From positions 1 through 64,000 of the forward strand of contig NZ_JAIVAI010000002.1 of assembly GCF_020171525.1 (NCBI RefSeq): DNA of 64,000 nucleotides. The letters are read 5' to 3'. This document shows positions 1 to 64,000 of the stretch, piece after piece. The DNA comes from Halobacillus yeomjeoni (lineage in GTDB: Bacteria > Bacillota > Bacilli > Bacillales > Halobacillaceae). The position numbers were made by a program, and so were the translations under genes. The first letter of the stretch is position 1, and every line of letters starts with the position of its first letter. The notes below the pieces were generated by a model. The model ran no database searches, was not told the origin of the DNA, and saw only the letters and a list, made by a program, of their open reading frames with translations.

Positions 1-72
1 CCGCGCTCGACTTGCATGTATTAGGCACGCCGCCAGCGTTCGTCCTGAGCCAGGATCAAACTCTCCATAAAA
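1..72 (-). rRNA. rrs: 16S ribosomal RNA, 5' end (partial)
   Basis: The reverse complement reads the universal start of bacterial 16S rRNA: GAGTTTGATCCTGGCTCAG, then the conserved ACGAACGCTGGCGGCGTGCC and the tract ending in CAAGTCGAGCG. The gene runs off the left edge, so only about 72 nt of the 5' end are present. The mature 5' end is placed near 72 by comparison with the B. subtilis 16S start. The leader upstream (73-220) has the boxA-like TGATCTTTGAAAACT typical of Bacillus rRNA operons. Confidence 0.97.
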
Positions 73-220
73 GTTGAAAAAGTTTGTCTTGCTCATTTGC
101 ACACCGAATGTGCTTGTTTCATTTTCTTCTATATAAGAAGAAATATCTTGACGTACTGGTTGGTTCGTTCAGTTTTCAAAGATCAAAATGTTGTCGGCTG
201 TTCAAAACAGCGACTCATCC

Positions 221-421
221 ATCCTATCATGGATAATTGTTGGTGTCAACAACTTTTTTAATTTGTTTTGTCTGCCGTTTCGGCGACAAGTAATAATTTA
301 TCATGGTTTGTTGTTTGTTGTCAACAACTTTTTTCATGATTTTTTGCGGCCGTTTCGGCCGGTGTCGGTGTCTTTCAACGCGACAAGTAATAATATAGCA
401 CGGCTTTAATAGGACCGTCAA
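221..421 (-). promoter_or_regulatory. Three tandem rRNA operon promoters
   Basis: Reading the minus strand there are three sigma-A-like promoters in series. The distal one is TTGACG (416-421), 18 bp, TATATT (392-397). The middle is TTGACA (319-324), 18 bp, TAAATT (295-300). The proximal is TTGACA (244-249), 17 bp, TAGGAT (221-226). Two of the units share GACAAGTAATAAT after the -10 and TGTCAACAACTTTTTT at the -35, so the array arose by local duplication. The transcript would have a leader of about 140 nt before 16S. Confidence 0.8.
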
Positions 422-433
422 TGACTTTTTAAT

Positions 434-463
434 AAAAAAATCCCCTTTCTATTATAGAAAGAG
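434..463 (-). terminator. Intrinsic terminator of ygxA
   Basis: Minus-strand hairpin CCTTTCTATTATAGAAAG-type stem (442-463) followed by seven T (434-440). It lies just after the ygxA stop and before the rRNA promoters. Confidence 0.85.
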
Positions 464-475
464 GAAAACATTCAT

Positions 476-1363
476 TTATTCAAATGTAAGCTCATTCTCT
501 GCCGGCTTGTACGTCCGATGGAATATGCTCGGTCCTTTCGTTTTTTGCAAGATCACTTCAATGACATTCGTTTCTACCAAGTATTCGATCATGGAAGATA
601 GATCAAGAATGTACTCCTGAATTTCCGGGTGCACTTTCAATTCACCGAATGACCATGGCTCTTCCCGGCTGTTCATCAATTGAAGCAAATGCTGCGCACT
701 TGACCGTGACCGTTTACTGATGGAATGTTCCACAGCGATGATCATTAATTGAATCCGCTTATCAGTCGGCTCCCCGCTTTCAATCAATTCCTGGTAAAGC
801 TTATAGATCTCCGGCTCAATCTTTCTTACCTGATTCCAAACCGTCACTTCCGGATGGAACCCTTTTTCAATAATAGCCAGTCGAGCTAAATAATGAAGTG
901 AACGAACCATTTGACTGAAGGAGTCCAAATATTGCCCAGACTCGAACAAGTCTTTGGATTCACTGTAACTGCGGATCAACTTCGCAAACTCGATCGCTTT
1001 CTTCAACTCTCTCTTTTCTTGCGGGAATGAACGTAAATGTTCCTTCAGTTCTGAGACATATTCATTTCTCTCAAATATGATGGAACCATTAATTACCCAC
1101 TCGACCGCTCTCCTATAAGAGCTTGTATCAATCCAATGTTGAAGAAGTTTCTCGTCGACGATATGCATGGCCGCAGATTTATTTTCAAATTCGTAGTGTT
1201 TTACATACCACGCTTCCTCTGCATCCTGTACGATAATGAACAAAATGACATCGAAATTATCAGTTACAGGACTGATCGGTTTGTTCTTTTCCAAGATAAG
1301 AATGCCTAACGTATTGCTTTGGCTTGCTTTTTCTTGATATATCGGGCGTAATACATCTTCCAT
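476..1363 (-). CDS. ygxA: YgxA family nucleotidyltransferase-like protein
   Basis: A 295-residue protein matching B. subtilis YgxA in length and in position: directly upstream of an rRNA operon and beside ygzB and perR. The family is annotated as nucleotidyltransferase-like, with an N-terminal NTase-like part (about 1-120) and a helical C-terminal part. I see no clear GS...DxD catalytic motif, so activity is uncertain. The ATG at 1363 has GGGGGA seven bases upstream. It has its own terminator at 434-463 and is divergent from ygzB. The substrate is unknown. Confidence 0.85.
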   Translation of the reverse strand: MEDVLRPIYQEKASQSNTLGILILEKNKPISPVTDNFDVILFIIVQDAEEAWYVKHYEFENKSAAMHIVDEKLLQHWIDTSSYRRAVEWVINGSIIFERNEYVSELKEHLRSFPQEKRELKKAIEFAKLIRSYSESKDLFESGQYLDSFSQMVRSLHYLARLAIIEKGFHPEVTVWNQVRKIEPEIYKLYQELIESGEPTDKRIQLMIIAVEHSISKRSRSSAQHLLQLMNSREEPWSFGELKVHPEIQEYILDLSSMIEYLVETNVIEVILQKTKGPSIFHRTYKPAENELTFE

Positions 1364-1495
1364 TCTATGTCCCCCACATTTTAATTCATTTCTTTTGTGT
1401 TTATTCGATATTTTTTCCTAAAATCCTTTTTTCAAGTTATATTGAATGTAAGAAAATGTGCTATACTTCATTATAGATTGTAAGGAGGGAATCCT

Positions 1496-1873
1496 GTGGC
1501 TTTAAAATATAGCAGCAAGATCAACAAAATCCGTTCCTTTGCTTTCTGGTTGATTTTCGTCGGCATCGGCGTCATGTACATCGGCCTCATATTCAAAGAA
1601 ACTACATGGTTGATGGCTCTTTTCATGATTTTAGGTGTCGGGTTCGTCGGATTGAGCACAGTCGTTTATTTCTGGATTGGTATGCTTTCCACAAAAACGA
1701 TACAAATCGTCTGTCCATCCTGTGAAAAACCGACGAAAATGCTCGGCCGCGTGGATGCTTGCATGCATTGCAACCAGCCGTTGACACTGGACAAATCACT
1801 TGAAGGTAAAGAATTTGATGAAAAGTATAATTCGAAACGATATAAAAAAGGAAAAGCACCACAAGAATCATAA
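1496..1873 (+). CDS. ygzB: YgzB-type membrane protein with zinc ribbon (DUF2614)
   Basis: A 125-residue protein with two N-terminal membrane segments (about 14-35 and 40-62), then a small cytosolic zinc-ribbon-like part with two CxxC pairs (CPSCEK and CMHC, about 75-98) and a basic tail. This is the B. subtilis YgzB layout, and the neighbours (ygxA, perR) are the same. The GTG start at 1496 is chosen because AAGGAGGG sits just upstream. Function is unknown; zinc binding is inferred from the four cysteines. A strong terminator follows directly. Confidence 0.85.
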
Positions 1874-1881
1874 ACGATGAA

Positions 1882-1914
1882 AAAGCTCCGCTTGACGAAA
1901 GCGGAGCTTTTTTT
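1882..1914 (+). terminator. Intrinsic terminator of ygzB
   Basis: Stem AAAGCTCCGCTT / AAGCGGAGCTTT with loop GACG-like, then a T run ending at 1914. Confidence 0.9.
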
Positions 1915-1931
1915 ATATTCCCAGCAAATCT

Positions 1932-1962
1932 AAAAAAACTGGAAGTTGTAGCCTTCCAGTTT
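1932..1962 (-). terminator. Intrinsic terminator of perR
   Basis: Minus-strand stem AACTGGAAG / CTTCCAGTT (1937-1961) with a T run to 1932. It starts right at the perR stop codon. Confidence 0.85.
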
Positions 1963-2399
1963 TAGTGAGCATTATTCGATTGGCATTCAGAGCATGTTCC
2001 ATACACTTCCATGCGATGATGACTTACATCAAATCCAGTCACCTGTTCAGCTAATGATTCCACTTCATGAAGGCTCGGGTAGTGGAAGTCGACGATTTTA
2101 CCGCATGATTCGCAAATGATGTGATAGTGATCACTGGTGTTACAATCAAAACGGCTGGATGAATCACCGTACGTAAGCTCTCGGACAAGCCCGATTTCCC
2201 TGAATACGCGCAAGTTATTATAAACGGTCGCTACACTCATATTAGGAAACTTACTTTCCAAAGCTTTGTATATTTCATCAGCTGTTGGGTGAGTCATAGA
2301 ATTCAGTAGGTATTCAAGCACCGCATGACGTTGTGGAGTAATTCGAACACCTGAATCTTTCAAAGTATCAATCGCTTCCTGGAGTCGATTATCCGCCAT
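1962..2399 (-). CDS. perR: Peroxide-responsive repressor PerR (Fur family)
   Basis: 145 residues, the same length as B. subtilis PerR. The N-terminal winged helix (about 1-83) carries [10 protein letters not shown] and the recognition helix in VATVYNNLR. The C-terminal part has the structural zinc cysteines CESC and CSEC, and the regulatory metal ligands: His of THPTADEIY, Asp of SSRFD and the histidines of DHYH. Metal-catalysed oxidation of such histidines is how the family senses H2O2. The ATG at 2399 is preferred over the in-frame ATG at 2405 because GAGGTG is then at the right distance. Two PerR-box-like sites lie upstream, suggesting autorepression. Confidence 0.95.
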
Positions 2400-2435
2400 A
2401 GTCATGCACCTCGCTTTCATAAACTGATTCTTGAT

Positions 2436-2466
2436 TTATAAAATTATTAAATTAGAATCCTTATAA
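2436..2466 (-). promoter_or_regulatory. PerR boxes upstream of perR
   Basis: The 15-mer at 2452-2466, TTAGAATCCTTATAA, matches the PerR box TTATAATTATTATAA at 12 of 15 positions. A second site at 2436-2450 matches at 11 of 15. The sites are adjacent, 1 bp apart, and overlap the expected perR promoter region, as for an autoregulated repressor. Confidence 0.65.
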
Positions 2467-2540
2467 TTAGTGTAACCCCATCAATAACTTGCTGTCAATA
2501 TAAAGGACGGCAGCACCAGAGACTTTAATATGCTTGAAGA

Positions 2541-3098
2541 TTAAACATCCGGGTCAAGTGTGACTTCTCTGCCCCCTAGATGTTTATTTACGTACCGGGC
2601 GGCAACAAACAAAAAGTCGGAAAGACGGTTCAAATAGGAGACGACGAGCTGATTTTCCAGTTCATCACCCAATGCGACCGCATACCTCTCCGCACGTCGT
2701 ACGACTGTACGTGCCATATGCAGTCCAGCTGATGCTTCATGACCGGATGGCAGAATAAAGTTTTTCAGTGGCCCCAAATCTTCATCCCATTCATCAATCT
2801 GCTTTTCAAGTTCATCGATATATTCTTTCTTCAACTGCCATTTCACTTCTTTCCCTTTCGGAGTGGCGAGTTCAGCCCCTACATGAAAAAGGATGGTTTG
2901 AATCCTCTGCATAACCTCCATGAATCGATCTTTCCCCAGCCAGTCTTCCCCTTTCAAATGGCTCAGTGCAAGACCGATTGAGGAATTCGCTTCATCACAT
3001 GTGCCATATGCCTCCACACGAAGGTCATTTTTAGCAACTCTGTTCCCATAAATCAAAGACGTCTGACCTTTATCACCTGATCTAGTATAAATACGCAT
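2541..3098 (-). CDS. Cob(I)yrinic acid a,c-diamide adenosyltransferase, PduO type
   Basis: 185 residues of the PduO/EutT-like ATP:corrinoid adenosyltransferase family. The ATP-binding N-terminus MRIYTRSGDKGQTSL is diagnostic, followed by EAYGTCDEANSSIG and, near the C-terminus, the RRAERYAV and SDFLFVAAR segments of the trimer active site. It converts cob(I)alamin plus ATP to adenosylcobalamin in the cytosol. It is second in a two-gene unit: the upstream dehydrogenase ends one base before its start, so they are cotranscribed. B. subtilis has a homologue (YvqK), but not at this locus. Confidence 0.92.
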   Translation of the reverse strand: MRIYTRSGDKGQTSLIYGNRVAKNDLRVEAYGTCDEANSSIGLALSHLKGEDWLGKDRFMEVMQRIQTILFHVGAELATPKGKEVKWQLKKEYIDELEKQIDEWDEDLGPLKNFILPSGHEASAGLHMARTVVRRAERYAVALGDELENQLVVSYLNRLSDFLFVAARYVNKHLGGREVTLDPDV

Positions 3099-3099
3099 A

Positions 3100-4053
3100 T
3101 TAATACCCCCGTTTAAGATCGATTATATTTTTCATTTCCCCGTTCCCATTCAAATATAACTCGAGGTTCTCCTCAAACACCTCAAAACCCCGGGGAACAT
3201 AGTGGGGAGAGATACCAGAAATGTGAGGTGTGACTGTGACACGCTCTTCATCCCAGAACGGATGACCTTCCGGTAAAGGCTCTTGTTCAAATACATCCAA
3301 TACAGCATGGTGGATATGCGGATAACGGACCGCTTCCAACAGGACTTCTGAAGACACCAGATCCCCACGCCCCATATTGAGAAAAATGGCATGGTCCGGC
3401 ATCGCCTTGAAATGATCGATATTCAATATGTATTTCGTTTCCACCGTACTTGGGAGTACAGCTGTTACGAAATCTCCATTAGGAAGAAACTCGTCCAATC
3501 GATCCTGAGTATACGTTTCATCAAAGTGCGGCTTGTCTTTCCCGGTTTTCGAAAAGCCGATCGTTTTCATTTGGAATGCTTTCGCCAGCCGGGCGGTTTC
3601 CTGCGCTATGGCACCTGTACCGAGGAACACCATCGTCTTCCCGCTGATTTCGTTCATGGTCGGCCTGCGGTTCCATTGATGCTGATTCTCTTGTTCGATC
3701 AATGTCTTCGCTTGTCTGGAAACTTGCAAAAACATAGACAAGGCATACTCAGCCATCGGTTTAGCGTGGATCCCTCTTACATTGGTCACGACCACATCAC
3801 GTTCATCAATCTCAGCAAATGGCATCTTGTCCAATCCTGCCGACAGAACCATGATCCACTTCAACTGCACCGCTTTTTCTATACGGCCGGGTGTCAAATC
3901 TTCTCCATATGTAATGAACACCTCTGCTTCAGGCAGATGGGCTTCTGCTTCATCAATTCCATGACAAAACAAAAATTCTGTTTCAGGAAAACGGTCTTTC
4001 AAACGGTTCTGGATTTCCTCCGGCACCCGTTTGATTGCGGATACGACTTTCAT
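3100..4053 (-). CDS. D-2-hydroxyacid dehydrogenase
   Basis: 317 residues from the ATG at 4053, chosen because GGAGG lies six bases upstream; the frame is open further. It has the split substrate domain / Rossmann domain build of the family. The dinucleotide loop is GTGAIA (about residue 140), and the catalytic Arg, Glu and His are in NMGRGDL, DVFEQEPLP and TPHISG. The residue after the second Rossmann strand is Ser in FSKTGK rather than Asp, which in this family often means NADPH preference (inference). Substrate cannot be told; glyoxylate or hydroxypyruvate reduction is possible. Operon with the adenosyltransferase downstream. Confidence 0.88.
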   Translation of the reverse strand: MKVVSAIKRVPEEIQNRLKDRFPETEFLFCHGIDEAEAHLPEAEVFITYGEDLTPGRIEKAVQLKWIMVLSAGLDKMPFAEIDERDVVVTNVRGIHAKPMAEYALSMFLQVSRQAKTLIEQENQHQWNRRPTMNEISGKTMVFLGTGAIAQETARLAKAFQMKTIGFSKTGKDKPHFDETYTQDRLDEFLPNGDFVTAVLPSTVETKYILNIDHFKAMPDHAIFLNMGRGDLVSSEVLLEAVRYPHIHHAVLDVFEQEPLPEGHPFWDEERVTVTPHISGISPHYVPRGFEVFEENLELYLNGNGEMKNIIDLKRGY

Positions 4054-4120
4054 ACAACGCCTCCTCTCCCTCTTTCTTCTATAGTAAGTGTTTTTCACCC
4101 TTTACACAAAAATAAAGCAG

Positions 4121-4150
4121 TTAAAAACCACAACCGAATCGGCTGTGGTT
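4121..4150 (-). terminator. Intrinsic terminator after bcp
   Basis: Minus-strand stem AACCACAGCCGA / TCGGTTGTGGTT with one G-T pair, followed by a short T run. It lies between the bcp stop and the next operon. Confidence 0.8.
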
Positions 4151-4157
4151 TAAATGA

Positions 4158-4628
4158 TCAACTTAAGTTTTCGCGGATGTATTCAAGAGCTGACTCCACG
4201 TGCCCTTGTACTTTCACTTTTCTATATTCTTCAGCAAGGTTTCCTTCCTTATCGATGATGAAAGTAGAGCGTTCAATTCCGTAATATTCTTTACCGAAGC
4301 TTTTCTTCAGCTTCCATACGCCGTACTGCTCAGCCACTTCATGGTCCTCGTCAGCTAACAGAAGGAATGGGAGATCATGTTTATCGATGAATTTCTGGTG
4401 AGAATCTACGGGATCAGGGCTTACTCCCAGGATGACCGCATCCAAATCAGCAAAACTTTCGTGATGATCGCGGAAATCACACGCTTCCGTCGTGCAGCCT
4501 GGTGTCATATCTTTAGGATAGAAATACAAAACTACATTTTTCCCTTTTAAATCAGAGAGTGTAATTTGTTCTCCATTGTTTGCTGGTAATGTAAAGTCTG
4601 GTGCTTGTTTTCCTTTTTCGACTGTCAT
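4158..4628 (-). CDS. bcp: Thiol peroxidase Bcp (peroxiredoxin Q)
   Basis: 156 residues with the thioredoxin-like AhpC/TSA fold. The peroxidatic cysteine is in PGCTTEACDFRD (about residue 45), and the second Cys five residues on is the resolving Cys of alpha-2 type Bcp enzymes. It reduces H2O2 and organic peroxides using thioredoxin. The ATG at 4628 is preceded by AGGAGGG. B. subtilis YgaF is the counterpart and also lies near gsaB and perR. The channel gene upstream has no terminator before bcp, so the two may be cotranscribed. Confidence 0.93.
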   Translation of the reverse strand: MTVEKGKQAPDFTLPANNGEQITLSDLKGKNVVLYFYPKDMTPGCTTEACDFRDHHESFADLDAVILGVSPDPVDSHQKFIDKHDLPFLLLADEDHEVAEQYGVWKLKKSFGKEYYGIERSTFIIDKEGNLAEEYRKVKVQGHVESALEYIRENLS

Positions 4629-4692
4629 ATATGGACCCTCCTAATAATTTTTCTATTAACAGAGTACCGTATATGAGACCAAACTTCCAATA

Positions 4693-5103
4693 TCAACGAT
4701 CGCGCTGGACATTCTGCCAAACCTTCGCAACCAAAGCGGCAGGAAGCGAATAACCGACCATGGCTTCCAATATAGCGATCCAGCGACCGATCCCTACAGG
4801 TACCAAATCTCCATATCCGACCGTAAAAAGGGTCACTCCACTGAAATACATGCTGCTGAACATATCCTCGATCCATATCCCCGGATAAGTCCGGTCGGCC
4901 TCTTGAAACACAGGATACCCTTGAGTTAAAAGTGAAAAGTAAATGATACCGAATCCCATAAGGACGACCATATATAAAAGCAGAATGGAAATGAACAGCT
5001 GGAATGAAAAAATTCTATGTTCAAATTCTAATGAGACGAATAACTGCCTCAAGCTTCCGGCAATGAGAGTAAGGCAAACCATTGTCATCGATATCGTAAA
5101 CAT
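4693..5103 (-). CDS. Small two-TM potassium channel
   Basis: 136 residues from the ATG at 5103 (AGAGG eight bases upstream); the frame is open to 5223 but has no better start. It holds an N-terminal hydrophobic segment, a strong transmembrane helix (about 30-58), a pore helix with the K+ selectivity filter TVGYGD (about 98-103), and a final helix. That is the Ion_trans_2 pore module without a cytosolic RCK or nucleotide-binding domain. K+ flux is inferred from the filter. A minimal channel like this may work as a tetramer alone or with a partner. Confidence 0.8.
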   Translation of the reverse strand: MFTISMTMVCLTLIAGSLRQLFVSLEFEHRIFSFQLFISILLLYMVVLMGFGIIYFSLLTQGYPVFQEADRTYPGIWIEDMFSSMYFSGVTLFTVGYGDLVPVGIGRWIAILEAMVGYSLPAALVAKVWQNVQRDR

Positions 5104-5315
5104 CTCACACGCCTCTCTTCGTAAAAGCAGACCTTCTACTGTTTTGTATGTACGAATCCGCTGAGATATGCTCGTCTGATAGAAACAATAAATGAGAAAT
5201 CTATCTATTTTTCTATCAAACACATAGGAGTCTGCCTACAAAATGGGCATATGCACATTCCCCCGAGCGATGAGCGGCATACGATACAGTAAATAAAGGA
5301 AAGGGGGAATTGTGA

Positions 5316-5402
5316 ATGAGTTACGGATACGGCGGAGGCTTCGCGCTAATCGTTGTTCTTTTCATCCTTCTGATCATCGTCGGGGCAGCGTTTGTATACT
5401 AA
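5316..5402 (+). CDS. YjcZ-family miniprotein
   Basis: A 28-residue open frame starting MSYGYGGGFA, then one hydrophobic helix rich in Ile, Leu and Val, ending AAFVY. The N-terminal SYGYGGGFALIVVLFILL type is the hallmark of the YjcZ/YhzH/YrhK-like small sporulation proteins of Bacillaceae. The ATG at 5316 follows AAAGGGGGAATTGTGA. A terminator follows (5417-5460). It would be a single-pass membrane peptide; function in spores is unknown. Confidence 0.85.
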   Translation: MSYGYGGGFALIVVLFILLIIVGAAFVY

Positions 5403-5416
5403 GATTCACCCAGTAT

Positions 5417-5460
5417 AAGCACCAGGTAAGTACTTGTAGTGTTCTTTATGGTGCTTTTTT
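5417..5460 (+). terminator. Terminator of the YjcZ-like gene
   Basis: Stem AAGCACCA / TGGTGCTT separated by a 24-nt loop and followed by a long T run. Confidence 0.65.
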
Positions 5461-5524
5461 TCCTTACGATGACGTTCGGTTCGTTATGTCGGCTCAGTCA
5501 AGAGCCCAACCAATAAATCAGTTG

Positions 5525-5562
5525 AAAAAATTCTCTCTTCTGCTTTGAAGAGAGAATTTTTT
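5525..5562. terminator. Bidirectional terminator-like hairpin
   Basis: Perfect 16-bp stem: A6-TTCTCTCTTC paired with GAAGAGAGAA-T6. It can terminate on either strand and isolates gsaB from upstream transcription. Confidence 0.75.
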
Positions 5563-5632
5563 CGTTCATTATCCCTTAGGTTTTTGTGTCCATGCTACAA
5601 TAAGGGATGAATGAAAGAACAGGAGGTAAACC

Positions 5633-6928
5633 ATGAACATCACCAAGTCAGAACAACTTTATAATGAAGCTACAGAACATATCGTCGGAGGTGTCAATTC
5701 CCCTTCCCGCGCCTATAAAGGAGTCGGTGGAGGTACACCTATTTACATGGACCGTGCCGAAGGTTCTCATTTTTACGATGTAGACGGCAATGAATACATC
5801 GACTATTTAGGAGCTTATGGTCCAATCATTACCGGACATGCTCACCCTCACATTACTGAAGCTATTACAAAAGCGGCTCAAAACGGAGTTCTTTACGGTA
5901 CTCCTACTGTATTGGAAAACCGTTTTGCAAAAATGCTTAAGGAAGCGATCCCTTCTTTAGATAAAGTACGTTTCGTCAATTCAGGTACAGAAGCGGTCAT
6001 GACAACGATTCGTGTGGCGCGTGCTTATACAGGAAGAAACAAAATCATCAAATTCGCAGGCTGTTACCATGGACACTCTGACCTTGTCCTTGTGGCTGCG
6101 GGTTCAGGACCCTCCACTTTAGGTACGCCGGACTCTGCAGGTGTCCCTGCTTCTATCGCTCAAGATGTCATCACCGTTCCTTTCAATGATATCGAGCCTT
6201 TCAAAGAAGCGCTTGAGAAATTCGGGGATGAAATTGCGGGCGTCCTTGTAGAACCGATTGTCGGAAACTTCGGCATCGTTGAACCGAAGCCAGGGTTCTT
6301 AGAAGAAGTCAACCGCCTCACTCACGATGCAGGTGCCCTTGTCATCTATGATGAAGTCATTACTGCTTTCCGCTTTACATATGGAAGCGCTCAGCAGCTG
6401 CTGGACATCGAACCGGATATGACAGCGATGGGTAAAATCATCGGAGGCGGATTACCAATCGGTGCTTATGGCGGCCGCGCAGACATTATGGAACAAGTCG
6501 CTCCGCTAGGACCTGCCTACCAAGCGGGTACGATGGCCGGAAACCCTGCTTCGATGTCTGCAGGAATCGCCTGTTTGGAAGTACTGAAGCAGGAAGGCGT
6601 ATATGAAGAGATGGACAGACTCGGACAGCGATTGGAAAATGGAATTTTGAAATATGCAGAGTCATACGGAATTCCGGTACAAATCAACCGTCTCAAAGGT
6701 GCGCTTACCGTTTATTTCACCGAAGAAGAAGTTGAGAATTATGAGCAGGCAGAAAATACGGATGGCGAACGCTTCGCGCGTTTCTTCAAGCTCATGCTGG
6801 CTGAAGGCATCAACCTCGCTCCATCAAAATATGAAGCCTGGTTCTTGACTACAGCCCATACGGACGAAGATATCGACCTTACCCTTGAGGCTGTTCAAAA
6901 AACTTTCAGCATTATGGCAAATGATTAA
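5633..6928 (+). CDS. gsaB: Glutamate-1-semialdehyde 2,1-aminomutase
   Basis: 431 residues, PLP fold-type I. It isomerises glutamate-1-semialdehyde to 5-aminolevulinate in the C5 route to haem. Seen here: substrate-loop [10 protein letters not shown] (about 18-27), the [12 protein letters not shown] cofactor helix, YDEVITAFR with the PLP Asp, and the Schiff-base Lys in [16 protein letters not shown] (about 268). The sequence AGGAGGTAAACC precedes the ATG. Locus and length match B. subtilis GsaB, the paralogue of HemL in the hem operon, so a second copy elsewhere is likely. Confidence 0.95.
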
Positions 6929-6935
6929 TACTCGA

Positions 6936-6970
6936 AAAAGCAGGGGCTGAAAACCGCCCCTGCTTTTTTT
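6936..6970 (+). terminator. Terminator of gsaB
   Basis: Stem AAAAGCAGGGGC / GCCCCTGCTTTT followed by T run. Confidence 0.9.
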
Positions 6971-7019
6971 CGAGTTTTGTCGAAAGGCAGGAAAAAGGAA
7001 TTATTTTGCGAGGAAACAA

Positions 7020-7048
7020 TTGAAAAATCGTATAGTCAATGCTATTAT
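7020..7048 (+). promoter_or_regulatory. Strong sigma-A promoter of a candidate small RNA
   Basis: TTGAAA (7020-7025), exactly 17 bp, then TATTAT (7043-7048). The predicted start is near 7055. Confidence 0.7.
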
Positions 7049-7054
7049 ATAAAC

Positions 7055-7172
7055 ATAATTCTGAATATTCCCACGAATTATGATCTTTGTTTCATTTCTT
7101 TCCCTTTTCATGGTTCCAGTTAATTCTGGTTCCCCTTGGAGCTTATGCCTGCATGCATAGGCTCATTTTTTT
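7055..7172 (+). ncRNA. Candidate C-rich small RNA
   Basis: A free-standing transcription unit of about 118 nt lies between gsaB and the next gene. It has a near-consensus promoter at 7020-7048 and ends in a perfect 10-bp GC-containing hairpin (7139-7148 with 7155-7164) followed by seven T. The unpaired part has two pyrimidine/C-rich stretches, TTTCTTTCCCTTTTC (7091-7106 region) and GGTTCCCCTTGG (7128-7139). Such motifs are the pairing regions of several Firmicute trans-acting sRNAs (FsrA, RsaE/RoxS). A 26-codon frame from 7080 has no ribosome site, so I favour a noncoding RNA. No homologue is recognised. Confidence 0.55.
7139..7172 (+). terminator. Terminator of the candidate small RNA
   Basis: GAGCTTATGC paired with GCATAGGCTC around loop CTGCAT, then A and seven T. 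Confidence 0.85.
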
Positions 7173-7230
7173 GAGCTAATTTAGAACTGAGATCCATTCA
7201 GCAAGCATCCTGTATATAATATAAAATCAG

Positions 7231-7602
7231 TCATCCATTGGAATAATAGGAGATTCTCTTATTCAGTACGGGAGGCTGGAAAGGTTCAAGTAAGGAAGGA
7301 TTGGATAAAACCTGGCAAATGAATTTCTTTTCATTATCCGTTAATTTTTTCAGTGTAGAATCTTCTGATTGATAGTGACTGTCGGGGTACGATTGATGCA
7401 GATTACAATTTCCCTGGTAGAGGCGGACGCTCAATGTTCTATTTTCCCTGTCACTAAATTGGACATTGATGACTGCCATTTTTTCATTCAATGTCTTGTC
7501 TTCCATATAAAAGTCCAGCGAAAAATCTGTAATGACGGATTCCAGGAAAAAATCCCTCACTTCTCCCCGCACTTCCATAAGGAATAAAATATTATTTCCC
7601 AT
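7231..7602 (-). CDS. Hypothetical protein
   Basis: No family recognised. From the ATG at 7602 the product is 123 residues, mixed alpha/beta in appearance, with no signal peptide or membrane segment, and it ends VLNKRISYYSNG. The frame is open to a TTG at 7686, but that start has no ribosome site. Just upstream a different frame has a good site (GGGAG, seven bases) and an ATG for a 16-codon frame whose TAA overlaps this ATG. Either a translationally coupled leader peptide or a frameshift in a longer gene is possible. Confidence 0.5.
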   Translation of the reverse strand: MGNNILFLMEVRGEVRDFFLESVITDFSLDFYMEDKTLNEKMAVINVQFSDRENRTLSVRLYQGNCNLHQSYPDSHYQSEDSTLKKLTDNEKKFICQVLSNPSLLEPFQPPVLNKRISYYSNG

Positions 7603-7953
7603 TCTGCTTCTCTTTCGTAGATTCCACCAATGATTGACCCATGCAATTTCTCCCAAACAAACACTCCTCTTCTTTATTTCGGACAAGGGTTATTTGATTA
7701 CTGTATCAATTCCCCTGTCTAATTCTTTACTTCTTACCCTTCCTCCAACTATATAAACAACCATTTGTATAGTGGAAAGGAACATCGTTAAAAAAGTATC
7801 CTCCTCCCCTCTCATTAACCTTTAAGTCAGTGATCAATGTTTAAAACCTTTCAATTAAGTCTAGCAGAAAATTAAAAGACTTTTTATAGTTATAGTCCTG
7901 AATGCGTTATAATGGGGATATTGAAATTATCATTAAAAAGAAAGAGGCTTAGA

Positions 7954-9021
7954 ATGAAACTTGGAGCACGTATGATGAAGACAGGCTTGGCTGTCGGCAT
8001 CGCCTTATATGTCAGCAATTTATTCGGATTCATTTCTCCGTTACTTGCAGCGATTGCGGTCGTCTTTTCCATCCAACCGACCATATATCGTTCGTATCAA
8101 TCCATTATTGAACAAATCCAGGGAAACACCATCGGCGCTTTAATTGCGATTATCGGCGTATATACGCTCGGAAACGACCCGTTCATCGTCGGATTCGCTA
8201 TCATTATCGTCATCGGTGTGACAACTGGTATGAAAATGAATGAAAACACGATAGCACTTGCAGTAGTAGCTGTTATCGCTTTGATGGATTCGACCGACCA
8301 GACTTTCATGTATTTCGCATTTTCCCGATTCACATCCATGTTATTAGGGATTTTCGCAGCCTTCGTCGTCAATTTAGTTTTTCTACCCCCTCGATACGAA
8401 ACACGGTTGTTTAATAAAATCGACTTGGCTAGCACAGATATTCTGCAATGGCTGCGTGTGACGACACGTCAACTTTCGGATGAACCTGCTCTGAAATATG
8501 AAATTACGCGTATCCAGGATGATGTCAGGTGGATCGATCACACGTACTTGCTTTACTCCGAAGAACGGACATATTTCAAGGGTCAGGCTTTTGCTAAAGG
8601 AAGGAAGCTGGTACTCTTCCGTCAATTGATCACGACTACGAAAAAATCATTTGATGTTTTAAAAACATTCCATCGCTTGGATGATAAAATTGAACAGATT
8701 CCGGAAGAGTTTCAGGATGCAGTAGTCAATGAATTGGACAAACTGATCAGTGCCCATGAAAAATTGATCCTCAGTTTGAAAGGGCGAATCAAAAATGTCC
8801 ATAAGCAATCATTGAGACGGATAGAGGATCCTGATATTCCAAAGCTTGTAGAGCGGTTGATCCATGTGTATGAAGAAAGCAACAACCCGGATAAGCTGGT
8901 CTTCCTCCCTCTCGCCTCCCAGTTGATGGAGTACCATGATCAATTGGAAAAGTTGAAACGTTTATTGAAGAGTTATCAAACGCATCACAAAGAAGCTTAC
9001 ATTCAGACGACACAGAAATAA
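7954..9021 (+). CDS. ygaE: YgaE-like aromatic acid exporter family membrane protein
   Basis: 355 residues from the ATG at 7954, which has AGAGG seven bases upstream; an ATG at 7912 in frame has no site. The N-terminal half has about six hydrophobic helices in the DUF939/FUSC pattern (about 10-145). The soluble C-terminal half (about 160-355) is charged and helical. Family members are annotated as aromatic acid exporters, but the substrate here is unknown. An extended TATAAT at 7908-7913 is a candidate promoter -10. A 15-bp terminator hairpin follows. Confidence 0.82.
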   Translation: MKLGARMMKTGLAVGIALYVSNLFGFISPLLAAIAVVFSIQPTIYRSYQSIIEQIQGNTIGALIAIIGVYTLGNDPFIVGFAIIIVIGVTTGMKMNENTIALAVVAVIALMDSTDQTFMYFAFSRFTSMLLGIFAAFVVNLVFLPPRYETRLFNKIDLASTDILQWLRVTTRQLSDEPALKYEITRIQDDVRWIDHTYLLYSEERTYFKGQAFAKGRKLVLFRQLITTTKKSFDVLKTFHRLDDKIEQIPEEFQDAVVNELDKLISAHEKLILSLKGRIKNVHKQSLRRIEDPDIPKLVERLIHVYEESNNPDKLVFLPLASQLMEYHDQLEKLKRLLKSYQTHHKEAYIQTTQK

Positions 9022-9022
9022 A

Positions 9023-9060
9023 AAGAACGGCTGTTGCATCTTTAGCAACAGCCGTTCTTT
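9023..9060 (+). terminator. Terminator of ygaE
   Basis: Perfect 15-bp stem AAGAACGGCTGTTGC / GCAACAGCCGTTCTT with loop ATCTTTA, then T-rich sequence. Confidence 0.9.
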
Positions 9061-9139
9061 ATTTTTACTTCTATGTTAAAGTTTAGTATTGATATATCCA
9101 TCAAAAAAAGAATTCATTACGAAATGTTTGTATGCGTGT

Positions 9140-9259
9140 AGGGCTCCGGGAAAAGGTTCGCTTTCCATGGGGCGGGCGCTGAGTCTCCTCAGGCTACGCC
9201 TTCCGGGGCCTCACCTGTCCCACACGTCCCATAGGAGTCTCACCGTTTCCCTCCGCCCT
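9140..9259 (+). repeat. Palindromic interspersed repeat, copy A
   Basis: About 120 bp with outer arms AGGGCTCCGGGAAA and TTTCCCTCCGCCCT that pair imperfectly. The core has CGCTTTCC, GTCTCCTCAGGC, GCCTTCCGGGG, CTCACC and GGAGTCTC. Five further copies are in this window. Same orientation as C and E. Confidence 0.8.
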
Positions 9260-9440
9260 TTGCTTCATCAGAGTGCCTCGAAACAAGATCTTTTAAAAAG
9301 AAACACTTCATCTTGATGGGAGGAAGTATAAAATCTTAAAACCTAGATGCTGTGTTTCATTCTCTTAGGAGTGGCATAAGGACCGAACGATCTTGATAAT
9401 AGGTCTTTTTTTACGTAGATGTCAGGGATTTTATAATGCA

Positions 9441-9568
9441 AAGGGCGGAGGGAAATCAGGAGACTCCTGCGGGAAGAGAGTGCTTGGTGAGACCCCACAG
9501 GACGAAAAGTCTGAGGAGGCTCACCGCGCTCCCGCGGAAAGCGAGTGATTCCCCGCAGCCCCTCCGCT
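9441..9568 (-). repeat. Palindromic interspersed repeat, copy B
   Basis: Same core as copy A in reverse: GACTCCTGCGGG, GGTGAGACCCC, GAGGAGGCTCACC and CCCGCGGAAAGCG. Arms AAGGGCGGAGGGAAATCA and a partly complementary CCCCTCCGCT. It faces copy A. Confidence 0.8.
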
Positions 9569-9750
9569 CAAATCGATATAAACTCTTCAACTATTATGTC
9601 CTTGTTTTGAAGACTAAATATCAACAATCAACTTTAACAGAGCCTACTTTTTTAAAAAGTTGGGCACATGACTTTATATCAAATTTCAACCTCTTATTTA
9701 TGAAAGTGCTCTTTTAGAGTTTAATTCGTTTCGAAACCTTTGATGAGAAG

Positions 9751-9876
9751 AAGGGGGCTTTAGAAAACGACTGCTTTCCGTGGACATGTGGTGAGCTTCC
9801 TCAAGGCAAAGCCTTTGCGGGATTTCACCTATCATGTACATTCCACAGGAGTCTCCCCGTTTTCTAAAGCCCCCTT
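9751..9876 (+). repeat. Palindromic interspersed repeat, copy C
   Basis: Outer arms AAGGGGGCTTTAGAAAACG (9751-9769) and its exact complement (9858-9876), 19 bp without mismatch. The core resembles copy A, but the arm sequence is quite different from the other copies. It lies in the 390-bp stretch between two IS-end pairs, in which I see no gene. Confidence 0.8.
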
Positions 9877-10121
9877 ACGCTTGTGGTTGGCTCGAAACAA
9901 CAACTATTAAGTTTTATGGTCCCGTTTAAAACTCTTTTAATGGACTGTTAAATTCCTTATGTATACCCACTTCTATCAAAGCTACTGGGGATAGAGGCAG
10001 CTTTAAATTTACCGCTTCTACCCCCTCTAATTTTTTGGCTCTGTTAAAGTTGGTTGTTGATATTTGCCCAAATCAACAAATGTTCTATAATGGAGTCATC
10101 AAATATAAGTCGGTGAGGACC

Positions 10122-10356
10122 GTGAGAGCAACCGATATCCTTAAAGCTATTCAAAAACTTAATCCAGCGGAATAACAGCGTTTAAGGGAATATTTAATCG
10201 ATGCTCTTACCGCCTCATCGTCCACAGGAACGGTACTGAACGAAATCTCGGAACGTAAAAATAAGGATGGCTATCGGTGATTGCGTGTCGGAACATATTG
10301 TGCGCTTTGGTAAATACTCCACTATAGTAGATGGCGAAGTAAAGGGAGGGTTTTAA
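10122..10356 (+). pseudogene. IS1595-family transposase, N-terminal fragment
   Basis: From the GTG at 10122 the frame reads VRATDILKAIQKLNPAE, a stop, QRLREYLIDALT, then ISERKNKDGYR. After a frame change it continues SEHIVRFGKY and TIVDGEVKG. This is the start of an IS1595-type transposase (helical start, then the zinc-ribbon with HIVRFGKY). It has an in-frame stop and a small deletion that removed one CxxC pair. It ends at the TAA immediately before the lipoprotein start. The DDE catalytic part is absent, so it is inactive. Confidence 0.7.
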
Positions 10357-10713
10357 TTGCGAAAAATCGTTACCATTTTCACCCTGATTTTTTTGCTAAC
10401 AATGATAACTGCTTGTACCAGTAATAAAGATGATTTTGGACGTATAAATCCAGAGCTATTACCTGATGAAGATAATAAATATTCTCTACAAGCTGCTGGA
10501 AAAGAAGTAACTAGAGAGATGTTACGTCAAAAAGATATTTCTAATGTGAATCCTATAACAAACACTCAATCTTATGAACAATTAAATGGGTTGTACCCTA
10601 AATTAGAATTGGAACAAACACCAGCTTTTATCGTTTTCGATAAGAATGGATTAGCATTGAAGACTTATGATTATGGTGAATTGATTGATTTTTTGAAAAG
10701 TAATACACCTTAG
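10357..10713 (+). CDS. Small lipoprotein, thioredoxin-like end, IS passenger
   Basis: 118 residues with a type II signal peptide: MRKIVTIFTLIFLLTMITAC, where the lipobox ITAC puts the modified Cys at about 20. The mature part is charged and ends with TPAFIVFDKNGL (about 90-101), which resembles the cis-Pro strand of thioredoxin-like domains, but no CxxC is present. The start is TTG at 10357, with AAAGGGAGGG six bases upstream lying inside the transposase remnant. The gene is AT-rich compared with its surroundings and is held between IS ends, which suggests it travelled with the element. Function unknown. Confidence 0.72.
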   Translation: MRKIVTIFTLIFLLTMITACTSNKDDFGRINPELLPDEDNKYSLQAAGKEVTREMLRQKDISNVNPITNTQSYEQLNGLYPKLELEQTPAFIVFDKNGLALKTYDYGELIDFLKSNTP

Positions 10714-10796
10714 TTGGATACAACATCTTGCTAGTAACTTAAAAAAGTTTTTCAGCAATAGGGTGCAGATTGTATAATAAGCAAATAAAAACAATC

Positions 10797-10830
10797 AATG
10801 GACTTCCATATTATCGGAAGTCCATTTTAC
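10797..10830 (+). terminator. Terminator of the passenger lipoprotein gene
   Basis: AATGGACTTCC paired with GGAAGTCCATT, then TTAC. The T run is short, so it is only moderately convincing. Confidence 0.65.
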
Positions 10831-10897
10831 TATCTAAAAAACAACACTAAACTTTAACAGAGCCTTATAAAAGAAATCCGTTACACCCACTATGAAA

Positions 10898-11021
10898 GGG
10901 AGGGAAGGGAAAACAGGTAGACTCCTGCGGGAAAAAAGAACAAGGTGAGACCCCGGAGAACGATAAGTTCGAGGAGGCTCAGCGTTCCCCGCGGAAAGCG
11001 GACTGTTTTCCCTTCCCTCCC
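10898..11021 (-). repeat. Palindromic interspersed repeat, copy D
   Basis: Arms GGGAGGGAAGGGAAAACAG (10898-10916) and the exact complement (11003-11021). Core as in copy B. Nearly identical to copy F at 30289, differing mainly by short indels. It lies between two inward-facing IS ends. Confidence 0.85.
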
Positions 11022-11086
11022 ATACTCTTAGCAAAGATTGGACCGAAACCAAAATCGCTGATGTGTGGACTAGTAAAAATCAACCA

Positions 11087-11115
11087 AAATATCAACACCC
11101 GACTTTAACAGAGTC
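11087..11115 (-). repeat. Solitary IS1595-like end
   Basis: AATATCAACACCCGACTTTAACAGAGTC, the same terminal sequence as at 9617-9645 and 10841-10864, without a matching opposite end. It abuts the 3' end of ygaD. Confidence 0.6.
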
Positions 11116-11132
11116 AATTTTTTAAATAGATA

Positions 11133-12899
11133 TCAAATATACTCTTTCGGGTGATCGTCTAATTCCTGTACTTGATAGAGATTATAATAATGCCCTTTTT
11201 TCTCCATCAATTCACTATGGGATCCGACTTCGATGATTTCACCATTTTCAATGAGGACGATTCGGTCCGCGTGTGTAATCGTCGATAATCGGTGAGCGAC
11301 GATGAATGTGGTCCGGTTAGAAGCCAGTCTCTCCAATGCGCCTTGAATCAAGTTTTCACTTTCAAGGTCCAGTGCAGAAGTGGCCTCGTCAAGGACTAAC
11401 AATGGAGGATTTTTCAGGAATACGCGTGCAATGGCGACACGCTGCTTCTGGCCGCCGGACAGCTTCACGCCACGCTCTCCTACCTGGGTTTCATACCCGT
11501 GAGGGAGGTTCATGATGAAGTCATGGGCGTTAGCCGCTTTAGCCGCTTCGATCATTTCTTCATCTGTGGCATCAGGATTCCCCATCCGTATATTCATGGC
11601 GATGGACTCACTGAACAGGATATTGTCCTGCAGTACCATCCCGATCCGGTCACGCAGTGATCGGGCTTCTACATCACGGATGTCTGTCCCATCGATAAGG
11701 ATACGCCCCTCAGTCACATCATAAAAGCGGGGAATCAGGCTGATCAATGTGGATTTGCCTCCTCCACTCATACCGACGAAAGCTATGGTCTCCCCTTTTC
11801 TTACATCCAAACTGACATTTTTCAATACGAGAGGTTCTTCATCATCGTATTTGAAAGAGACGTTTTCCACTTTTACATCTCCATGAACATTTTGCAGTTT
11901 CTTAGCCCCTGGTTTGTCGACGATATCATACTCTTCATCAACGAATTCGAAGACACGGTCCATCGATGCGATGGATTGTGTCAATACAGTCGCAGAGTTG
12001 ACCAGTCTTCGAAGTGGATTATATACACGATCCATATATCCGACGAAGGCTACCATTGTTCCGACTGTCAATGAACCCGTGATAACCTGATAACCAGCAA
12101 AAGTGACCACGAGCAAAGGAGCGATGTCTGTAATGGTATTGGTGACAGAATACGTGTAGGCATTCCAGTTGGTATGCGTAATCGCTTTGTCCAGGAAGTT
12201 TTTATTTTGTACATCAAACTGTTCCTGTTCGTGGTCTTCCAAGGCGAAACTGCGGATGACCGGAACTCCCTGCACACGCTCATGCAGGTGACCCTGGACT
12301 TGAGCCAACGCCTGTGAACGGTCTTTCGTCAACTTCCGAAGCCTTGCATAAAAGAACTTCACCGCAAATCCGTAGAAAGGGAAAAGAGCGATGGAAACTA
12401 AGGTCAGCCACGGATCCATCGTCAACATGATGATGATGGCAATCACAATCGTAAACATATCGAGCCAGATATTCATCAAGCCTGTGATGACGAATGTCTT
12501 TGTCTGCTCGACATCGTGGATGACTCTGGAAATGATTTCACCCGTCTTCGTTTTGGAATAAAAGCGCAGACTCAATCGCTGGATATGATCGAACAATTTT
12601 TCACGAATATCATATAGAATATGGCTTCCGATCCACTGTGCAAGATACTGCCTGGCGTACTCAATCGGAGGTCTCAATACTAAGAAAACGAAAAATGCAG
12701 CTCCCATAATCATGAGTAATTGATCGAACTTCTCCGACTGGGCCAGTGATTCGGCATTGATGATGTCATCAATAACATATTTGATGATCAAAGGCATTAG
12801 CAATGGAATAGAGAATTTCAGAACACCGATAAGAACGGTAAGAATGATTTTGCCCTTGTATGGTTTTACGAACCGTAAATACCTTTTGATACTATCCAA
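11133..12899 (-). CDS. ygaD: YgaD-like ABC transporter, fused permease and ATPase
   Basis: 588 residues from a TTG at 12899, which has AAGGTG seven bases upstream; an in-frame GTG at 12950 has no site. Six transmembrane helices (about 15-310) form the exporter-type ABC membrane domain. The ATPase has Walker [10 protein letters not shown] (about 378), signature LSGGQ, Walker B LLVLDEAT and the switch His in IVAHRLS. It would act as a homodimeric exporter of drugs or lipids; the substrate is not known. Order ygaC-ygaD is as in B. subtilis. A 7-bp GC hairpin lies in the 76-bp gap to ygaC. Confidence 0.9.
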
Positions 12900-12975
12900 T
12901 CGTTCACACCTTCTTTCTGACAATCTTGATACAACATGAATGAAGCGCACTTCAATGAGTGCGCATCACCATTCA

Positions 12976-13503
12976 TTATCTGTAAGTTAAATATCTTTCG
13001 TACCATTGGTCGATGAATTCCGGAGAAAAAGGACCTTTGCGCTGTCTGATCCAGCGTATAAGGGTGTCTACATTATTATAAAGAATCCGATCAAGAACAT
13101 GAGGATAATTCATCCTCCGTTTATGGATTTCGTATTCATCTTCATCCAAGAGTTTGTAGGTCATATCAGGAAAGACTTTGACATCAAGGTCATAGTCGAT
13201 ATATTTGATCGCCTCATCTTCATAAATGAACGGCGAGCTGATATTACAGTAATAATAAACTCCATCATTTCTTAGCATACCGATGATATTGAACCAATGC
13301 CTGGAATGAAAGTAACAGATGGCGGGTTCCCGCGTCGTCCAACGTCTGCCATCACTCTCTGTCACAGTGGTACGGTCATTGGCACCGATGATGACATGCC
13401 GGGTTCCTTTAAGGACTGTCGTACTGTCCCACACCCGGTGAAGACTGCCATTATGTTTATAACTTTGTATTTCGATTCGTTTGCCTGCTTCTGGGCCGAC
13501 CAT
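12976..13503 (-). CDS. ygaC: YgaC-type DUF402 nucleoside di/triphosphatase
   Basis: 175 residues closely resembling B. subtilis YgaC over the whole length. The conserved DUF402 core includes [32 protein letters not shown] and [13 protein letters not shown], with acidic metal-ligand residues. Staphylococcal Ntdp of this family hydrolyses nucleoside di- and triphosphates; the role here is by analogy. GGGGGGATATC precedes the ATG at 13503. Probably cotranscribed with ygaD. Confidence 0.9.
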
Positions 13504-13600
13504 GATATCCCCCCTTCATTTCTATTTCCGGTTCATGCCTTCTCCCTATTATAACGACAATTGATGATGAATGAAAACAATTGAATCGTCGAGCCTATGT

Positions 13601-13632
13601 AATAAAAAGAGCCGCCCTTATTCGGGCGACTC
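13601..13632 (-). terminator. Terminator of the gamma-SASP gene
   Basis: Minus-strand GAGTCGCCC / GGGCGGCTC with one G-T pair, followed by TTTTTATT. Confidence 0.8.
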
Positions 13633-13695
13633 CTTCATCGGGGGATTGATTCAGGCTAAGAAAACAGCCTGGACAAGCCACACCAATAATTCAGG

Positions 13696-13869
13696 TTATT
13701 GTTTTTTAGCCTGAGATTGTTGGTTCTGCTCACGCACTTCCTGTGCATCAGTTTGAGAAGCAAATTCTGCACCATACTGTTTTTGAGCAGCTTGTTGGTT
13801 CTTGTTCATTTGTTGTTGCTGTTGTTGTTTTTCAGCAGCTGTTTTGTTTTGTTTCGGTTGCTTAGCCAT
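13696..13869 (-). CDS. sspE: Gamma-type small acid-soluble spore protein
   Basis: 57 residues, almost wholly Lys, Gln, Asn, Ala and Glu. The segment YGAEFASQTDAQEVREQN contains the EFASQT-type cleavage site recognised by the germination protease. Family B. subtilis SspE has two repeats; this copy keeps one clear EFA site, preceded by a Gln-rich tract. It is stored in the forespore as an amino-acid reserve. The ATG at 13869 (MAKQ) is chosen because GGAGG lies seven bases upstream. A sigma-G promoter is expected upstream but not clear to me. Confidence 0.88.
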   Translation of the reverse strand: MAKQPKQNKTAAEKQQQQQQMNKNQQAAQKQYGAEFASQTDAQEVREQNQQSQAKKQ

Positions 13870-14029
13870 TGTTATCACCTCCGCAAAAATTATTGTGTAC
13901 AGGTTTCAATGTTTTCATTCCACAAAAGCAAAAATAATCACAAATACTTTTTCAACCGTGATGGTTATTGATTTTGACCGCTGGTTCACTTGTAAACCGC
14001 ATCGTTCACCCGATGGCATTTATATCACA

Positions 14030-14068
14030 AAACAAAAGAGAAGCACGCCCTTAAAGGACGTGCTTCTC
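14030..14068 (-). terminator. Terminator of the LysM-NlpC gene
   Basis: Minus-strand GAGAAGCACGTCC / GGGCGTGCTTCTC followed by TTTTGTTTTG. Confidence 0.85.
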
Positions 14069-14074
14069 CTATCT

Positions 14075-14995
14075 TCAATCGATATACCGTTTGGAACCAA
14101 GATACCTGTCATGCCAATAACGACTATTCATGTCACTGATGGTCACTCCACTTGAAGAGCCGCTGTGAATGAATCGGTCATCCCCTAAATAAATGCCTGC
14201 GTGAGAAGGTCCTGGTCTGTAGGTTTCAAAGAAAACGATATCCCCCGGTTTACGTTCTGTTTCTTCAACGATTTTGAACGAAGGATAGGCATGGATCGTT
14301 GCCACACTCCTTGGTATCGTTTTGTCGAATTGGGCGAAAACGTAATGCAGAAATCCACTGCAGTCAAAACCGGCAGGACTTGTGCCCGCCCATTGGTACG
14401 GGGAGCCGATGTGCTTCATCCCTTCTTCAATCAGGGCCGCGCCGGTCATAGCTTTCGCTTCGTTTGAATTGTCTTTCGGTTCTTCCTTCGGCTTCTCTTT
14501 CGGCTGCTCAGGAGCAGCAGGTTCAGGATCGGGTTGAGGGACTGATGATTCTGGCGCTGATACTTTCAGTCGCTGGCCGGGGAATATGACGGAACTGGAC
14601 AATCCGTTCCAAGTTTTGATATCCGTCACAGAAACATTATGACTTGTGGCGATTCTCCACAACGTATCTCCATAGCTCACTGTATATGTAGTTGACGTGG
14701 TGGGTGTTGGTGTTGGCGTTGGAGATTTTGTTTTTTCTTCTTTCTTAGGAGCTGCAGGTGCCGGAGCTGTTTGCTTATCTTTCCCTACAATCAGTTTCTG
14801 CCCGATAAAAATGAGATCAGTATTCAAATTATTCCACGATTTCAAATCAGAAACCGTCGCCCCGTGCTTCATGCTTATTCCCCACAGCGTATCACCGCTT
14901 GTCACCCGGTAGGTCTGATCGGCATAGGCCGTCGTCCCCATCAGGGTAGCGCCCAGCACCGCCCCACATAAGACAGCCGTCATTTTTTTCTTCAT
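14075..14995 (-). CDS. Secreted LysM x2 / NlpC-P60 peptidoglycan endopeptidase
   Basis: 306 residues. A signal peptide (1-25, cleaved after TTAYA) is followed by LysM 1 (about 27-71, YRVTSGDTLWGIS), a Thr/Pro linker, LysM 2 (about 101-146, YTVSYGDTLWRIA), a Pro/Glu/Lys linker and an NlpC/P60 domain (about 185-306). The catalytic Cys is in FDCSGF, the His in SHAGIY, and the third residue in FIHSG. The build is that of D,L-endopeptidases LytE, LytF and CwlS, which cut the D-Glu to meso-DAP bond during growth and cell separation. Monocistronic with its own terminator. Confidence 0.93.
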   Translation of the reverse strand: MKKKMTAVLCGAVLGATLMGTTAYADQTYRVTSGDTLWGISMKHGATVSDLKSWNNLNTDLIFIGQKLIVGKDKQTAPAPAAPKKEEKTKSPTPTPTPTTSTTYTVSYGDTLWRIATSHNVSVTDIKTWNGLSSSVIFPGQRLKVSAPESSVPQPDPEPAAPEQPKEKPKEEPKDNSNEAKAMTGAALIEEGMKHIGSPYQWAGTSPAGFDCSGFLHYVFAQFDKTIPRSVATIHAYPSFKIVEETERKPGDIVFFETYRPGPSHAGIYLGDDRFIHSGSSSGVTISDMNSRYWHDRYLGSKRYID

Positions 14996-15213
14996 CGATA
15001 ACCCTCTCCTTTTGAGTAGTCGTGTGACTATATGATAAATGGTTTTTTTAAAAAGTGTTCATTATAGTGTATCTACAACTATTCTACATAAGCTTCCATA
15101 ATCCTTCTTAAAAAAGTCGAATAATGAACACTCGTGCCGTTTGAGCTTCATCCTTTTATTGAGAGGTATGTGAATTCAACGCCTGCACAAATTAACATCA
15201 AGGAGGGGTAAAC

Positions 15214-15438
15214 ATGTATGTAGGAAGAGATCTATCTCAATTGACAATGGAGTCCAAGCAGGATTGGCAGGATAAAGAATTGGGTTATTTCCACTATGCT
15301 TTGTCACAAAGTGCTCCTTATCTGAATTCTGAGGGCGTAACCATGCTCAGAGAAATCAATAATGAAATTAAACGCCGCGGAGGTCTCACGAAGCGGGAAG
15401 CGACGTGGACCCACGGCACACATCCGGTTACAGATTAA
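15214..15438 (+). CDS. yfhS: YfhS-like small protein
   Basis: 74 residues, MYVGRDLSQLTMES start, predicted mostly helical, with no membrane segment. Length and location next to mutY match B. subtilis YfhS, a poorly known protein linked to sporulation. AAGGAGGGG precedes the ATG by eight bases. Its last 11 bases overlap the end of mutY on the other strand, so the two genes converge. Confidence 0.75.
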   Translation: MYVGRDLSQLTMESKQDWQDKELGYFHYALSQSAPYLNSEGVTMLREINNEIKRRGGLTKREATWTHGTHPVTD

Positions 15439-16516
15439 TGTGTTTGAATGCTTTTTGATGAGATACGGGGAATGGATAGTCGACGACTTCGTCGGGGTGA
15501 ACAAATGTACCGCGTTCATAATCAAGCGTACCTTCAACCACCTTCGCCGGTATGACTTCCATTTCCCAAATTAAATGGGAAAAAACATGCTTGATTTGAT
15601 CGACCCCCTCGTCGAATTCGACTTTGAGTCCATATTCTCCATAGAACCAATGCTTGGCAGCTTCCATATCCAGATCTTTCATAGGAACCATAGGGAACTG
15701 CCATAGAGAAGCAAGCAGTCCTTCCGACGGTCGCTGTTCAATTAAAAGATCACCGGTTTCGTTTTTGACAAGTAGCAATAAGTAGGGTGATTTTTTTTGT
15801 TTCTTTTTAGATGATTTGATCGGAAGTTCTGTTTCCACCCCTTCGTCAAATGCCCGGCATTCACTCTGAACGGGACACAGCATACAGGATGGCGTCTTTG
15901 GGGTGCAGATCATCGCACCAAGTTCCATCAGACCCTGGTTGAATGATGAAGGATCTTCTTCTGAAATCAGTTCCCGGACCAGGTCTTCAAAAAGTTTTCT
16001 TGTGCTTTGTTTCGCAATATCATCTTCTATATGAAGAATCCTGGAAAGGACACGCATGACGTTCCCGTCGACCGCAGGTTCAGGAGTGTCATAAGCGATA
16101 CTTAAAATGGCACCTTTCGTGTAAGGACCGACCCCCTTCAGTTTCCCTAACTCTTCAGGGTTATCCGGGACCTTACCACCGTATTGCTCGACAACTTCCC
16201 TTACTGCGTTTTGCAGATTACGGGCACGGGAATAGTATCCTAAACCTTCCCACGCTTTTAATACCTCTTGCTCCTCAGCTTCAGCTAAAGCTTCAGGAGT
16301 CGGGAATTTCGATAAAAAGTGATTGAAATAAGGAATCACTGTATCAACACGGGTTTGTTGGAGCATAATTTCTGATACCCAGACTCGATATGGATCCTGG
16401 TTTTCCCGCCATGGTAATATACGTTGTTCTTTTTTGAACCAGTCAATCAATTGAGTTTTGAAATTATCTTTGTTGAATGTTTCTAAAATCTGTTCAACTC
16501 TCTCTGTTCTGTTCAT
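15428..16516 (-). CDS. mutY: A/G-specific adenine glycosylase MutY
   Basis: 362 residues. It removes adenine mispaired with 8-oxoguanine. Seen: LPWRENQDPYRVWVSEIMLQQT with the catalytic Glu (about 46), the helix-hairpin-helix LKGVGPYTKGA (about 118), the catalytic Asp in VDGNVMRV, and the [4Fe-4S] loop C-x6-C-x2-C-x5-C (CTPKTPSC, CPVQSEC; about 205-221). The C-terminal NUDIX-like domain (about 240-360) recognises 8-oxoG. Length is normal. Divergent from yfhP. Confidence 0.96.
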   Translation of the reverse strand: MNRTERVEQILETFNKDNFKTQLIDWFKKEQRILPWRENQDPYRVWVSEIMLQQTRVDTVIPYFNHFLSKFPTPEALAEAEEQEVLKAWEGLGYYSRARNLQNAVREVVEQYGGKVPDNPEELGKLKGVGPYTKGAILSIAYDTPEPAVDGNVMRVLSRILHIEDDIAKQSTRKLFEDLVRELISEEDPSSFNQGLMELGAMICTPKTPSCMLCPVQSECRAFDEGVETELPIKSSKKKQKKSPYLLLLVKNETGDLLIEQRPSEGLLASLWQFPMVPMKDLDMEAAKHWFYGEYGLKVEFDEGVDQIKHVFSHLIWEMEVIPAKVVEGTLDYERGTFVHPDEVVDYPFPVSHQKAFKHINL

Positions 16517-16578
16517 GCTTCATCATCCTTCGTGATAAACTACTAATGTATGGTCTGGCCAAAGGAGGAATCATCAAT

Positions 16579-17583
16579 ATGGACACGGGAACTCATGTCG
16601 TCATGGGAGTGGCCTTAGGCGGACTAGCGACGTTAGACCCTGCCGTTCAATCAGACCCTGCATTATTCAATGCCGTCTTGATCGGTACGATCGTCGGTTC
16701 GCAGGCACCTGATTGTGACACTGTACTTAAGTTGAAAAATAATGCCGTTTATATACGTAACCATAGAGGCATCACCCACTCGATTCCAGCGGTCTTCTTG
16801 TGGGGAATCAGTATACCGAGTCTCATTTATTTATTCTCACCTGAAGTCAATTTTCTACATCTTTGGCTGTGGACTTTCTTAGCTGTCATTCTCCACGTAT
16901 TCGTTGACATTTTCAACGCTTACGGGACACAGGCTTACCGCCCGTTTACGAAACGCTGGGTCGCTTATGGATTCATCAATACGTTCGACCCTTACATCTT
17001 TACTCTGCACCTTGCAGGAATCGTCGCCTGGAACTTGGGCGCAGATCCCGGCTTGTTGTGGCTCATCATTTATTTTGTCATTGCCATTTATTACGTCAAA
17101 CGATATTTCGATAAGCGTGAAATGGTAAAAATGATTCACGATTATTTTGATGACGTGGAACAAATCGCTACTTCACCAACAATGAAGCAAAATGTATGGA
17201 AAATAGCGATCACTACAAAAACGCATTATTACGTCGGCCGGGCTGAAAACGGACATATAAAGATTCTCGACGAGTTCATCAATAAACCGATCGATTATGA
17301 TGATCCAGTCGTCCAAAAAGCGTTGACCGATCATAATATTAAAGCCTTTTTATCATTTTCTCCAGTTTACCGTTATGAAATGAGTTATTTTGATGAATAT
17401 ACAGAGGTCCGATTCATCGACCTCCGCTATCGTTCCAGGGGGAGATATCCCTTTGTCGCAGTCGCTCAAATCGACGACGAACATGGCAGTGATCATTTAG
17501 AAATCCTCAATTCTTACACCGGCTGGGTATTTACGGAGGAAAAACTTCAAGACAAGTTGAGCCCTATGGAATCAAAAGGATAA
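16579..17583 (+). CDS. yfhP: YfhP-like membrane-bound metal-dependent hydrolase
   Basis: 334 residues from the ATG at 16579 (AAAGGAGG upstream); the frame is open further but lacks a start. Several hydrophobic helices occur in the first 200 residues with conserved metal-type motifs: THVVMGVALGG, SQAPDCDTV, RNHRGITHSIP and HVFVDIFNAYGTQ. These are typical of the YdjM/LexA-binding-inner-membrane hydrolase group. The C-terminal third is soluble. In B. subtilis YfhP is reported to affect surfactin/competence control, but the substrate is unknown. Location next to mutY is conserved. Confidence 0.85.
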   Translation: MDTGTHVVMGVALGGLATLDPAVQSDPALFNAVLIGTIVGSQAPDCDTVLKLKNNAVYIRNHRGITHSIPAVFLWGISIPSLIYLFSPEVNFLHLWLWTFLAVILHVFVDIFNAYGTQAYRPFTKRWVAYGFINTFDPYIFTLHLAGIVAWNLGADPGLLWLIIYFVIAIYYVKRYFDKREMVKMIHDYFDDVEQIATSPTMKQNVWKIAITTKTHYYVGRAENGHIKILDEFINKPIDYDDPVVQKALTDHNIKAFLSFSPVYRYEMSYFDEYTEVRFIDLRYRSRGRYPFVAVAQIDDEHGSDHLEILNSYTGWVFTEEKLQDKLSPMESKG

Positions 17584-17591
17584 CGAAAGGA

Positions 17592-17619
17592 AAAGCCGTG
17601 TCGACGTGGACACGGCTTT
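17592..17619. terminator. Hairpin between convergent yfhP and yfhJ
   Basis: AAAGCCGTGTC paired with GACACGGCTTT. T runs on both sides are weak, but it sits exactly between two convergent stops. Confidence 0.6.
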
Positions 17620-17623
17620 CACT

Positions 17624-17890
17624 TTAATTCAAGGGTCTTTTTTTATCGAACATTTCCTTATACTTCGGGTTCGTCGCAACGAAATCGTGAAGCCTCGGAC
17701 CGTAGTTTTCGATCCATCGGAGGACGATTTGTTCCGTCAATTTCTTCCCTTGGTATTCATGACCCGCTTTTGCGTAGGTGGCTTCGAAATCTTCCCATAA
17801 AAGCTCGACCCATGTTCTAGCTTCATCAATGGTCAAGTGGCCATTTTTTTCATATAAAAGTTCAGCTAACCGCTGATGTATTTCATCCAT
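17624..17890 (-). CDS. yfhJ: YfhJ / WVELL family protein
   Basis: 88 residues from ATG 17890; a GTG one codon earlier is as well placed relative to GGAGTG. It carries the signature ARTWVELLWEDFEATYAKAGHEY (about 27-49), which names the WVELL family. It is soluble and helical. B. subtilis YfhJ has the same length and sits beside sspK and yfhP, as here. Function unknown. Confidence 0.85.
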   Translation of the reverse strand: MDEIHQRLAELLYEKNGHLTIDEARTWVELLWEDFEATYAKAGHEYQGKKLTEQIVLRWIENYGPRLHDFVATNPKYKEMFDKKRPLN

Positions 17891-18005
17891 CACGTTCAAT
17901 TCACTCCATGTTTGGCAATGTTTACATACGTATTGTATCACATACTTCCTGGGTATGGACACAAACTAAGCTTGTCTCTTCAAGGAGACATGAGGAGGGT
18001 TTACG

Positions 18006-18182
18006 ATGCGTAACAAAGCCAAAAATTTTCCCAATATCAAAATGACGAGTGCACCGGAAGACGAGAGTCAGCACTTGGCTTTAAGACCAAACGGGACAAT
18101 CAATAGTAAGCCTCAAGAAAAGGCTGCCCGCTCGAGAGAACGAGATGTGAACCAAGTTGGGAGGTATCACCGTGGGAAATAA
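18006..18182 (+). CDS. sspK: Small acid-soluble spore protein SspK
   Basis: 58 residues with the RNKAKNFPN start and the GTINSKPQEKAARSRER segment, both close to B. subtilis SspK, a minor forespore protein. AGGAGGG precedes the ATG by six bases. Composition is basic and polar, as expected. It is longer than B. subtilis SspK at the C-terminus. Its last 11 bases overlap the start of the next small gene. In B. subtilis it is forespore-specific; the neighbourhood (yfhJ, yfhH) is conserved. Confidence 0.82.
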   Translation: MRNKAKNFPNIKMTSAPEDESQHLALRPNGTINSKPQEKAARSRERDVNQVGRYHRGK

Positions 18183-18315
18183 GAATTTTAACCCGAATTC
18201 TTCAAACCTCCGTGCCCGCCGTGGATTCAAGCATATAAGCAAACGAGTCAACGGAGAAACCGCACCAACTCAAGCAGACCAGATTACTGAGATTCAGGCT
18301 AAGAAACGCATGTAA
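18172..18315 (+). CDS. Small basic protein overlapping sspK
   Basis: 47 residues from a GTG at 18172, with GGGAGG eight bases upstream inside sspK. The sequence is Asn/Arg/Lys-rich, with RARRGFKHISKRVNGETAPTQ in the middle. It resembles YpzG-like short proteins in the VNGET..TQ part, but I cannot assign the family. The 11-bp overlap and ribosome site imply translational coupling with sspK, so a spore role is plausible. A terminator follows at once. Confidence 0.65.
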   Translation: MGNKNFNPNSSNLRARRGFKHISKRVNGETAPTQADQITEIQAKKRM

Positions 18316-18318
18316 AAA

Positions 18319-18352
18319 AAGACCGCGCACGAATGTTCGTGCGCGGTTCTTT
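18319..18352. terminator. Terminator between sspK unit and yfhH
   Basis: GACCGCGCACGAA / TTCGTGCGCGGTT stem with A run before and T run after, usable from both sides. Confidence 0.85.
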
Positions 18353-18356
18353 ATGT

Positions 18357-18692
18357 TTATACTTTTTTCCCAAGCATAGAAATGGGCAGCGCTTCTTCTT
18401 CCTCTTCCGTTACCTTCTCTCCTTGTTTATTCTGACGGAATCCCCATGCGAATACGCCGTTCATATATTGGATGTGGAACGTATGTGCAGGATCTCCTTC
18501 AACCTCATATGTTTCTCCTGACTGGAATTCTTCAGGATTCATCATATAGGATTTTGCCATGATGATTTTCCGCTCATGAACGGCATATTCATTGACCATT
18601 CCCATTTGTTCAGCTTTGCGTGCTTTTTCTGTAAGCTCAGCTACTTCCTGTCTTAATTCTTCATAAGTATAATCGCTATATCGACGTTCCAT
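18357..18692 (-). CDS. yfhH: YfhH family protein (DUF1811)
   Basis: 111 residues. The first half is a helical pair with ELTEKARKAEQMGMVNEYAVHERKI. The second half is beta-rich with GETYEVEG, FHIQYMNGVFAWGFR and the tail LPISMLGKKV. This is the DUF1811 pattern of B. subtilis YfhH (104 residues), and the neighbours agree. Structures of the family show an SH3-like C-terminal part; no function is established. GGGGGACATAAAA precedes the ATG. Confidence 0.88.
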   Translation of the reverse strand: MERRYSDYTYEELRQEVAELTEKARKAEQMGMVNEYAVHERKIIMAKSYMMNPEEFQSGETYEVEGDPAHTFHIQYMNGVFAWGFRQNKQGEKVTEEEEEALPISMLGKKV

Positions 18693-18813
18693 TTTTATGT
18701 CCCCCTGTAGTTTGACAATTCAAGTTTAATCTCGCCATTAGTACCATCTTTACATTTTATCAAGGATTCGTCACAATGAATATGGTTATGATCCAAATAA
18801 GAGGAGGATGAAT

Positions 18814-19473
18814 ATGGGAACTGTACTCATTACCGGTGCAGGGACGGGGCTTGGCCGTGCCTTGGCACACCAATATGCAAAAGCAGGGCATACAATCGTT
18901 TTATCCGGACGTACCGAGAAGAACCTTTTGATTGTGCAGAATGAGATCCGTGAGAATGGCGGCAATGCTGAAATATTGATCTGCGATGTAACCGAAACAG
19001 CATCCGTTACAGAAGCGATGCGGCAGATCGGCTCCATTGATATCTTGATCAACAACGCCGGTCTCGGAATTTTCGGGGACGTGTCTGAATATACCGAATC
19101 TCAAATCGACCAAATGCTGAATACGAATGTAAAAGGCACAATCCTCATGACTCAGATGGCAGTTCCTAAACTGAGAGAAGTCGGTGGAAGAGTATTGAAC
19201 ATCATTTCCACAGCCGGGCTTCGCGGCAAAAAGAACGAAAGCGTCTATTGCGCTTCTAAATTTGCAGTTCGCGGATTTACGGAGAGCCTGGTGAAGGAAT
19301 GGGAAGAAGAATCTTTATCAGCGACTGCTGTCTATATGGGTGGCATGAATACACCCTTCTGGTCTGAAACAGACCATATCGATGACCCCAGCCGTTTGAA
19401 AGGCCCGGAGGTCGTTGCGGAAAAAATATATCATGAAGATGATGGAAGAGCTGAAATCTTTGTCGATCGTTGA
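18814..19473 (+). CDS. Short-chain dehydrogenase/reductase
   Basis: 219 residues from the ATG at 18814 (GAGGAGG at proper distance; the ATG at 18808 is too close to it). Classical SDR motifs: cofactor loop TGAGTGLGRA (about 7-16), NNAG (about 80) and catalytic YCASK (about 147), with Ser in IISTAG. The acidic or basic residue after strand 2 is Arg in SGRTEKN, favouring NADPH (inference). Substrate unknown. No operon partner; an IS end lies 65 bp downstream. Confidence 0.88.
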   Translation: MGTVLITGAGTGLGRALAHQYAKAGHTIVLSGRTEKNLLIVQNEIRENGGNAEILICDVTETASVTEAMRQIGSIDILINNAGLGIFGDVSEYTESQIDQMLNTNVKGTILMTQMAVPKLREVGGRVLNIISTAGLRGKKNESVYCASKFAVRGFTESLVKEWEEESLSATAVYMGGMNTPFWSETDHIDDPSRLKGPEVVAEKIYHEDDGRAEIFVDR

Positions 19474-19536
19474 TGGGCGTTAAAAAGCTTTCGGTGTAAC
19501 GAATAGAGCGGACGGAGACTATTTAGTAATCGTTTA

Positions 19537-19566
19537 AAATATCAACAACAGACTTTAACAGAGCCA
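19537..19566 (-). repeat. Solitary IS1595-like end
   Basis: AATATCAACAACAGACTTTAACAGAGCC, another copy of the end sequence from 9617 and 10841, with no partner end or transposase nearby. It lies between the SDR stop and a bidirectional terminator. Confidence 0.6.
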
Positions 19567-19574
19567 AAAATTTA

Positions 19575-19607
19575 AAAAAGAATCCCGCACTGCGGGATTC
19601 TTTTTTA
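19575..19607. terminator. Bidirectional terminator
   Basis: A6-GAATCCCGCA paired with TGCGGGATTC-T6 (loop C). Separates the SDR and the next minus-strand gene. Confidence 0.85.
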
Positions 19608-19620
19608 TTTGGGAGAGCGT

Positions 19621-19812
19621 CTATACTCCTCCCCCGCCACCGGGAGGAGGGGGACGTCTAGCCGCGGATTTTTCCGCATCATGCCAACGCCTTTCATTGG
19701 CATCATCCGTTTCACCTTCCCACTTTCTTGATGGATGTTTAATATCTTTATATTTCACATATGCAATCCATATAACCACTAAAGGAATGACGACGTATGG
19801 CAGCCAATCCAT
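19621..19812 (-). CDS. Small single-pass membrane protein
   Basis: 63 residues from the ATG at 19812 (AAGGAGGGG upstream). One N-terminal membrane helix (about 3-20, WLPYVVIPLVVIWIAYV) is followed by a charged stretch KYKDIKHPSRKWEGET and a Pro/Gly tail, RRPPPPGGGGGV. Family not recognised. Likely a real gene because of the strong ribosome site and the terminator after it. Confidence 0.6.
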   Translation of the reverse strand: MDWLPYVVIPLVVIWIAYVKYKDIKHPSRKWEGETDDANERRWHDAEKSAARRPPPPGGGGGV

Positions 19813-19929
19813 GGCACTCCCCTCCTTTCTTCTATCTTCTACGAATATCCTGTCCAATTCGTTTCATGAAAATCGTGATTTTGATGTGGATTTACTTTCT
19901 TCACTCTTAACTCATTGTTATAAATGCAT

Positions 19930-19960
19930 AAAAAAGGAGCCGGCCATAATGGCCAGCTCC
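19930..19960 (-). terminator. Terminator of ptsG-ptsH
   Basis: Minus-strand GGAGCTGGCCATTATGGCCGGCTCC-type stem (19936-19960; one G-T) then six T. Confidence 0.85.
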
Positions 19961-19971
19961 TCTCCCCTCAA

Positions 19972-20238
19972 TTATTCACCAAGGTTTTCTTCTTTCACTT
20001 TTGCTACGACAGCTTCAAGAGCTTCCGCTTCATCAGAACCCTCAGTTGAGAATGTAACTTCCGCGCCATTCGGGATTCCAAGGGACATTACGCCCATGAT
20101 GGACTTCAAGTTAACGGATTTTCCGTTATACTCAAGGTTTACGTCTGCTTCGTACTGTCCAGCTACTTGTACAAGTGCTGTCGCTGGGCGCGCGTGGACG
20201 CCGTCAGCTGCAGTGATTTTCATTGTTTGTTCTGCCAT
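19972..20238 (-). CDS. ptsH: Phosphocarrier protein HPr
   Basis: 88 residues, the usual Gram-positive length. It carries phosphate from enzyme I to the EII permeases. His15 is in GVHARPATAL, and Ser46 in NLKSIMGVMSLG is the HPr kinase target that makes HPr-Ser-P the CcpA corepressor. The ATG at 20238 follows GGAGAG by seven or so bases. It lies right behind ptsG; no ptsI follows, so enzyme I must be elsewhere. cre sites in this window fit an active HPr/CcpA system. Confidence 0.95.
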   Translation of the reverse strand: MAEQTMKITAADGVHARPATALVQVAGQYEADVNLEYNGKSVNLKSIMGVMSLGIPNGAEVTFSTEGSDEAEALEAVVAKVKEENLGE

Positions 20239-20255
20239 GATCAATCTCTCCTTTT

Positions 20256-22292
20256 TTATCCTTTGATTTCGATGATATCTGGATCATTGTGATTGACTTC
20301 TCCAGAAGCCTTCACTTCTACAGACTGACCTTCTTCAAGGTTCGTGAAGACGATCGGCGTAATGATGGATGGTGCATTTTCTTTTACATAATCAAGATCC
20401 ACTTCCATCATCGCCTGACCTTGTTTCACTTCGTCTCCTTCAGAGATCAAGTCTGTAAATCCTTCCCCTTTCAAGCCAACCGTATCAATACCGATATGGA
20501 TCAGGATTTCCATTCCATTGTCGGCTTGAAGACCGATAGCGTGCTTCGTAGGGAAGACGTTCAATACTTTACCGTTGACCGGCGAAACAATCTTACCATC
20601 AACTGGTTCAATTGCAAAGCCATCGCCCATCATTTTACCAGAGAATACTTGGTCAGGCACTTCCGTGATCGGCATCACTTTACCTTTGATAGGGCTTACG
20701 AATTCAAGCTCACCTTTTGTTACAGGTGCTTCAGCTTCTTTCGTATCATTTACCGTCTCAGCTGCATCTTCACGGGAACGTGGTGTTTTACCATCAATGA
20801 TGTCCTGCATTTGTCCACGAAGCGTATCAGATACAGGCCCGAAGATTGCTTGAATGTTGTTTCCTACTTCCATGACTCCGGAAGCACCAAGTTTCTTCAG
20901 ACGAGCTTTGTTTACGTCACCTTTTTCATTGACGGATACACGAAGACGTGTAATACAAGCATCAAGATGAGCGATGTTCTGTTTACCGCCCATAGCTTCA
21001 AGAATTTCAAATGGAAGGTCGCCTACTTCACCGTCATCGTCTGCGTCTTCAGATTCATCTTCACGTCCTGGAGTTGCCAGGTTGAACTTGAGGATCGCCC
21101 AACGGAATCCAAAGTAGTAAACGACAGCAAATACGGCACCGACGATGATGACCCACCACCATTCTGTACGGTTAGGCATGACACCGAACAGGATGAAGTC
21201 GATCAGACCACCTGAGAAAGTTTGACCGATTTTCACACCAAGGATTTCCATAACCATGAAGGAGAATCCTGCAAAAATCGCGTGAATACCGAATAGTACC
21301 GGAGCTACGAATAGGAATGAGAATTCAATCGGCTCTGTGATACCAGTCAAGAATGAAGTCAAAGCAGCAGACGCCATGATACCGCCGACAACTTTTTTAC
21401 GCTCTGGCTTCGCTGTGTGATAAATCGCAAGCGCAGCCGCTGGAAGACCGAACATCATGAATGGGAACTTACCAACCATGAATGTACCGGCAGTGAATTC
21501 AACGCCGTCTTTCAACTGAGCGAAGAAGATACTTTGGTCACCACGGACAACTTCTCCGGCAGCGTTCGTGTAAGTACCGAACTCAAACCAGAACGGAGAG
21601 TAGAAGATGTGGTGAAGTCCGAATGGAATTAAGGAACGCTCGATGACACCGAAGAAGAATGCAGAAATCGTCTGATTTCCATTCAGCATCAAGTGAGATA
21701 GTCCATTCAATCCGCTTTGTGCATAAGGCCATATAAACAGCATGATGATTCCCAAGAACAAGGAAGTGAATGCTGTTATGATCGGAACGAAACGTTTACC
21801 TGCAAAGAAACCAAGGAACTGTGGCAGTTCAATGTTGAAGAAACGGTTGTACATCGAAGCGGCCAGGATACCGACAATGATACCTCCGAATACTCCCGTT
21901 TGCAGAGTAGGAATACCCAGCACATCTGCATAAGCAGGGTCAGACGTCATTTCAGGGGTAACTTTTCCAAGCACTCCCATAACGACGTTCATAATCAAGT
22001 AACCGATGATTGCCGCTAAACCAGCAACACCGTCTCCTTTCGCAAGACCAATCGCTACACCAACCGCGAACAACAGCGGTAAGTTAGCAAATACAATTCC
22101 ACCGGCTTCAGCCATGACTTGTAGGAAAGTCTGTACCCATGGCGTGCCGAAGAAAGGTACTTTTTCAACAAAGCTGTCCTGCGCAAAGCTTGTACCGAAT
22201 GCAAGCAGAATACCAGCTGCAGGCAGCAAAGCGACAGGAAGCATCAAGGCTTTACCAATCTTTTGTAAAGTACCAAAAGCATTTTTAAACAT
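20256..22292 (-). CDS. ptsG: PTS glucose-specific permease EIICBA
   Basis: 678 residues, near the 699 of B. subtilis PtsG. EIIC (about 1-385) has ten or so membrane helices and the [15 protein letters not shown] motif. EIIB (about 405-480) has the phosphorylated Cys in [14 protein letters not shown] (about 530-660) has the active His in [12 protein letters not shown]. It imports and phosphorylates glucose at the membrane. The ATG at 22292 is preceded by TAGGAGG. The long leader before it contains a terminator that GlcT, encoded next door, should control. Confidence 0.95.
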
Positions 22293-22423
22293 GTCTGTTC
22301 CTCCTAATATTAGATTTGTGCGCAAAACAATCAAACGGTCAACCAATTTTTCAGAAAAATAAAACGGTTACATATTTTAGAAAATGAATAGCGCCGGATC
22401 GACGCTGAAAATCTATTAGAGCA

Positions 22424-22514
22424 CTAAAAAAGGCATGAGTATAGAAGATCAATCGATTATCAGCGGGTATACTACTCCCTATGATAACCATTTCATCTTC
22501 CGATACTCATGCCT
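22424..22514 (-). promoter_or_regulatory. ptsG leader terminator / GlcT antiterminator region
   Basis: On the minus strand AGGCATGAGTAT (22503-22514) pairs with ATACTCATGCCT (22431-22442), followed by a T run (22426-22430). Inside is a second, shorter pairing, GAAGAT with ATCTTC. A terminator between glcT and ptsG that overlaps an RNA antiterminator target is the known arrangement of GlcT-controlled ptsG in B. subtilis. The exact RAT boundaries are not certain. Confidence 0.6.
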
Positions 22515-22537
22515 GATCGAGTCAGTAACACGTATGT

Positions 22538-23380
22538 TTAAGATTTATTGGTTAAACGCTGCAAATGGATTGTCAGATAAACTGCTTCTGACTCATCCAC
22601 CGGCTTTTTCAATTGTTTTTGCATCACTTTTATCAACTTCCATGCAAGATTGTAACACACAGGGTATTCTTGTTTCAACATTTTTGCGAGACGAATTTCA
22701 TCTCCGACACTTTCTTCCTGATGCACCCTGTCGATCGCTCTGTGTAAATGCTGGACCAGGCGATGATAATTGACACTGTTTTTATCAATGGATAATTCCA
22801 TCGTCTCTTCCACTAATGTCACGAGTTGAGTGATCAATTGATTGTGGCGGTTGATCTCACGGATGGTCTTATCGGTAATCGCACTGTGAATATGAAGGGC
22901 GATGAATCCGATTTCCCCTTCCGGAAACTGAATTCCCATTTTATCATAGATCATCGTCACGACTTCCATCGCTACTTGATATTCCTTAGGATAAAGAGAT
23001 TCGATTTCTAATAGGAACGGATTAGAGAACTGCAGATTCTTTTTGGCGCGGTTGATGGCGAACGCTAAGTGGTCGGTCAATGCCACATGAATGTGCTGAT
23101 TCAATTCCTGCCCCATCCTCATTTCAATATGGACAAGGATGTCATTCATGAAATCGATCAACCCTTCATCGATATACGGAAGCAGGTTTACATACTGCTC
23201 TTTTTCCCGCTCATTGCTCAATAGAAAGGTTTTATCAGCTTTATCAAAAGCTATATCATCGTCTTTTTTCCTGTTGAACCCGATGCCTTTGCCTATCAGA
23301 ACAACTTCTTCATACATCGGATGTTCAGCGATGACGACATTGTTATTCAATACTTTTTTGATCTTTACCTGCTGTTTCAT
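22538..23380 (-). CDS. glcT: PtsG transcription antiterminator GlcT
   Basis: 280 residues, BglG/SacY family. The N-terminal RNA-binding CAT domain (about 1-58) has KKVLNNNVVIA and GKGIGFNRKK. Two PRD domains follow (about 66-170 and 172-280) with histidines in HVALTDHLAFAI, LHIHSA, YHRLVQHLHRAI and LTIHLQRL, the sites of PTS phosphorylation. It binds the ptsG leader when glucose is present and prevents termination. GGAGG is six bases before the ATG. Placed immediately upstream of ptsG, as in B. subtilis. Confidence 0.94.
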   Translation of the reverse strand: MKQQVKIKKVLNNNVVIAEHPMYEEVVLIGKGIGFNRKKDDDIAFDKADKTFLLSNEREKEQYVNLLPYIDEGLIDFMNDILVHIEMRMGQELNQHIHVALTDHLAFAINRAKKNLQFSNPFLLEIESLYPKEYQVAMEVVTMIYDKMGIQFPEGEIGFIALHIHSAITDKTIREINRHNQLITQLVTLVEETMELSIDKNSVNYHRLVQHLHRAIDRVHQEESVGDEIRLAKMLKQEYPVCYNLAWKLIKVMQKQLKKPVDESEAVYLTIHLQRLTNKS

Positions 23381-23514
23381 AATGGTCCTCCACCTAATCG
23401 TCCAATTAAGAATTCTTTCCTACTAAAAGCGTTTCCAAATAGTCCATAAATCTTATGGTATAATTCTCGAGCAGATTTTACAAGAGGTTTACACCTGTAA
23501 TGAAGTGTTTCTTT

Positions 23515-23544
23515 TTGTGTGAAAGCGCTCACGTGGTGTATAAT
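23515..23544 (+). promoter_or_regulatory. Promoter with overlapping cre site
   Basis: TATAAT (23539-23544) lies 18 bp after TTGTGT (23515-23520). Between them sits TGAAAGCGCTCACG (23520-23533), matching the catabolite responsive element TGWAANCGNTNWCA at 13 of 14 positions. CcpA bound here would block RNA polymerase. Confidence 0.7.
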
Positions 23545-23598
23545 CCTTCAGGTGTGAAAAAAAGAAAGAGATGAAAGATTGAAAGGAGATCTTCTTCC

Positions 23599-24390
23599 AT
23601 GATTAAATTATTTGTCAGTGACTTGGATGGTACATTACTCGACATGGACCATTTCATAAAGAATGAAGATATAGATGCGATTCACGATATCGTTAACCGC
23701 AATGTCCCAATCACTGTTGCCTCTGGTCGAATGGACCATGAAATTCAGGAGGTCATGAAGCGTGTAGGTGTACCTGCACACAGAGTCAGCCAGAATGGCG
23801 CATTTGTATATGATTCAAATCACGAGCATATATACTCTAAAACATTTGATGGTGCTTTAGCCAGAAAGGTTATGGCCGCAATTGAAAGCGAACCTTTAGT
23901 CAAAACCGTGTCCACAGCAGATAAAACGTACACGGAAGAACACAATGAATGGATCGACTTTATCTCCCAGCATTTATTCCATGATATTATCGTTGCCCCA
24001 GATATGGTCGATCAATTCGGAGCTGCAATTGCACCATCAAAAATAACGCTGCACGGACATGAAAATGAGGTGATGGATGCTTTCAAAAGAATTGACAGCC
24101 ATTTCGTTGATGAAATCGACAGCTTCATTTCTCATGAAACTTGTGTCGACGTCATGCCTAAAGCCATCAACAAAGGAAACGGTCTTCGTTCCTTGATGAA
24201 AGAACTGGATGTAAATCCTGAAGAAATCGCATGTGTCGGTGACTCATTCAACGACATCGCAATGTTCGAGCTCACTCCTCACAGTTATGCCATGTCCACA
24301 GCCCATGATGATGTAAAGCGAAAAGCCAACACTATTGTGGATCATGTCCATGAGGCGATAGAAGATTTAGAGAAAAAAGGATTACTTTGA
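23599..24390 (+). CDS. Cof-type HAD-IIB sugar phosphatase
   Basis: 263 residues. Motif I is FVSDLDGTLLD (about 5-15), motif II is TVASGR (about 39), and motif IV is VGDSFNDIAMFE (about 213-224). The C2 cap domain of the Cof group is in between, with an invariant Lys in the C-terminal part. It is a Mg-dependent phosphatase of sugar phosphates or flavin-type substrates; the true substrate is not predictable. AAAGGAGAT precedes the ATG. The promoter carries a cre site, so it should be repressed on preferred sugars, which fits its place beside the glucose PTS. Confidence 0.9.
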   Translation: MIKLFVSDLDGTLLDMDHFIKNEDIDAIHDIVNRNVPITVASGRMDHEIQEVMKRVGVPAHRVSQNGAFVYDSNHEHIYSKTFDGALARKVMAAIESEPLVKTVSTADKTYTEEHNEWIDFISQHLFHDIIVAPDMVDQFGAAIAPSKITLHGHENEVMDAFKRIDSHFVDEIDSFISHETCVDVMPKAINKGNGLRSLMKELDVNPEEIACVGDSFNDIAMFELTPHSYAMSTAHDDVKRKANTIVDHVHEAIEDLEKKGLL

Positions 24391-24393
24391 TGA

Positions 24394-24425
24394 AAAAAGA
24401 CTGAGCTTTCAATGCTCAGTCTTTT
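24394..24425. terminator. Terminator between HAD gene and recX
   Basis: AAAAAGACTGAGC / GCTCAGTCTTTTT stem with T run. Confidence 0.85.
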
Positions 24426-24463
24426 TCATCTTCTATTATTGAATACCTGAACTTATAAAATAC

Positions 24464-25276
24464 TCATTCCTCACAATATTCATCAAGGAAGCGATCGATG
24501 AGATCAAAAGAGAATCCTTTCCGATACATCCCCTGCTTGATTTTTTGCTTCAACTCAAACCCTTCCGCCTTGCGCTCAAACTTCCTTAGTAACTTCTCTC
24601 CTTGGTATACGGCCGCTTCCCACTCCTGATCTTCCTCTTCATCCACCGGAAGATTGGCGATTACTTCTTGGATGATCTCTCCTCCATACCCTTTCTGCAT
24701 CAATGTCTGCTGTAGGTTTTGAAGTTGCTGCCGGAATGATTTTTTCCCGCTATTCTTCAATTTCTTCTCCGCGAACTTCCGAGCTTTTTCATATTGTTTA
24801 TCAAAACTGAAATGTGTGAGAGCTTCTTCTGCCTGCTGGGCACTCACACCTTTTTCCAACAGTTCTTTCTTCAAAAGCAGCGGACCTTTACTAGAAGTCA
24901 TGATTCTTGTGCGGACAAGTGAATTGGCAAACTCCTGATCATCTAAAAACTTCTCATCGTATAAGCGCTTTACGATTTCATCTATATGTTCCGGATCCAC
25001 TTCTTTCTCGCTCAAATAATCCCTGATTTCCTTTTCAGAGCGCATCCGATAGCTTAAATAATTGATTGCAAGGGTATAGGATTTATGTAAGGTATCTGTT
25101 TGGATCAAAGCCTCGATCGTGGCATCATCCAGTTCCATATTTTTTTGCAGACGGTACTTAATTAAGACATCTTCGTCCACACTAAACCCGTAGGCTTCCC
25201 CCTGGCCTCTGTCCAAAAAGATATTGTACCGATTCTTATGCTTTTTTTGCGTCGTGATTTTTGTCAGTTTTGCCAT
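24464..25276 (-). CDS. recX: Regulatory protein RecX
   Basis: 270 residues, close to the 264 of B. subtilis RecX. It has three three-helix repeats, each with the YxxRLLSYRMRSEKEIRDYL-like or LxxxGYxxxxI pattern; for example LAINYLSYRMRSEKEI (about 82) and LMQKGYGGEIIQEVI (about 195). RecX binds along the RecA filament and modulates it. Start at 25276 because AAGGGGTGG lies six bases upstream. Divergent from yfhF, the order seen in B. subtilis. Confidence 0.92.
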   Translation of the reverse strand: MAKLTKITTQKKHKNRYNIFLDRGQGEAYGFSVDEDVLIKYRLQKNMELDDATIEALIQTDTLHKSYTLAINYLSYRMRSEKEIRDYLSEKEVDPEHIDEIVKRLYDEKFLDDQEFANSLVRTRIMTSSKGPLLLKKELLEKGVSAQQAEEALTHFSFDKQYEKARKFAEKKLKNSGKKSFRQQLQNLQQTLMQKGYGGEIIQEVIANLPVDEEEDQEWEAAVYQGEKLLRKFERKAEGFELKQKIKQGMYRKGFSFDLIDRFLDEYCEE

Positions 25277-25362
25277 CATGGTCCACCCCTTTTTAATATT
25301 TATTGTAGCATGTGAGCACCGACCCATGTCATTCATGATAATCGTTGAAGGAGGAAAATCAT

Positions 25363-26268
25363 ATGAATATAGTTGTTACAGGTGGAACAGGATTTGTCGG
25401 TCGACATTTGACTGAGACGTTGGTACGTGAGGGACATCATGTCTACATACTTACCAGGAGCCCGGAAAATAAGGAAAACACAGGTTCCGTCACTTACGTG
25501 GGCTGGTTGAAAGAGGAATATGACCCGTCCGAACATCTGCCTCACATTGATGCCATCGTCAATCTGGCAGGAGAATCGCTGAATAGCGGTAGGTGGACAG
25601 AAGAACGTAAGAAATCCATTTTGAACAGCCGCCTCGATGCAACCCAGGGAGTGCTGGATTTGATCGATCGATTACCAAAGAAGCCCGAAGTCCTCGTCAA
25701 CGCTTCAGCTGTCGGTTACTATGGTCAATCAAAAACTAAAACTTTTACAGAGGAAACGACTACTCCAGGTAACGATTTCCTTGCCAACGTCGTTACTCAA
25801 TGGGAAGACCGTGCCTCTCAAGCTGTTGAAAAAGGCCTCCGTACTGTTTATGTCCGTTTCGGGATCATACTGGGTGAAGAAGGAGCTCTGCCAAAAATGA
25901 TCCTTCCATACAAAATGATGATCGGAGGGAATCTGGGTTCCGGAGAACAATGGATGTCGTGGGTTCATATCCAGGATGTCGTCGGATTAATCGATTTTGC
26001 CATTCATCATAAGGAAATCGAAGGGCCGCTGAATGGAACAGCACCTGAACCGAAAAGAAATAAAGATTTCGGCAAAATTTTAAGTGATGTATTGAATCGA
26101 CCTCATTGGATTCCTGCTCCAGCCTTCGCTTTGAAAATCGCCCTCGGAGATATGAGCACGCTTCTTTTGAATGGGCAGTGCGTTGTTCCTAAAAAAGCGA
26201 CGACCCGAGGATATCATTTCCGCTACCCTGAATTAAAAACGGCATTGGAATCCATTTTAGTGAAATAA
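25363..26268 (+). CDS. yfhF: YfhF-like TIGR01777 epimerase
   Basis: 301 residues from the ATG at 25363 (GAAGGAGG upstream). An atypical SDR: nucleotide loop GGTGFVGRHL (about 7-16), AIVNLAGESL (about 67), SAVGYYGQ (catalytic-Tyr region, about 120), VYVRFGIILGEEGALPKM, and the C-terminal DUF1731 helix pair with GDMSTLLLNGQ. Members are called NAD-dependent epimerases, but no natural substrate is known. A terminator follows. Confidence 0.9.
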   Translation: MNIVVTGGTGFVGRHLTETLVREGHHVYILTRSPENKENTGSVTYVGWLKEEYDPSEHLPHIDAIVNLAGESLNSGRWTEERKKSILNSRLDATQGVLDLIDRLPKKPEVLVNASAVGYYGQSKTKTFTEETTTPGNDFLANVVTQWEDRASQAVEKGLRTVYVRFGIILGEEGALPKMILPYKMMIGGNLGSGEQWMSWVHIQDVVGLIDFAIHHKEIEGPLNGTAPEPKRNKDFGKILSDVLNRPHWIPAPAFALKIALGDMSTLLLNGQCVVPKKATTRGYHFRYPELKTALESILVK

Positions 26269-26269
26269 A

Positions 26270-26309
26270 AAGTAAGAGTGAAGTTTTATAAAAAGCTTCA
26301 CTCTTTTTA
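26270..26309 (+). terminator. Terminator of yfhF
   Basis: AGAGTGAAG / CTTCACTCT stem then T run. Confidence 0.8.
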
Positions 26310-26372
26310 TGTTCCTTGATCGAAAAAAAAGTATAATAAGAATAACACGAAAAAAGAAAGGCTGTATGCATT

Positions 26373-27494
26373 ATGAACACCGTCATTACCAATGTAACCC
26401 TTCACCCCATCACGTCACCATCCATCTCTGATGGTAAGGTCCATATCGTAGATGGAAAGATTCATGATTATGGAACGGAAATTCCTCTGCCGGAACAGGC
26501 AGAATATATAGACGGGAAGGGATTCCATCTCTATCCGGGCTTTGTCGATGTCCACACCCACCTTGGACTTTATGATGAAGGGACGGGATGGGCAGGCAGT
26601 GATGCCAACGAAACGATTGAAGCGGTTACGCCTCACTTACGAGCCATTGACGGTGCCCACCCCCTCGACCCCGCATTCTTTAATGCCAGGAAAGCCGGGG
26701 TCACGACAGCTCATATCATGCCGGGAAGTGCCAACATGATCGGAGGAATGACATCAGTCATCAAAACAGTCGGTCACACGATCAACGAAATGATCGTGAA
26801 AGAGACAGCAGGCCTAAAACTTGCTTTAGGTGAAAATCCGAAACGCATCCATTCTCAATCCAAGAATGCTTCCATAACGAGACTCGGAATCATGGGCACA
26901 TTGAGGGAAACGTTTTATGCAGCGATGCACGACCCTGAACCGGACTTACGTGCCAAACCGATTTTAAAAGCGTTGAACAGAGAAATCCCAGTCAGGATTC
27001 ATGCGCACCGCGCAGATGATATCGTCACTGCCATCCGGTTCGCTGAAGAATTCAACCTGGATTTACGAATCGAGCATTGTACTGAGGGTCACTTGATTGC
27101 AGAAGAACTCTCAGGAAGAGGACTCCAAGTTTCTGTCGGCCCTACATTCACACGAGCTTCCAAAATTGAACTGAGGAACAAGACGTGGCAGACTTATAAA
27201 ATTCTCCACGATCATGGAATCAAAGTGTCGATAACGACCGATCACCCTTATACGCCGATACAATACTTGAACATCTGTGCGGCTCTAGCTGCTAGAGAAG
27301 GGATGGAAATCGAAGATGCTTTGAGAGGCATCACGATTATTCCCGCTAAAAACTTAGGTGTCGATGATCGAGTCGGTTCGATTGAAAAAGGAAAAGACGC
27401 AGACCTTGTACTGTGGAGTGGTCATCCGTTCGAGTTCATGTCCAAACCGATATGGACGATGATTGACGGAAACATGGTCTATTTTCAAGAATAA
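26373..27494 (+). CDS. Amidohydrolase, imidazolonepropionase-like
   Basis: 373 residues. TIM-barrel amidohydrolase with metal ligands in VHTHLG (about 60), HAHR (about 212), EHCTEGH (about 235) and TTDHPYTP (about 290). The composite beta-sandwich is formed from the first 50 and last 60 residues, ending DADLVLWSGHPFEF. Family members include imidazolonepropionase and prolidase-like enzymes; this one stands alone and has no hut neighbours, so the substrate is unknown. The ribosome site is AAAGG, about 13 bases upstream and rather weak. Confidence 0.85.
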   Translation: MNTVITNVTLHPITSPSISDGKVHIVDGKIHDYGTEIPLPEQAEYIDGKGFHLYPGFVDVHTHLGLYDEGTGWAGSDANETIEAVTPHLRAIDGAHPLDPAFFNARKAGVTTAHIMPGSANMIGGMTSVIKTVGHTINEMIVKETAGLKLALGENPKRIHSQSKNASITRLGIMGTLRETFYAAMHDPEPDLRAKPILKALNREIPVRIHAHRADDIVTAIRFAEEFNLDLRIEHCTEGHLIAEELSGRGLQVSVGPTFTRASKIELRNKTWQTYKILHDHGIKVSITTDHPYTPIQYLNICAALAAREGMEIEDALRGITIIPAKNLGVDDRVGSIEKGKDADLVLWSGHPFEFMSKPIWTMIDGNMVYFQE

Positions 27495-27505
27495 TACAGA
27501 GGATA

Positions 27506-27533
27506 ACACCGGGAATAGCACCGGTGTTTTTTA
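27506..27533 (+). terminator. Terminator of the amidohydrolase gene
   Basis: ACACCGG / CCGGTGT stem followed by six T. Confidence 0.8.
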
Positions 27534-27562
27534 TGTTCAGCACATTAAGAGAGTTTTAAGGT

Positions 27563-27617
27563 TTGAAATTATTTAAAAAGGTGAATATTATAGTTGTACA
27601 AAGGTTGCGCAACCTTT
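27563..27617 (+). promoter_or_regulatory. Promoter with start-site palindrome for the DUF4397-sortase operon
   Basis: TTGAAA (27563-27568), 17 bp, TATTAT (27586-27591), predicted start near 27598. Immediately at the start is the perfect 18-bp palindrome AAAGGTTGCGCAACCTTT (27600-27617). No T run follows, so it is not a terminator; either a repressor operator or a 5' mRNA hairpin. Confidence 0.6.
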
Positions 27618-27695
27618 AAACAAAAACAAAACAAAATATTCGTCCATCTGCCACCTGTGTTGGTTTTCAAAACATAATACTTAAGGAGTGGGAAA

Positions 27696-28490
27696 ATGAA
27701 AAAATTATTAGCTTCATTATCTGCTGTTGTATTGATTTTGGGAATGTTTGCTCCATCCGTGTTTGCGAAAGATCACGCTGATATGGCCAAGGTCCGTGGC
27801 CTTCACGCTTCACCTGATGCTCCAGCTGTAGATGTATATGTCGATGGAAACGCTGTTGTCGAAGGCGCTGAATTCAAAGCCGCAACTGACTATATGGAAC
27901 TACCAGCCGGAGAGCACCAAGTAGAAATTTATGCTGCTGGTACGAAAGGCAGCCAGGATCCGGTCATCTCTGCGAACGTGAACGTTGAGGCTGGAATGGC
28001 TTATACTGCCGCTGCCATCAACACGTTGGAAAACCTTGAGTTAAAGGCGATCCAGGATTCTATGGAAGCTGCTGAAGGAAAATCTAAAGTACGCGTAGGC
28101 CACTTCATTCCAGGTGCACCTGCGGTTGACGTAGGTTTGGTCGGTAGAGATGCGATCTTCTCTGGCGCTGAATTCCCGATGGTTACAGACTACAAAGAAC
28201 TTGACCCGGGTACGTATGATCTGGAAGTCCGCACAACAGACGGCACACAGTTGATCGACCTTTCTGGAACGACATTAGAAGGCAGTAAGGTTTATAGTGC
28301 GTTTGCTGTAGGAACGGCTGACAACCCTGAAGTTCTATTGCTTGAAGACTCTGCTGCGATGCCGACTTCCATGCCTAAAACAGGCTTCGGTGGTGCCAAT
28401 GATTCCAACGCTTTACTAGCAGCGACTGCTCTTGGACTAGCTGCAATGGGCGCTGGCTTCGTGATTTTCCGCAGACGTTCAGAAGCGTAA
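27696..28490 (+). CDS. Cell-wall-anchored DUF4397 surface protein
   Basis: 264 residues. Signal peptide (1-24, cut after SVFA), then two DUF4397 repeats starting VRGLHASPDAPAVDVYVDG (about 33) and VRVGHFIPGAPAVDVGLVG (about 130). The sorting signal is at the C-terminus: MPKTG (an LPxTG variant, about 227), a Gly/Ala/Leu helix and the tail RRRSEA. It is acidic overall, like many haloadapted surface proteins. The sortase gene starts four bases after its stop, so that sortase is the likely anchoring enzyme. AAGGAGTGG precedes the ATG. Confidence 0.9.
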   Translation: MKKLLASLSAVVLILGMFAPSVFAKDHADMAKVRGLHASPDAPAVDVYVDGNAVVEGAEFKAATDYMELPAGEHQVEIYAAGTKGSQDPVISANVNVEAGMAYTAAAINTLENLELKAIQDSMEAAEGKSKVRVGHFIPGAPAVDVGLVGRDAIFSGAEFPMVTDYKELDPGTYDLEVRTTDGTQLIDLSGTTLEGSKVYSAFAVGTADNPEVLLLEDSAAMPTSMPKTGFGGANDSNALLAATALGLAAMGAGFVIFRRRSEA

Positions 28491-28493
28491 ACA

Positions 28494-29177
28494 ATGAAAA
28501 AGATATGGTTTCCTGTAACCCTGGGCTTCCTCGTATTTATCGTAAGCTTCCAATTGCTTAAAGATGAACCCGCTAAGGAAGCCAGGGTTCTTTCTTCTTC
28601 ATCACCAAAAAACACGGAAGTCACAAATATTGGCACCGAATGGGTCAAGGATGATCTTGAGTCCGCTCCCATCAAAAAGAACTATACACCCGCAACAGTC
28701 GTCGGAGAAAATGACGGTACAGGAATCCGTCCAGATCGAATCGTCATTCCTTCTATCGAGGTGGATGCAAAAGTTCAAGCCAAAGGGTATACAAAAGACG
28801 GTGGAATGGCCGTTCCTGACAGCGTCACTGACGTAGGATGGTTTGAACCCGGGACAGAACCAGGCCGCAGAGGAAATGCCGTCATCGCCGGTCACGTGGA
28901 TGGTCAATATGGTCCTGCCGTATTTTTCGACCTAAAAAAGCTTCAATCCGGAGATGAACTTCATGTCTATGATAAAAAAGGAAACAGACTCACCTACACG
29001 GTGCAGGAGGTCGTCGCCTACCCCGTCGATCAAGCACCCATCCGAAAGCTTTTCGGACCGACAAATAAAAAAGCACTTAACCTGATTACGTGTACAGGGA
29101 CTTATGATAAAAGTGCAGGGGGATATTTGGAACGGTTAGCCGTATATACAGTATTAACCGACCGTACAAAAGCTTGA
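28494..29177 (+). CDS. Class F-type sortase
   Basis: 227 residues. One N-terminal signal-anchor helix (about 4-20), then a linker, then the sortase barrel (about 75-222). Catalytic His in VIAGHVDG (about 134), Cys in LITCTGTYD (about 199) and Arg in YLERLAVY (about 213). The short size, and the absence of the class A/B/D signature around the Cys, point to class F. Same operon as the MPKTG protein, three bases apart. It acts on the outer face of the membrane, joining the protein to peptidoglycan. Confidence 0.87.
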   Translation: MKKIWFPVTLGFLVFIVSFQLLKDEPAKEARVLSSSSPKNTEVTNIGTEWVKDDLESAPIKKNYTPATVVGENDGTGIRPDRIVIPSIEVDAKVQAKGYTKDGGMAVPDSVTDVGWFEPGTEPGRRGNAVIAGHVDGQYGPAVFFDLKKLQSGDELHVYDKKGNRLTYTVQEVVAYPVDQAPIRKLFGPTNKKALNLITCTGTYDKSAGGYLERLAVYTVLTDRTKA

Positions 29178-29219
29178 TGCAGACCCCAAAAATTTCTAGC
29201 AGAAGTACGAAAAATTTTA

Positions 29220-29248
29220 TTCACATTTTCAGCAAAATCGATTATGAT
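29220..29248 (+). promoter_or_regulatory. Promoter of the structured leader RNA
   Basis: TTCACA (29220-29225), 17 bp, TATGAT (29243-29248). The start is predicted near 29255, so the leader would be about 200 nt. Confidence 0.6.
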
Positions 29249-29254
29249 AAAGGT

Positions 29255-29457
29255 AGTTGTTACTGTAAACGTTTATGGTACAGGGAAGGCAAATGGTGCG
29301 CCACCAGTTTATACTGGTTCTAGTGGGTTCGATTCCCACCCCGAATTTTTGTGAGCTTTTGATAAAAATTCGAGGGTGGTCCGGACCAACTACCGGCGTG
29401 GCGTTTGCCTTTTTGCGCGCGTTCGGCCACCCTCCTAACATCAAGGAGGGATTTTTT
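29255..29457 (+). ncRNA. Structured leader RNA with tRNA T-arm mimic (candidate riboswitch)
   Basis: Seen in sequence: closing helix 29287-29293 with 29404-29410, continued by 29299-29304 with 29398-29403. Hairpin P2 is 29304-29308 with 29313-29317. P3 is a perfect 5-bp stem with the 7-nt loop TTCGATT (29323-29339), exactly a tRNA T-arm. P4 is a 9-bp stem (29342-29350 with 29364-29372). P5 is 29375-29380 with 29389-29394. Downstream, CCCTCC (29430-29435) pairs with GGAGGG (29445-29450) followed by six T: a terminator that also covers the ribosome site of the GNAT gene. The alternative is GAGGGTGG-T-CCGGAC (29372-29386) pairing with 29421-29434, 14 bp with one bulge. Mutually exclusive folds indicate regulation; the ligand is unknown. 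Confidence 0.7.
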
Positions 29458-30009
29458 ATGCTGAAAAAACGTGATTTACACGAAGCCCCGGTTTTATACG
29501 AGTTGATGAGCCACCCGGAAGTTTTTCCTTATGTCCGCCACAAAGCTTCTTCGACAGATGAGTTTTACTTCGTGACTAAACAAACCATAGAAGCAGAAGA
29601 TCGGGGTGAATTGATTTCACGTACCATCCTTGATGAGTGGGAGCAGCCGATCGGAACGATCAACCTTTTTGACGTCCAGGACAACAAAGGATTCCTTGCC
29701 ACTTGGATCGGCAAGCCGTATTTCGGGAAAGGGTATAATAAAATAGCGAAAGAGGCATTTTTTGAAGAGCTCTTCTTCCATTTGAATATTGAAGCGATTT
29801 TCATGAAAATCCGCCGCACGAACCAACGCTCGATGAAAGCCGCTCTTAAAATTCCTTATGTCAGTTCTGCCAACTTCTCCTACCCTGACATCCACGCTTG
29901 GGTAAACCGGATTGAAGATGTATATGATTTATTTGTAATTACGAAAGAGCAATATTTGTTCCATTACTACGGTGACCAGTCTCAGAACGAAGAAGCATTG
30001 GAAGCATAA
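29458..30009 (+). CDS. GNAT family N-acetyltransferase under leader-RNA control
   Basis: 183 residues, Acetyltransf_3-like (RimJ/YdaF type). The acetyl-CoA loop region is in WIGKPYFGKGYNKIAKEA (about 80-97), preceded by the strand PIGTINLFDV. The usual NxxS of the family is replaced by RRTNQRSMKAALKI (about 119-132). The tail is acidic, QNEEALEA. The target (protein N-terminus, amino acid or antibiotic) is not evident. The ribosome site AAGGAGGG is within the 3' half of a terminator hairpin, so both transcription and translation should depend on the leader. Its own terminator overlaps the stop codon. Confidence 0.85.
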   Translation: MLKKRDLHEAPVLYELMSHPEVFPYVRHKASSTDEFYFVTKQTIEAEDRGELISRTILDEWEQPIGTINLFDVQDNKGFLATWIGKPYFGKGYNKIAKEAFFEELFFHLNIEAIFMKIRRTNQRSMKAALKIPYVSSANFSYPDIHAWVNRIEDVYDLFVITKEQYLFHYYGDQSQNEEALEA

Positions 30010-30033
30010 GCATGCGCTTATGCTTCTTTTTTT
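30001..30033 (+). terminator. Terminator of the GNAT gene
   Basis: GAAGCATAAGC / GCTTATGCTTC with loop ATGC, then seven T. It includes the stop codon. Confidence 0.9.
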
Positions 30034-30104
30034 GTATTGGCATGTTTTGTTATTCCACTTGTGAGCTTGTATCAACTCTTCACGTAAACGTATTCTTAGT
30101 GAGT

Positions 30105-30221
30105 CTGCCTTGGGAATGACTCGCTTTCCGAGGGGTACCGTGCGTCTCCTCAGGCTGAAGCCTTCCGGGGTCTCACGATGTTCCTATATCCCACTGGAGT
30201 CTCGATATTCCCATGCCCTCC
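30105..30221 (+). repeat. Palindromic interspersed repeat, copy E
   Basis: Core CGCTTTCCGAGGGG, GTCTCCTCAGGC, GCCTTCCGGGGTCTCAC and GGAGTCTC; arms with GGGAAT / ATTCCC. Faces copy F 68 bp away, as A faces B. Confidence 0.75.
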
Positions 30222-30288
30222 TCAAAATGGGTGGAACAAAATGACCGTATACCTTTTAATAGAAAACTCCTTTATACCACCTACGAAT

Positions 30289-30409
30289 GGGAGGGAAGGG
30301 AAAACAGGTAGACTCCTGCGGGAAAAGGAACAAGGTGAGACCCCGGAGAACGGAGTTCGAAGAGGCTCACCGTTCCCCACGGAAAGCGGACTGTTTTCCC
30401 TTCCCTCCC
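30289..30409 (-). repeat. Palindromic interspersed repeat, copy F
   Basis: Arms GGGAGGGAAGGGAAAACAG (30289-30307) and exact complement (30391-30409). Almost the same sequence as copy D about 19 kb away, which implies recent copying or gene conversion. Confidence 0.85.
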
Positions 30410-30493
30410 ATACTCTGATAAAAAGGTTACCAAAACCGCCACCCCAGACGAGCGAGCTTGAAAAAAATCGTTATATCCACTGAAACCAATTAA

Positions 30494-30612
30494 TTATCCA
30501 CAACACTGTGCACAGTGTTGATAAACTCACAAAACCTTTGACACTATTGAGATTGGTATTTTCACCCATTGTTTATAAACTCACTGCTTTTGATTGTGGA
30601 TATTGTGGATAT
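30494..30612. other. DnaA-box-like cluster with a 20-bp palindrome
   Basis: TTATCCACA (30494-30502, a consensus DnaA box), TGTTGATAA (30516-30524), and two TGTGGATAT copies nine bases apart (30595-30603 and 30604-30612). The perfect palindrome CAACACTGTGCACAGTGTTG (30501-30520) joins the first two. It lies in a region between convergent genes, so it is not a promoter. It may bind DnaA away from the origin, as known clusters do in B. subtilis. Confidence 0.5.
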
Positions 30613-30655
30613 AATTGTGCATATGTTGATCTGAAAGGAATAGTGTTGTGAATAA

Positions 30656-31327
30656 TTATGTGATTATCGGAAAAGGTGCATATGTTTCCCCTGCATCCTC
30701 TTTTTTCAATACACGTTTCAACTCAATCCGTATTTCCGGGTTGCCGTGGACGCCTGCAGCGACTTCATATTTGTTGAAAACAAGGACAAGCTGTCCTTCC
30801 GTAATGTAAAAGGCTGTATTTTCCCTTACACCATTGAACTTATGGTATAAAAACGTATCCCTGTCCTGGGCCATCACTTTTCTCACTTCTCCATTCAATA
30901 TGTCCATATGGACGAGATCCTTTAAAGAAGTAATTTTCCCATCTGCAGAATCAATGAAATTCACGGATGAGACAGTCGAATGATACTGTTCACCTCGTGT
31001 GATACTCGTATTCATCACTACGGAATAATAATCGTCCTGCTTATAAACGGTGGATTCTTCATAGTACAACACAGGAAAACCTACAAATTCACTTGCTTCT
31101 CTCCTGATATTTCTGAATGTGTGCTCAAGTTTCTGAACGATTTCCCGGTTCACTTCTTCCTGCAAGGTTTTGTTTTTGAGATGTTCGAACAGCGGATAGT
31201 CGACGTGTATTTCCCAATCTTGAGTGATTTTATCTTTATGTCTGATTTTATAAAGGCTTTCTGCTTCCACATTGATTGTATTTCCAATAATTAATAAGCT
31301 TAAGATGATTGAACATAGATGCTTCAA
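30656..31327 (-). CDS. Secreted DUF3298-containing protein
   Basis: 223 residues with a signal peptide (1-23, VEAES cleavage region). A DUF4163-like N-terminal part (about 35-125) is followed by a DUF3298 C-terminal part with FYITEGQLVLVFNKYEVAAGVHGNPEI (about 175-201). The same pair of domains occurs in the deacetylase PdaC and in anti-sigma factor RsiV, but here there is no catalytic or membrane-anchored domain. Exported; function unknown. AGGAGGGATCAGGATTGAAG precedes the start, which is less well spaced, so the start could be nearby. Confidence 0.78.
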   Translation of the reverse strand: MKHLCSIILSLLIIGNTINVEAESLYKIRHKDKITQDWEIHVDYPLFEHLKNKTLQEEVNREIVQKLEHTFRNIRREASEFVGFPVLYYEESTVYKQDDYYSVVMNTSITRGEQYHSTVSSVNFIDSADGKITSLKDLVHMDILNGEVRKVMAQDRDTFLYHKFNGVRENTAFYITEGQLVLVFNKYEVAAGVHGNPEIRIELKRVLKKEDAGETYAPFPIIT

Positions 31328-31466
31328 TCCTGATCCCTCCTCTGCCTCTTAGTTTTACCTAAAATAACAAAACTAAAGGAAATCAAAAGATATTTTTGAA
31401 AAGGAACGGTTGTATTGTCGGAAAATTCTGGTACAATGAATGTTATTTATTGTAGGAGGGGTTAGT

Positions 31467-32279
31467 ATGATTCGACGCTTGTGCGAAGAAGATGAAGCGA
31501 TTTGCTTCCAATTGTTATCGAACAAACCTGCAGAGAACTTATTCATCATTGGAGATATTGAGAATTTCGGTTTCAATGAACCATTTCAAAAATTGTGGGG
31601 AAATTTTGATGAGACGGGCCGATTGACAGGCATCTTGTTGAAATACCATGGGAATTATATCTGCTATGCCGAAGGACCTTTTGATGCTGAAGGATTTGCC
31701 GACATCATCAACAAAGATCCTCGTTCCAATGAATTATCCGGACTCAAGTCGATGACAGAACAGATCCTTCCCTACATCAAACGATCTTCATCCGCTACGA
31801 GGGAACTTTATTATGCAAAATGTGAAGACCCTCAAAATTTAGATGAAACATTGGAACTGGACACGGTCCAGCTTGCTGGAATTGAAAACATACCGGACAT
31901 CCTTGCCTTACGAAAAAAAATTCCTGAATTCAGAGAAAATGAAAATATCGAAAAGATTATGAAAAACGGGTTGGAAAGTAAATCGAAGAGAATATTCTTC
32001 TTGAAAGAAAACAATACCATTTTGTCCTCCGCCGCCACTACAGCTGAAAATTCTATGTCAGCCATGATCGTAGGCGTTTGTACGGATCCCGATCACACGA
32101 AGCGCGGATACGCAAGTCTGGTCATGACACGACTGTGCAGAGAATTATTGAACGAAGGGAAAATGTTGTGTTTATTCTACGATAACCCTGCAGCCGGTAA
32201 AATTTATAAGCGCCTTGGCTTCAGGGACATCGGCATGTGGATGATGCATTCCTTTGAAACGGCGAAACAGCCAACTTGA
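31467..32279 (+). CDS. GNAT family N-acetyltransferase
   Basis: 270 residues from the ATG at 31467 (TAGGAGGGG upstream). The N-terminal half is divergent. The C-terminal half has the FR47/GNAT core: MIVGVCTDPDHTKRGYASLVMTRL (acetyl-CoA loop about 198-221) and YDNPAAGKIYKRLGF (about 238-252). The substrate is unknown. Weak similarity in layout to mycothiol-synthase-like double GNAT proteins, but the first half lacks the loop. Confidence 0.82.
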   Translation: MIRRLCEEDEAICFQLLSNKPAENLFIIGDIENFGFNEPFQKLWGNFDETGRLTGILLKYHGNYICYAEGPFDAEGFADIINKDPRSNELSGLKSMTEQILPYIKRSSSATRELYYAKCEDPQNLDETLELDTVQLAGIENIPDILALRKKIPEFRENENIEKIMKNGLESKSKRIFFLKENNTILSSAATTAENSMSAMIVGVCTDPDHTKRGYASLVMTRLCRELLNEGKMLCLFYDNPAAGKIYKRLGFRDIGMWMMHSFETAKQPT

Positions 32280-32328
32280 TCATACATGTGTTAAAATAGC
32301 CGTGAAATAAAGAAAGGTGGAATTTCAC

Positions 32329-32688
32329 ATGGATCAACTCATGTTCATACAAACGGGTATGGGAACGGACGTCCACGGACAAAACATTACAAAAGCGTCT
32401 GTTCGCGCTATCAAAAATGCGATTCATACGAATTCCATGCCAGGCATTCGTACGGTTCTCCCTGAACAATCACTGGACCATATGAAAATCAACGTCAAAT
32501 TAGCTCTGCCCTGCGATCATGATCAACTTGATCATGAACAAGTCAGAAAAGCGATCCCCTATGGTGAAGTGAATATCGAAGTTGTTCAAGGCGGCATGCT
32601 TACAAGCAGCGGCATACTGCTGGAGGACAAAGAAGATAAGAATGATTTGATGTATATCGTAAACGCAGCCATAGAAGTCGGCTATTAA
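32329..32688 (+). CDS. Lin0512 family protein
   Basis: 119 residues from the ATG at 32329 (AAAGGTGG upstream). The start MDQLMFIQTGMGTDVHGQNITKA and the middle IKVKLALPCDHDQLD-like segment are characteristic of the Lin0512/TIGR02058 family, a conserved protein of unknown function. Small, soluble alpha/beta. A separate unit just after the GNAT gene (50 bp) and possibly cotranscribed. Confidence 0.82.
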   Translation: MDQLMFIQTGMGTDVHGQNITKASVRAIKNAIHTNSMPGIRTVLPEQSLDHMKINVKLALPCDHDQLDHEQVRKAIPYGEVNIEVVQGGMLTSSGILLEDKEDKNDLMYIVNAAIEVGY

Positions 32689-32718
32689 AAAGAGGCGCCC
32701 AACAGGCGCCTCTTTCCT
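32688..32718. terminator. Terminator after the Lin0512-family gene
   Basis: AAAGAGGCGCC / GGCGCCTCTTT stem, T-rich after. Confidence 0.85.
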
Positions 32719-32735
32719 TTTATTCGGTATCTGCT

Positions 32736-33404
32736 TTATTGCTCCAGTTCATCCGCTTCATCCATGAATTTTTCATAGTGTTCATTCCGCTGAAACGCTA
32801 CATTGTCAGGTCCGGTATAGCCATTCATATCAGTACCTACGAATGACTCGAAGTCTTCAACATAGCCCACACCTTCCTCGCTATCCATCAACGATGAGCC
32901 ATCATATACCATACTGCTTTCATTAAACGCAGCGACTCGTTCGTATGCATTTTCTTCATTGAAATGAGGGTGTGAAGGTTGTCTCCCATAACTGTCCTCC
33001 ATGTCTTCGAGGACGTCTTCTTCTGCGGGACGATCCGTAGAAATCGATTGATTTGGTGAAGCTTCAGCGACAGTTCTTGCTGTCGGTAAAGCTTCGAGTC
33101 GCTCCGGATCGATTGGACGACCAGTCTTCTCACAAATTCCGTACGTGCCATTTTCCATTTTTTTCAGTGAATATTGAATATCGGATAACTCTTCTTTTAA
33201 ATGGCCTAATAAGGCAATATCTTTCTCTCGTTCATAAAGCTCTGTACCTGAGTCAGCGGGGTGATTGTCGTATTGAGATAATTCCCCGGAAGCAACATCG
33301 CTCGCGAACCCTCTTTCCAATCCGTAGCGACCCTGCTCCAGCAAGCGCTCTTCAATTTCAAGCTTGCGCTCTTCCAATTGTTTTTTGTAGTGTGTGTAAT
33401 CCAT
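32736..33404 (-). CDS. YteA-like DksA/TraR-type protein
   Basis: 222 residues from ATG 33404 (AGGAGTG, six bases). The N-terminal coiled coil (about 1-85) is followed by the DksA-like zinc-finger region NGTYGICEKTGRPIDPERLEALPTA (about 88-112). That region has only one of the four cysteines (CEKT, no second pair), so zinc binding is probably lost. The C-terminal half is acidic and family-specific (TIGR02890, YteA type). In B. subtilis yteA is sporulation-linked (sigma-K). Function by analogy: RNA polymerase secondary-channel binding, not shown. Confidence 0.82.
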   Translation of the reverse strand: MDYTHYKKQLEERKLEIEERLLEQGRYGLERGFASDVASGELSQYDNHPADSGTELYEREKDIALLGHLKEELSDIQYSLKKMENGTYGICEKTGRPIDPERLEALPTARTVAEASPNQSISTDRPAEEDVLEDMEDSYGRQPSHPHFNEENAYERVAAFNESSMVYDGSSLMDSEEGVGYVEDFESFVGTDMNGYTGPDNVAFQRNEHYEKFMDEADELEQ

Positions 33405-33462
33405 ATCAGTCACTCCTAAAGGTATTCCCCTTTAGTTTGGCTCATCCTTAATTGAGTATACA

Positions 33463-33495
33463 AAAAGGAGCACCTTCACTTTGAGATGCTCCTTT
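33463..33495 (-). terminator. Terminator of the yrrT-luxS-mccAB operon
   Basis: Minus-strand AGGAGCA / TGCTCCT with a 14-nt loop, then five T. Confidence 0.8.
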
Positions 33496-33501
33496 CATCG
33501 T

Positions 33502-34638
33502 TTATTTTCTTAACGCTTGTAAAAAGTCTTCCTTGAGATCTTCAATATCTTCGAGCCCTATAGAGACACGAACAAGACCATCTGTAATCCCCAACTCCGC
33601 ACGCCGTTCTTTAGGTATAGAAGCATGTGTCATCATCGCAGGAACAGAAATCAAACTTTCGACAGCTCCCAAGCTTTCTGCCAGAGTGAAATAGCGTACA
33701 TTTCGAAGCACCTGATCCGCTTTTTCTCCAGATCCAACATCAAAGGAAATCATGCCGCCGTTTCCTCGTGCTTGTTTGTGGTGAACGTCACTTCCACGAT
33801 GATTTGCGAGTCCAGGATAATAAATGTCCGTAACCTCCGGCAGTTCTTCGAGAAATTCAACAAACTGACGTGTATTCGATTCAATTTCTTCCATACGAAT
33901 TCCAAGCGTCTTGATTCCCCGCATCAAAAGCCAGGAATCCTGAGGACCAAGAATGCCTCCCGAAGAATTCAGGATAAAATGGACATCCTCAGCAAGCTTT
34001 TCCGAATTAACGACCACAAGTCCTGCTACGACATCGCTGTGTCCGCCGAGATACTTCGTGGCACTGTGAAGGACGATGTCCGCTCCGAATTCAATCGGGT
34101 TCTGCCAATAAGGAGTGCTGAACGTATTATCGACAATCAACTTTAAATCCTTATCCTTCGCTAAATCAGAAACTTTCTGCAGGTCCGTGATTTTCAAAAG
34201 CGGGTTGGTCGGCGTCTCGATATAGATCGCTTTCGTACTCTCCGTCACCGCATCTTCAATGTTTTTAACATCACTCGTGTCTACGAAGGTCGCTTCTAGA
34301 CCGAATCGGTTGATGACATTCGACACTAAACGATACGTGCCGCCGTACACGTCATCGGTGAAAATGACATGATCCCCCTGGTTGAACGTCATCAATACGG
34401 CTGTGATGGCCGCCATCCCTGAACCGAAAGCGAAGCCGCGGTGGCCTCCTTCCAAATCTTTGATCAACTCTTCTAGAGCAAAACGAGTCGGGTTCCCTGT
34501 ACGGGAGTATTCGTAACCTCGATGCTGTCCTACGCCGTCCTGTTCATACGTACTCACTTGATAGATCGGTACTGAAACGGCCCCGGTCTTTTCATCTCCT
34601 GTTATTCCGCCATGTATCAGCTGTGTTTTTTTCCTCAT
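33502..34638 (-). CDS. mccB: Cystathionine gamma-lyase / homocysteine gamma-lyase
   Basis: 378 residues, PLP fold-type I, Cys/Met metabolism family. PLP Lys in HSATKYLGGHSD (about 197), phosphate site in FGSGMAA, YEYSRTGNPTR and the C-terminal ESLISVPAMMTHASIP. The start RKKTQLIHGGITGDEKTGAVSVPIYQ is nearly that of B. subtilis MccB (YrhB), which cleaves cystathionine to cysteine. Last gene of the operon, four bases after mccA. The gene order supports reverse transsulfuration rather than methionine synthesis. Confidence 0.92.
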   Translation of the reverse strand: MRKKTQLIHGGITGDEKTGAVSVPIYQVSTYEQDGVGQHRGYEYSRTGNPTRFALEELIKDLEGGHRGFAFGSGMAAITAVLMTFNQGDHVIFTDDVYGGTYRLVSNVINRFGLEATFVDTSDVKNIEDAVTESTKAIYIETPTNPLLKITDLQKVSDLAKDKDLKLIVDNTFSTPYWQNPIEFGADIVLHSATKYLGGHSDVVAGLVVVNSEKLAEDVHFILNSSGGILGPQDSWLLMRGIKTLGIRMEEIESNTRQFVEFLEELPEVTDIYYPGLANHRGSDVHHKQARGNGGMISFDVGSGEKADQVLRNVRYFTLAESLGAVESLISVPAMMTHASIPKERRAELGITDGLVRVSIGLEDIEDLKEDFLQALRK

Positions 34639-34642
34639 ATGT

Positions 34643-35560
34643 TCACTCCTCGTAAATCCCTTGACTTAAGTATCGTTCGCTGCTGTCTGGAAAAATGGTC
34701 ACGATTTTCGCTCCCGGCTCAGCGTTTTCCGCTTCAATCAAAGCCGCTTCAAAAGCTGCACCGGATGAGCTTGCCACAAGCAGACCTTCATTCAAAGCCA
34801 GTTCTTTGACCCTTTTAAACGCAGCATCGTCTGAAATCGTGTGGATGCTATCGAAATAATTCGTATCCATATAAAAAGGTAGAAACTCCATGCCGATCCC
34901 TTCTGTCCGGTGTGGTCCCGGGTCTCCGCCATTTAAAATCGATCCTTCTGGTTCGACGATGCATGTCTTGATTCGTTCGTTTTTCTCCTTCAAGTAGCGG
35001 GAGGTTCCCATGAAGGTCCCCCCTGTCCCTGCTCCTGCGAGGAAGATATCGATGTCCCCATCCATATCCTTATATATTTCAGGACCCAATGTTTCGTAAT
35101 ACGTATCCGGGTTCGCTTGATTATTGAATTGCTGCAGACTGAAAGCCCCCGGAATCTCTTCACATAACTGCTCGGCTTTAAGAATAGCTCCACGCATCCC
35201 ATCTTCCGTAGGTGTGTTGACCACTTGAGCTCCGAGCGCCCGCATCAACGTCTGTTTTTCACGGCTGAATTTTTCCGGCGTAACAAAAATGACTTGGAAT
35301 CCTCTCCCGATGGCTGCCAGTGCAACACCTATTCCGGTATTACCTGCAGTAGGTTCAATCAGCGTTCCTCCAGCTTTCAGCTTCCCTTTTTCAACAGCAT
35401 CTTCAATCAGCTTCACTCCCAGCCGGTCCTTGACACTTCCACCAGGGTTCATGAATTCAAGCTTGGCAAAAATCCTCGCCTGATTAGGGATTTTTGAATG
35501 AGTCAGTTCAATCATTGGAGTATGACCGACCAACGCTTGGATGTTACGCACATAACCCAT
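34643..35560 (-). CDS. mccA: Cystathionine beta-synthase (O-acetylserine-dependent type)
   Basis: 305 residues, PLP fold-type II. PLP Lys in NPGGSVKDRLG (about 43), cofactor loop in PTAGNTGIGVALAA, and GAGTGGTFMG (about 175). It is more like MccA (YrhA) than CysK, because it is followed by mccB and preceded by luxS. MccA joins homocysteine with O-acetylserine to give cystathionine. GGAGGGTGATGG precedes the ATG at 35560. The gap to luxS is 17 bp, so one operon. Confidence 0.9.
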   Translation of the reverse strand: MGYVRNIQALVGHTPMIELTHSKIPNQARIFAKLEFMNPGGSVKDRLGVKLIEDAVEKGKLKAGGTLIEPTAGNTGIGVALAAIGRGFQVIFVTPEKFSREKQTLMRALGAQVVNTPTEDGMRGAILKAEQLCEEIPGAFSLQQFNNQANPDTYYETLGPEIYKDMDGDIDIFLAGAGTGGTFMGTSRYLKEKNERIKTCIVEPEGSILNGGDPGPHRTEGIGMEFLPFYMDTNYFDSIHTISDDAAFKRVKELALNEGLLVASSSGAAFEAALIEAENAEPGAKIVTIFPDSSERYLSQGIYEE

Positions 35561-35577
35561 GATCCATCACCCTCCGA

Positions 35578-36039
35578 TTATTGAAACACTTCCGTCCATT
35601 CGTCACGTTTTTCCAAAAGCTCCTGTGCAAGTTCCTGGGCACCTTCTAAGCTGTGACTCGCCGCCCATCCGCACTGAACTTCATTGCAGGCAGGTACTTC
35701 TTCCGCATCCAATACGTCCTGAAGTGTCTTTTCGATGACCTCAAGGATATTGTCATAGCTGTCATCGTTTAAAACAGCGATATAAAAACCTGTCTGGCAT
35801 CCCATTGGTCCGACATCCACGATGCGGTCGTGGTGGTTACGGCTGTTTTCTGCCATCAGATGTTCCAATGAATGAAGTGCAGGCATCTCCATATGTTCTT
35901 TGTTCGGTTGTTTGATACGTAAATCATATTTATAAATCTTGTCTCCATGAGTGCCTTCCGTTACACCAGCTAAACGGACATAAGGAGCTTTCACCTTCGT
36001 ATGATCTAAATTGAAGCTTTCTACGTTCATTTTCGTCAT
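35578..36039 (-). CDS. luxS: S-ribosylhomocysteine lyase LuxS
   Basis: 153 residues, standard length. The metal ligands are His-His in HSLEHLMAE (about 54-58) and Cys of the second part in CNEVQCGWA (about 126). The catalytic Cys is in [10 protein letters not shown] (about 84). It splits S-ribosylhomocysteine into homocysteine and the AI-2 precursor DPD. Here it sits between yrrT and mccA, so the homocysteine formed can go straight to cystathionine. In B. subtilis luxS is elsewhere and mtnN occupies this place. Confidence 0.95.
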
Positions 36040-36043
36040 GTCT

Positions 36044-36685
36044 TCATTCTCCTTTTTTTGCCCGGATCAACCAGGCATATTTATTCAACTGCTGGAATGA
36101 AACCTCAAACCCTTCTTTCACAAACATCTCTTTTAAGTCTTCGAGATAAGGGTAGTATTCTTCCTGCAAATCTTGAGCTAATTTAGAATAACCTTGTTCT
36201 TCTGCATTTTTTATCAATGTATGTTTATAGGATTCATCTTTGAACAATGTATCGATAAAAATGACTTCTCCCTCAGGTTCCAACAGTTCCTTATAATTGC
36301 GGATCGCTTCTTTCTTCTCTTCGGAATTCAAATGATGAAAAGCGAAAGAACTGACAATCGAGCGAATCGGTGCAACGAGGGTCGGATAATTCAAGAAGTC
36401 CCCTTCATAAATACCCGCTTCCGGACATTTGATTTTGGCGATTTTCCTCATTTCCCTGGAAGGTTCAATTCCGAATACGACTTTATTATGTTGAATGATT
36501 TTCCGCGTCAAATTCGCCGTGCCCACTCCGAACTCCATTACCGGTGACTGGGCTAACCCGGCAAGTTTTCCGAGCATTTCATCATACCCTGAAAAAACTT
36601 CCCTGTACTCCGGATCGTTGCCTGCTACCGTCTCATCATACGTACTCGCCCATTGATCGAATAAATCTACAAACTCAATTCCCAC
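36044..36685 (-). CDS. yrrT: YrrT-like SAM-dependent methyltransferase
   Basis: 213 residues, class I methyltransferase. The N-terminus [16 protein letters not shown] is the YrrT signature. SAM motif I is [12 protein letters not shown] (about 50) and the acidic residue of motif II is in [10 protein letters not shown]. subtilis YrrT heads the yrrT-mtnN-mccA-mccB operon; its methyl acceptor is unknown. It is first in the operon, with luxS four bases downstream. An AATTCC/GGAATT dyad upstream might bind CymR. Confidence 0.88.
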
Positions 36686-36709
36686 TGCTTCCAGCCCCTT
36701 AATGTTTAT

Positions 36710-36734
36710 AATTCCTATGAATTAACTCGGAATT
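36710..36734 (-). promoter_or_regulatory. Candidate operator upstream of yrrT
   Basis: AATTCC (36710-36715) and GGAATT (36729-36734) in inverted orientation separated by 13 bp. TAGGAATT-type half-sites are found in CymR targets, and B. subtilis yrrT is a CymR target. Assignment is by analogy; the promoter itself is not clear. Confidence 0.4.
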
Positions 36735-36798
36735 ACTCTTTTAACTTATCATATTTCAAAAAGATACTCAATGGAATAGGCTCATGTCCTGATTCCAT

Positions 36799-36829
36799 AA
36801 AAAAGCCAGCCCTTTTAAAAAAGGCTGGC
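36799..36829 (-). terminator. Terminator of the DEAD-box helicase gene
   Basis: Minus-strand GCCAGCC / GGCTGGC stem then six T. Confidence 0.85.
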
Positions 36830-36844
36830 AGCAATGAACTGTAA

Positions 36845-38041
36845 TTATCTTCTTCTGTTTTTTCGGCGCGTCATATTTTGCTTTCCGGCAGTGGAAGGTT
36901 CTTTTTCCTTCCCAGGCGAGAGTTGGTCTATAAACCGCCGCTCAATTTTCTGGTCGATATTTTTTTCAATCTGACGCAGGTAAGGACGATCTTTTGGAGC
37001 GGCAAACGTAATCGCCAACCCTTTTCCACCTGCTCGACCCGTCCGTCCGATCCGGTGAATGTAGCTTTCTGCATCCAGCGGAATATCGTAATTGAACACG
37101 TGAGTAATGCCCTCTACATCCAAACCGCGGGCAGCTACATCAGTCGCTACCAAGTATTGGATCTTGGCTTCTCTGAACCGCTCCATCACTTTTTCACGTT
37201 TGGCCTGAGAAAGGTCGCCATGAAGCTCATCGACTTCAAAGCCTTCGGCGGAAAGCTTATCATGCAATTTTTTTGTCCTGCGTTTCGTCCGGCAGAAAAT
37301 GACCGCCAAAAACGGACGGTGTTCCTTCATGATCGTAAGCAGAGTGTCCTGCTTGGCACGATCCGTCGTTTCATAAAGCAGCTGCTTGATGTTCGTCAAT
37401 GTCACTTTTTCTTCTTCGACTACAATCTGTTTTGGCTGACGGAGGATTTTCTTCCCAAGAGAACGGACATCTTTTGTAATAGTCGCTGAAAAAAGCAGTG
37501 TCTGTCGTTCGCCCGGGGTTTCATCGAGAATCTGTTGTACATCCGGAAGAAACCCTGCTTCCAACATTTGATCCGCTTCATCCAAAACCACATGATTAAC
37601 CGAATCCAGTGAGACGGTCCCTCTTCTTATATGATCCAATAATCTTCCCGGGGTGGCGATGACGATATGAGCGTTTCCTTTCAGACGATTCGCCTGCTTA
37701 GCGACATCTTGTCCCCCATAAACCGCGAGCACCTTCGTGTCTTCACTTTTGAACTTTTCTACCTCTTTGGTAATCTGCAAAGCCAGCTCTCTTGTAGGAG
37801 TAACGACCAAGGCCTGGACTTCCGCAGCTTCCGGGTTGATTTTTTCTAAGATCGGCAGCAAAAAAGCCAATGTCTTCCCCGTTCCTGTCTGAGCTTGAGC
37901 GATGACATCTTCCCCCTCCATGATGGACGGGATTGCTTGCGCTTGAATGGGGGTTGGTTGAGCGATCCCCTGCTTTTTCATTAATTCTATACGATCGGCG
38001 TGTACGCCTAATTGCTTGAATGTTGTATTCACTTTATTCAC
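36845..38041 (-). CDS. DEAD-box RNA helicase
   Basis: 398 residues. Motif Q ([10 protein letters not shown]), motif I AQTGTGKT (about 50), Ia PTRELALQ, Ib [14 protein letters not shown] (about 149), [29 protein letters not shown] and [12 protein letters not shown]. The two RecA domains are complete; the C-terminal tail (about 365-398) is short and strongly basic (TRRKNRRR), as in cold-shock or ribosome-assembly helicases. Not long enough for CshA and without the DbpA RNA-binding domain. GTG start at 38041 with AAAGGAAGAA. Confidence 0.92.
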
Positions 38042-38097
38042 TTCTTCCTTTTTTTAACCTATCTGCTCATTGTACCCGAATGTAAGCTCTGTTGTAT

Positions 38098-38134
38098 ATG
38101 TAAAAAACAAAAAGGCTGCCTGTTACAGCAGCCG
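38098..38134 (-). terminator. Terminator of the peroxiredoxin gene
   Basis: Minus-strand GGCTGCT / GGCAGCC stem (one G-T) followed by TTTTTGTTTTTT. Confidence 0.8.
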
Positions 38135-38139
38135 ATTCA

Positions 38140-38802
38140 TCATTTGATCTCTTTTTTAGAAATGTACCAGTCGATATATTCAATGTCGTCACGCTTGGCA
38201 CGCTCTGCCGCTTCTTCCTGGGATTTAGGCGGTGACAGTACGCCTTTGTCCCCTTCAAGCCAATTGGCTGGTGTCGATACTTGATGTTCATCCGTTGTTT
38301 GTAACGCTTTGACAAGCCGTAAAATTTCATGCATATTCCGTCCGGTCGTCAGTGGATAGTAAATGATCGAGCGGATTTTTTGTTTATCATCAATGACAAA
38401 AACCGCACGAGTGGTCTCCACCTGGCTTTCTCCCGGCATGATCATTCCGTATTTCATTGCAACTTCCTTGTCCAAATCCGCAATGACAGGAAACTCGATG
38501 TTCGTATCAAAATTTTCTTCAATGCTTCTTATCCAGGCGATATGTGAAGAAACGCTGTCCACACTCAAGCCCAGCAATTCTGTATTCATCTTTCTCAATT
38601 CCGGATAAATTTCTTGAAGGCCTACAAACTCTGTCGTACAAACCGGCGTAAAATCAGACGGGTGGGAGAATAACACAAGCCACTTCCCGCTATAGTCTTC
38701 AAGCTTGATATTCCCTTGGTTCGTCGCAGCCTGAAAACCAGGTGCATCATCTCCGATTCTCGGCATCGTCACTTGACGTTCTTCTGTTTGTACTTGATCC
38801 AT
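38140..38802 (-). CDS. Peroxiredoxin, Prx6 / 1-Cys type
   Basis: 220 residues. The AhpC/TSA domain has the peroxidatic Cys in HPSDFTPVCTTEF (about 55). The 1-Cys-Prx C-terminal domain (about 160-215) contains STPANWLEGDKG and the basic tail. No resolving Cys in a 2-Cys position is seen. It reduces peroxides using a thiol donor. AAAGGAGG is seven bases before the ATG. It lies apart from bcp, so the window encodes two different peroxiredoxins. Confidence 0.92.
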   Translation of the reverse strand: MDQVQTEERQVTMPRIGDDAPGFQAATNQGNIKLEDYSGKWLVLFSHPSDFTPVCTTEFVGLQEIYPELRKMNTELLGLSVDSVSSHIAWIRSIEENFDTNIEFPVIADLDKEVAMKYGMIMPGESQVETTRAVFVIDDKQKIRSIIYYPLTTGRNMHEILRLVKALQTTDEHQVSTPANWLEGDKGVLSPPKSQEEAAERAKRDDIEYIDWYISKKEIK

Positions 38803-38998
38803 TGTTTACCTCCTTTGAAATATTTGTTCCACATAATTACAAATTCCACATTCCGTCCAGATTAATCCTTTTAATTAGAGAATGAGCCTAAAGTAATATC
38901 CATATATTACCTTATACACATATTTACCGGTCTGGTTCATGGATGATCGAATGGCACCATATAGTAGTATGAGGACATTTATGTAAGGAGGCGGTCCA

Positions 38999-40186
38999 TT
39001 GAAGGTTCAAGTGAGAAAAGGGGATACATTTTGGTATTATTCAAACCTCTTCAATGTGCCTTTGACATTAATCATAGACTCCAATCCCGATTCCGATCCG
39101 AAAACTCTTCAGATTGGAGATACTGTTCATATCCCCGGGTACCAGGTCAGCTATTACAAGGTGCAAAAAGGAGATACATTCTGGAGACTGGCAAGTGAGC
39201 GGAGACTGGCTCTTGACATGTTGGCATTGTTGAACCCGAATGAGAGCCCGCGGAATTTACAGGTCGGACAGACTTTGCGCATTCCGGTCCAAGTCGGGTT
39301 CAGAATCGTCGATGGCAGGCAGGCCTATGATTTTGATGTTCTGACGAAACACTTAAAAGAATTATTGGATACCTACCCGTTTATCCGTACGGAAAAAATC
39401 GGCCAGAGTGTGATGGGCAAAGATTTGCTGGAACTCCAAATCGGTCACGGTTCCAAAGTCGTTCATTGGAACGGATCCTTCCATGCCAATGAGTGGATCA
39501 CTACAGCTACCATCATGCAGTTTTTGAATGATTACTTGATTGCCTTGACGAACAAAGAGCCGATCCGTGGTCTCGACGTCAGCCCTTATTATGAGCAGGT
39601 CACGTTATCGATTGTCCCCATGGTCGATCCGGATGGCGTCAACCTTGTGCTTCAAGGGCCGCCCAAGGGTCCGTTCGGGGAAGAGGCTCTCAGAATCAAC
39701 AATGGGAATGAGGATTTTTCAGGATGGAAGGCCAATATCCGTGGTGTCGACTTGAACAATCAGTTCCCTGCCAAATGGGAAGTGGAAGCTGAACGAAAAC
39801 CTAAAAAACCCCGTTATAGAGACTTTCCAGGCGAAAAGCCTCTGACGGAGCCGGAAGCGATTGCTATGGCTGAACTGGCACAGGCGAGGCAGTTTGAAAA
39901 GATGCTCGCTTTCCATACCCAAGGGGAGGTCATCTACTGGGGATATGAAGGAAAAGAACCTCCACGTGCTTTCACGATCGTCAATGAATTCCGGAGAGTC
40001 AGCGGGTATGAACCGATTCGATATGTCGACAGTTATGCAGGATACAAAGACTGGTTCATCAAAGTTTATGAACGCCCGGGATTCACGGTTGAACTCGGGG
40101 AAGGCACGAACCCGCTGCCTATCAGTCAATTCGATGAAATTTACCAGGAGACCATCGGGATTTTTTTAGCGAGTTTATATATGTAA
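38999..40186 (+). CDS. LysM x2 / M14 gamma-D-Glu-meso-DAP peptidase
   Basis: 395 residues from a TTG at 38999 (AAGGAGGCGG upstream). LysM 1 (about 2-46) and LysM 2 (about 52-97), each with the RKGDTFW or KGDTFWRL start, precede an M14 zinc carboxypeptidase domain (about 105-392). Zinc ligands are in FHANEW (about 161-164) and AFHTQGE (about 304). The catalytic Glu is in FTVELGEG (about 365). There is no signal peptide, as in endopeptidase I of Lysinibacillus sphaericus, which acts on peptidoglycan peptides around sporulation. Single gene with terminator. Confidence 0.9.
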   Translation: MKVQVRKGDTFWYYSNLFNVPLTLIIDSNPDSDPKTLQIGDTVHIPGYQVSYYKVQKGDTFWRLASERRLALDMLALLNPNESPRNLQVGQTLRIPVQVGFRIVDGRQAYDFDVLTKHLKELLDTYPFIRTEKIGQSVMGKDLLELQIGHGSKVVHWNGSFHANEWITTATIMQFLNDYLIALTNKEPIRGLDVSPYYEQVTLSIVPMVDPDGVNLVLQGPPKGPFGEEALRINNGNEDFSGWKANIRGVDLNNQFPAKWEVEAERKPKKPRYRDFPGEKPLTEPEAIAMAELAQARQFEKMLAFHTQGEVIYWGYEGKEPPRAFTIVNEFRRVSGYEPIRYVDSYAGYKDWFIKVYERPGFTVELGEGTNPLPISQFDEIYQETIGIFLASLYM

Positions 40187-40218
40187 AAAAAACAGATGCC
40201 GGTTAAGGCATCTGTTTT
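40185..40218. terminator. Terminator of the M14 peptidase gene
   Basis: AAAACAGATGCC / GGCATCTGTTTT stem with A run before and T run after. Can serve both convergent genes. Confidence 0.85.
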
Positions 40219-40561
40219 ACTTTTCTTTCAAGTGAATTTTCTGCATATGACCTTCGTGCTTTTCAATTATGCTTAGGGCGCGGTCATATTCTTCTTCCTG
40301 AACATAAAAATGAAGAGTATGAGTGAGATGCCTTTTATCAGATAATGCCCCGTCCTTATCAAACTCTGGCTTAAGCACCTCAGTGAAGTTCAAGGCGCCT
40401 CCTGTATGGGATGAACTGACCACCGGCACCACATGGGCCATTTCTGTTTCATCTGGAATAGGCTCCACTAATTCTTTTTCAACCGTCAATGCCTGCAGAT
40501 CCGCTTTCGCACTTTCTGCATCATTTTCATTTTTGAAAAAAGCTTCAATATATTTACTCAT
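40217..40561 (-). CDS. Hypothetical small acidic protein
   Basis: 114 residues, soluble, acidic, with a ferredoxin-like alternation: FFKNENDAESAKADLQAL at the N-terminus and LHFYVQEEEYDRALSIIEKHEG at the C-terminus. This resembles short stress proteins that bind as ACT-like dimers, but I cannot name a family. The middle (45-75) is low in structure. AAGGAGGAACGA precedes the ATG. Shares its terminator with the M14 gene. Confidence 0.6.
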   Translation of the reverse strand: MSKYIEAFFKNENDAESAKADLQALTVEKELVEPIPDETEMAHVVPVVSSSHTGGALNFTEVLKPEFDKDGALSDKRHLTHTLHFYVQEEEYDRALSIIEKHEGHMQKIHLKEK

Positions 40562-40640
40562 CTTCGTTCCTCCTTCTCTTATCTAAGAGTGCAGTACTTT
40601 TATAATAGCCTGCAGGAGAAATCTCAAACATGTTAACTTC

Positions 40641-40690
40641 AGTTTGGTCGATATTTTTTTGCTGATAAAATTAGATTTTCGCTGATAAAT
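40641..40690 (-). repeat. TATCAGCG short-repeat element, locus 1
   Basis: On the minus strand TTATCAGCGAAAATC, then TTATCAGCAAAAA, then TATCGACCAAACT. The same series with the same TATCGACCAAACT end occurs at 47558-47632. It lies between the argH terminator and the promoter region of the hypothetical gene. Confidence 0.6.
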
Positions 40691-40704
40691 GAGCTCAGTA
40701 TAAT

Positions 40705-40728
40705 TAAAAAACGGGTGGAATCCACCCG
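40705..40728 (-). terminator. Terminator of argGH
   Basis: Minus-strand CGGGTGGA / TCCACCCG then six T. Confidence 0.85.
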
Positions 40729-40730
40729 CT

Positions 40731-42101
40731 CTACAAATATTGCTTAGCTAATTGTATTTGCTTATGAACCTGCTTGAACCCCGTGCCGCCTTGACTGTTT
40801 CTCGCAGCCACCACCTGTTCCGGCGCAAGTTTCTCAAAAATGTCCTCTTCAAACAGATCAGAAAACTGCTGATACTCTTCGATAGTCAAATCGAGCAGAT
40901 ACTTTTCATTTTGAATTCCATAAAGGACGATCTGCCCGATCACTTCATGCGCCTGACGAAACGGCATTCCTTTAATAGCTAAATAATCGGCAATATCCGT
41001 CGCATTGGAGTAGTCTTCTTTGACCGCATTACGCATCTGCCCGACGTTCACTTCCATTGACTCCAGCATTGGTGCCAAAAGGGACAGTGCTCCTTCCAAA
41101 GTCTCTGCTGTATCGAACATGCCCTCTTTGTCCTCCTGCATATCCTTATTGTAAGCGAGAGGCAGACCTTTCAGTAAAGTCAAAAGTCCCATCAAGTTGC
41201 CATAAATCCGTCCTGTCTTTCCACGTAGCAATTCAGGTACATCAGGATTTTTCTTCTGAGGCATGATACTCGATCCGGTGCAAAAGGCGTCATCCAGCTC
41301 AACGAAGTTGAACTCCTGACTGCTCCACAAAATCAACTCCTCAGATAGACGTGAAATATGGGTGATCATGATAGAAGAAATCGATAAAAATTCGAGAATG
41401 AAATCACGATCACTGACCGCATCCAGAGAATTAGGATAGACCCTTTCAAACCCAAGCGCTTCTGCTGTCATTTCACGATCGATGGAATAAGGCGTCCCTG
41501 CAAGTGCCGCTGCCCCAAGCGGTGACCAGTTGATTCGTTTCAAGCTGTCCTGCAGGCGTTCTTTATCTCTTTCAAACATCCAGAAATAAGCGAGCAAATG
41601 GTGTCCGAACGAGATAGGCTGAGCCCGCTGCAGGTGTGTATAGCCCGGAAGAATCGTTTCTACATGTTGTTCTGCCTGCTGAAGCAAGGCCGATTGCACT
41701 TGTTCAACGAGTTCTACCATCAGTTCTGTCTTTTCACGCATGTATAAATGCATGTCTGTCGCCACCTGATCGTTCCGGCTTCTCCCCGTGTGCAGCTTGC
41801 CGCCGACAGGACCGATTTCTTCAATCAGTAATTTTTCAATATTCATATGGATATCCTCATCCGCGACAGAAAATTCAACTTCACCTTTTTCTATTTTGCC
41901 TTCGATGATCGATAACCCTTTTTTAATATCAGAAACTTCATTTTGAGAAATGATCCCGCACTTCCCCAACATATCGACATGGGCGAGGCTGCCCTGGATA
42001 TCCTGCTTGGCAAGTTTCTGATCGAAGTTGATCGAAGAGGTATACTCTTCGACCAGCTTATTGGTTGGTTTTGTAAAACGCCCGCCCCACAATTTAGTCA
42101 T
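40731..42101 (-). CDS. argH: Argininosuccinate lyase
   Basis: 456 residues, fumarase/aspartase superfamily. It splits argininosuccinate to arginine and fumarate. Signature [12 protein letters not shown] (about 280-291) contains the catalytic Ser loop; HTGRSRNDQ (about 108-116) and TPYSIDRE are also conserved. The N-terminus [14 protein letters not shown] is typical. It overlaps the end of argG by eight bases, so both are translated from one mRNA, controlled by the T-box before argG. Confidence 0.96.
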
Positions 42102-43329
42102 GACTGCTCACCTTCGCTGAATTCAATAATTTTTCCCCTTTGTGGACATCTGCGTGCACTTTGGTCGGGAGCCCCCAAAGCTTGATGAAACCGACAGCTG
42201 CGTTATGGTCGAACGCATCTTCTTTGGAATACGTAGAAAGCTTTTCATTATAAAGGCTGACTGGTGATTTCTTACCGATGACCGTGTGATGGCCTTTGAA
42301 CAATTTCACTTTCACTGTACCTGTGACCACTTTCTGTGTCGTATCTACGAATGCAGACAATGCCGGCTGAAGCGGGGAATACCATAGACCGTCATAAATG
42401 AGTTTCGATAATTGCTGATCGACATTCACCTTGTATTGAGAAACTTCTCTCGTCAGGGTCAAGAACTCCAACTCTTTATGAGCGTTGATCAAAATCATTG
42501 CAGCAGGGTTTTCATACACCTCTCTCGACTTGATTCCTACGAGACGATTTTCGGTGTGATCGATCCGTCCGACGCCATGCTCTCCGCCAAGATCATTCAA
42601 CTTTTCAATCAATGGAACGAGGTCCATCGGCTGGCCGTTCAAAGCGACCGGCTTTCCTTCGACAAAATCTATGGAAATGATCTCAGGCTGATCCGGTGTC
42701 TCTTCAATCGGATTCGTCCAGGCATATGCGGCTTCAGGTGCTTCCTTCCAAGGATCTTCCAACACCCCGGCTTCACAAGCACGCCCCCAAATGTTCGCAT
42801 CGATCGAGAACGGGTTTTCCAGGTTCACTGGAATAGGAATCCCTTTTTCTTCTGCATACACAATCTGCTCATCCCGAGTCATTCCCCATTCTCTTACAGG
42901 AGCAATGACTTCAAGATCAGGATTCAGCGCTTGTATCGAAACCTCGAACCGCACCTGGTCATTTCCTTTCCCGGTACAGCCGTGAGCAACCGCCACCGCT
43001 CCTTCCTGTTCTGCCACTTCAACGAGAAGTTTCGAAATCAAAGGACGGGATAGAGCTGAAGATAGTGGATACTTCCCTTCGTACAAAGCGTTCGCTTTCA
43101 AAGCAGGCATCAAATAATTTTCTGCGAGTAACTCTTTCGCATCCACCATGATCGCTTTGATCGCTCCGACATCCAGTGCTTTTTGACGAATCGCTTCCAA
43201 GTCTTTTCCTTCCCCTACATCAAGCCCCAGCGCGATGACGTCATACCCGTATTTCTCCTGAATCCATTTCACAGAAATCGATGTATCCAATCCACCTGAA
43301 TATGCTAATACAACCTTTGGTTTTGTCAT
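42094..43329 (-). CDS. argG: Argininosuccinate synthase
   Basis: 411 residues. It joins citrulline and aspartate using ATP. The PP-loop is [17 protein letters not shown] (about 6-22); [15 protein letters not shown] (about 115-129) and [12 protein letters not shown] are conserved. First gene of argGH. AGGAGGAATAGAAATG gives the ribosome site. The N-type pyrophosphatase fold and length (about 400-411) are normal. Confidence 0.96.
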
Positions 43330-43356
43330 TTCTATTCCTCCTCTTATTTATGTCCA

Positions 43357-43615
43357 TAAAAAAATCCGTCTCCTACTTAAAGTAAGAGACGGATACTCTA
43401 TTCAAGAACCGCGGTGCCACTCTCATTGTCCAGACTGCTGGACCAACTCGAAGCTGATAACGGGGGCTCCCGGTTCTAGCTACTCAATTTCACTGAACTT
43501 CTCTGAAGTGCGCTTCCGAAAGGATCGATCACCAGGCTTGCACCACCCCTGACTCGCTGAACACCGTAACCATTCGTACTCTCTTCATCACAGAATGTAT
43601 TTTTATTAGTTTATG
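43357..43615 (-). ncRNA. T-box leader of argGH, arginine type
   Basis: The minus strand has the T-box AGAGTGGCACCGCGGTTC (43406-43423) and, just before argG, a 14-bp terminator hairpin (43364-43394) with seven T. The stem I side has the distal-loop sequence GGTGCAAGCC and GAAGCGCACTTC, in which CGC (43511-43513) is a fitting arginine specifier. Uncharged tRNA-Arg would stabilise the antiterminator and turn on argGH. The specifier is an inference from position. Confidence 0.85.
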
Positions 43616-43621
43616 TTTATA

Positions 43622-43649
43622 ATTATACAAAAGCATTCAAAGAAGTCAA
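43622..43649 (-). promoter_or_regulatory. Promoter of the argGH T-box operon
   Basis: Minus-strand TTGACT (43644-43649), 16 bp, TATAAT (43622-43627). Start near 43615. The 440 bp from here to the next gene shows only a weak hairpin (AAGGGGC/GCCCCTT, 43753-43778). Confidence 0.75.
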
Positions 43650-44087
43650 CCCTCTTTTTCAAAGAATGTGAGATTTATGAATCAAGCTGATGTTGATCTT
43701 CTCTTTTAATCAAAAGGGACTTATTTGAATTCGGAGTACCGGGTCGTCGAGTAAGGGGCCGCTTTTTCGACGCCCCTTTCCAAATTGACTTTCGAAAATC
43801 ATATTTATTGTTAAAATTGAAAACTAATAGTTAAACGACCTGAAAGAACGCTTATAGATGTATTCTTTTTGATTGAGCGTGTGCTGCACCGCTTGAATCT
43901 CTTTCTCGTTTCTATTCAGAGGTAAACTGAGAAGATGATACAATACGAGATGCAGATGATTTATACATAACTAATAGTAACTATCTTTGTGAGTCAGAAT
44001 TCAACATCGTATGGAAAGCTGGTAACGTCCAACCTATTGGACATCCAGTGGATGCTTCGTAATAACAATCTGTAAGGAGGTTCTATT

Positions 44088-44714
44088 TTGAAGAAAAAAA
44101 TTATTTTATTTGGTGCTCTTGCCTTGGTATTGGTTGTAGCAGCAGGAGCTTCGTTGATGAACAGCAAGCAGGAGAACTTCGGTGCGGTGATGTCCTCGCT
44201 GGAGGATACAATTGGCGGAAAGCCTTCAAGTGTTGAAGAAATGAAATTCCTTACGCACAAGAACATTGAACAGGTCACTTATTTCAACCAAGAAATGAAA
44301 GTGGAAGACAAAAAAATGAATGCAGGCGAAGCTCGTCAAGCAGCCATCGAATCTTTGATTGAAAAAGAAGCGATTTATCACAAAGCGAAAGAGCAAGGAT
44401 TTTCAGTCAGTGATGCTGAACTGAAAGAAGTCTTGGATCAGTATTCTAAAACCTTTAAAGAAGAAAAGCCTGAAGATTTAATGAATTTACTAAAAGGGTT
44501 AGATTTAACAATCGATGAATACCTATATGAATACAAATCTGAAGAGTATCGTTATCATATTTTGGAAAGTAAATTCGCTGAAGAAATAGGTAAAGACAAA
44601 GAAGGATTTGGCGAGAAGATAAATAACTGGAATTCTAAGGTAGATGGATGGGTGCAAGATTTCAAATCAAATAATCAAGACAAAATCGAACAAATCACAT
44701 CTTCTTTAAAGTAA
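44088..44714 (+). CDS. SurA-N-like exported helical protein
   Basis: 208 residues. N-terminal hydrophobic segment (about 4-22) as a signal or anchor. Then a helical domain: EARQAAIESLIEKEAIYHKAKEQGFSVSDAELKEVLDQY (about 82-120) is the pattern of the SurA/PrsA N-terminal chaperone module. No PPIase domain follows; the C-terminus is Lys/Asn-rich. Possibly a lone chaperone-like module on the outer face of the membrane. AAGGAGG is seven or eight bases before the start at 44088 (TTG). Confidence 0.75.
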   Translation: MKKKIILFGALALVLVVAAGASLMNSKQENFGAVMSSLEDTIGGKPSSVEEMKFLTHKNIEQVTYFNQEMKVEDKKMNAGEARQAAIESLIEKEAIYHKAKEQGFSVSDAELKEVLDQYSKTFKEEKPEDLMNLLKGLDLTIDEYLYEYKSEEYRYHILESKFAEEIGKDKEGFGEKINNWNSKVDGWVQDFKSNNQDKIEQITSSLK

Positions 44715-44730
44715 GGATGCATGAATAATT

Positions 44731-44762
44731 CCCTTCGCCACTTTGGTGGAGGGGATTTTTTT
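44731..44762 (+). terminator. Terminator of the SurA-N-like gene
   Basis: CCCTTCGCCAC / GTGGAGGGG-type stem (loop TTTG) and a seven-T run. Confidence 0.85.
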
Positions 44763-44871
44763 ATAAACAACCGCCTCTGAAGGAACTGTTTTGTTAAGGG
44801 CACTCTTCTGTGATTAATAGGGAATGTACTAATGAAATATGGAAGTTTCAAAAGTACCAAAACGTAACGTA

Positions 44872-44935
44872 GCTTCAGAAAACGAATAAACTCCTATGGA
44901 ATTCACATGATTGATGAGACTAAAATTTCACTGAC
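44872..44935 (-). repeat. Degenerate half copy of the palindromic repeat
   Basis: CAGAAAACGAATAAACTCC, then TATGGAATTCACATGATTG and ATGAGAC line up with the complement of copy C (AGAAAACGGGGAGACTCC, TGTGGAATGTACATGATAG). Only one arm and half the core remain. The rest of 44763-45009 shows no gene. Confidence 0.5.
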
Positions 44936-44945
44936 CCTAAGACAA

Positions 44946-44977
44946 AAAAGGCTGCCATATGCCTGGCAGCCTTTTAA
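44946..44977 (-). terminator. Terminator of the small membrane protein gene
   Basis: Minus-strand AAGGCTGCCA / TGGCAGCCTT stem, then six T. Confidence 0.85.
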
Positions 44978-45009
44978 CTAAACCTGTATCCTATTCAATT
45001 TCTTACAAA

Positions 45010-45429
45010 CTACCGCTGATCCCCTTCTTCTCCGGTCAACGATCTGACAAGTACAACACCTGCTAATATCGGCAGGATCAATTCTGTTTGAGGCATAGAA
45101 AAGACTTCAATGAATAATGGAGGATCGGCACTGAACCACTGTAATATATTCCACGGGGAAATAATAAAAGCAAGGATCAGAAGAGAAACCGAAAACAGCA
45201 ACGTCCAATCCAGCTTCCAATTTCCTTTGAATAACTGAATGACCTTTTTATATTCCAGCATTATTCCAAATAAAACTCCCAGTGAAGTAAATATGTAGTA
45301 GTACACATATAAGCCATCGAATCTTTCTTTCGCTATTTCCAGGCCTTCATAGGATAAATCCATCAAGAAAAACCAACCCGAAAAAGCAATGACGACGACT
45401 GCAATTTCTATGATTCTATTTTTCACCAT
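45010..45429 (-). CDS. Hypothetical membrane protein
   Basis: 139 residues with four predicted membrane helices (about 6-24, 42-58, 74-92, 112-128), and charged C-terminus TGEEGDQR. No known domain. GAGGGGAGAGT precedes the start at 45429. Single gene with a terminator. Divergent from the preQ1-controlled queC operon. Confidence 0.7.
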   Translation of the reverse strand: MVKNRIIEIAVVVIAFSGWFFLMDLSYEGLEIAKERFDGLYVYYYIFTSLGVLFGIMLEYKKVIQLFKGNWKLDWTLLFSVSLLILAFIISPWNILQWFSADPPLFIEVFSMPQTELILPILAGVVLVRSLTGEEGDQR

Positions 45430-45520
45430 ACTCTCCCCTCTCTATGTATGCTTAGATAATGGTAACATATTCAAATTCAGGATAACGAATGAATACTTCC
45501 TTTTTTCACCCCGTTCATGT

Positions 45521-45526
45521 TATAAT
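45521..45526 (+). promoter_or_regulatory. Extended -10 promoter of queCDE
   Basis: TGTTATAAT (45518-45526) gives an extended -10; the -35 is weak. It lies about 50 bp before the preQ1 aptamer. Confidence 0.5.
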
Positions 45527-45570
45527 TTCTGTTGGTCTGATAATAAAATAATAAATCCGTAAATATAACG

Positions 45571-45644
45571 GGAGAGGTTCTAGCGACACCCTCTATAAAA
45601 AACTAAGGATGGAACTATACCTTGCCTTAGGTATGGTTTTTTTA
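45571..45644 (+). ncRNA. preQ1-I riboswitch with terminator
   Basis: GAGAGGTTCTAGCGACACCC, then TCTATAAAAAACTAAGGA (45571-45608), is the class I preQ1 aptamer: P1 AGAGG/CCTCT, C-rich loop and A-rich tail forming the pseudoknot. It is followed by an ACTATACC/GGTATGGT hairpin and a T run (45613-45643). It should end transcription when preQ1 is abundant. It precedes queC, the expected target. Confidence 0.95.
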
Positions 45645-45697
45645 TGTTTTTGGGTGTGTAGAATTCTCTTTTTCTTGATTGAAAGGAGAATTTTTTT

Positions 45698-46366
45698 ATG
45701 GAAAAAAACAATAAAGCAGTCGTCGTTTTCAGCGGCGGTCAAGATAGTACGACCTGCCTTTTCTGGGCAATGAAAAAATTCGATCACGTCGAATTGGTGA
45801 CGTTTGATTATAACCAGCGTCATAAAGAAGAAATAGAAGTAGCCAAAGAAATTGCCAATGACATGGATTTGAAGCATCATATTCTCGATATGTCTCTGTT
45901 GAATCAGCTGGCGCCCAACGCATTGACCCGTGATGACATCGAGGTGAAAGATGGAGAAAATGGAGAACTGCCATCCACCTTCGTCCCGGGCCGTAATCTA
46001 TTATTCTTATCTTTTGCAACCATCGTCGCCAACCAGATCGGCGCGAAAAACGTCATTACCGGTGTATGTGAAACAGATTTTAGTGGTTACCCTGACTGCC
46101 GTGACGTGTTTGTAAAATCCTTGAATGTCACCTTGAATTTATCTATGGATGATCAATTTGTCATTCATACACCTCTCATGTGGCTCGATAAAGCAGAAAC
46201 GTGGGAATTGGCGGATGAATTAGACGCATTCACATACGTCCGTGAAAAAACACTCACCTGCTACAACGGCATCCGCGGTGATGGATGTGGGGAATGCCCT
46301 GCCTGTGAACTGCGCCAAAACGGTTTAGAGACGTATCTTGAAAAACGTAAAGAGGTGAAGCAGTAA
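45698..46366 (+). CDS. queC: 7-cyano-7-deazaguanine synthase QueC
   Basis: 222 residues. It turns 7-carboxy-7-deazaguanine into preQ0 with ATP and ammonia. The PP-loop is [16 protein letters not shown] (about 8-23), and the zinc site [10 protein letters not shown] (about 195-204) has a third Cys in [20 protein letters not shown] precedes the ATG. First gene of queCDE, overlapping queD by one base. Controlled by the preQ1 riboswitch upstream. Confidence 0.96.
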
Positions 46367-46830
46367 TGTACGGATTTACAATTGTAGAAAACTTGCAGAA
46401 AATCGATCAGGATATTAAACGCGAAGAATTGAAATACCACAAAAAGCGTGTAATGGTCAGCAAAGAATTCACTTTCGATGCTGCTCACCACCTTCACTGT
46501 TATGAAGGAAAATGCAAAAACCTTCATGGACATACGTATAAAGTCATTTTTGGAATCAGCGGTTTCGTCGATGACATCGGAATCGTCATGGACTTCGGTG
46601 ATATCAAGAAAATCTGGAAAGAGCAAATCGAAATCCACCTTGATCACCGCTACTTGAATGATACACTGCCAAAAATGAACACGACCGCTGAAAATATGGT
46701 CGTCTGGATTTATGAAAAAATGGAAGAAGCATTGAAAAACGATCCGAATGACTGCCGTGTCGAATTCGTCAAACTGTATGAGACGCCGACAAGCTTTGCA
46801 GAAGCACGCCGGGAGTGGATGAACACATGA
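46366..46830 (+). CDS. queD: 6-carboxytetrahydropterin synthase QueD
   Basis: 154 residues, tunnelling fold. It converts dihydroneopterin triphosphate to carboxytetrahydropterin. Zinc histidines in FDAAHHLHC (about 35-43) and NLHGHTYKV (about 50-58); catalytic Cys in CKNLHGH. The usual C-terminal ETPTSFAE-type end (YETPTSFAEARR) is present. The start overlaps the queC stop (TAATG), and its stop overlaps the queE start, so all three are translationally coupled. The N-terminal extension of about 28 residues is typical of Bacillus QueD. Confidence 0.94.
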   Translation: MYGFTIVENLQKIDQDIKREELKYHKKRVMVSKEFTFDAAHHLHCYEGKCKNLHGHTYKVIFGISGFVDDIGIVMDFGDIKKIWKEQIEIHLDHRYLNDTLPKMNTTAENMVVWIYEKMEEALKNDPNDCRVEFVKLYETPTSFAEARREWMNT

Positions 46831-47555
46831 ATAAGTACCCCGTATTAGAAATCTTCGGACCGACCATCCAGGGAGAAGGAATGGTCGTCGGCCGGAAAAC
46901 GATGTTCGTCCGGACGGCCGGGTGCGACTATAGCTGCGCCTGGTGTGATTCTGCGTTTACATGGGACGGCAGCGCCAAAGAGGATATCGAACGATTGACC
47001 GCCGAAGAGATCATTGATCGGTTGAATGACATCGGTGGCAACAAATTCAACCACGTCACGATATCAGGAGGAAACCCTGCGCTTTTGAAAAATTTACATG
47101 AGCTGATCGATCCTCTACACGAACAAGGGGTCGAAGTGGCTCTTGAAACACAGGGAAGCCGCTGGCAGGATTGGTTCACTTCCATTGATGACTTGACCAT
47201 TTCCCCGAAGCCGCCAAGTTCGAAAATGAAAACGAACTGGAGCATATTGGATGATATCATCCACCGTTTGAAAGAAGCCGGCCGCCTTCGGAACACAAGC
47301 TTGAAAGTGGTCATTTTTAATGAAGAAGATATGCGTTATGCAGAGGACGTACACGAACGTTATCCTGATGTTCCTTTCTTCCTGCAGGTAGGAAATGATG
47401 ATTTGGAAGAAGATGAGTCTGCGAATCTCGCAAGTCATCTATTGGATCAGTACGAATGGCTGATCGACCAGGCCGTCGCTTCAGAGAAATTGAACCAAGC
47501 GCGGGTACTGCCACAAGTACATGCGCTCGTATGGGGAAATAAGCGTGGAGTATAG
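46827..47555 (+). CDS. queE: 7-carboxy-7-deazaguanine synthase QueE
   Basis: 242 residues, radical SAM. It contracts the pterin ring to 7-carboxy-7-deazaguanine. The cluster motif C-x3-C-x2-C is in AGCDYSCAWCDS (about 33-40), substrate loop at FGPTIQGEG (about 9-17), and the GGN motif is ISGGNPAL. Start at 46827 by the ATGA overlap with the queD stop, rather than 46815. Last of the operon; queF does not follow, so preQ0 reduction must be encoded elsewhere. Confidence 0.94.
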   Translation: MNKYPVLEIFGPTIQGEGMVVGRKTMFVRTAGCDYSCAWCDSAFTWDGSAKEDIERLTAEEIIDRLNDIGGNKFNHVTISGGNPALLKNLHELIDPLHEQGVEVALETQGSRWQDWFTSIDDLTISPKPPSSKMKTNWSILDDIIHRLKEAGRLRNTSLKVVIFNEEDMRYAEDVHERYPDVPFFLQVGNDDLEEDESANLASHLLDQYEWLIDQAVASEKLNQARVLPQVHALVWGNKRGV

Positions 47556-47557
47556 GG

Positions 47558-47632
47558 TATCAGCGATTTTCTGATTATATCAGCGGAAAATTGGATTTAT
47601 CAGCGAAAAAGTTCATTTATCGACCAAACTCA
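47558..47632 (+). repeat. TATCAGCG short-repeat element, locus 2
   Basis: TATCAGCG at 47558, 47578 and 47598 and TATCGACC at 47618: an exact 20-bp period. It sits between the queE stop and its terminator, and ends TATCGACCAAACT as at 40641-40653. Confidence 0.65.
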
Positions 47633-47633
47633 A

Positions 47634-47666
47634 AAAAATCCACCTGCTACAATTGCAGGTGGATTT
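47634..47666. terminator. Bidirectional terminator between queE and the Pmp3 gene
   Basis: AAATCCACCTGC / GCAGGTGGATTT stem with A run before and T-rich after. Confidence 0.85.
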
Positions 47667-47671
47667 CTTAT

Positions 47672-47830
47672 TTAATGAGCGTAGTGATCTTTTACGACAA
47701 GAGCTGCGTGGACAGCCCCCGGCACGAAGAAAATCAACGTCAATATCAAGTTCAAAATTGCTTTCATCGGTTTGCCTGTCAATAAAACAGCAACAGGTGG
47801 TAGAAATATAGCTAGAATGTATAATAACAT
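47672..47830 (-). CDS. YqaE/Pmp3 family membrane peptide
   Basis: 52 residues: MLLYILAIFLPPVAVLLTGKP, then LNLILTLIFFVPGAVHAALVV and the tail KDHYAH. Two membrane helices joined by a short loop with the LPPVAVLL and PGAVHA motifs identify the Pmp3/YqaE family, small hydrophobic proteins linked to membrane potential and salt stress in plants and yeast. AAAGGAGTG is eight bases before the ATG. Role in salt tolerance here is an inference. Confidence 0.88.
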   Translation of the reverse strand: MLLYILAIFLPPVAVLLTGKPMKAILNLILTLIFFVPGAVHAALVVKDHYAH

Positions 47831-47890
47831 CAACGATTCACTCCTTTAGCAGTTCTACTAATTACGTACCCTCTCTCATAGGTTCTATAA

Positions 47891-48580
47891 CTACTTTCTT
47901 CTCCGCCTTTGATTCCAAAGCGTCATTTCAAGAGCTGAAATACATACGAACAACCAGGCCAGTCCAAACAGAAATCCTGCGAGAATATCTGTAAGGTAAT
48001 GGACACCTAAGTAGACGCGGCTCAATCCGACAGCTAAAATCAATAAAACTAGAAAACTGTTCAAGATCCACTTGAGTGACTTTTTCCAATGAGTGATGGT
48101 TACGAGATAAACAAGAAATCCATAGAACACGATCGCTCCGGTAGAGTGACCGCTCGGAAAGCTGAAGCCCGTGCCATCATATTCTGCGAGCACTTCCGGC
48201 CGCTGCCGTTCGAAATATAATTTCAGCAGCTTCGTCAAAGCGCTGATTCCCAGCATGTTGATGATAAAATAAACCGCCACCCAACGGCTGAATGCGGAAC
48301 CTAAAAACAGATAGACAACCAGGATAATGGATGCAGTCGTAATCCACCATACAGATCCTGTCTCTGTAATCCAGGTGAAGGTTTGATCAAGCCACCCGGA
48401 TTGGATGGCTACAACGACATCAATCGCCCATTGATCAATAAGAAACTTTTCGTCTTCCATTACTTGATCCGCTAATTCAAAGAACAAATTGAACGCTACG
48501 CCAATCGTGATGAATCCGATTAAAATAGTGAATACAGATGCTTTAGATAGGTCTGATACTTTCGTTCCAGAAAACAACAT
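47891..48580 (-). CDS. PAP2 family membrane phosphatase
   Basis: 229 residues from the ATG at 48580 (GAGGTG six bases upstream). Six membrane helices and the PAP2 triad: KLYFERQRP (about 122), PSGHS (about 146) and SRVYLGVHYLTD (about 188-199). Such enzymes dephosphorylate undecaprenyl pyrophosphate, phosphatidic acid or phosphatidylglycerophosphate on the outer face. The exact lipid is unknown. C-terminus ends in basic RRRRK. Confidence 0.9.
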   Translation of the reverse strand: MLFSGTKVSDLSKASVFTILIGFITIGVAFNLFFELADQVMEDEKFLIDQWAIDVVVAIQSGWLDQTFTWITETGSVWWITTASIILVVYLFLGSAFSRWVAVYFIINMLGISALTKLLKLYFERQRPEVLAEYDGTGFSFPSGHSTGAIVFYGFLVYLVTITHWKKSLKWILNSFLVLLILAVGLSRVYLGVHYLTDILAGFLFGLAWLFVCISALEMTLWNQRRRRK

Positions 48581-48651
48581 AGGCAACACCTCTTATACTC
48601 GATCTTTTTTGCCTATTTCCCTGTTTTCCAGTTATAAAACAAATCAATTGG

Positions 48652-49131
48652 TCATGTGCCGTAATTTTCCTTCTCCTCATGTGATTTTTGATCGATCTTC
48701 TTCGCACGACTCCAGTAGCCTCCACTGACACCGATGATACTTCCAATATAGTAGCTGAATACACTTCTTCCTGTTTCTTCCACCGGTAAATCGAGGAACC
48801 ATAACGCTGAAAAAGCAAGAATGGCGAGCAGTACCATAAATGAGAATCCGATGTTTCTTTGGCGCTGCCACTTCTTTTCCCCTAAACGATCACGCTCATA
48901 TTCCATGATTTTTTTATGTGTGCGCGTCCCGACTACTTTACCGGTCTTCTTCTGATAGAAGAAAATGAATACCACCCCAACCAATAAAACACCTAAGACC
49001 ACAGCAAAAATATTCTTAGATACATCAGAGACTAACAAATAATGGGCCAGCCCTTCTGCCAGCAGCACCCAAACTATTATTTGAATGAAATGTCTGATCC
49101 TGAGGCTCCGAATCGTTTGATTTTCTTTCAT
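48652..49131 (-). CDS. Hypothetical membrane protein
   Basis: 159 residues from the ATG at 49131 (AAAGGTG upstream). Two pairs of helices (about 13-32, 37-55; 88-105, 117-134) separated by a basic cytosolic loop with THKKIMEYERDRLGEKKW. The tail is charged. No family recognised. Lies 71 bp before the PAP2 gene on the same strand and may be cotranscribed. Confidence 0.65.
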   Translation of the reverse strand: MKENQTIRSLRIRHFIQIIVWVLLAEGLAHYLLVSDVSKNIFAVVLGVLLVGVVFIFFYQKKTGKVVGTRTHKKIMEYERDRLGEKKWQRQRNIGFSFMVLLAILAFSALWFLDLPVEETGRSVFSYYIGSIIGVSGGYWSRAKKIDQKSHEEKENYGT

Positions 49132-49194
49132 CTCCACACACCTTTCAACCATATTTTTACAATTAACTTATACATACCCCTAATTAAATAATAA

Positions 49195-49226
49195 AAACCC
49201 GCACTTTAATCGACATAGTGCGGGTT
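49195..49226 (-). terminator. Terminator of the BCCT gene
   Basis: Minus-strand AACCCGCACT / AGTGCGGGTT stem followed by TTTTATTATT. Confidence 0.85.
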
Positions 49227-49233
49227 CATCTAT

Positions 49234-50817
49234 TTATGAAGTTTTCCGTTTTTTCACATCTTCAACAGAAGGGAGAGGTTGATCACTGATGATCCCCTGC
49301 TCTTTCGCCATCACTTTGGCCAGCTTCGGAGCAAGCCAAACCGGTGGAAGAAGTAAGAGGGAGACTGGAACAGCCGTGACAACGATGAAGTTCTGTAACG
49401 TCTGAATACTACTCTCTCCAATTCCGAGCAACGTTGCGGCAATAGCACCGAACAGCAGCGCCCAGAACACACGCAGCATGCGAGGCGGATGAGTGTTTCC
49501 TGTCAACGTAACAGCGACAGAGTAGGACATGGAGTCCGCAGTCGTCGCGACAAAGATGATAGTCACGACCAAGAATCCTGCCGCCATGACCATACCGAAT
49601 GGCACTTGCTCCATAATCGCCATGACAGCTGCCGGCATGCCTGTTTCATTCAATGCTGTAGAGATCGCTCCCGGATTTTCAAGTTCGTAAAACAATCCTG
49701 AGCCGCCAACAACGGCAAACCAGAAGTTACTGACGATCGGTGCGATAATCGCTACCGCCAGAATCAACTCTCGAATCGTGCGACCTCTTGAAATACGGCT
49801 GATGAACATCGCCATAGCTGGACCGAATCCCAGGAACCATCCCCAGAAGAACACAGTCCAGTATCCTAACCAGCCGCTATCCCCACGGTACAGACTCATT
49901 TGAATGAAGTTTTGAATTTGATACGCTTCTGCACCGATGAAAGAATCGATGATGAATAACGTCGGTCCTAAAATCAACATTCCGATCATCAATACGATAG
50001 CAAGGCCCACATTCATCCGGCTAAGCAGCTGGATTCCTTTGTCAACGCCTGAAGCTGCTGATACAGCTGCAATGGTAACTAAAAAGATAATGACGAGCGA
50101 CTGAGTGAACATCGTGTTCGGAATACCAAATAGATAGTCCAACGCGTATCCCACCTGCAGTCCTAAGAAACCGATGGGACCGATCGTACCAGCTGCCACA
50201 GCTACAATCGATACAATATCCGCAGTTGACCCAAGCACACTATTTTTGTTGAAAATTTTCTCACCGGCTATCGGATACAAAATCGTACGAGGCTTAAGCG
50301 GATATCCTTTGTGATAGTGCGCGTACATCAATACGATTGTCGCTACGGTACCGAGACACGCCCATCCCGTGAATCCCCAGTGGAAAAAGCTCTGAGCCAA
50401 TCCAGGGATGACCGCTTCTGCTCTTGTCATGCCATCTTCTGCAAATAACGGTGGAGTGGACAAGAAATGATAAATCGGTTCACCGGCTGCCCAGAAAACC
50501 CCTCCACTTGCGAGCAATGTACATAATATCATGGAAACCCAACGGAACCATCCGTTTTCAGGTTTATCTTTTTTACCTAATCTCACTTTTCCATATTTCG
50601 ATAGTGCCATCCACACTCCCACTACGAATGTAGCCAGCAATAAGAGCTGCCAGAAAGCACCAAAGAATGTAACAGAGAAGTCGAACGAACTGGAAATCCA
50701 CTCACCCATCATGGTTTTGTTCATTAGAGACAAGAGTAGGAATAAGACCAACATGCCTCCACTGATACCGAAAGCGATCCAGTCCACCTTCGTTCTGTTA
50801 CCGATCTTTTCGTTCAT
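49234..50817 (-). CDS. BCCT family osmolyte transporter
   Basis: 527 residues from the ATG at 50817 (TAGGAGG six bases upstream); the frame is open to 50904. Twelve membrane helices. The BCCT signature is in FFHWGFTGWACLG and FFWGWFLGFGPAMAMFISRISRGRTIRE (about 330-358), with the Trp-rich substrate box. These sodium- or proton-coupled carriers import glycine betaine, choline or carnitine. Consistent with a halophile accumulating compatible solutes; which solute is not decidable. Short charged C-terminus (about 500-527). Single gene. Confidence 0.93.
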   Translation of the reverse strand: MNEKIGNRTKVDWIAFGISGGMLVLFLLLSLMNKTMMGEWISSSFDFSVTFFGAFWQLLLLATFVVGVWMALSKYGKVRLGKKDKPENGWFRWVSMILCTLLASGGVFWAAGEPIYHFLSTPPLFAEDGMTRAEAVIPGLAQSFFHWGFTGWACLGTVATIVLMYAHYHKGYPLKPRTILYPIAGEKIFNKNSVLGSTADIVSIVAVAAGTIGPIGFLGLQVGYALDYLFGIPNTMFTQSLVIIFLVTIAAVSAASGVDKGIQLLSRMNVGLAIVLMIGMLILGPTLFIIDSFIGAEAYQIQNFIQMSLYRGDSGWLGYWTVFFWGWFLGFGPAMAMFISRISRGRTIRELILAVAIIAPIVSNFWFAVVGGSGLFYELENPGAISTALNETGMPAAVMAIMEQVPFGMVMAAGFLVVTIIFVATTADSMSYSVAVTLTGNTHPPRMLRVFWALLFGAIAATLLGIGESSIQTLQNFIVVTAVPVSLLLLPPVWLAPKLAKVMAKEQGIISDQPLPSVEDVKKRKTS

Positions 50818-51068
50818 TATTTTCCTCCTAGGTGTTTTTAACCTTTTTTCTTTTATGAAAAAGCCATCATATATAAAAATGTTTGAATCCGGCTTTTTAC
50901 ACATAGTGGTTAATTATAGAGATGTACGGACAACCCGTCAACTAGCTGGTTACACCTGAATATAGAGGAAACGAGCGCATAGGATAGCTCATGTTCACTG
51001 AGTGTTAAAGAAACGTCATTATGCCACCTAACAACAAGGGATAAGCTCTAATGTGGGTCTTAGACAAT

Positions 51069-51098
51069 AAAAAAACACCCATTTAAGGGTGCTTTTTT
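51069..51098. terminator. Terminator of the LIV-acyl-CoA synthetase operon
   Basis: AAAAACACCC / GGGTGCTTTTTT stem; T run on both strands. It follows livF. Confidence 0.85.
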
Positions 51099-51106
51099 GT
51101 CCGAAG

Positions 51107-51895
51107 TTAAACCCACCGCTTCTTCTTTCGGTAAGATTTCACTTCTCGATAATTCTTTCTGCCTTCATCACTCATTCCTAAGTAGTGTTCCTGCACTTCC
51201 TTATTTTCCATCAACTCACTGACAGGTGCTTCCAATACGGAGCGGCCATCTTCGACGATATAACCGTAATCAGCGATGGATAAGGCTACGTTAGCATTCT
51301 GCTCCACTACTAGAATGGAGGTTCCTTCTTCCTTGTTGATCTGTTTGATATTCTGAAAGATTTCTTTGACTAACAAAGGGGCGATCCCTAAAGAGGGCTC
51401 ATCAAGCAAAAGTAATTTCGGTTTGGCCATGATGCCTCTACCTATGGCCAGCATCTGCTGTTCCCCTCCTGATAGAAGACCGGCGTGACGGGAACGTAGT
51501 GTCTTTAACTTAGGGAAGTAATGATAAACCCGCTCCATGTCATGCTTTAGATGATTCCGATCCTTTCTCGTATGCGCACCTGCAATCAAGTTTTCTTCCA
51601 CCGTCAGATGCTTGAAGACACGTCTTCCTTCCATACTTTGAAAAATTCCTTTTTGAACAATTTGATCAGGGCTGAAGCCACTTATTTCTTCGCCGTGATA
51701 AGTGATCGACCCTTTGGTCAGCTCTCCACCGTCCCCGGCCAGGAGACCGGAGATTGACTTCAGGGTCGTCGATTTCCCTGCGCCATTGCTTCCAAGCAGG
51801 GCGACGATTTTTCCTTCTGGCACTTCCAGCGACATCCCTTTCAATACTAAAATCATTTTTGAATAGACGACTTCTATATTATTGATATGTAACAA
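51107..51895 (-). CDS. livF: LIV-type ABC transporter ATPase LivF
   Basis: 262 residues from a TTG at 51895 (GGGAGGGAACAGT upstream). Walker A LLGSNGAGKST (about 34), signature LLSGGEQQM, Walker B LLLLDEPSLGIAP, switch His replaced by VVEQN, which is the usual LivF form. The C-terminus extends about 20 basic residues beyond typical LivF (KSYRKKKRWV). It pairs with LivG to drive LivHM. Separated from livJ by an intra-operon terminator. Confidence 0.9.
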   Translation of the reverse strand: MLHINNIEVVYSKMILVLKGMSLEVPEGKIVALLGSNGAGKSTTLKSISGLLAGDGGELTKGSITYHGEEISGFSPDQIVQKGIFQSMEGRRVFKHLTVEENLIAGAHTRKDRNHLKHDMERVYHYFPKLKTLRSRHAGLLSGGEQQMLAIGRGIMAKPKLLLLDEPSLGIAPLLVKEIFQNIKQINKEEGTSILVVEQNANVALSIADYGYIVEDGRSVLEAPVSELMENKEVQEHYLGMSDEGRKNYREVKSYRKKKRWV

Positions 51896-51921
51896 ACTGT
51901 TCCCTCCCACCTTTTGAAGAA

Positions 51922-51950
51922 AAGGAGGCCATTTCTACCGGCCTCCTTCT
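51922..51950 (-). terminator. Intra-operon terminator between livJ and livF
   Basis: Minus-strand AAGGAGGCC / GGCCTCCTT stem then TTC. Probably a partial stop, so livF is made in smaller amount than the binding protein. Confidence 0.7.
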
Positions 51951-51956
51951 TTTCAT

Positions 51957-53150
51957 TTAATCTTCGTGACTGAAATAATCTGAAATGACTTCGAACTTGC
52001 CGTCTTTTACTTGAGCCAGGCGGACCTGGTTCGTTCCTGAGTGATTATCACTCGTGAAGGTTACAGGCGCAGCCAATCCACCTAAATCCATTTGATCGAT
52101 CTGCTCGAGGCCTTTACGGATTCCTTCACCAGTCAATTCCTCAGCGTTACCGATCCCCTCTGCCATGATTTTAGCGGTGACCCAGCCTTGGACGAATTTC
52201 TGACTCACATCATCCGTGCTTAAACCTTTGGAATCCAAATACTCTTTGATTTCTTTCATTCCTTCCAAATCCTCATAAGGGAAGGCGTGAGTCACGACCC
52301 CAAGCATCCCTTCAGCTGCATCGCCGGCAATCTCTACGACTCCCTCACCGGTAGCCCAGTTCAAGCCGATGAACTGTGTATCGATATCCAGCGTTTTAGC
52401 TTCGCGTAAAATCGTTGCTGCTGCGCCCCACGTCTGCTGGATGATTGCATAGTCCGGATTCTTCTTCTTCATATTCAACATTTGAGACTGCGCTTCTGTA
52501 GCAGTGACCGGGATGACCTGTTCATCCACCACTTTAACGCCCATATCCGCTGCATATTCCTTGATATCTTCGACCGGTGAACGTCCGAAAGCTGTATCAT
52601 TATATAGAAGAGCAAGCGTCGGTTCGCCGCCCTCATGATTATCTTTGATCCACTTGACTACAGCACGCCCTTGATCGGAATAGGTGGCTGCTGTCAGGAA
52701 GTTATACGGACTTTCTTCCAAGTTCTTCAGGTTTTCAGAGTACGATGCAGAGAAGTATGGGAATTTATCATGAGCGACCTGTTGTCTCAATGCTTCTGTA
52801 TCAGCCGTTCCCCAGCCAAGGATCGCTGCTACTTTGTGACGGTCTCTCAGCTCTTGATATAAGCGTTGTCCTTTTGCCATATCGTAAGCATAATCATCAC
52901 CGATGACTTCAACTTGAACGCCGTTGATTCCACCTTTGCTGTTCAAATATTCGTAATAGGCTTCTTCTCCTTCAGAGTAAGGAGTACCGACATCACCGGT
53001 TCCACCTGTGATATCATAAAGGGCCCCGATTTTCACTGTGTCCCCGTCTTCTGCGGTCGCACCGGAAGACTCGCCTCCACATGCGGCTAAAGCTGCCAAA
53101 GCAATCATACAAACACCTAACAAGATACCTTTTGACCATTTAGTAATCAT
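51957..53150 (-). CDS. livJ: LIV-type ABC transporter substrate-binding lipoprotein
   Basis: 397 residues from the ATG at 53150 (GGGAG about eight bases upstream). Lipoprotein signal: KGILLGVCMIALAALAACGG, Cys about 25. Then a Peripla_BP_6 domain with VKIGALYDITGGTGDVG (about 40) and LAPVTFTSDNHSGTNQVRLAQVKDG-like end. The acidic mature chain fits a halophile. Ligand is unknown; the acyl-CoA synthetase in the operon suggests a carboxylic acid rather than an amino acid. Confidence 0.9.
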   Translation of the reverse strand: MITKWSKGILLGVCMIALAALAACGGESSGATAEDGDTVKIGALYDITGGTGDVGTPYSEGEEAYYEYLNSKGGINGVQVEVIGDDYAYDMAKGQRLYQELRDRHKVAAILGWGTADTEALRQQVAHDKFPYFSASYSENLKNLEESPYNFLTAATYSDQGRAVVKWIKDNHEGGEPTLALLYNDTAFGRSPVEDIKEYAADMGVKVVDEQVIPVTATEAQSQMLNMKKKNPDYAIIQQTWGAAATILREAKTLDIDTQFIGLNWATGEGVVEIAGDAAEGMLGVVTHAFPYEDLEGMKEIKEYLDSKGLSTDDVSQKFVQGWVTAKIMAEGIGNAEELTGEGIRKGLEQIDQMDLGGLAAPVTFTSDNHSGTNQVRLAQVKDGKFEVISDYFSHED

Positions 53151-53207
53151 TCGCTCGACTCCCTCTGTTTTTATTTTTTTAAAGAACAAAAAGATTTGTT
53201 CTTATCC

Positions 53208-54269
53208 CTAATAAGAAAACGGCCACAGCTTGAAATAATTTTTGATGTTATTCCAAATATGGGCCAGACCCCCAGGCTCAAAAATCAGGAAAAAGATAAT
53301 GATCGCGCCAAATGCAACCTCCTGGAATGCAGCTAACATATGGTGCATATCCGGCAGGAAAATGGAAGCGAAATCCACCCCATAACCAAGGATGACCGGA
53401 AGGAGTACAATGAAGATCGCTCCAAGGATAGACCCCAGAATACTTCCTAATCCTCCAACGAGAATCATAGCCAGGTACTGGATCGATACCGTAATGCTGT
53501 AGAGTTCCGGGCTTACGATCATCGTGTAATGAGCTAAAAGTGCACCCGCAACTCCTACGAAAAAGGAACTGATAGCAAAGGAAAGTACCTTATATGTAAA
53601 AAGGTTGATCCCCATGATTTGAGCGGCGACATCACGGTCACGAACAGCTAAGAAAGCCCTTCCGATACGGCTCCGAAATAGATTCAGAGTATAAATGATC
53701 GTAAATAACAATACCGCGAGACAGATATAATAATAGCTGTCAGCAGACATGAACGAGAATCCGCCGATGGATGGACGCTGCAGGACCATCCCGGACGTCC
53801 CGCCGGTCAAGCTTGTCCATCGTGTAATCACGAATAGAATGATGAATTGAGCAGCGAGAGTGGCAATCGCTAAGTAAAGACCCTTCAACCGGAGCGAAGG
53901 AATCCCGAATAGCGCTCCGACTGCAGCTGTGACGATTCCGGCAATCGGAATCGCAAACCAGAAACTCAAGCCGAGTGTGCTTGTTATAATGGCTGACGTA
54001 TACCCCCCCACGCCAAGAAACGCTCCGACTCCAATGGAGATCTGCCCAGTAAAACCTGTCAAGATATTCAATCCGATTGCACCGATTGATGCAATCGCAC
54101 ATAACGTAGCTAAACCGACGATGTAATCATTGGTGAGCAATGGAAACAGAAAAGCCAACGCTGTCAAAATCAGCATCCGGATCCTCACTCTTCTCGAGCT
54201 GAAAATCGCCATATCTTTTTTGTAACGCGTTTTGTATGTTCCACATTCCATGACAAATGGATTTCTCAT
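53208..54269 (-). CDS. livM: LIV-type ABC permease LivM
   Basis: 353 residues with about nine membrane helices. The BPD_transp_2 signature is NILTGFTGQISIGVGAFLGVGGYTSAI (about 70-96), and the conserved GGLGSILGSILGAIF (about 272) faces the ATPase. Some 25 basic residues come before the first helix. Start at 54269 behind AAAGGGTG, four bases after livH. Forms the channel with LivH. Confidence 0.92.
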   Translation of the reverse strand: MRNPFVMECGTYKTRYKKDMAIFSSRRVRIRMLILTALAFLFPLLTNDYIVGLATLCAIASIGAIGLNILTGFTGQISIGVGAFLGVGGYTSAIITSTLGLSFWFAIPIAGIVTAAVGALFGIPSLRLKGLYLAIATLAAQFIILFVITRWTSLTGGTSGMVLQRPSIGGFSFMSADSYYYICLAVLLFTIIYTLNLFRSRIGRAFLAVRDRDVAAQIMGINLFTYKVLSFAISSFFVGVAGALLAHYTMIVSPELYSITVSIQYLAMILVGGLGSILGSILGAIFIVLLPVILGYGVDFASIFLPDMHHMLAAFQEVAFGAIIIFFLIFEPGGLAHIWNNIKNYFKLWPFSY

Positions 54270-54273
54270 ATCT

Positions 54274-55158
54274 TCACACCCTTTCTACTCCACCCTTGCC
54301 GAATAATCCATAAGGTTTGATCATCAAAATCAAGATGACGATGATGAATGGAAATACGTCTTTCAATCCTCCGCCGACCATCGGATCCAGGTAACCGCCT
54401 GCCATACTTTGTGCGATACCGATGATGAAACCTCCGACAATGGCGCCTGCAATACTATCAAGACCTCCTAGTATGACGACGGGAAGAACTGTCAAACCGA
54501 TGACGGACATCGTAGCGTTGACTCCATTGATGTTTCCAAGTAGTACACCGCCTACCGCAGCAACCACACAAGCGATCGCCCAGGTGATGGCAAACACTTT
54601 CTTCACACTGATCCCCATCGATGCAGCTGCCTGCAGGTCATCTGCAACCGCCCGCATCGCAATTCCCATTTTGGAAAATTTAAAGAATACCGTGAAGGCG
54701 ATCAATAGGGACATGACAATGACAAACGACCATAAATACACAGGAGTGATGATGACTCCCCCGAATGTTACTGGTGTGTCAGGAAAAATCTGTGGGTACA
54801 TGCGTGTTTGGTGGCCCCAGACCACATGCGTCAATCCTGCAAGCAGATTCCCAAGCCCGATGGTCGCCATGATGACCGATATGGTGGGAGCATTCAAAAG
54901 AGGTCTTAAAACCATCTTCTCTACCATCAAACCGAGCAGAGCACTGAAAACAAGTGTAATCAAAATCGCAAGCAGGAATGGCAGCTTCAGCACAGTAATC
55001 AGCGTCAGACACACATAAGACCCGATCAGCACAAATTCACCATTCGCCAAGTTAAGAGCATCACTAGCTTTATAGATTAAAACAAACCCTAATGCGACAA
55101 GGGCATAAATACTGCCCACTACGATACCGCTCACTAACATTTGAATAAAGAACGTCAA
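54274..55158 (-). CDS. livH: LIV-type ABC permease LivH
   Basis: 294 residues from a TTG at 55158, one base after the acyl-CoA synthetase stop, with AGGGGGTGG six bases upstream; the frame is open to 55236 inside the upstream gene but without a site. Eight membrane helices. Motifs LVALGFVLIYKASDALNLANGEF (about 20-42) and GGLDSIAGAIVGGFIIG (about 232-248) are typical of LivH. Translationally coupled to the synthetase gene. Confidence 0.9.
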   Translation of the reverse strand: MTFFIQMLVSGIVVGSIYALVALGFVLIYKASDALNLANGEFVLIGSYVCLTLITVLKLPFLLAILITLVFSALLGLMVEKMVLRPLLNAPTISVIMATIGLGNLLAGLTHVVWGHQTRMYPQIFPDTPVTFGGVIITPVYLWSFVIVMSLLIAFTVFFKFSKMGIAMRAVADDLQAAASMGISVKKVFAITWAIACVVAAVGGVLLGNINGVNATMSVIGLTVLPVVILGGLDSIAGAIVGGFIIGIAQSMAGGYLDPMVGGGLKDVFPFIIVILILMIKPYGLFGKGGVERV

Positions 55159-55159
55159 T

Positions 55160-57037
55160 TCAAGCCACCCCCTGTGAAATTTCAAGGGAAATAATCTGTA
55201 CAGCATTCTCCTTGAGATTTCCTGTTTCAGTATCATTTAAAGCGATGGACCCTGGAGCACGATACAATGCATTCAAGTACTCCTCATATTTTTCAGCTAT
55301 CCTACTTCGAATCACTTTTTGTGTAGGTGTCAGCTCTCCCTCTGGCACATCCAGTTCTTCAGGCAGGATTACAAACCTCTTCACCTGAATTTCTTCCGGA
55401 AGAGTTTTAACGATGTTCCCGACCTCTTCCCGGATGAGTTGGACGACTTCTTCAGCAGTGACTAAATCATAAAAACTTTTATAAGTGATTTGATTTTTTT
55501 CAGCCCATCTTCCTACGCTGGATCGATTGATATGGACCATGGCTGTCAAGAAAGACCGTTGATGTCCAAAAACAATGGCATCTTGAATGTATGGACTTTT
55601 CTTCATTTCAGCTTCCATCTGACTCGAAGATACCTCTGTCCCGGTTTCTAACCGAATGAAGTCTTCCAACCTGTCTATGATTTTCAGATCTCCATTCTCC
55701 ATGATTTCTCCATAATCTCCTGTGCTCACGACCTCCGGCTTTTCTTCACCTAAGTAACCGGCAAACACTTGAGGACCCTCGACTTGTAGTTCACCATTTT
55801 CCGCTAACGTTACCGATGTTGAAGGGAGCGGCTTTCCGGAGGTTTCCCTGTCCACTTCCCCGTCCCGTTGAATCGAGATGTAACCGGTACTCTCGACGGA
55901 TCCGTACGTCTGTTTGACATTGACCCCCATCCCTTGGAAAAATCCAAGCGCATCAGAGTTCAACACTCCTCCTGTCACATAAGCCCGTTTGACTCTTGAA
56001 AGCCCTAAATGATCTCGAATGGCACTGAACATCAAGTAATCTCCCACCGTATAAAAAGCTTTGAAAGATGAAGAGACTGAGCGGTTGCTCAATTTTATCC
56101 CAGCATTCATTTCGATCAGTGGTTCAAAAAGAGAATACACTTTACTTTTTAAAGGAGTCGTGTCACTAATGCGTACATGGAAACGAGCTAAAATGTTTTC
56201 GTAAGTTCTAGGAGGTGCTTGAATGATGTGAGGTCCGATTTCTCTTAAATCGTTCAAAATCGTCGATGGCTCTTCCGGAAAATTGATGGTCAGCCCTTTC
56301 GTCAAAGAAAGTCCAACGGCCATCACCTGTTCGCATATCCACGCCAGAGATAGGAAAGATAAATAATCATCTTTTTCATGGACGGCATCAACTTCATCAA
56401 TGGATAACGCAGTTTGAATCAGGTTTGCATGTGTGAATTGTGCAGCTTTTGAAATTCCGGTTGTTCCTGATGTGAAAGCAATGAAAGCAAGATCTGCGGG
56501 GACGGATTGACTGATTTTATCTTGAATAAGCTGAGGGTGGCGGGCGACTTCTTTCTGACCTATAGCTTGAATATCATCAAAGAAATGGAGTTTATTGTGG
56601 GTATAGTTCCGTAAGCCTTTAGGATTGTAGTAAATGATCTGTTCTACGCTTGGAAGGGTGTCTATCACTTCCAGTACTTTATCAACTTGTTCCTGGTCTT
56701 CGACTATAAGGGTTTTCACCTTACTTGAACGTATGTAATGGATTAATTGGCTGGAAGTGGTATCCTGATAGATCCCTACTGGTATCGCACCAAGCGATTG
56801 TATGGCAAGTTCTGACACGATCCAATGCGGACGGTTATCTCCGATGATGCCGACTTTTTCTGATTTTTCTATTGCGAATTGTTTCTGTAAACCTAGAGCG
56901 AATGTCTCTACGGCTTCATAATAATCTTTCCAAGTCCATTCATTCCATATCCCTAAGTCTTTCTGTCTGAAAGCGACTTTGTTTCCTTCATTTCCAGCCT
57001 TACTTAACAACAATTGTGGCAGTGTCTGCTGAGCCAT
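55160..57037 (-). CDS. AMP-binding long-chain acyl-CoA synthetase
   Basis: 625 residues. ATP motif FIAFTSGTTGISKAAQ (about 188-203); YGSVESTGYIS (about 380); the hinge and C-domain with IIDRLEDFIRLETGTEVSS (about 440-458). Long-chain type ANL enzyme close to the fadD15 group. It makes an acyl-AMP and then acyl-CoA. Placed between livG and livH, so uptake and activation of one carboxylic acid substrate are coupled. The last residues (about 600-625) are family-atypical. A fatty or aromatic acid is likely (inference). Confidence 0.88.
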   Translation of the reverse strand: MAQQTLPQLLLSKAGNEGNKVAFRQKDLGIWNEWTWKDYYEAVETFALGLQKQFAIEKSEKVGIIGDNRPHWIVSELAIQSLGAIPVGIYQDTTSSQLIHYIRSSKVKTLIVEDQEQVDKVLEVIDTLPSVEQIIYYNPKGLRNYTHNKLHFFDDIQAIGQKEVARHPQLIQDKISQSVPADLAFIAFTSGTTGISKAAQFTHANLIQTALSIDEVDAVHEKDDYLSFLSLAWICEQVMAVGLSLTKGLTINFPEEPSTILNDLREIGPHIIQAPPRTYENILARFHVRISDTTPLKSKVYSLFEPLIEMNAGIKLSNRSVSSSFKAFYTVGDYLMFSAIRDHLGLSRVKRAYVTGGVLNSDALGFFQGMGVNVKQTYGSVESTGYISIQRDGEVDRETSGKPLPSTSVTLAENGELQVEGPQVFAGYLGEEKPEVVSTGDYGEIMENGDLKIIDRLEDFIRLETGTEVSSSQMEAEMKKSPYIQDAIVFGHQRSFLTAMVHINRSSVGRWAEKNQITYKSFYDLVTAEEVVQLIREEVGNIVKTLPEEIQVKRFVILPEELDVPEGELTPTQKVIRSRIAEKYEEYLNALYRAPGSIALNDTETGNLKENAVQIISLEISQGVA

Positions 57038-57061
57038 CCATAGATCTCCCCCTTCTTCCTT

Positions 57062-57835
57062 TTAAGTGGTGACTTCTTGTTCTCCAAGATAAGCCCGGAT
57101 GACTTCCGGATTCTTCTGAATCTCTTCCGGCGTTCCGAACCCGATTCTCTTCCCGAAATCCAGGACCGCGATATGATCGGATAAATCCATGATGACACCC
57201 ATGTCGTGTTCAATGAGAAACACGGTAATGCCATTCAATTCATGCATGTCCAGGATGAAACGTGCCATGTCTTCTTTTTCAGCACTGTTCATACCGGCCA
57301 TCGGTTCATCGAGTAATATCAATTCAGGCTCCAAGGCAAGGGCCCTCCCTACTTCCACTCGCTTTTGCAGACCATATGGTAAAGTGCCCACGGGCGTGTG
57401 ACGGATATCCTGCATTTCTAAAAATTCGATGACCTGCTCGACCGATCTACGGTGAGATACTTCTTCTTTTTCCGCTCCTCCCCAGTACATACCTCCTTTG
57501 AACATGCCGGATTTCATTCTCACGTGGCGTCCCAGTTTCAAGTTATCGAGGACGGACATATGAGCAAATAAAGCGATGTTTTGAAAGGCCCTGGAAATTC
57601 CTAATGAAGTCCGGTTGTATGGCTTCATCCCGAGGATCTCCTTCCCCTTAAATTTAATAGACCCTGATGATGGTGTATAAAGACCACTGATGCAGTTCAG
57701 CATACTGGTTTTCCCGGCACCATTCGGGCCGATGAGAGAAAAGATCTCCCCTTTTTCCACATGATAGGAAACTTGATCCAATGCTTTGACACCACCGAAT
57801 TTCAAAGACAAATCATTCACTTCTAAAATAGCCAA
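57062..57835 (-). CDS. livG: LIV-type ABC transporter ATPase LivG
   Basis: 257 residues. Walker A LIGPNGAGKTS (about 35); signature replaced by LPYGLQKRVEVG, the standard LivG form; Walker B LILLDEPMAGMN; switch His in LIEHDMGV. An insertion of about 12 residues with GMFKGGMYWGG (about 113) is unusual but seen in firmicute LivG. First gene of the operon; the start at 57835 is behind AAAGGAGGATACC. A cre site overlaps the transcription start. Confidence 0.92.
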   Translation of the reverse strand: MAILEVNDLSLKFGGVKALDQVSYHVEKGEIFSLIGPNGAGKTSMLNCISGLYTPSSGSIKFKGKEILGMKPYNRTSLGISRAFQNIALFAHMSVLDNLKLGRHVRMKSGMFKGGMYWGGAEKEEVSHRRSVEQVIEFLEMQDIRHTPVGTLPYGLQKRVEVGRALALEPELILLDEPMAGMNSAEKEDMARFILDMHELNGITVFLIEHDMGVIMDLSDHIAVLDFGKRIGFGTPEEIQKNPEVIRAYLGEQEVTT

Positions 57836-57854
57836 TGGTATCCTCCTTTCTTTT

Positions 57855-57904
57855 TGAAAGCGCTGTCATATAAAAAAGTATATCGATTCCGAAAAAGAAG
57901 TCAA
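57855..57904 (-). promoter_or_regulatory. Promoter and perfect cre of the LIV-acyl-CoA synthetase operon
   Basis: Minus-strand TTGACT (57899-57904), 16 bp, TATACT (57877-57882), start near 57870. TGAAAGCGCTGTCA (57855-57868) matches the cre consensus at 14 of 14 positions and covers the first transcribed bases, the place where CcpA blocks elongation. Confidence 0.8.
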
Positions 57905-58052
57905 TGCAAAAATTAACAATTTTCAGAATATTATTTTGTCAGCTTTTGACGGTATTGTTCTATAAAAGGGGCATAACAAGGTTTCAGCATACCTAAGACC
58001 GTTTCATTCGACTCAGTAAATTTCTGAAAAAATTTTTTTGAGCATCCTAAAA

Positions 58053-58082
58053 TAAAAAAGCCCACGCTGAATGCGTGAGCTT
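58053..58082 (-). terminator. Terminator of the class D sortase operon
   Basis: Minus-strand AGCTCACGC / GCGTGGGCT (one G-T) then six T. Confidence 0.85.
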
Positions 58083-58094
58083 TCCACCAGAAAA

Positions 58095-58709
58095 TCATTC
58101 ATTTTGAGACTCTTTAGAAACTAATTCGGCTTGAATGATGTAACGTTTAGGAGCGGAACCTACATAATCAAACGGATAACAGGTGGTGAGGGTGAGTGTC
58201 GGCTTGTCTTTTTTCACAATGACCGACCGATCATCTTCGTGTGTAATCCATATTTTCCTCACTTGATAATCGTAAGTTACACCTTCGAAGTCGACATAAA
58301 GGTGATCCCCTTTTTTCACCTTATCCAAGTTACGGAAAACCGTTTCCCTGTGTCCGGAAAGAACAACGTGCCCTTGTTGATCAGGGGTTGTGGTCCACTT
58401 GCTTTCATGGAGTCCCACCCCTTTTTTCAAAGTGTCTTCACCGGTTCCCCAGAACACATCATATTGGTTTCCGATTCTAGGAATGGCGAGTGAACCTACC
58501 TTTTCACCCGTTTCAAAATTATGATCTTTTTTCACACGCTCAAGCGTCTTCACCGTTTTTTGAGCCTCTGTTTTTTTCCAGCCTTGGTGTTCTTCCTGAA
58601 TTTTAACAGGGTCATGGGTGATGGCATTGACCTGGCTCCACCAGGAATGCCCACCCCAAATGATGACCGCTGCTCCAATCATCAGCAGTATGAACCCAAA
58701 CTTTTTCAT
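58095..58709 (-). CDS. Class D sortase
   Basis: 204 residues. N-terminal signal-anchor (about 4-20), then the sortase barrel. Catalytic His in LSGHRETVF (about 119), Cys in LTLTTCYPFDYVGSAPKR (about 178) and Arg in the same strand (about 190). TxTC-YPF-xxxGxAPxRYI is the class D hallmark. The two genes upstream encode MPDTA-tailed proteins, close to the LPNTA motif that class D enzymes cut in Bacillus anthracis (SrtC). Last of the three-gene cluster, 18 bp after the second substrate. Confidence 0.92.
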   Translation of the reverse strand: MKKFGFILLMIGAAVIIWGGHSWWSQVNAITHDPVKIQEEHQGWKKTEAQKTVKTLERVKKDHNFETGEKVGSLAIPRIGNQYDVFWGTGEDTLKKGVGLHESKWTTTPDQQGHVVLSGHRETVFRNLDKVKKGDHLYVDFEGVTYDYQVRKIWITHEDDRSVIVKKDKPTLTLTTCYPFDYVGSAPKRYIIQAELVSKESQNE

Positions 58710-58727
58710 ATTACATCATCCTTGCTA

Positions 58728-59306
58728 TTACGCCGTGCGTCTTCTAGTAAACAACGCTAGTGCGCCAAGAATCATGATACCAGCGCCAGCCAACATGATC
58801 ATCGGTGCAGGTGTTGCGGTATCCGGCATTTCTCCACCATCATCGTTTTGAGTAACAGAGCGATCAGAGAACACCCATTTACCTGCTTCATAGCTGTACA
58901 TCACTTCTAACGTGTAATTTCCATTGGTTTCAAGGTAACCTTCCTGGGTCAATTTGTATTTGTTTTCATTGACCTTTTCCAAGTCGTAATCTTCGTCCAG
59001 CTGAACGAAGACCGGATAACCTAAGTCTTTCCCATAAGCTTCACCGTTTTTTTCTGTGTAGTACTTGTTCAAATAATGATCCACCAACGGTTTTGTCATG
59101 ATACTGTCCATTTCCTGTTCAATGGCATCAAGGGAATCATATTCTTTTACCTTCCCGTCTTCCTCTTTCTCCAGTAAGACTATGTTCTTAAACTGCTTTT
59201 CCAAATCTTCCACCGGCGGCTCTCCATGATCCTCTGCAAAGACAGGATTATTCAGCCCTGTAAATACCAAAGCAGTGACGAAAACGATAAACAACTTTTT
59301 GATCAC
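58728..59306 (-). CDS. MPDTA-anchored surface protein, copy 1
   Basis: 192 residues from a GTG at 59306 (AGGAGG, seven bases). Signal peptide cut after PVFA (about 24). The mature part is about 110 acidic residues with no named domain, repeated in the next gene. The C-terminal sorting signal is MPDTATP (about 160), a hydrophobic helix and RRRTA. About 70 percent of positions look the same as copy 2, so a tandem duplication. Substrate of the class D sortase just downstream (inference). Confidence 0.85.
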   Translation of the reverse strand: MIKKLFIVFVTALVFTGLNNPVFAEDHGEPPVEDLEKQFKNIVLLEKEEDGKVKEYDSLDAIEQEMDSIMTKPLVDHYLNKYYTEKNGEAYGKDLGYPVFVQLDEDYDLEKVNENKYKLTQEGYLETNGNYTLEVMYSYEAGKWVFSDRSVTQNDDGGEMPDTATPAPMIMLAGAGIMILGALALFTRRRTA

Positions 59307-59393
59307 TATAATACCTCCTGAAAAGTAATTGTTTGTTCCGGTTAGGAACCGCTTTACAATAATTCAGAGATTCACATTACGTCATCCGAAAAT

Positions 59394-59972
59394 TTAAACC
59401 GTACGTCTTCTGGTAAACAAAGCGAATGCTCCAAGCAGCATGATACCAGCACCAGCCAACATGATCATCGGTGCAGGGGTCGCGGTATCCGGCATTTCTC
59501 CGCCATCACCGTTTTGAGTCGCAGAACGTTCAGAGAATACCCACTTGCCGGCTTCATAGCTGTACGTCACTTCGAAGGTATAATCTCCATGAGTTTGGCT
59601 GCTTCCTTCTTGCGTCAGCTTGTACTTGTTTTCACTGACCTTCTCTAATTCATAATCTTTATCTGTTTCTACGAAAATCGGATATCCTAAAGACTTTTTG
59701 TAAAGCTTATCGTTTTCCTCCATGAAGTACTTTTCCGAATAATGATCCACTAATGGTTTCGTCATGAACGCATCCAATTCTTGTTCGACTTCATCCATGG
59801 AATCATACTTTGTGACTTCCCCATCTTCTTCAGTTTCTACCATAAGTACATTCTTGAATTGCTGTTCCAAATCTTTGACTGGCGGTTCTCCATGATCCTC
59901 CGCAAAGACAGGACTATGTAATCCTGTAAATACCAGAGCAGTGACGAAAACGACAAACAACTTTTTAATCAC
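59394..59972 (-). CDS. MPDTA-anchored surface protein, copy 2
   Basis: 192 residues from the GTG at 59972 (AGGAGG TTTTATA before it); the frame is open to 60035 without a better start. Same build as copy 1: signal peptide cut after PVFA, acidic mature part, sorting signal MPDTATPAPM, helix and RRRTV. First gene of the cluster, with a possible cre (60018-60031) upstream. The start codon and ribosome site are also duplicated, so the whole transcription-translation unit was copied. Confidence 0.85.
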   Translation of the reverse strand: MIKKLFVVFVTALVFTGLHSPVFAEDHGEPPVKDLEQQFKNVLMVETEEDGEVTKYDSMDEVEQELDAFMTKPLVDHYSEKYFMEENDKLYKKSLGYPIFVETDKDYELEKVSENKYKLTQEGSSQTHGDYTFEVTYSYEAGKWVFSERSATQNGDGGEMPDTATPAPMIMLAGAGIMLLGAFALFTRRRTV

Positions 59973-60017
59973 TATAAAACCTCCTATAAAGTATTTACAT
60001 TTTATGTGTTCCGGGTT

Positions 60018-60031
60018 TGTAAGCGCTTTAA
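60018..60031 (-). promoter_or_regulatory. Possible cre site upstream of the surface-protein genes
   Basis: TGTAAGCGCTTTAA matches cre TGWAANCGNTNWCA at 13 of 14. No clear promoter elements around it, so its role is uncertain. Confidence 0.45.
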
Positions 60032-60118
60032 ACATGTTTTTGTCATTTTTTTGTAATTTTTTTAATGTCTATGTAATGAAAACCGTCATGACGGTTTTTC
60101 AGCTTTAAAAAAATTTTC

Positions 60119-60152
60119 AAAAAGAAAAACCCCTGTCATCGACAAGGGTTTT
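60119..60152 (-). terminator. Terminator of gnd
   Basis: Minus-strand AAAACCCTTGTC / GACAGGGGTTTT (one G-T) then TTCTTTTTG. Confidence 0.8.
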
Positions 60153-60169
60153 CTACAAGTTCTATTTTT

Positions 60170-61591
60170 TTATTCCATCCAGTTCGTATGGAATGTGCCT
60201 TCTTTATCTTTACGCTGATACGTGTGTGCACCGAAATAGTCACGCTGCGCCTGGATCAGGTTTGCAGGCAGATCTGCTGTACGGTAGCTGTCATAATAAG
60301 CGATCGCACTTGAGAATGTCGGAACCGGAATTCCGTTCTCAACTGCTACAGAAATGACTTTACGTAGAGAGGACTGGTATTCATCTACGATTTCTTTGAA
60401 GTATGGATCCAACAACAGGTTCGCAAGAGCTGGATCACGGTCATAGGCTTCTTTGATGTTCTGCAGGAAGCGGGCACGAATGATGCATCCACCTCTCCAG
60501 ATCATAGAAATGTCGCCATAGTTCAAGTCCCAGCCATACTCTTCGGAAGCTGAACGCATTTGAGCGAATCCTTGAGCATAAGAACAGATCTTACTCATAT
60601 ATAGAGCTTTACGGATCGCATCGATCAATTCTTTCTTATTCTCGTCCTGGATCTTCGCCTCTGGGCCGCTCAATACTTTGCTTGCTTCGACACGCTCATC
60701 TTTCAGGGAAGAAATGAAGCGGGCGAATACAGACTCAGTGATCAATGGAAGTGGAACCCCTAAATCAAGAGCGTTCTTACTCGTCCATTTCCCTGTTCCT
60801 TTCTGCCCAGCTTTATCCAAGATGACATCGACCATTGGTTTGCCAGTCTCTTCATCTTTCTTCGTGAAAATATCAGCGGTGATCTCGATCAAGTAACTAT
60901 CCAGTTCACCTTCATTCCACTCTTTGAATACTTCATGAAGTTCTTCACTGGAAAGACCTACAACGTCTTTAAGGATAGAATACGCTTCTGCAATCAGCTG
61001 CATATCGCCATATTCAATTCCGTTGTGCACCATTTTCACGAAGTGACCTGCGCCGTCCGGACCGATGTAAGTCGTGCATGGCTCGCCATCCACTTTTGCA
61101 GAAATCGATTCCAGAATTGGTTTGATCATTTCATACGCTTCTTTCTGTCCACCAGGCATGATGGAAGGTCCTTTAAGTGCACCTTCTTCTCCACCGGAAA
61201 CACCTGTCCCGATAAAGTGGATGCCGGATTCCTTCAGCTCTTCATTACGACGGATCGTTTCTTCATAAAGTGTGTTTCCGCCATCTACAAGAATATCTCC
61301 TTCATCCAAGTGTGGAAGTAGAGATTGGATCGTCGCATCAGTGGCTGGACCTGCTTTTACCATCAAAAGAATCTTACGAGGCTTCTCAAGGGAAGCGACG
61401 AATTCTTCAATCGTTTCAGCACCAGTGAAGTCTTTTCCTTTCGCCTCATCGTTCAGGAAGTCCTGTGTTTTTTCATACGTACGGTTGAAAACCGATACAG
61501 AGAATCCTCTGCTTTCGATATTCAATGCAAGGTTTTTCCCCATGACCGCAAGGCCGATGACACCTACATTATTCTTTCCCAAAATCATCAT
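60170..61591 (-). CDS. gndA: 6-phosphogluconate dehydrogenase, decarboxylating
   Basis: 473 residues. Rossmann loop [15 protein letters not shown] (about 13-27), then VFNRT, whose Arg favours NADP. Substrate residues in [18 protein letters not shown] (about 128-145) and [20 protein letters not shown] with the catalytic Lys (about 185); C-terminal [10 protein letters not shown]. Converts 6-phosphogluconate to ribulose 5-phosphate and CO2 in the pentose phosphate route. Start at 61591 or the next ATG, both close to GAGAGG. Single gene. Confidence 0.95.
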
Positions 61592-61706
61592 TCCTCTCTT
61601 TCATTTGTCTATAAGACAACAAGTTTACACTTGATATGTAAACCAAAGTAATTATGGATGTTGTTACTGTCACTCTACATATTATAGAGGTTGAGTGAAA
61701 AGAAAT

Positions 61707-61736
61707 CAAAAAAACCCTTGCTATTAAGCAAGGGTT
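61707..61736 (-). terminator. Terminator of tRNA-Ala
   Basis: Minus-strand AACCCTTGCT / AGCAAGGGTT with loop TAAT, then seven T. Confidence 0.9.
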
Positions 61737-61744
61737 CTGGGTAG

Positions 61745-61817
61745 TGGAGCATAGCGGGCTCGAACCGCTGACCTCTACACTGCCAGTGTAGCGCTCTCCC
61801 AGCTGAGCTAATGCCCC
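61745..61817 (-). tRNA. tRNA-Ala, anticodon GGC
   Basis: The minus strand folds as a complete tRNA of 73 nt. The acceptor GGGGCAT pairs with ATGCTCC and includes the G3-U70 pair that marks alanine tRNAs. D arm TAGCTCAGCTGGGAGAGC; anticodon stem CTACA/TGTAG with loop CTGGCAG, anticodon GGC; T arm GCGGTTCGAGCCCGC. CCA is not encoded. Promoter TTGATT-17-TAAAAT upstream (minus, about 61845-61875). Reads GCC and GCU codons. Confidence 0.97.
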
Positions 61818-61997
61818 GTATTATAATTATTGCGACAAGTTTAATTTTATCTATTATTTATAAAATAATCAAGGGGTTTATATTTTTTTCATAGAGTTAT
61901 ATATATGTATAATGAATGACTAAAAAATACCAATAAATGTAATTTTATAGTATAATTATCCTATGGTTGTTAAAAAAACTAGGAAGGGTGGATATTA

Positions 61998-62879
61998 GTG
62001 AAGTATGGAATAGAAGAGCTCTCACAATCCATTGATAGGAGTTCAGCGATTGTTCAAGAATGGTTCCATGATTTAGAAGAAAAACTTGACTACCATATTC
62101 CTATTAAAAACGGTAAAAGACTTTACGACGATAGAGACTTATCTATAGCAGCATTTATAGCAGAAAAAAGAGATGAACGATGGTCACTTAATGAAATATA
62201 TAAAAGAATAGAAGAGATTTTCCCCCTCAAGAAGGAAGTACCTCAAGTAGAAGTACTCAATAACGATAGTATAGATTCTTTTATAGGTCTGGGACCAGAC
62301 CCCGAATCTCTGTTTTATAGTATTGCGCAAAATAATGAAATAATAAGCAACTTCAAATATCATTCTCTACGTGTCATGTATATGGCCAGCATGTTAGCTA
62401 AAAGAGTTAACTGTTATGATGAGGATCTAAGGATAGCTGCACTTCTCCATGATATAGGAAAAATGGGGCTTTCTGCAGATATACTATTAAAACCAAGCAA
62501 ACTTAATGACTTGGAGTATACTATTGTTCAAAGTCATTCTCACATTGGAAATATGATTGTACGAAAGCACTTAGGCTTGACAAGGGCTGCGAAATTCATA
62601 AGGGATCATCATGAACGATGGGATGGTCAAGGCTATCCTAGACGTTTAATAGGTGATGAAATCTCTGTACAAGGAAGAATTATATCTATATGCGATGCAT
62701 TTGACACAATGACTGTCGATCAGCGCACATATAACAAGAAGACATTAAGTTACCAGGAAGCTTTTGAGGAACTTGAAAACTTTTCATGGAAGCAGTTTGA
62801 TGGTAACTTAACCAGGATTTTTATTGATATGATGAAAGACGAAAAAATCCCAGAATATATGATGTCAGAACAACAATAA
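61998..62879 (+). CDS. MerR-like HTH fused to HD-GYP-type phosphohydrolase
   Basis: 293 residues from a GTG at 61998 (AGGAAGGGTGG upstream). N-terminal part (about 1-72) is a winged-helix MerR-type reader: IEELSQSIDRSSAIVQEWF, GKRLYDDRDLSIAAFI and WSLNEIYKRIEE. Then an HD-GYP-type domain (about 118-285): YHSLRVMYMASML, LLHDIGKMG, HSHIG and DHHERWDGQGYP. HD-GYP enzymes cleave cyclic di-GMP. Base composition is clearly AT-richer than the neighbours (many ATA, AGA codons), suggesting transfer. Own terminator at 62984. Could be a transcription factor whose partner is a nucleotide signal. Confidence 0.8.
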   Translation: MKYGIEELSQSIDRSSAIVQEWFHDLEEKLDYHIPIKNGKRLYDDRDLSIAAFIAEKRDERWSLNEIYKRIEEIFPLKKEVPQVEVLNNDSIDSFIGLGPDPESLFYSIAQNNEIISNFKYHSLRVMYMASMLAKRVNCYDEDLRIAALLHDIGKMGLSADILLKPSKLNDLEYTIVQSHSHIGNMIVRKHLGLTRAAKFIRDHHERWDGQGYPRRLIGDEISVQGRIISICDAFDTMTVDQRTYNKKTLSYQEAFEELENFSWKQFDGNLTRIFIDMMKDEKIPEYMMSEQQ

Positions 62880-62983
62880 GTCCTAATGGTCAACTAATCA
62901 TAAAGTTGTTTTTTATTTAAAATCATGAAATTAAAATGTAGATATTGTATATACTATCGTGGGTCTTAGTTAATCATATAATG

Positions 62984-63022
62984 AAAGAGCGACTAATCTT
63001 TATAAGACAGTCGCTCTTTTCT
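62984..63022 (+). terminator. Terminator of the HD-GYP gene
   Basis: AAAGAGCGACT / AGTCGCTCTTT stem with a 14-nt loop, then TTTCT. The other 260 bp of the gap to trpG shows no gene. Confidence 0.75.
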
Positions 63023-63181
63023 ATAATACTTACATTTATTTTGATCTTAGAACCTTACCAGTTGCTTCTGTCTAAAAGACCATAGGATTCCGAGTGACTC
63101 TATACTTGCTTAACTTGCAAGTCCCTTATTTCACCTTAGATGATGATTTGAATAAAAAGACTTCCGCATAATTGTAAGCAG

Positions 63182-63763
63182 CTATAGTACAGCTCTCAAT
63201 CTCTGTTGAATTAGATTCTTCAACAGCTGTTTCCCATCATCGGTACCGATGGATTCAGGGTGGAATTGAACCCCCTCAATCGGAAAATCCAAATGACGGA
63301 TTCCCATCACTTCCCCTTCGACGGTTGCAGCGGTCACTTCGAAACAATCAGGTAAATTTCCAAGTTCCACGATGAGGGAATGATAGCGCATCGCTTCCAT
63401 CGGATTATTCAATCCTTTATAGATCCCTTTTCCATCATGAAATATTTGAGAAGACTTCCCGTGCATCAACCGCTCCGCCCGGGTGACTTTTCCACCAAAC
63501 ACCTGCGCAATTGCCTGGTGTCCGAGACAGACACCGAATATCGGAATCTTCATCTTGAAAGTTTGGATGACTTCAAGCGTCTTCCCTGTTTCATTCGGGG
63601 AACAAGGACCGGGGGATAAAAATATCAACTTAGGGCTCAACTCTTCAATCTCTTCAAGCTCCACTTCATCATTACGCCTTACGATGACTTCTTCTCCAAG
63701 TTCACCTAAATATTGGACAAGGTTGTACGTAAAAGAATCATAATGATCAATCATATAGATCAA
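63182..63763 (-). CDS. trpG: Anthranilate / aminodeoxychorismate synthase glutaminase subunit
   Basis: 193 residues, class I glutamine amidotransferase. Starts MIYMIDHYDSFTYNLVQYLGELG; the oxyanion motif is SPGPCSPNETG (about 50-60); nucleophile Cys in FGVCLGHQAIA (about 77-87); catalytic His-Glu in VQFHPESIG (about 168-176). Supplies ammonia to TrpE or PabB. Start is a TTG at 63763 with GAGGAG ten bases upstream. It lies 31 bp after trpA in the same direction, so it is the last gene of a trp operon. In B. subtilis this subunit is in the folate operon instead. Confidence 0.92.
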   Translation of the reverse strand: MIYMIDHYDSFTYNLVQYLGELGEEVIVRRNDEVELEEIEELSPKLIFLSPGPCSPNETGKTLEVIQTFKMKIPIFGVCLGHQAIAQVFGGKVTRAERLMHGKSSQIFHDGKGIYKGLNNPMEAMRYHSLIVELGNLPDCFEVTAATVEGEVMGIRHLDFPIEGVQFHPESIGTDDGKQLLKNLIQQRLRAVL

Positions 63764-63794
63764 CTCTACTCAACTCCTCTTCCCTTCCGTATGA

Positions 63795-64000
63795 TTATTG
63801 GACCAGGGTTCTGATCTCCTTTGAAAAGGCGTCTAATGCTTCATCGCTGTTCCCTTTTTCTATTGATTCAAGATTGCTTTCAATCAGACGGATGATCTTA
63901 CTTCCAATGATTACTCCGTCTGCATGGTCACGAACCAGTTTCACGTGGTCATTGGTCGATATGCCGAACCCGACAGCGACCGGGACAGGACTGAACTCTT
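63795..64000 (-). CDS. trpA: Tryptophan synthase alpha chain, C-terminal part
   Basis: The minus strand, reading in from the right edge, gives PVAVGFGISTNDHVKLV, then ADGVIIGSKIIRLIES, ending IRTLVQ stop. VGFGIST and DGVIVGS are the phosphate-binding end of the TrpA TIM barrel. About 68 codons are in the window; the rest is beyond 64000. TrpA cleaves indole-3-glycerol phosphate. Operon with trpG downstream. Confidence 0.92.
   Translation of the reverse strand, partial: EFSPVPVAVGFGISTNDHVKLVRDHADGVIIGSKIIRLIESNLESIEKGNSDEALDAFSKEIRTLVQ

Follow-up and report, generated by a model that had tools for sequence, protein, structure and literature searches.

The window that we analyzed, a 64,000-nucleotide stretch of Halobacillus yeomjeoni DNA, contains a gene for a GNAT acetyltransferase that starts with the ATG at 29458 and is preceded by a structured RNA leader (Table 1). 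The reading frame of the gene is open upstream through the leader (29275 to 30009, plus strand), which we regard as an accident because a stop codon interrupts this stretch in 151 of 171 unique leaders. No NCBIfam family scored above its cut-off for the protein. When the GNAT profile was compared with PDB sequences, the best match was MccE (E value of 3.3e-7), followed by RimJ/RimL-type and spermidine acetyltransferases, and the predicted structure (pLDDT of 92.4) resembles many GNATs equally. MccE acts on an aminoacyl-nucleotide. The GNAT alignment holds 51 of 73 representatives; 33 of these 51 members match a model for IleRS that includes a GNAT domain, far below its cut-off, and two of six do so at an E value of 0.01. 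An aminoacyl compound as the substrate of the GNAT protein is a lead only.

Several other features lie in the window. Positions 27696 to 29177 (plus strand) encode a DUF4397 protein whose C terminus matches a sorting domain weakly, below the cut-off, and this gene adjoins one for a sortase that resembles class F at a score below that model's cut-off. A T-box leader (43382 to 43600, minus strand; 102.3 bits) and a PreQ1 riboswitch (45568 to 45612, plus strand; 42.3 bits) are located further downstream. The promoter-like site listed in Table 1 is no better than chance, with two such sites found and 1.9 expected in the stretch scanned, and a 9-of-12 promoter match in the 60 nucleotides before the leader core occurs in only 25 of 170 relatives.

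Table 1. Coordinates of the leader features and of the GNAT gene in the window (SD, Shine-Dalgarno)
Feature	Position	Strand	Evidence or remark
Promoter-like site TTCACA-17-TATGAT	29220..29248	+	10/12 matches; weak
tRNA-like cloverleaf domain	29283..29342	+	R1 score 116.8 bits; tRNA model 24 bits versus cut-off of 29; covariation, none in closing helix
Closing helix (acceptor), 3 bp	GGG 29283-29285 with CCC 29340-29342	+	Conserved
D-arm GGC/GCC, loop AAATGGTGC with tRNA-type D-loop GG	29288..29302	+	Loop invariant except for two columns, 99 sequences
Anticodon-like arm, free loop	29303..29318	+	Double-sided changes in 5/6 pairs
T-arm GTGGG-TTCGATT-CCCAC	29323..29339	+	Double-sided changes in 2/5 pairs; 100% of cells paired
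CCACCC, 3' strands of T-stem and acceptor, other side of X	29336..29341	+	6/6 X pairs possible in 133/167 leaders
Hairpin P5	29343..29371	+	Double-sided changes in 6/7 pairs
SD look-alike GAGGGTGG, 5' strand of P6; 29374-29379 is one side of X	29372..29379	+	
3' strand of P6 CCACCCTC, holds most of the anti-SD	29427..29434	+	
P7, CCCTCC 29430-29435 with GGAGGG 29445-29450	29430..29450	+	Masks SD; terminator-like
SD AGGAGG	29444..29449	+	Sequence
T6 run after P7	29452..29457	+	Lineage-specific
GNAT acetyltransferase, 183 aa, stop codon included in span	29458..30009	+	PF13302, E value 4.4e-12

The whole leader folds better than 200 of 200 dinucleotide shuffles (z score of −6.1), and its conserved part is a core at 29283 to 29379 (plus strand). 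A blastn search with the leader matched 49 of 61 genomes, its own counted, in 22 of 30 genera. Many of these matches were restricted to the core, GGGAAGG through GAGGGTGG, which was kept across families of the order. From 35 sequences of the core we built the covariance model R1. In 398 genomes of the class, 34 hits of R1 reached 75 bits or more, and all others scored 40.2 bits or less; in a second family (f36), 81 genomes gave 29 hits at 53 to 99 bits; and 299 genomes of the phylum gave four hits of at least 80 bits, all four inside the class. An exact pattern, which requires the D-arm and T-arm and is therefore biased, placed the core in at least 119 named contigs, including those of Geobacillus, Anoxybacillus, Bacillus coagulans, Halobacillus, Oceanobacillus, Virgibacillus, Neobacillus, Rummeliibacillus, and Viridibacillus. 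The set of 198 loci used below came from a regular expression with the same D-arm and T-arm bias, and only the model hits are free of it. Some places among the 198 were fetched twice, and a start codon was found for 197 (L146 was dropped). This set yielded 171 unique leaders, of which 167 were used for the pairing and energy analyses, four (L043, L105, L173, and L180) being left out by the rule that defined the SD look-alike.

No Rfam 15 family reached its cut-off in the window's leader, the best being tRNA (24 bits, with the cut-off at 29), and the leaders of 20 relatives gave sub-cut-off matches only, to tRNA-Sec (two) and tmRNA (four). Literature searches, judged by titles and the openings of abstracts, returned no paper on the leader; it is in this sense, together with its absence from Rfam 15, that we call it uncatalogued. 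The original prediction of an uncatalogued, riboswitch-like leader before a GNAT gene agrees with these searches and with the genes found downstream. The leader is widespread and, as a cis-regulatory RNA with a tRNA-like domain, apparently uncatalogued.

The comparison of sequences supports a core that would fold as a truncated tRNA cloverleaf, with an acceptor of 3 bp, a D-stem of 3 bp, an anticodon-like stem of 5 to 6 bp with a free loop, and a T-stem of 5 bp with the loop UUCGAUU and an exact tRNA T-arm, followed without a gap by hairpin P5. Of 100 loci given to the model alignment, 99 matched and L279 did not. The alignment of 97 distinct sequences has 97.8% of its cells paired, and 13 of 24 pairs vary on both sides, with a covariation score of 0.174 versus 0.074 for shuffled and 0.012 to 0.037 for slid alignments. 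This alignment was fitted to the structure, unlike alignment A1 (35 of the 44 distinct cores found), in which 7 of 24 pairs had double changes and the score was 0.121 versus 0.052 when shuffled. The acceptor and D-stem showed no double changes among the 97 sequences, and the acceptor is broken in three diverged ones. The T-loop is the same as that of tRNAs in 98 of 99 sequences, and the D-loop GG is present in all 99, as are the AA of J1/2, the AA and UGGUG of the D-loop, and the UA of the last junction; the anticodon-like loop varies in length. This invariance of the D-loop and junctions exceeds what a tRNA elbow would need, a hint of a possible binding site.

The leader had been described from the window's sequence as a closed multibranch fold with a closing helix in two parts and four hairpins, one of them a T-arm mimic with a perfect 5-bp stem and a TTCGATT loop, and a covariance-model search for homologous leaders had been proposed. 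That search found homologues with covariation, and the T-arm is present in the sequence. The core of the fold is conserved and covaries, but the two-part closing helix and the 5' segment at 29255 to 29282 are unconserved, and the conserved closing helix is the 3-bp acceptor. The four hairpins are present and are identified here as the D-, anticodon-like, and T-arms of the cloverleaf plus P5, so that the likeness to tRNA extends beyond the T-arm to the whole domain. P5 carries long insertions in four leaders (L047, L132, L139, and L090) that otherwise retain the leader. An alternative hairpin, TGGTG-CGC-CACCA at 29294 to 29306, would sequester the D-loop GG and be incompatible with the D-arm and anticodon-like arm; its five pairs are kept in 98 of 99 sequences (G-U allowed, column counts), which proves nothing because one side never varies.

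P5 is followed by the SD look-alike GAGGGUGG, which can form helix P6 with CCACCCUC, CUGCCCUC, and similar sequences downstream. In the window's leader, we found the 14-bp pairing of 29372 to 29386 with 29421 to 29434 and the terminator-like P7 stem, followed by an A and T6, both as originally described. Seven or eight of the eight look-alike bases were paired in P6 in 133 of 167 leaders, versus 37% when the rest was shuffled, and all eight bases, UGG included, in 99. The second pair of P6 is A-U in 134 leaders, C-G in 6, U-A in 3, G-C in 1, and unpaired in 23. The original list of exclusive pairings was correct around the ribosome site and lacked the competitor of the cloverleaf, which we call X: GGGUGG of the look-alike (29374 to 29379) with CCACCC of the T-arm and acceptor (29336 to 29341), a pairing that excludes the cloverleaf. 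X showed no double change in the leaders compared. The 5' strand of P6 retains a U despite 95 U-G pairs versus 2 C-G pairs and a G despite 85 G-U pairs versus 9 A-U pairs. Such retention would be expected if X holds the same strand too; we infer this constraint, since X is without double changes and the leaders are related.

Folding energies, which disregard tertiary contacts and were computed for leaders many of which are closely related, put X lowest in 144 of 167 leaders, the T-arm being kept in 15, and the X state lay below the cloverleaf state by a median of 7.7 kcal/mol. When the cloverleaf was imposed, P6 formed in 142 of 167 leaders. At least four of five SD bases were free in 69 of 167 leaders with the cloverleaf imposed versus 3 with X, and at most one of five was free in 44 versus 120. 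In the window's own leader, the imposed cloverleaf lay 18.5 kcal/mol above X, P7 persisted, and none of the five SD bases was free. The link between cloverleaf and SD thus rests on the comparison of leaders, and P6 in the window's leader would need a folding order or an effector. The minimum fold of this leader pairs 29283 to 29306 with 29390 to 29412 (GGCGTGGCGTTTGCC), and a T5 run then follows. In silico, the leader has a conserved structured domain joined to an expression platform of mutually exclusive pairings, as a riboswitch does.

A constitutive enhancer of translation or element of mRNA stability, with a tRNA-like fold and with alternative pairings that are not used as a switch, would account for the absence of covariation specific to X, and authentic tRNAs inserted in a leader boost translation without a ligand, according to PMC9142559. 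We consider this improbable: P6 covaries, which would be of little use without an alternative, and X is the computed minimum in most leaders.

A terminator that also hides the ribosome site had been proposed for the leader. The second half of this proposal holds generally, and the first holds for some lineages at most: a T5 run within the last 22 nucleotides up to the start codon is present in only 63 of 171 unique leaders, which makes SD masking the general output and termination at most a lineage trait. No SD look-alike is present in the leaders of Scopulibacillus (L146), Tuberibacillus (L173), and Pullulanibacillus (L105). Two of these leaders allow their SD region to pair with the last junction and T-stem, namely L146 (99 of 20,000 shuffles as strong) and L173 (9 of 20,000); L105 has no notable pairing of this kind (14,147 of 20,000). 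The minimum fold of L146 includes this pairing, and those of L173 and L105 retain the cloverleaf with the SD inside a local hairpin.

The set of elements before one GNAT gene is well supported: the cloverleaf, whose D- and T-loops are of the tRNA type, then P5, the SD look-alike, the anti-SD, and the SD. Its best explanation, to which we give a probability of roughly 0.6, is a conserved ON switch that acts in cis and has a truncated tRNA-like domain as its sensor. By default, as sequences and computed energies suggest, the look-alike would pair with the 3' strand of the T-arm and acceptor (X) and open the cloverleaf, and the anti-SD would be left to mask the SD through P7, which with a U-run would also act as a terminator. 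A stabilized cloverleaf would instead allow the look-alike to pair with the anti-SD in P6, and the SD would become free. The switch is likely to be OFF by default and ON when the cloverleaf is stabilized, which is also how the yjdF riboswitch works. Analogy with yjdF points to a small molecule linked to the GNAT substrate as the most probable stabilizer, with a putative site formed by the junctions and the D-arm, which are invariant; the next candidates would be a protein that binds the elbow, or the ribosome. The originally suggested sensing of acyl-tRNA, of a tRNA-binding protein, or of a translation state is conjectural; the domain has neither a CCA end nor a fixed anticodon loop, which makes a factor that senses those parts unlikely. 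More specifically, the leader may represent a new riboswitch class in which the tRNA fold serves as the sensor and the SD look-alike as a relay. The molecule sensed would be one that affects tRNA or translation and is acetylated by the GNAT protein; we make this proposal tentatively.

The same switch could respond to tRNA handling or to the state of translation if the fold were held by an elbow binder, such as a T-arm modification enzyme or RNase P, or by the ribosome. The near-perfect match to tRNA in the T-loop and the constant D-loop GG are what such a mimic would show, and PMC9142559 describes that translation in vitro is increased by yjdF as well as by grafted tRNAs, and that folded yjdF binds ribosomes. 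However, the acceptor is only 3 bp, the CCA end is absent, and the conservation of the D-stem and junctions beyond the needs of an elbow favors a specific pocket, which leaves sensing of a protein or the ribosome rather unlikely.

The leader and the gene are tightly linked. A GNAT ortholog lies 98 to 229 nucleotides downstream in all 198 motif loci (45 to 100% identity, duplicate fetches included) and in all 26 model-found loci of f36, which share species with the named-contig loci and overlap the 198. Twenty genomes of the order lack the leader, as judged by no blastn match or no strong R1 hit. One of these (G250) has a clear GNAT ortholog (51% identity), near which the model scored nothing at 6 bits or above, 8 have weak GNAT matches only (33% identity or less), and 11 have no GNAT match at an E value of 0.001. 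In f36, the GNAT gene is kept in 18 of 24 genomes lacking a model hit, and full-model scans of nine loci with the gene and no hit gave 14 bits or less. The gene is found without the leader and not the reverse, which indicates that the leader follows the gene and that the gene can do without it. By eye, L320 resembles a decayed copy of the leader. Several f36 genera (L306, L309, L312, L317, and L318) share a different-looking leader about 180 nucleotides before the GNAT start, which carries GTCTAGTTCT and often GGGTTTGAAT and may be a diverged relative.

The occurrence of the leader only before this GNAT gene in the loci checked, together with the resemblance of the protein to MccE, whose substrate is an aminoacyl-nucleotide, would fit autoregulation in which the GNAT protein binds its own tRNA-like leader. 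We think this quite unlikely, since binding that stabilizes the cloverleaf would switch the gene on, which is odd for feedback, and the GNAT gene is retained without the leader in f36. The leader would be the second known, besides yjdF, to be built as a tRNA-like cloverleaf. Its occurrence in tractable non-pathogens such as Geobacillus and Halobacillus makes the tRNA fold testable as a general scaffold for gene-control sensors, and its effector, once found, would give a clue to what an uncharacterized acetyltransferase family acts on.

Among known RNAs, the T-box (RF00230) shares with the leader a tRNA theme, a terminator in some species, and the segment AGGGUGG, which we take to resemble the T-box sequence. 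A T-box-type leader that senses tRNA in trans is very improbable, as the original prediction had also judged: we found no RF00230 match in the leader at an E value up to 10, whereas the T-box leader elsewhere in the window scores 102 bits; no stem I or specifier was seen; and the UGGN bulge is not free, UGG being paired in P6 in 99 of 167 leaders. We rejected a T-box on these grounds. The tRNA family (RF00005) has the same order of cloverleaf arms, the T-arm, and the D-loop GG, but the leader has a 3-bp instead of a 7-bp acceptor, no CCA end, and an anticodon-like loop of variable length instead of 7 nucleotides. A tRNA gene was rejected because the RF00005 score is below its cut-off and ARAGORN finds only a tRNA-Ala in the window.

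The yjdF (azaaromatic) riboswitch (RF01764) is the most alike in working. As described in PMC9142559, it has a tRNA-like four-way fold with a D-loop/T-loop pair, uses its T-arm in the OFF pairing, is ON when folded, and in some members precedes acetyltransferases. The RF01764 model gave no match in the leader at an E value up to 10, and its one match in the same genome, sub-threshold at 19.7 bits, lies outside the leader. We rejected membership in yjdF on the lack of a model match and on J1/2, which is only AA in all 99 leader sequences, whereas yjdF, according to that source, has a long, purine-rich J1/2 that forms its binding site. The two also differ in that the leader precedes one gene family and in that its T-arm would pair with the SD look-alike, whereas the T-arm of yjdF, according to the same source, pairs with the SD itself.
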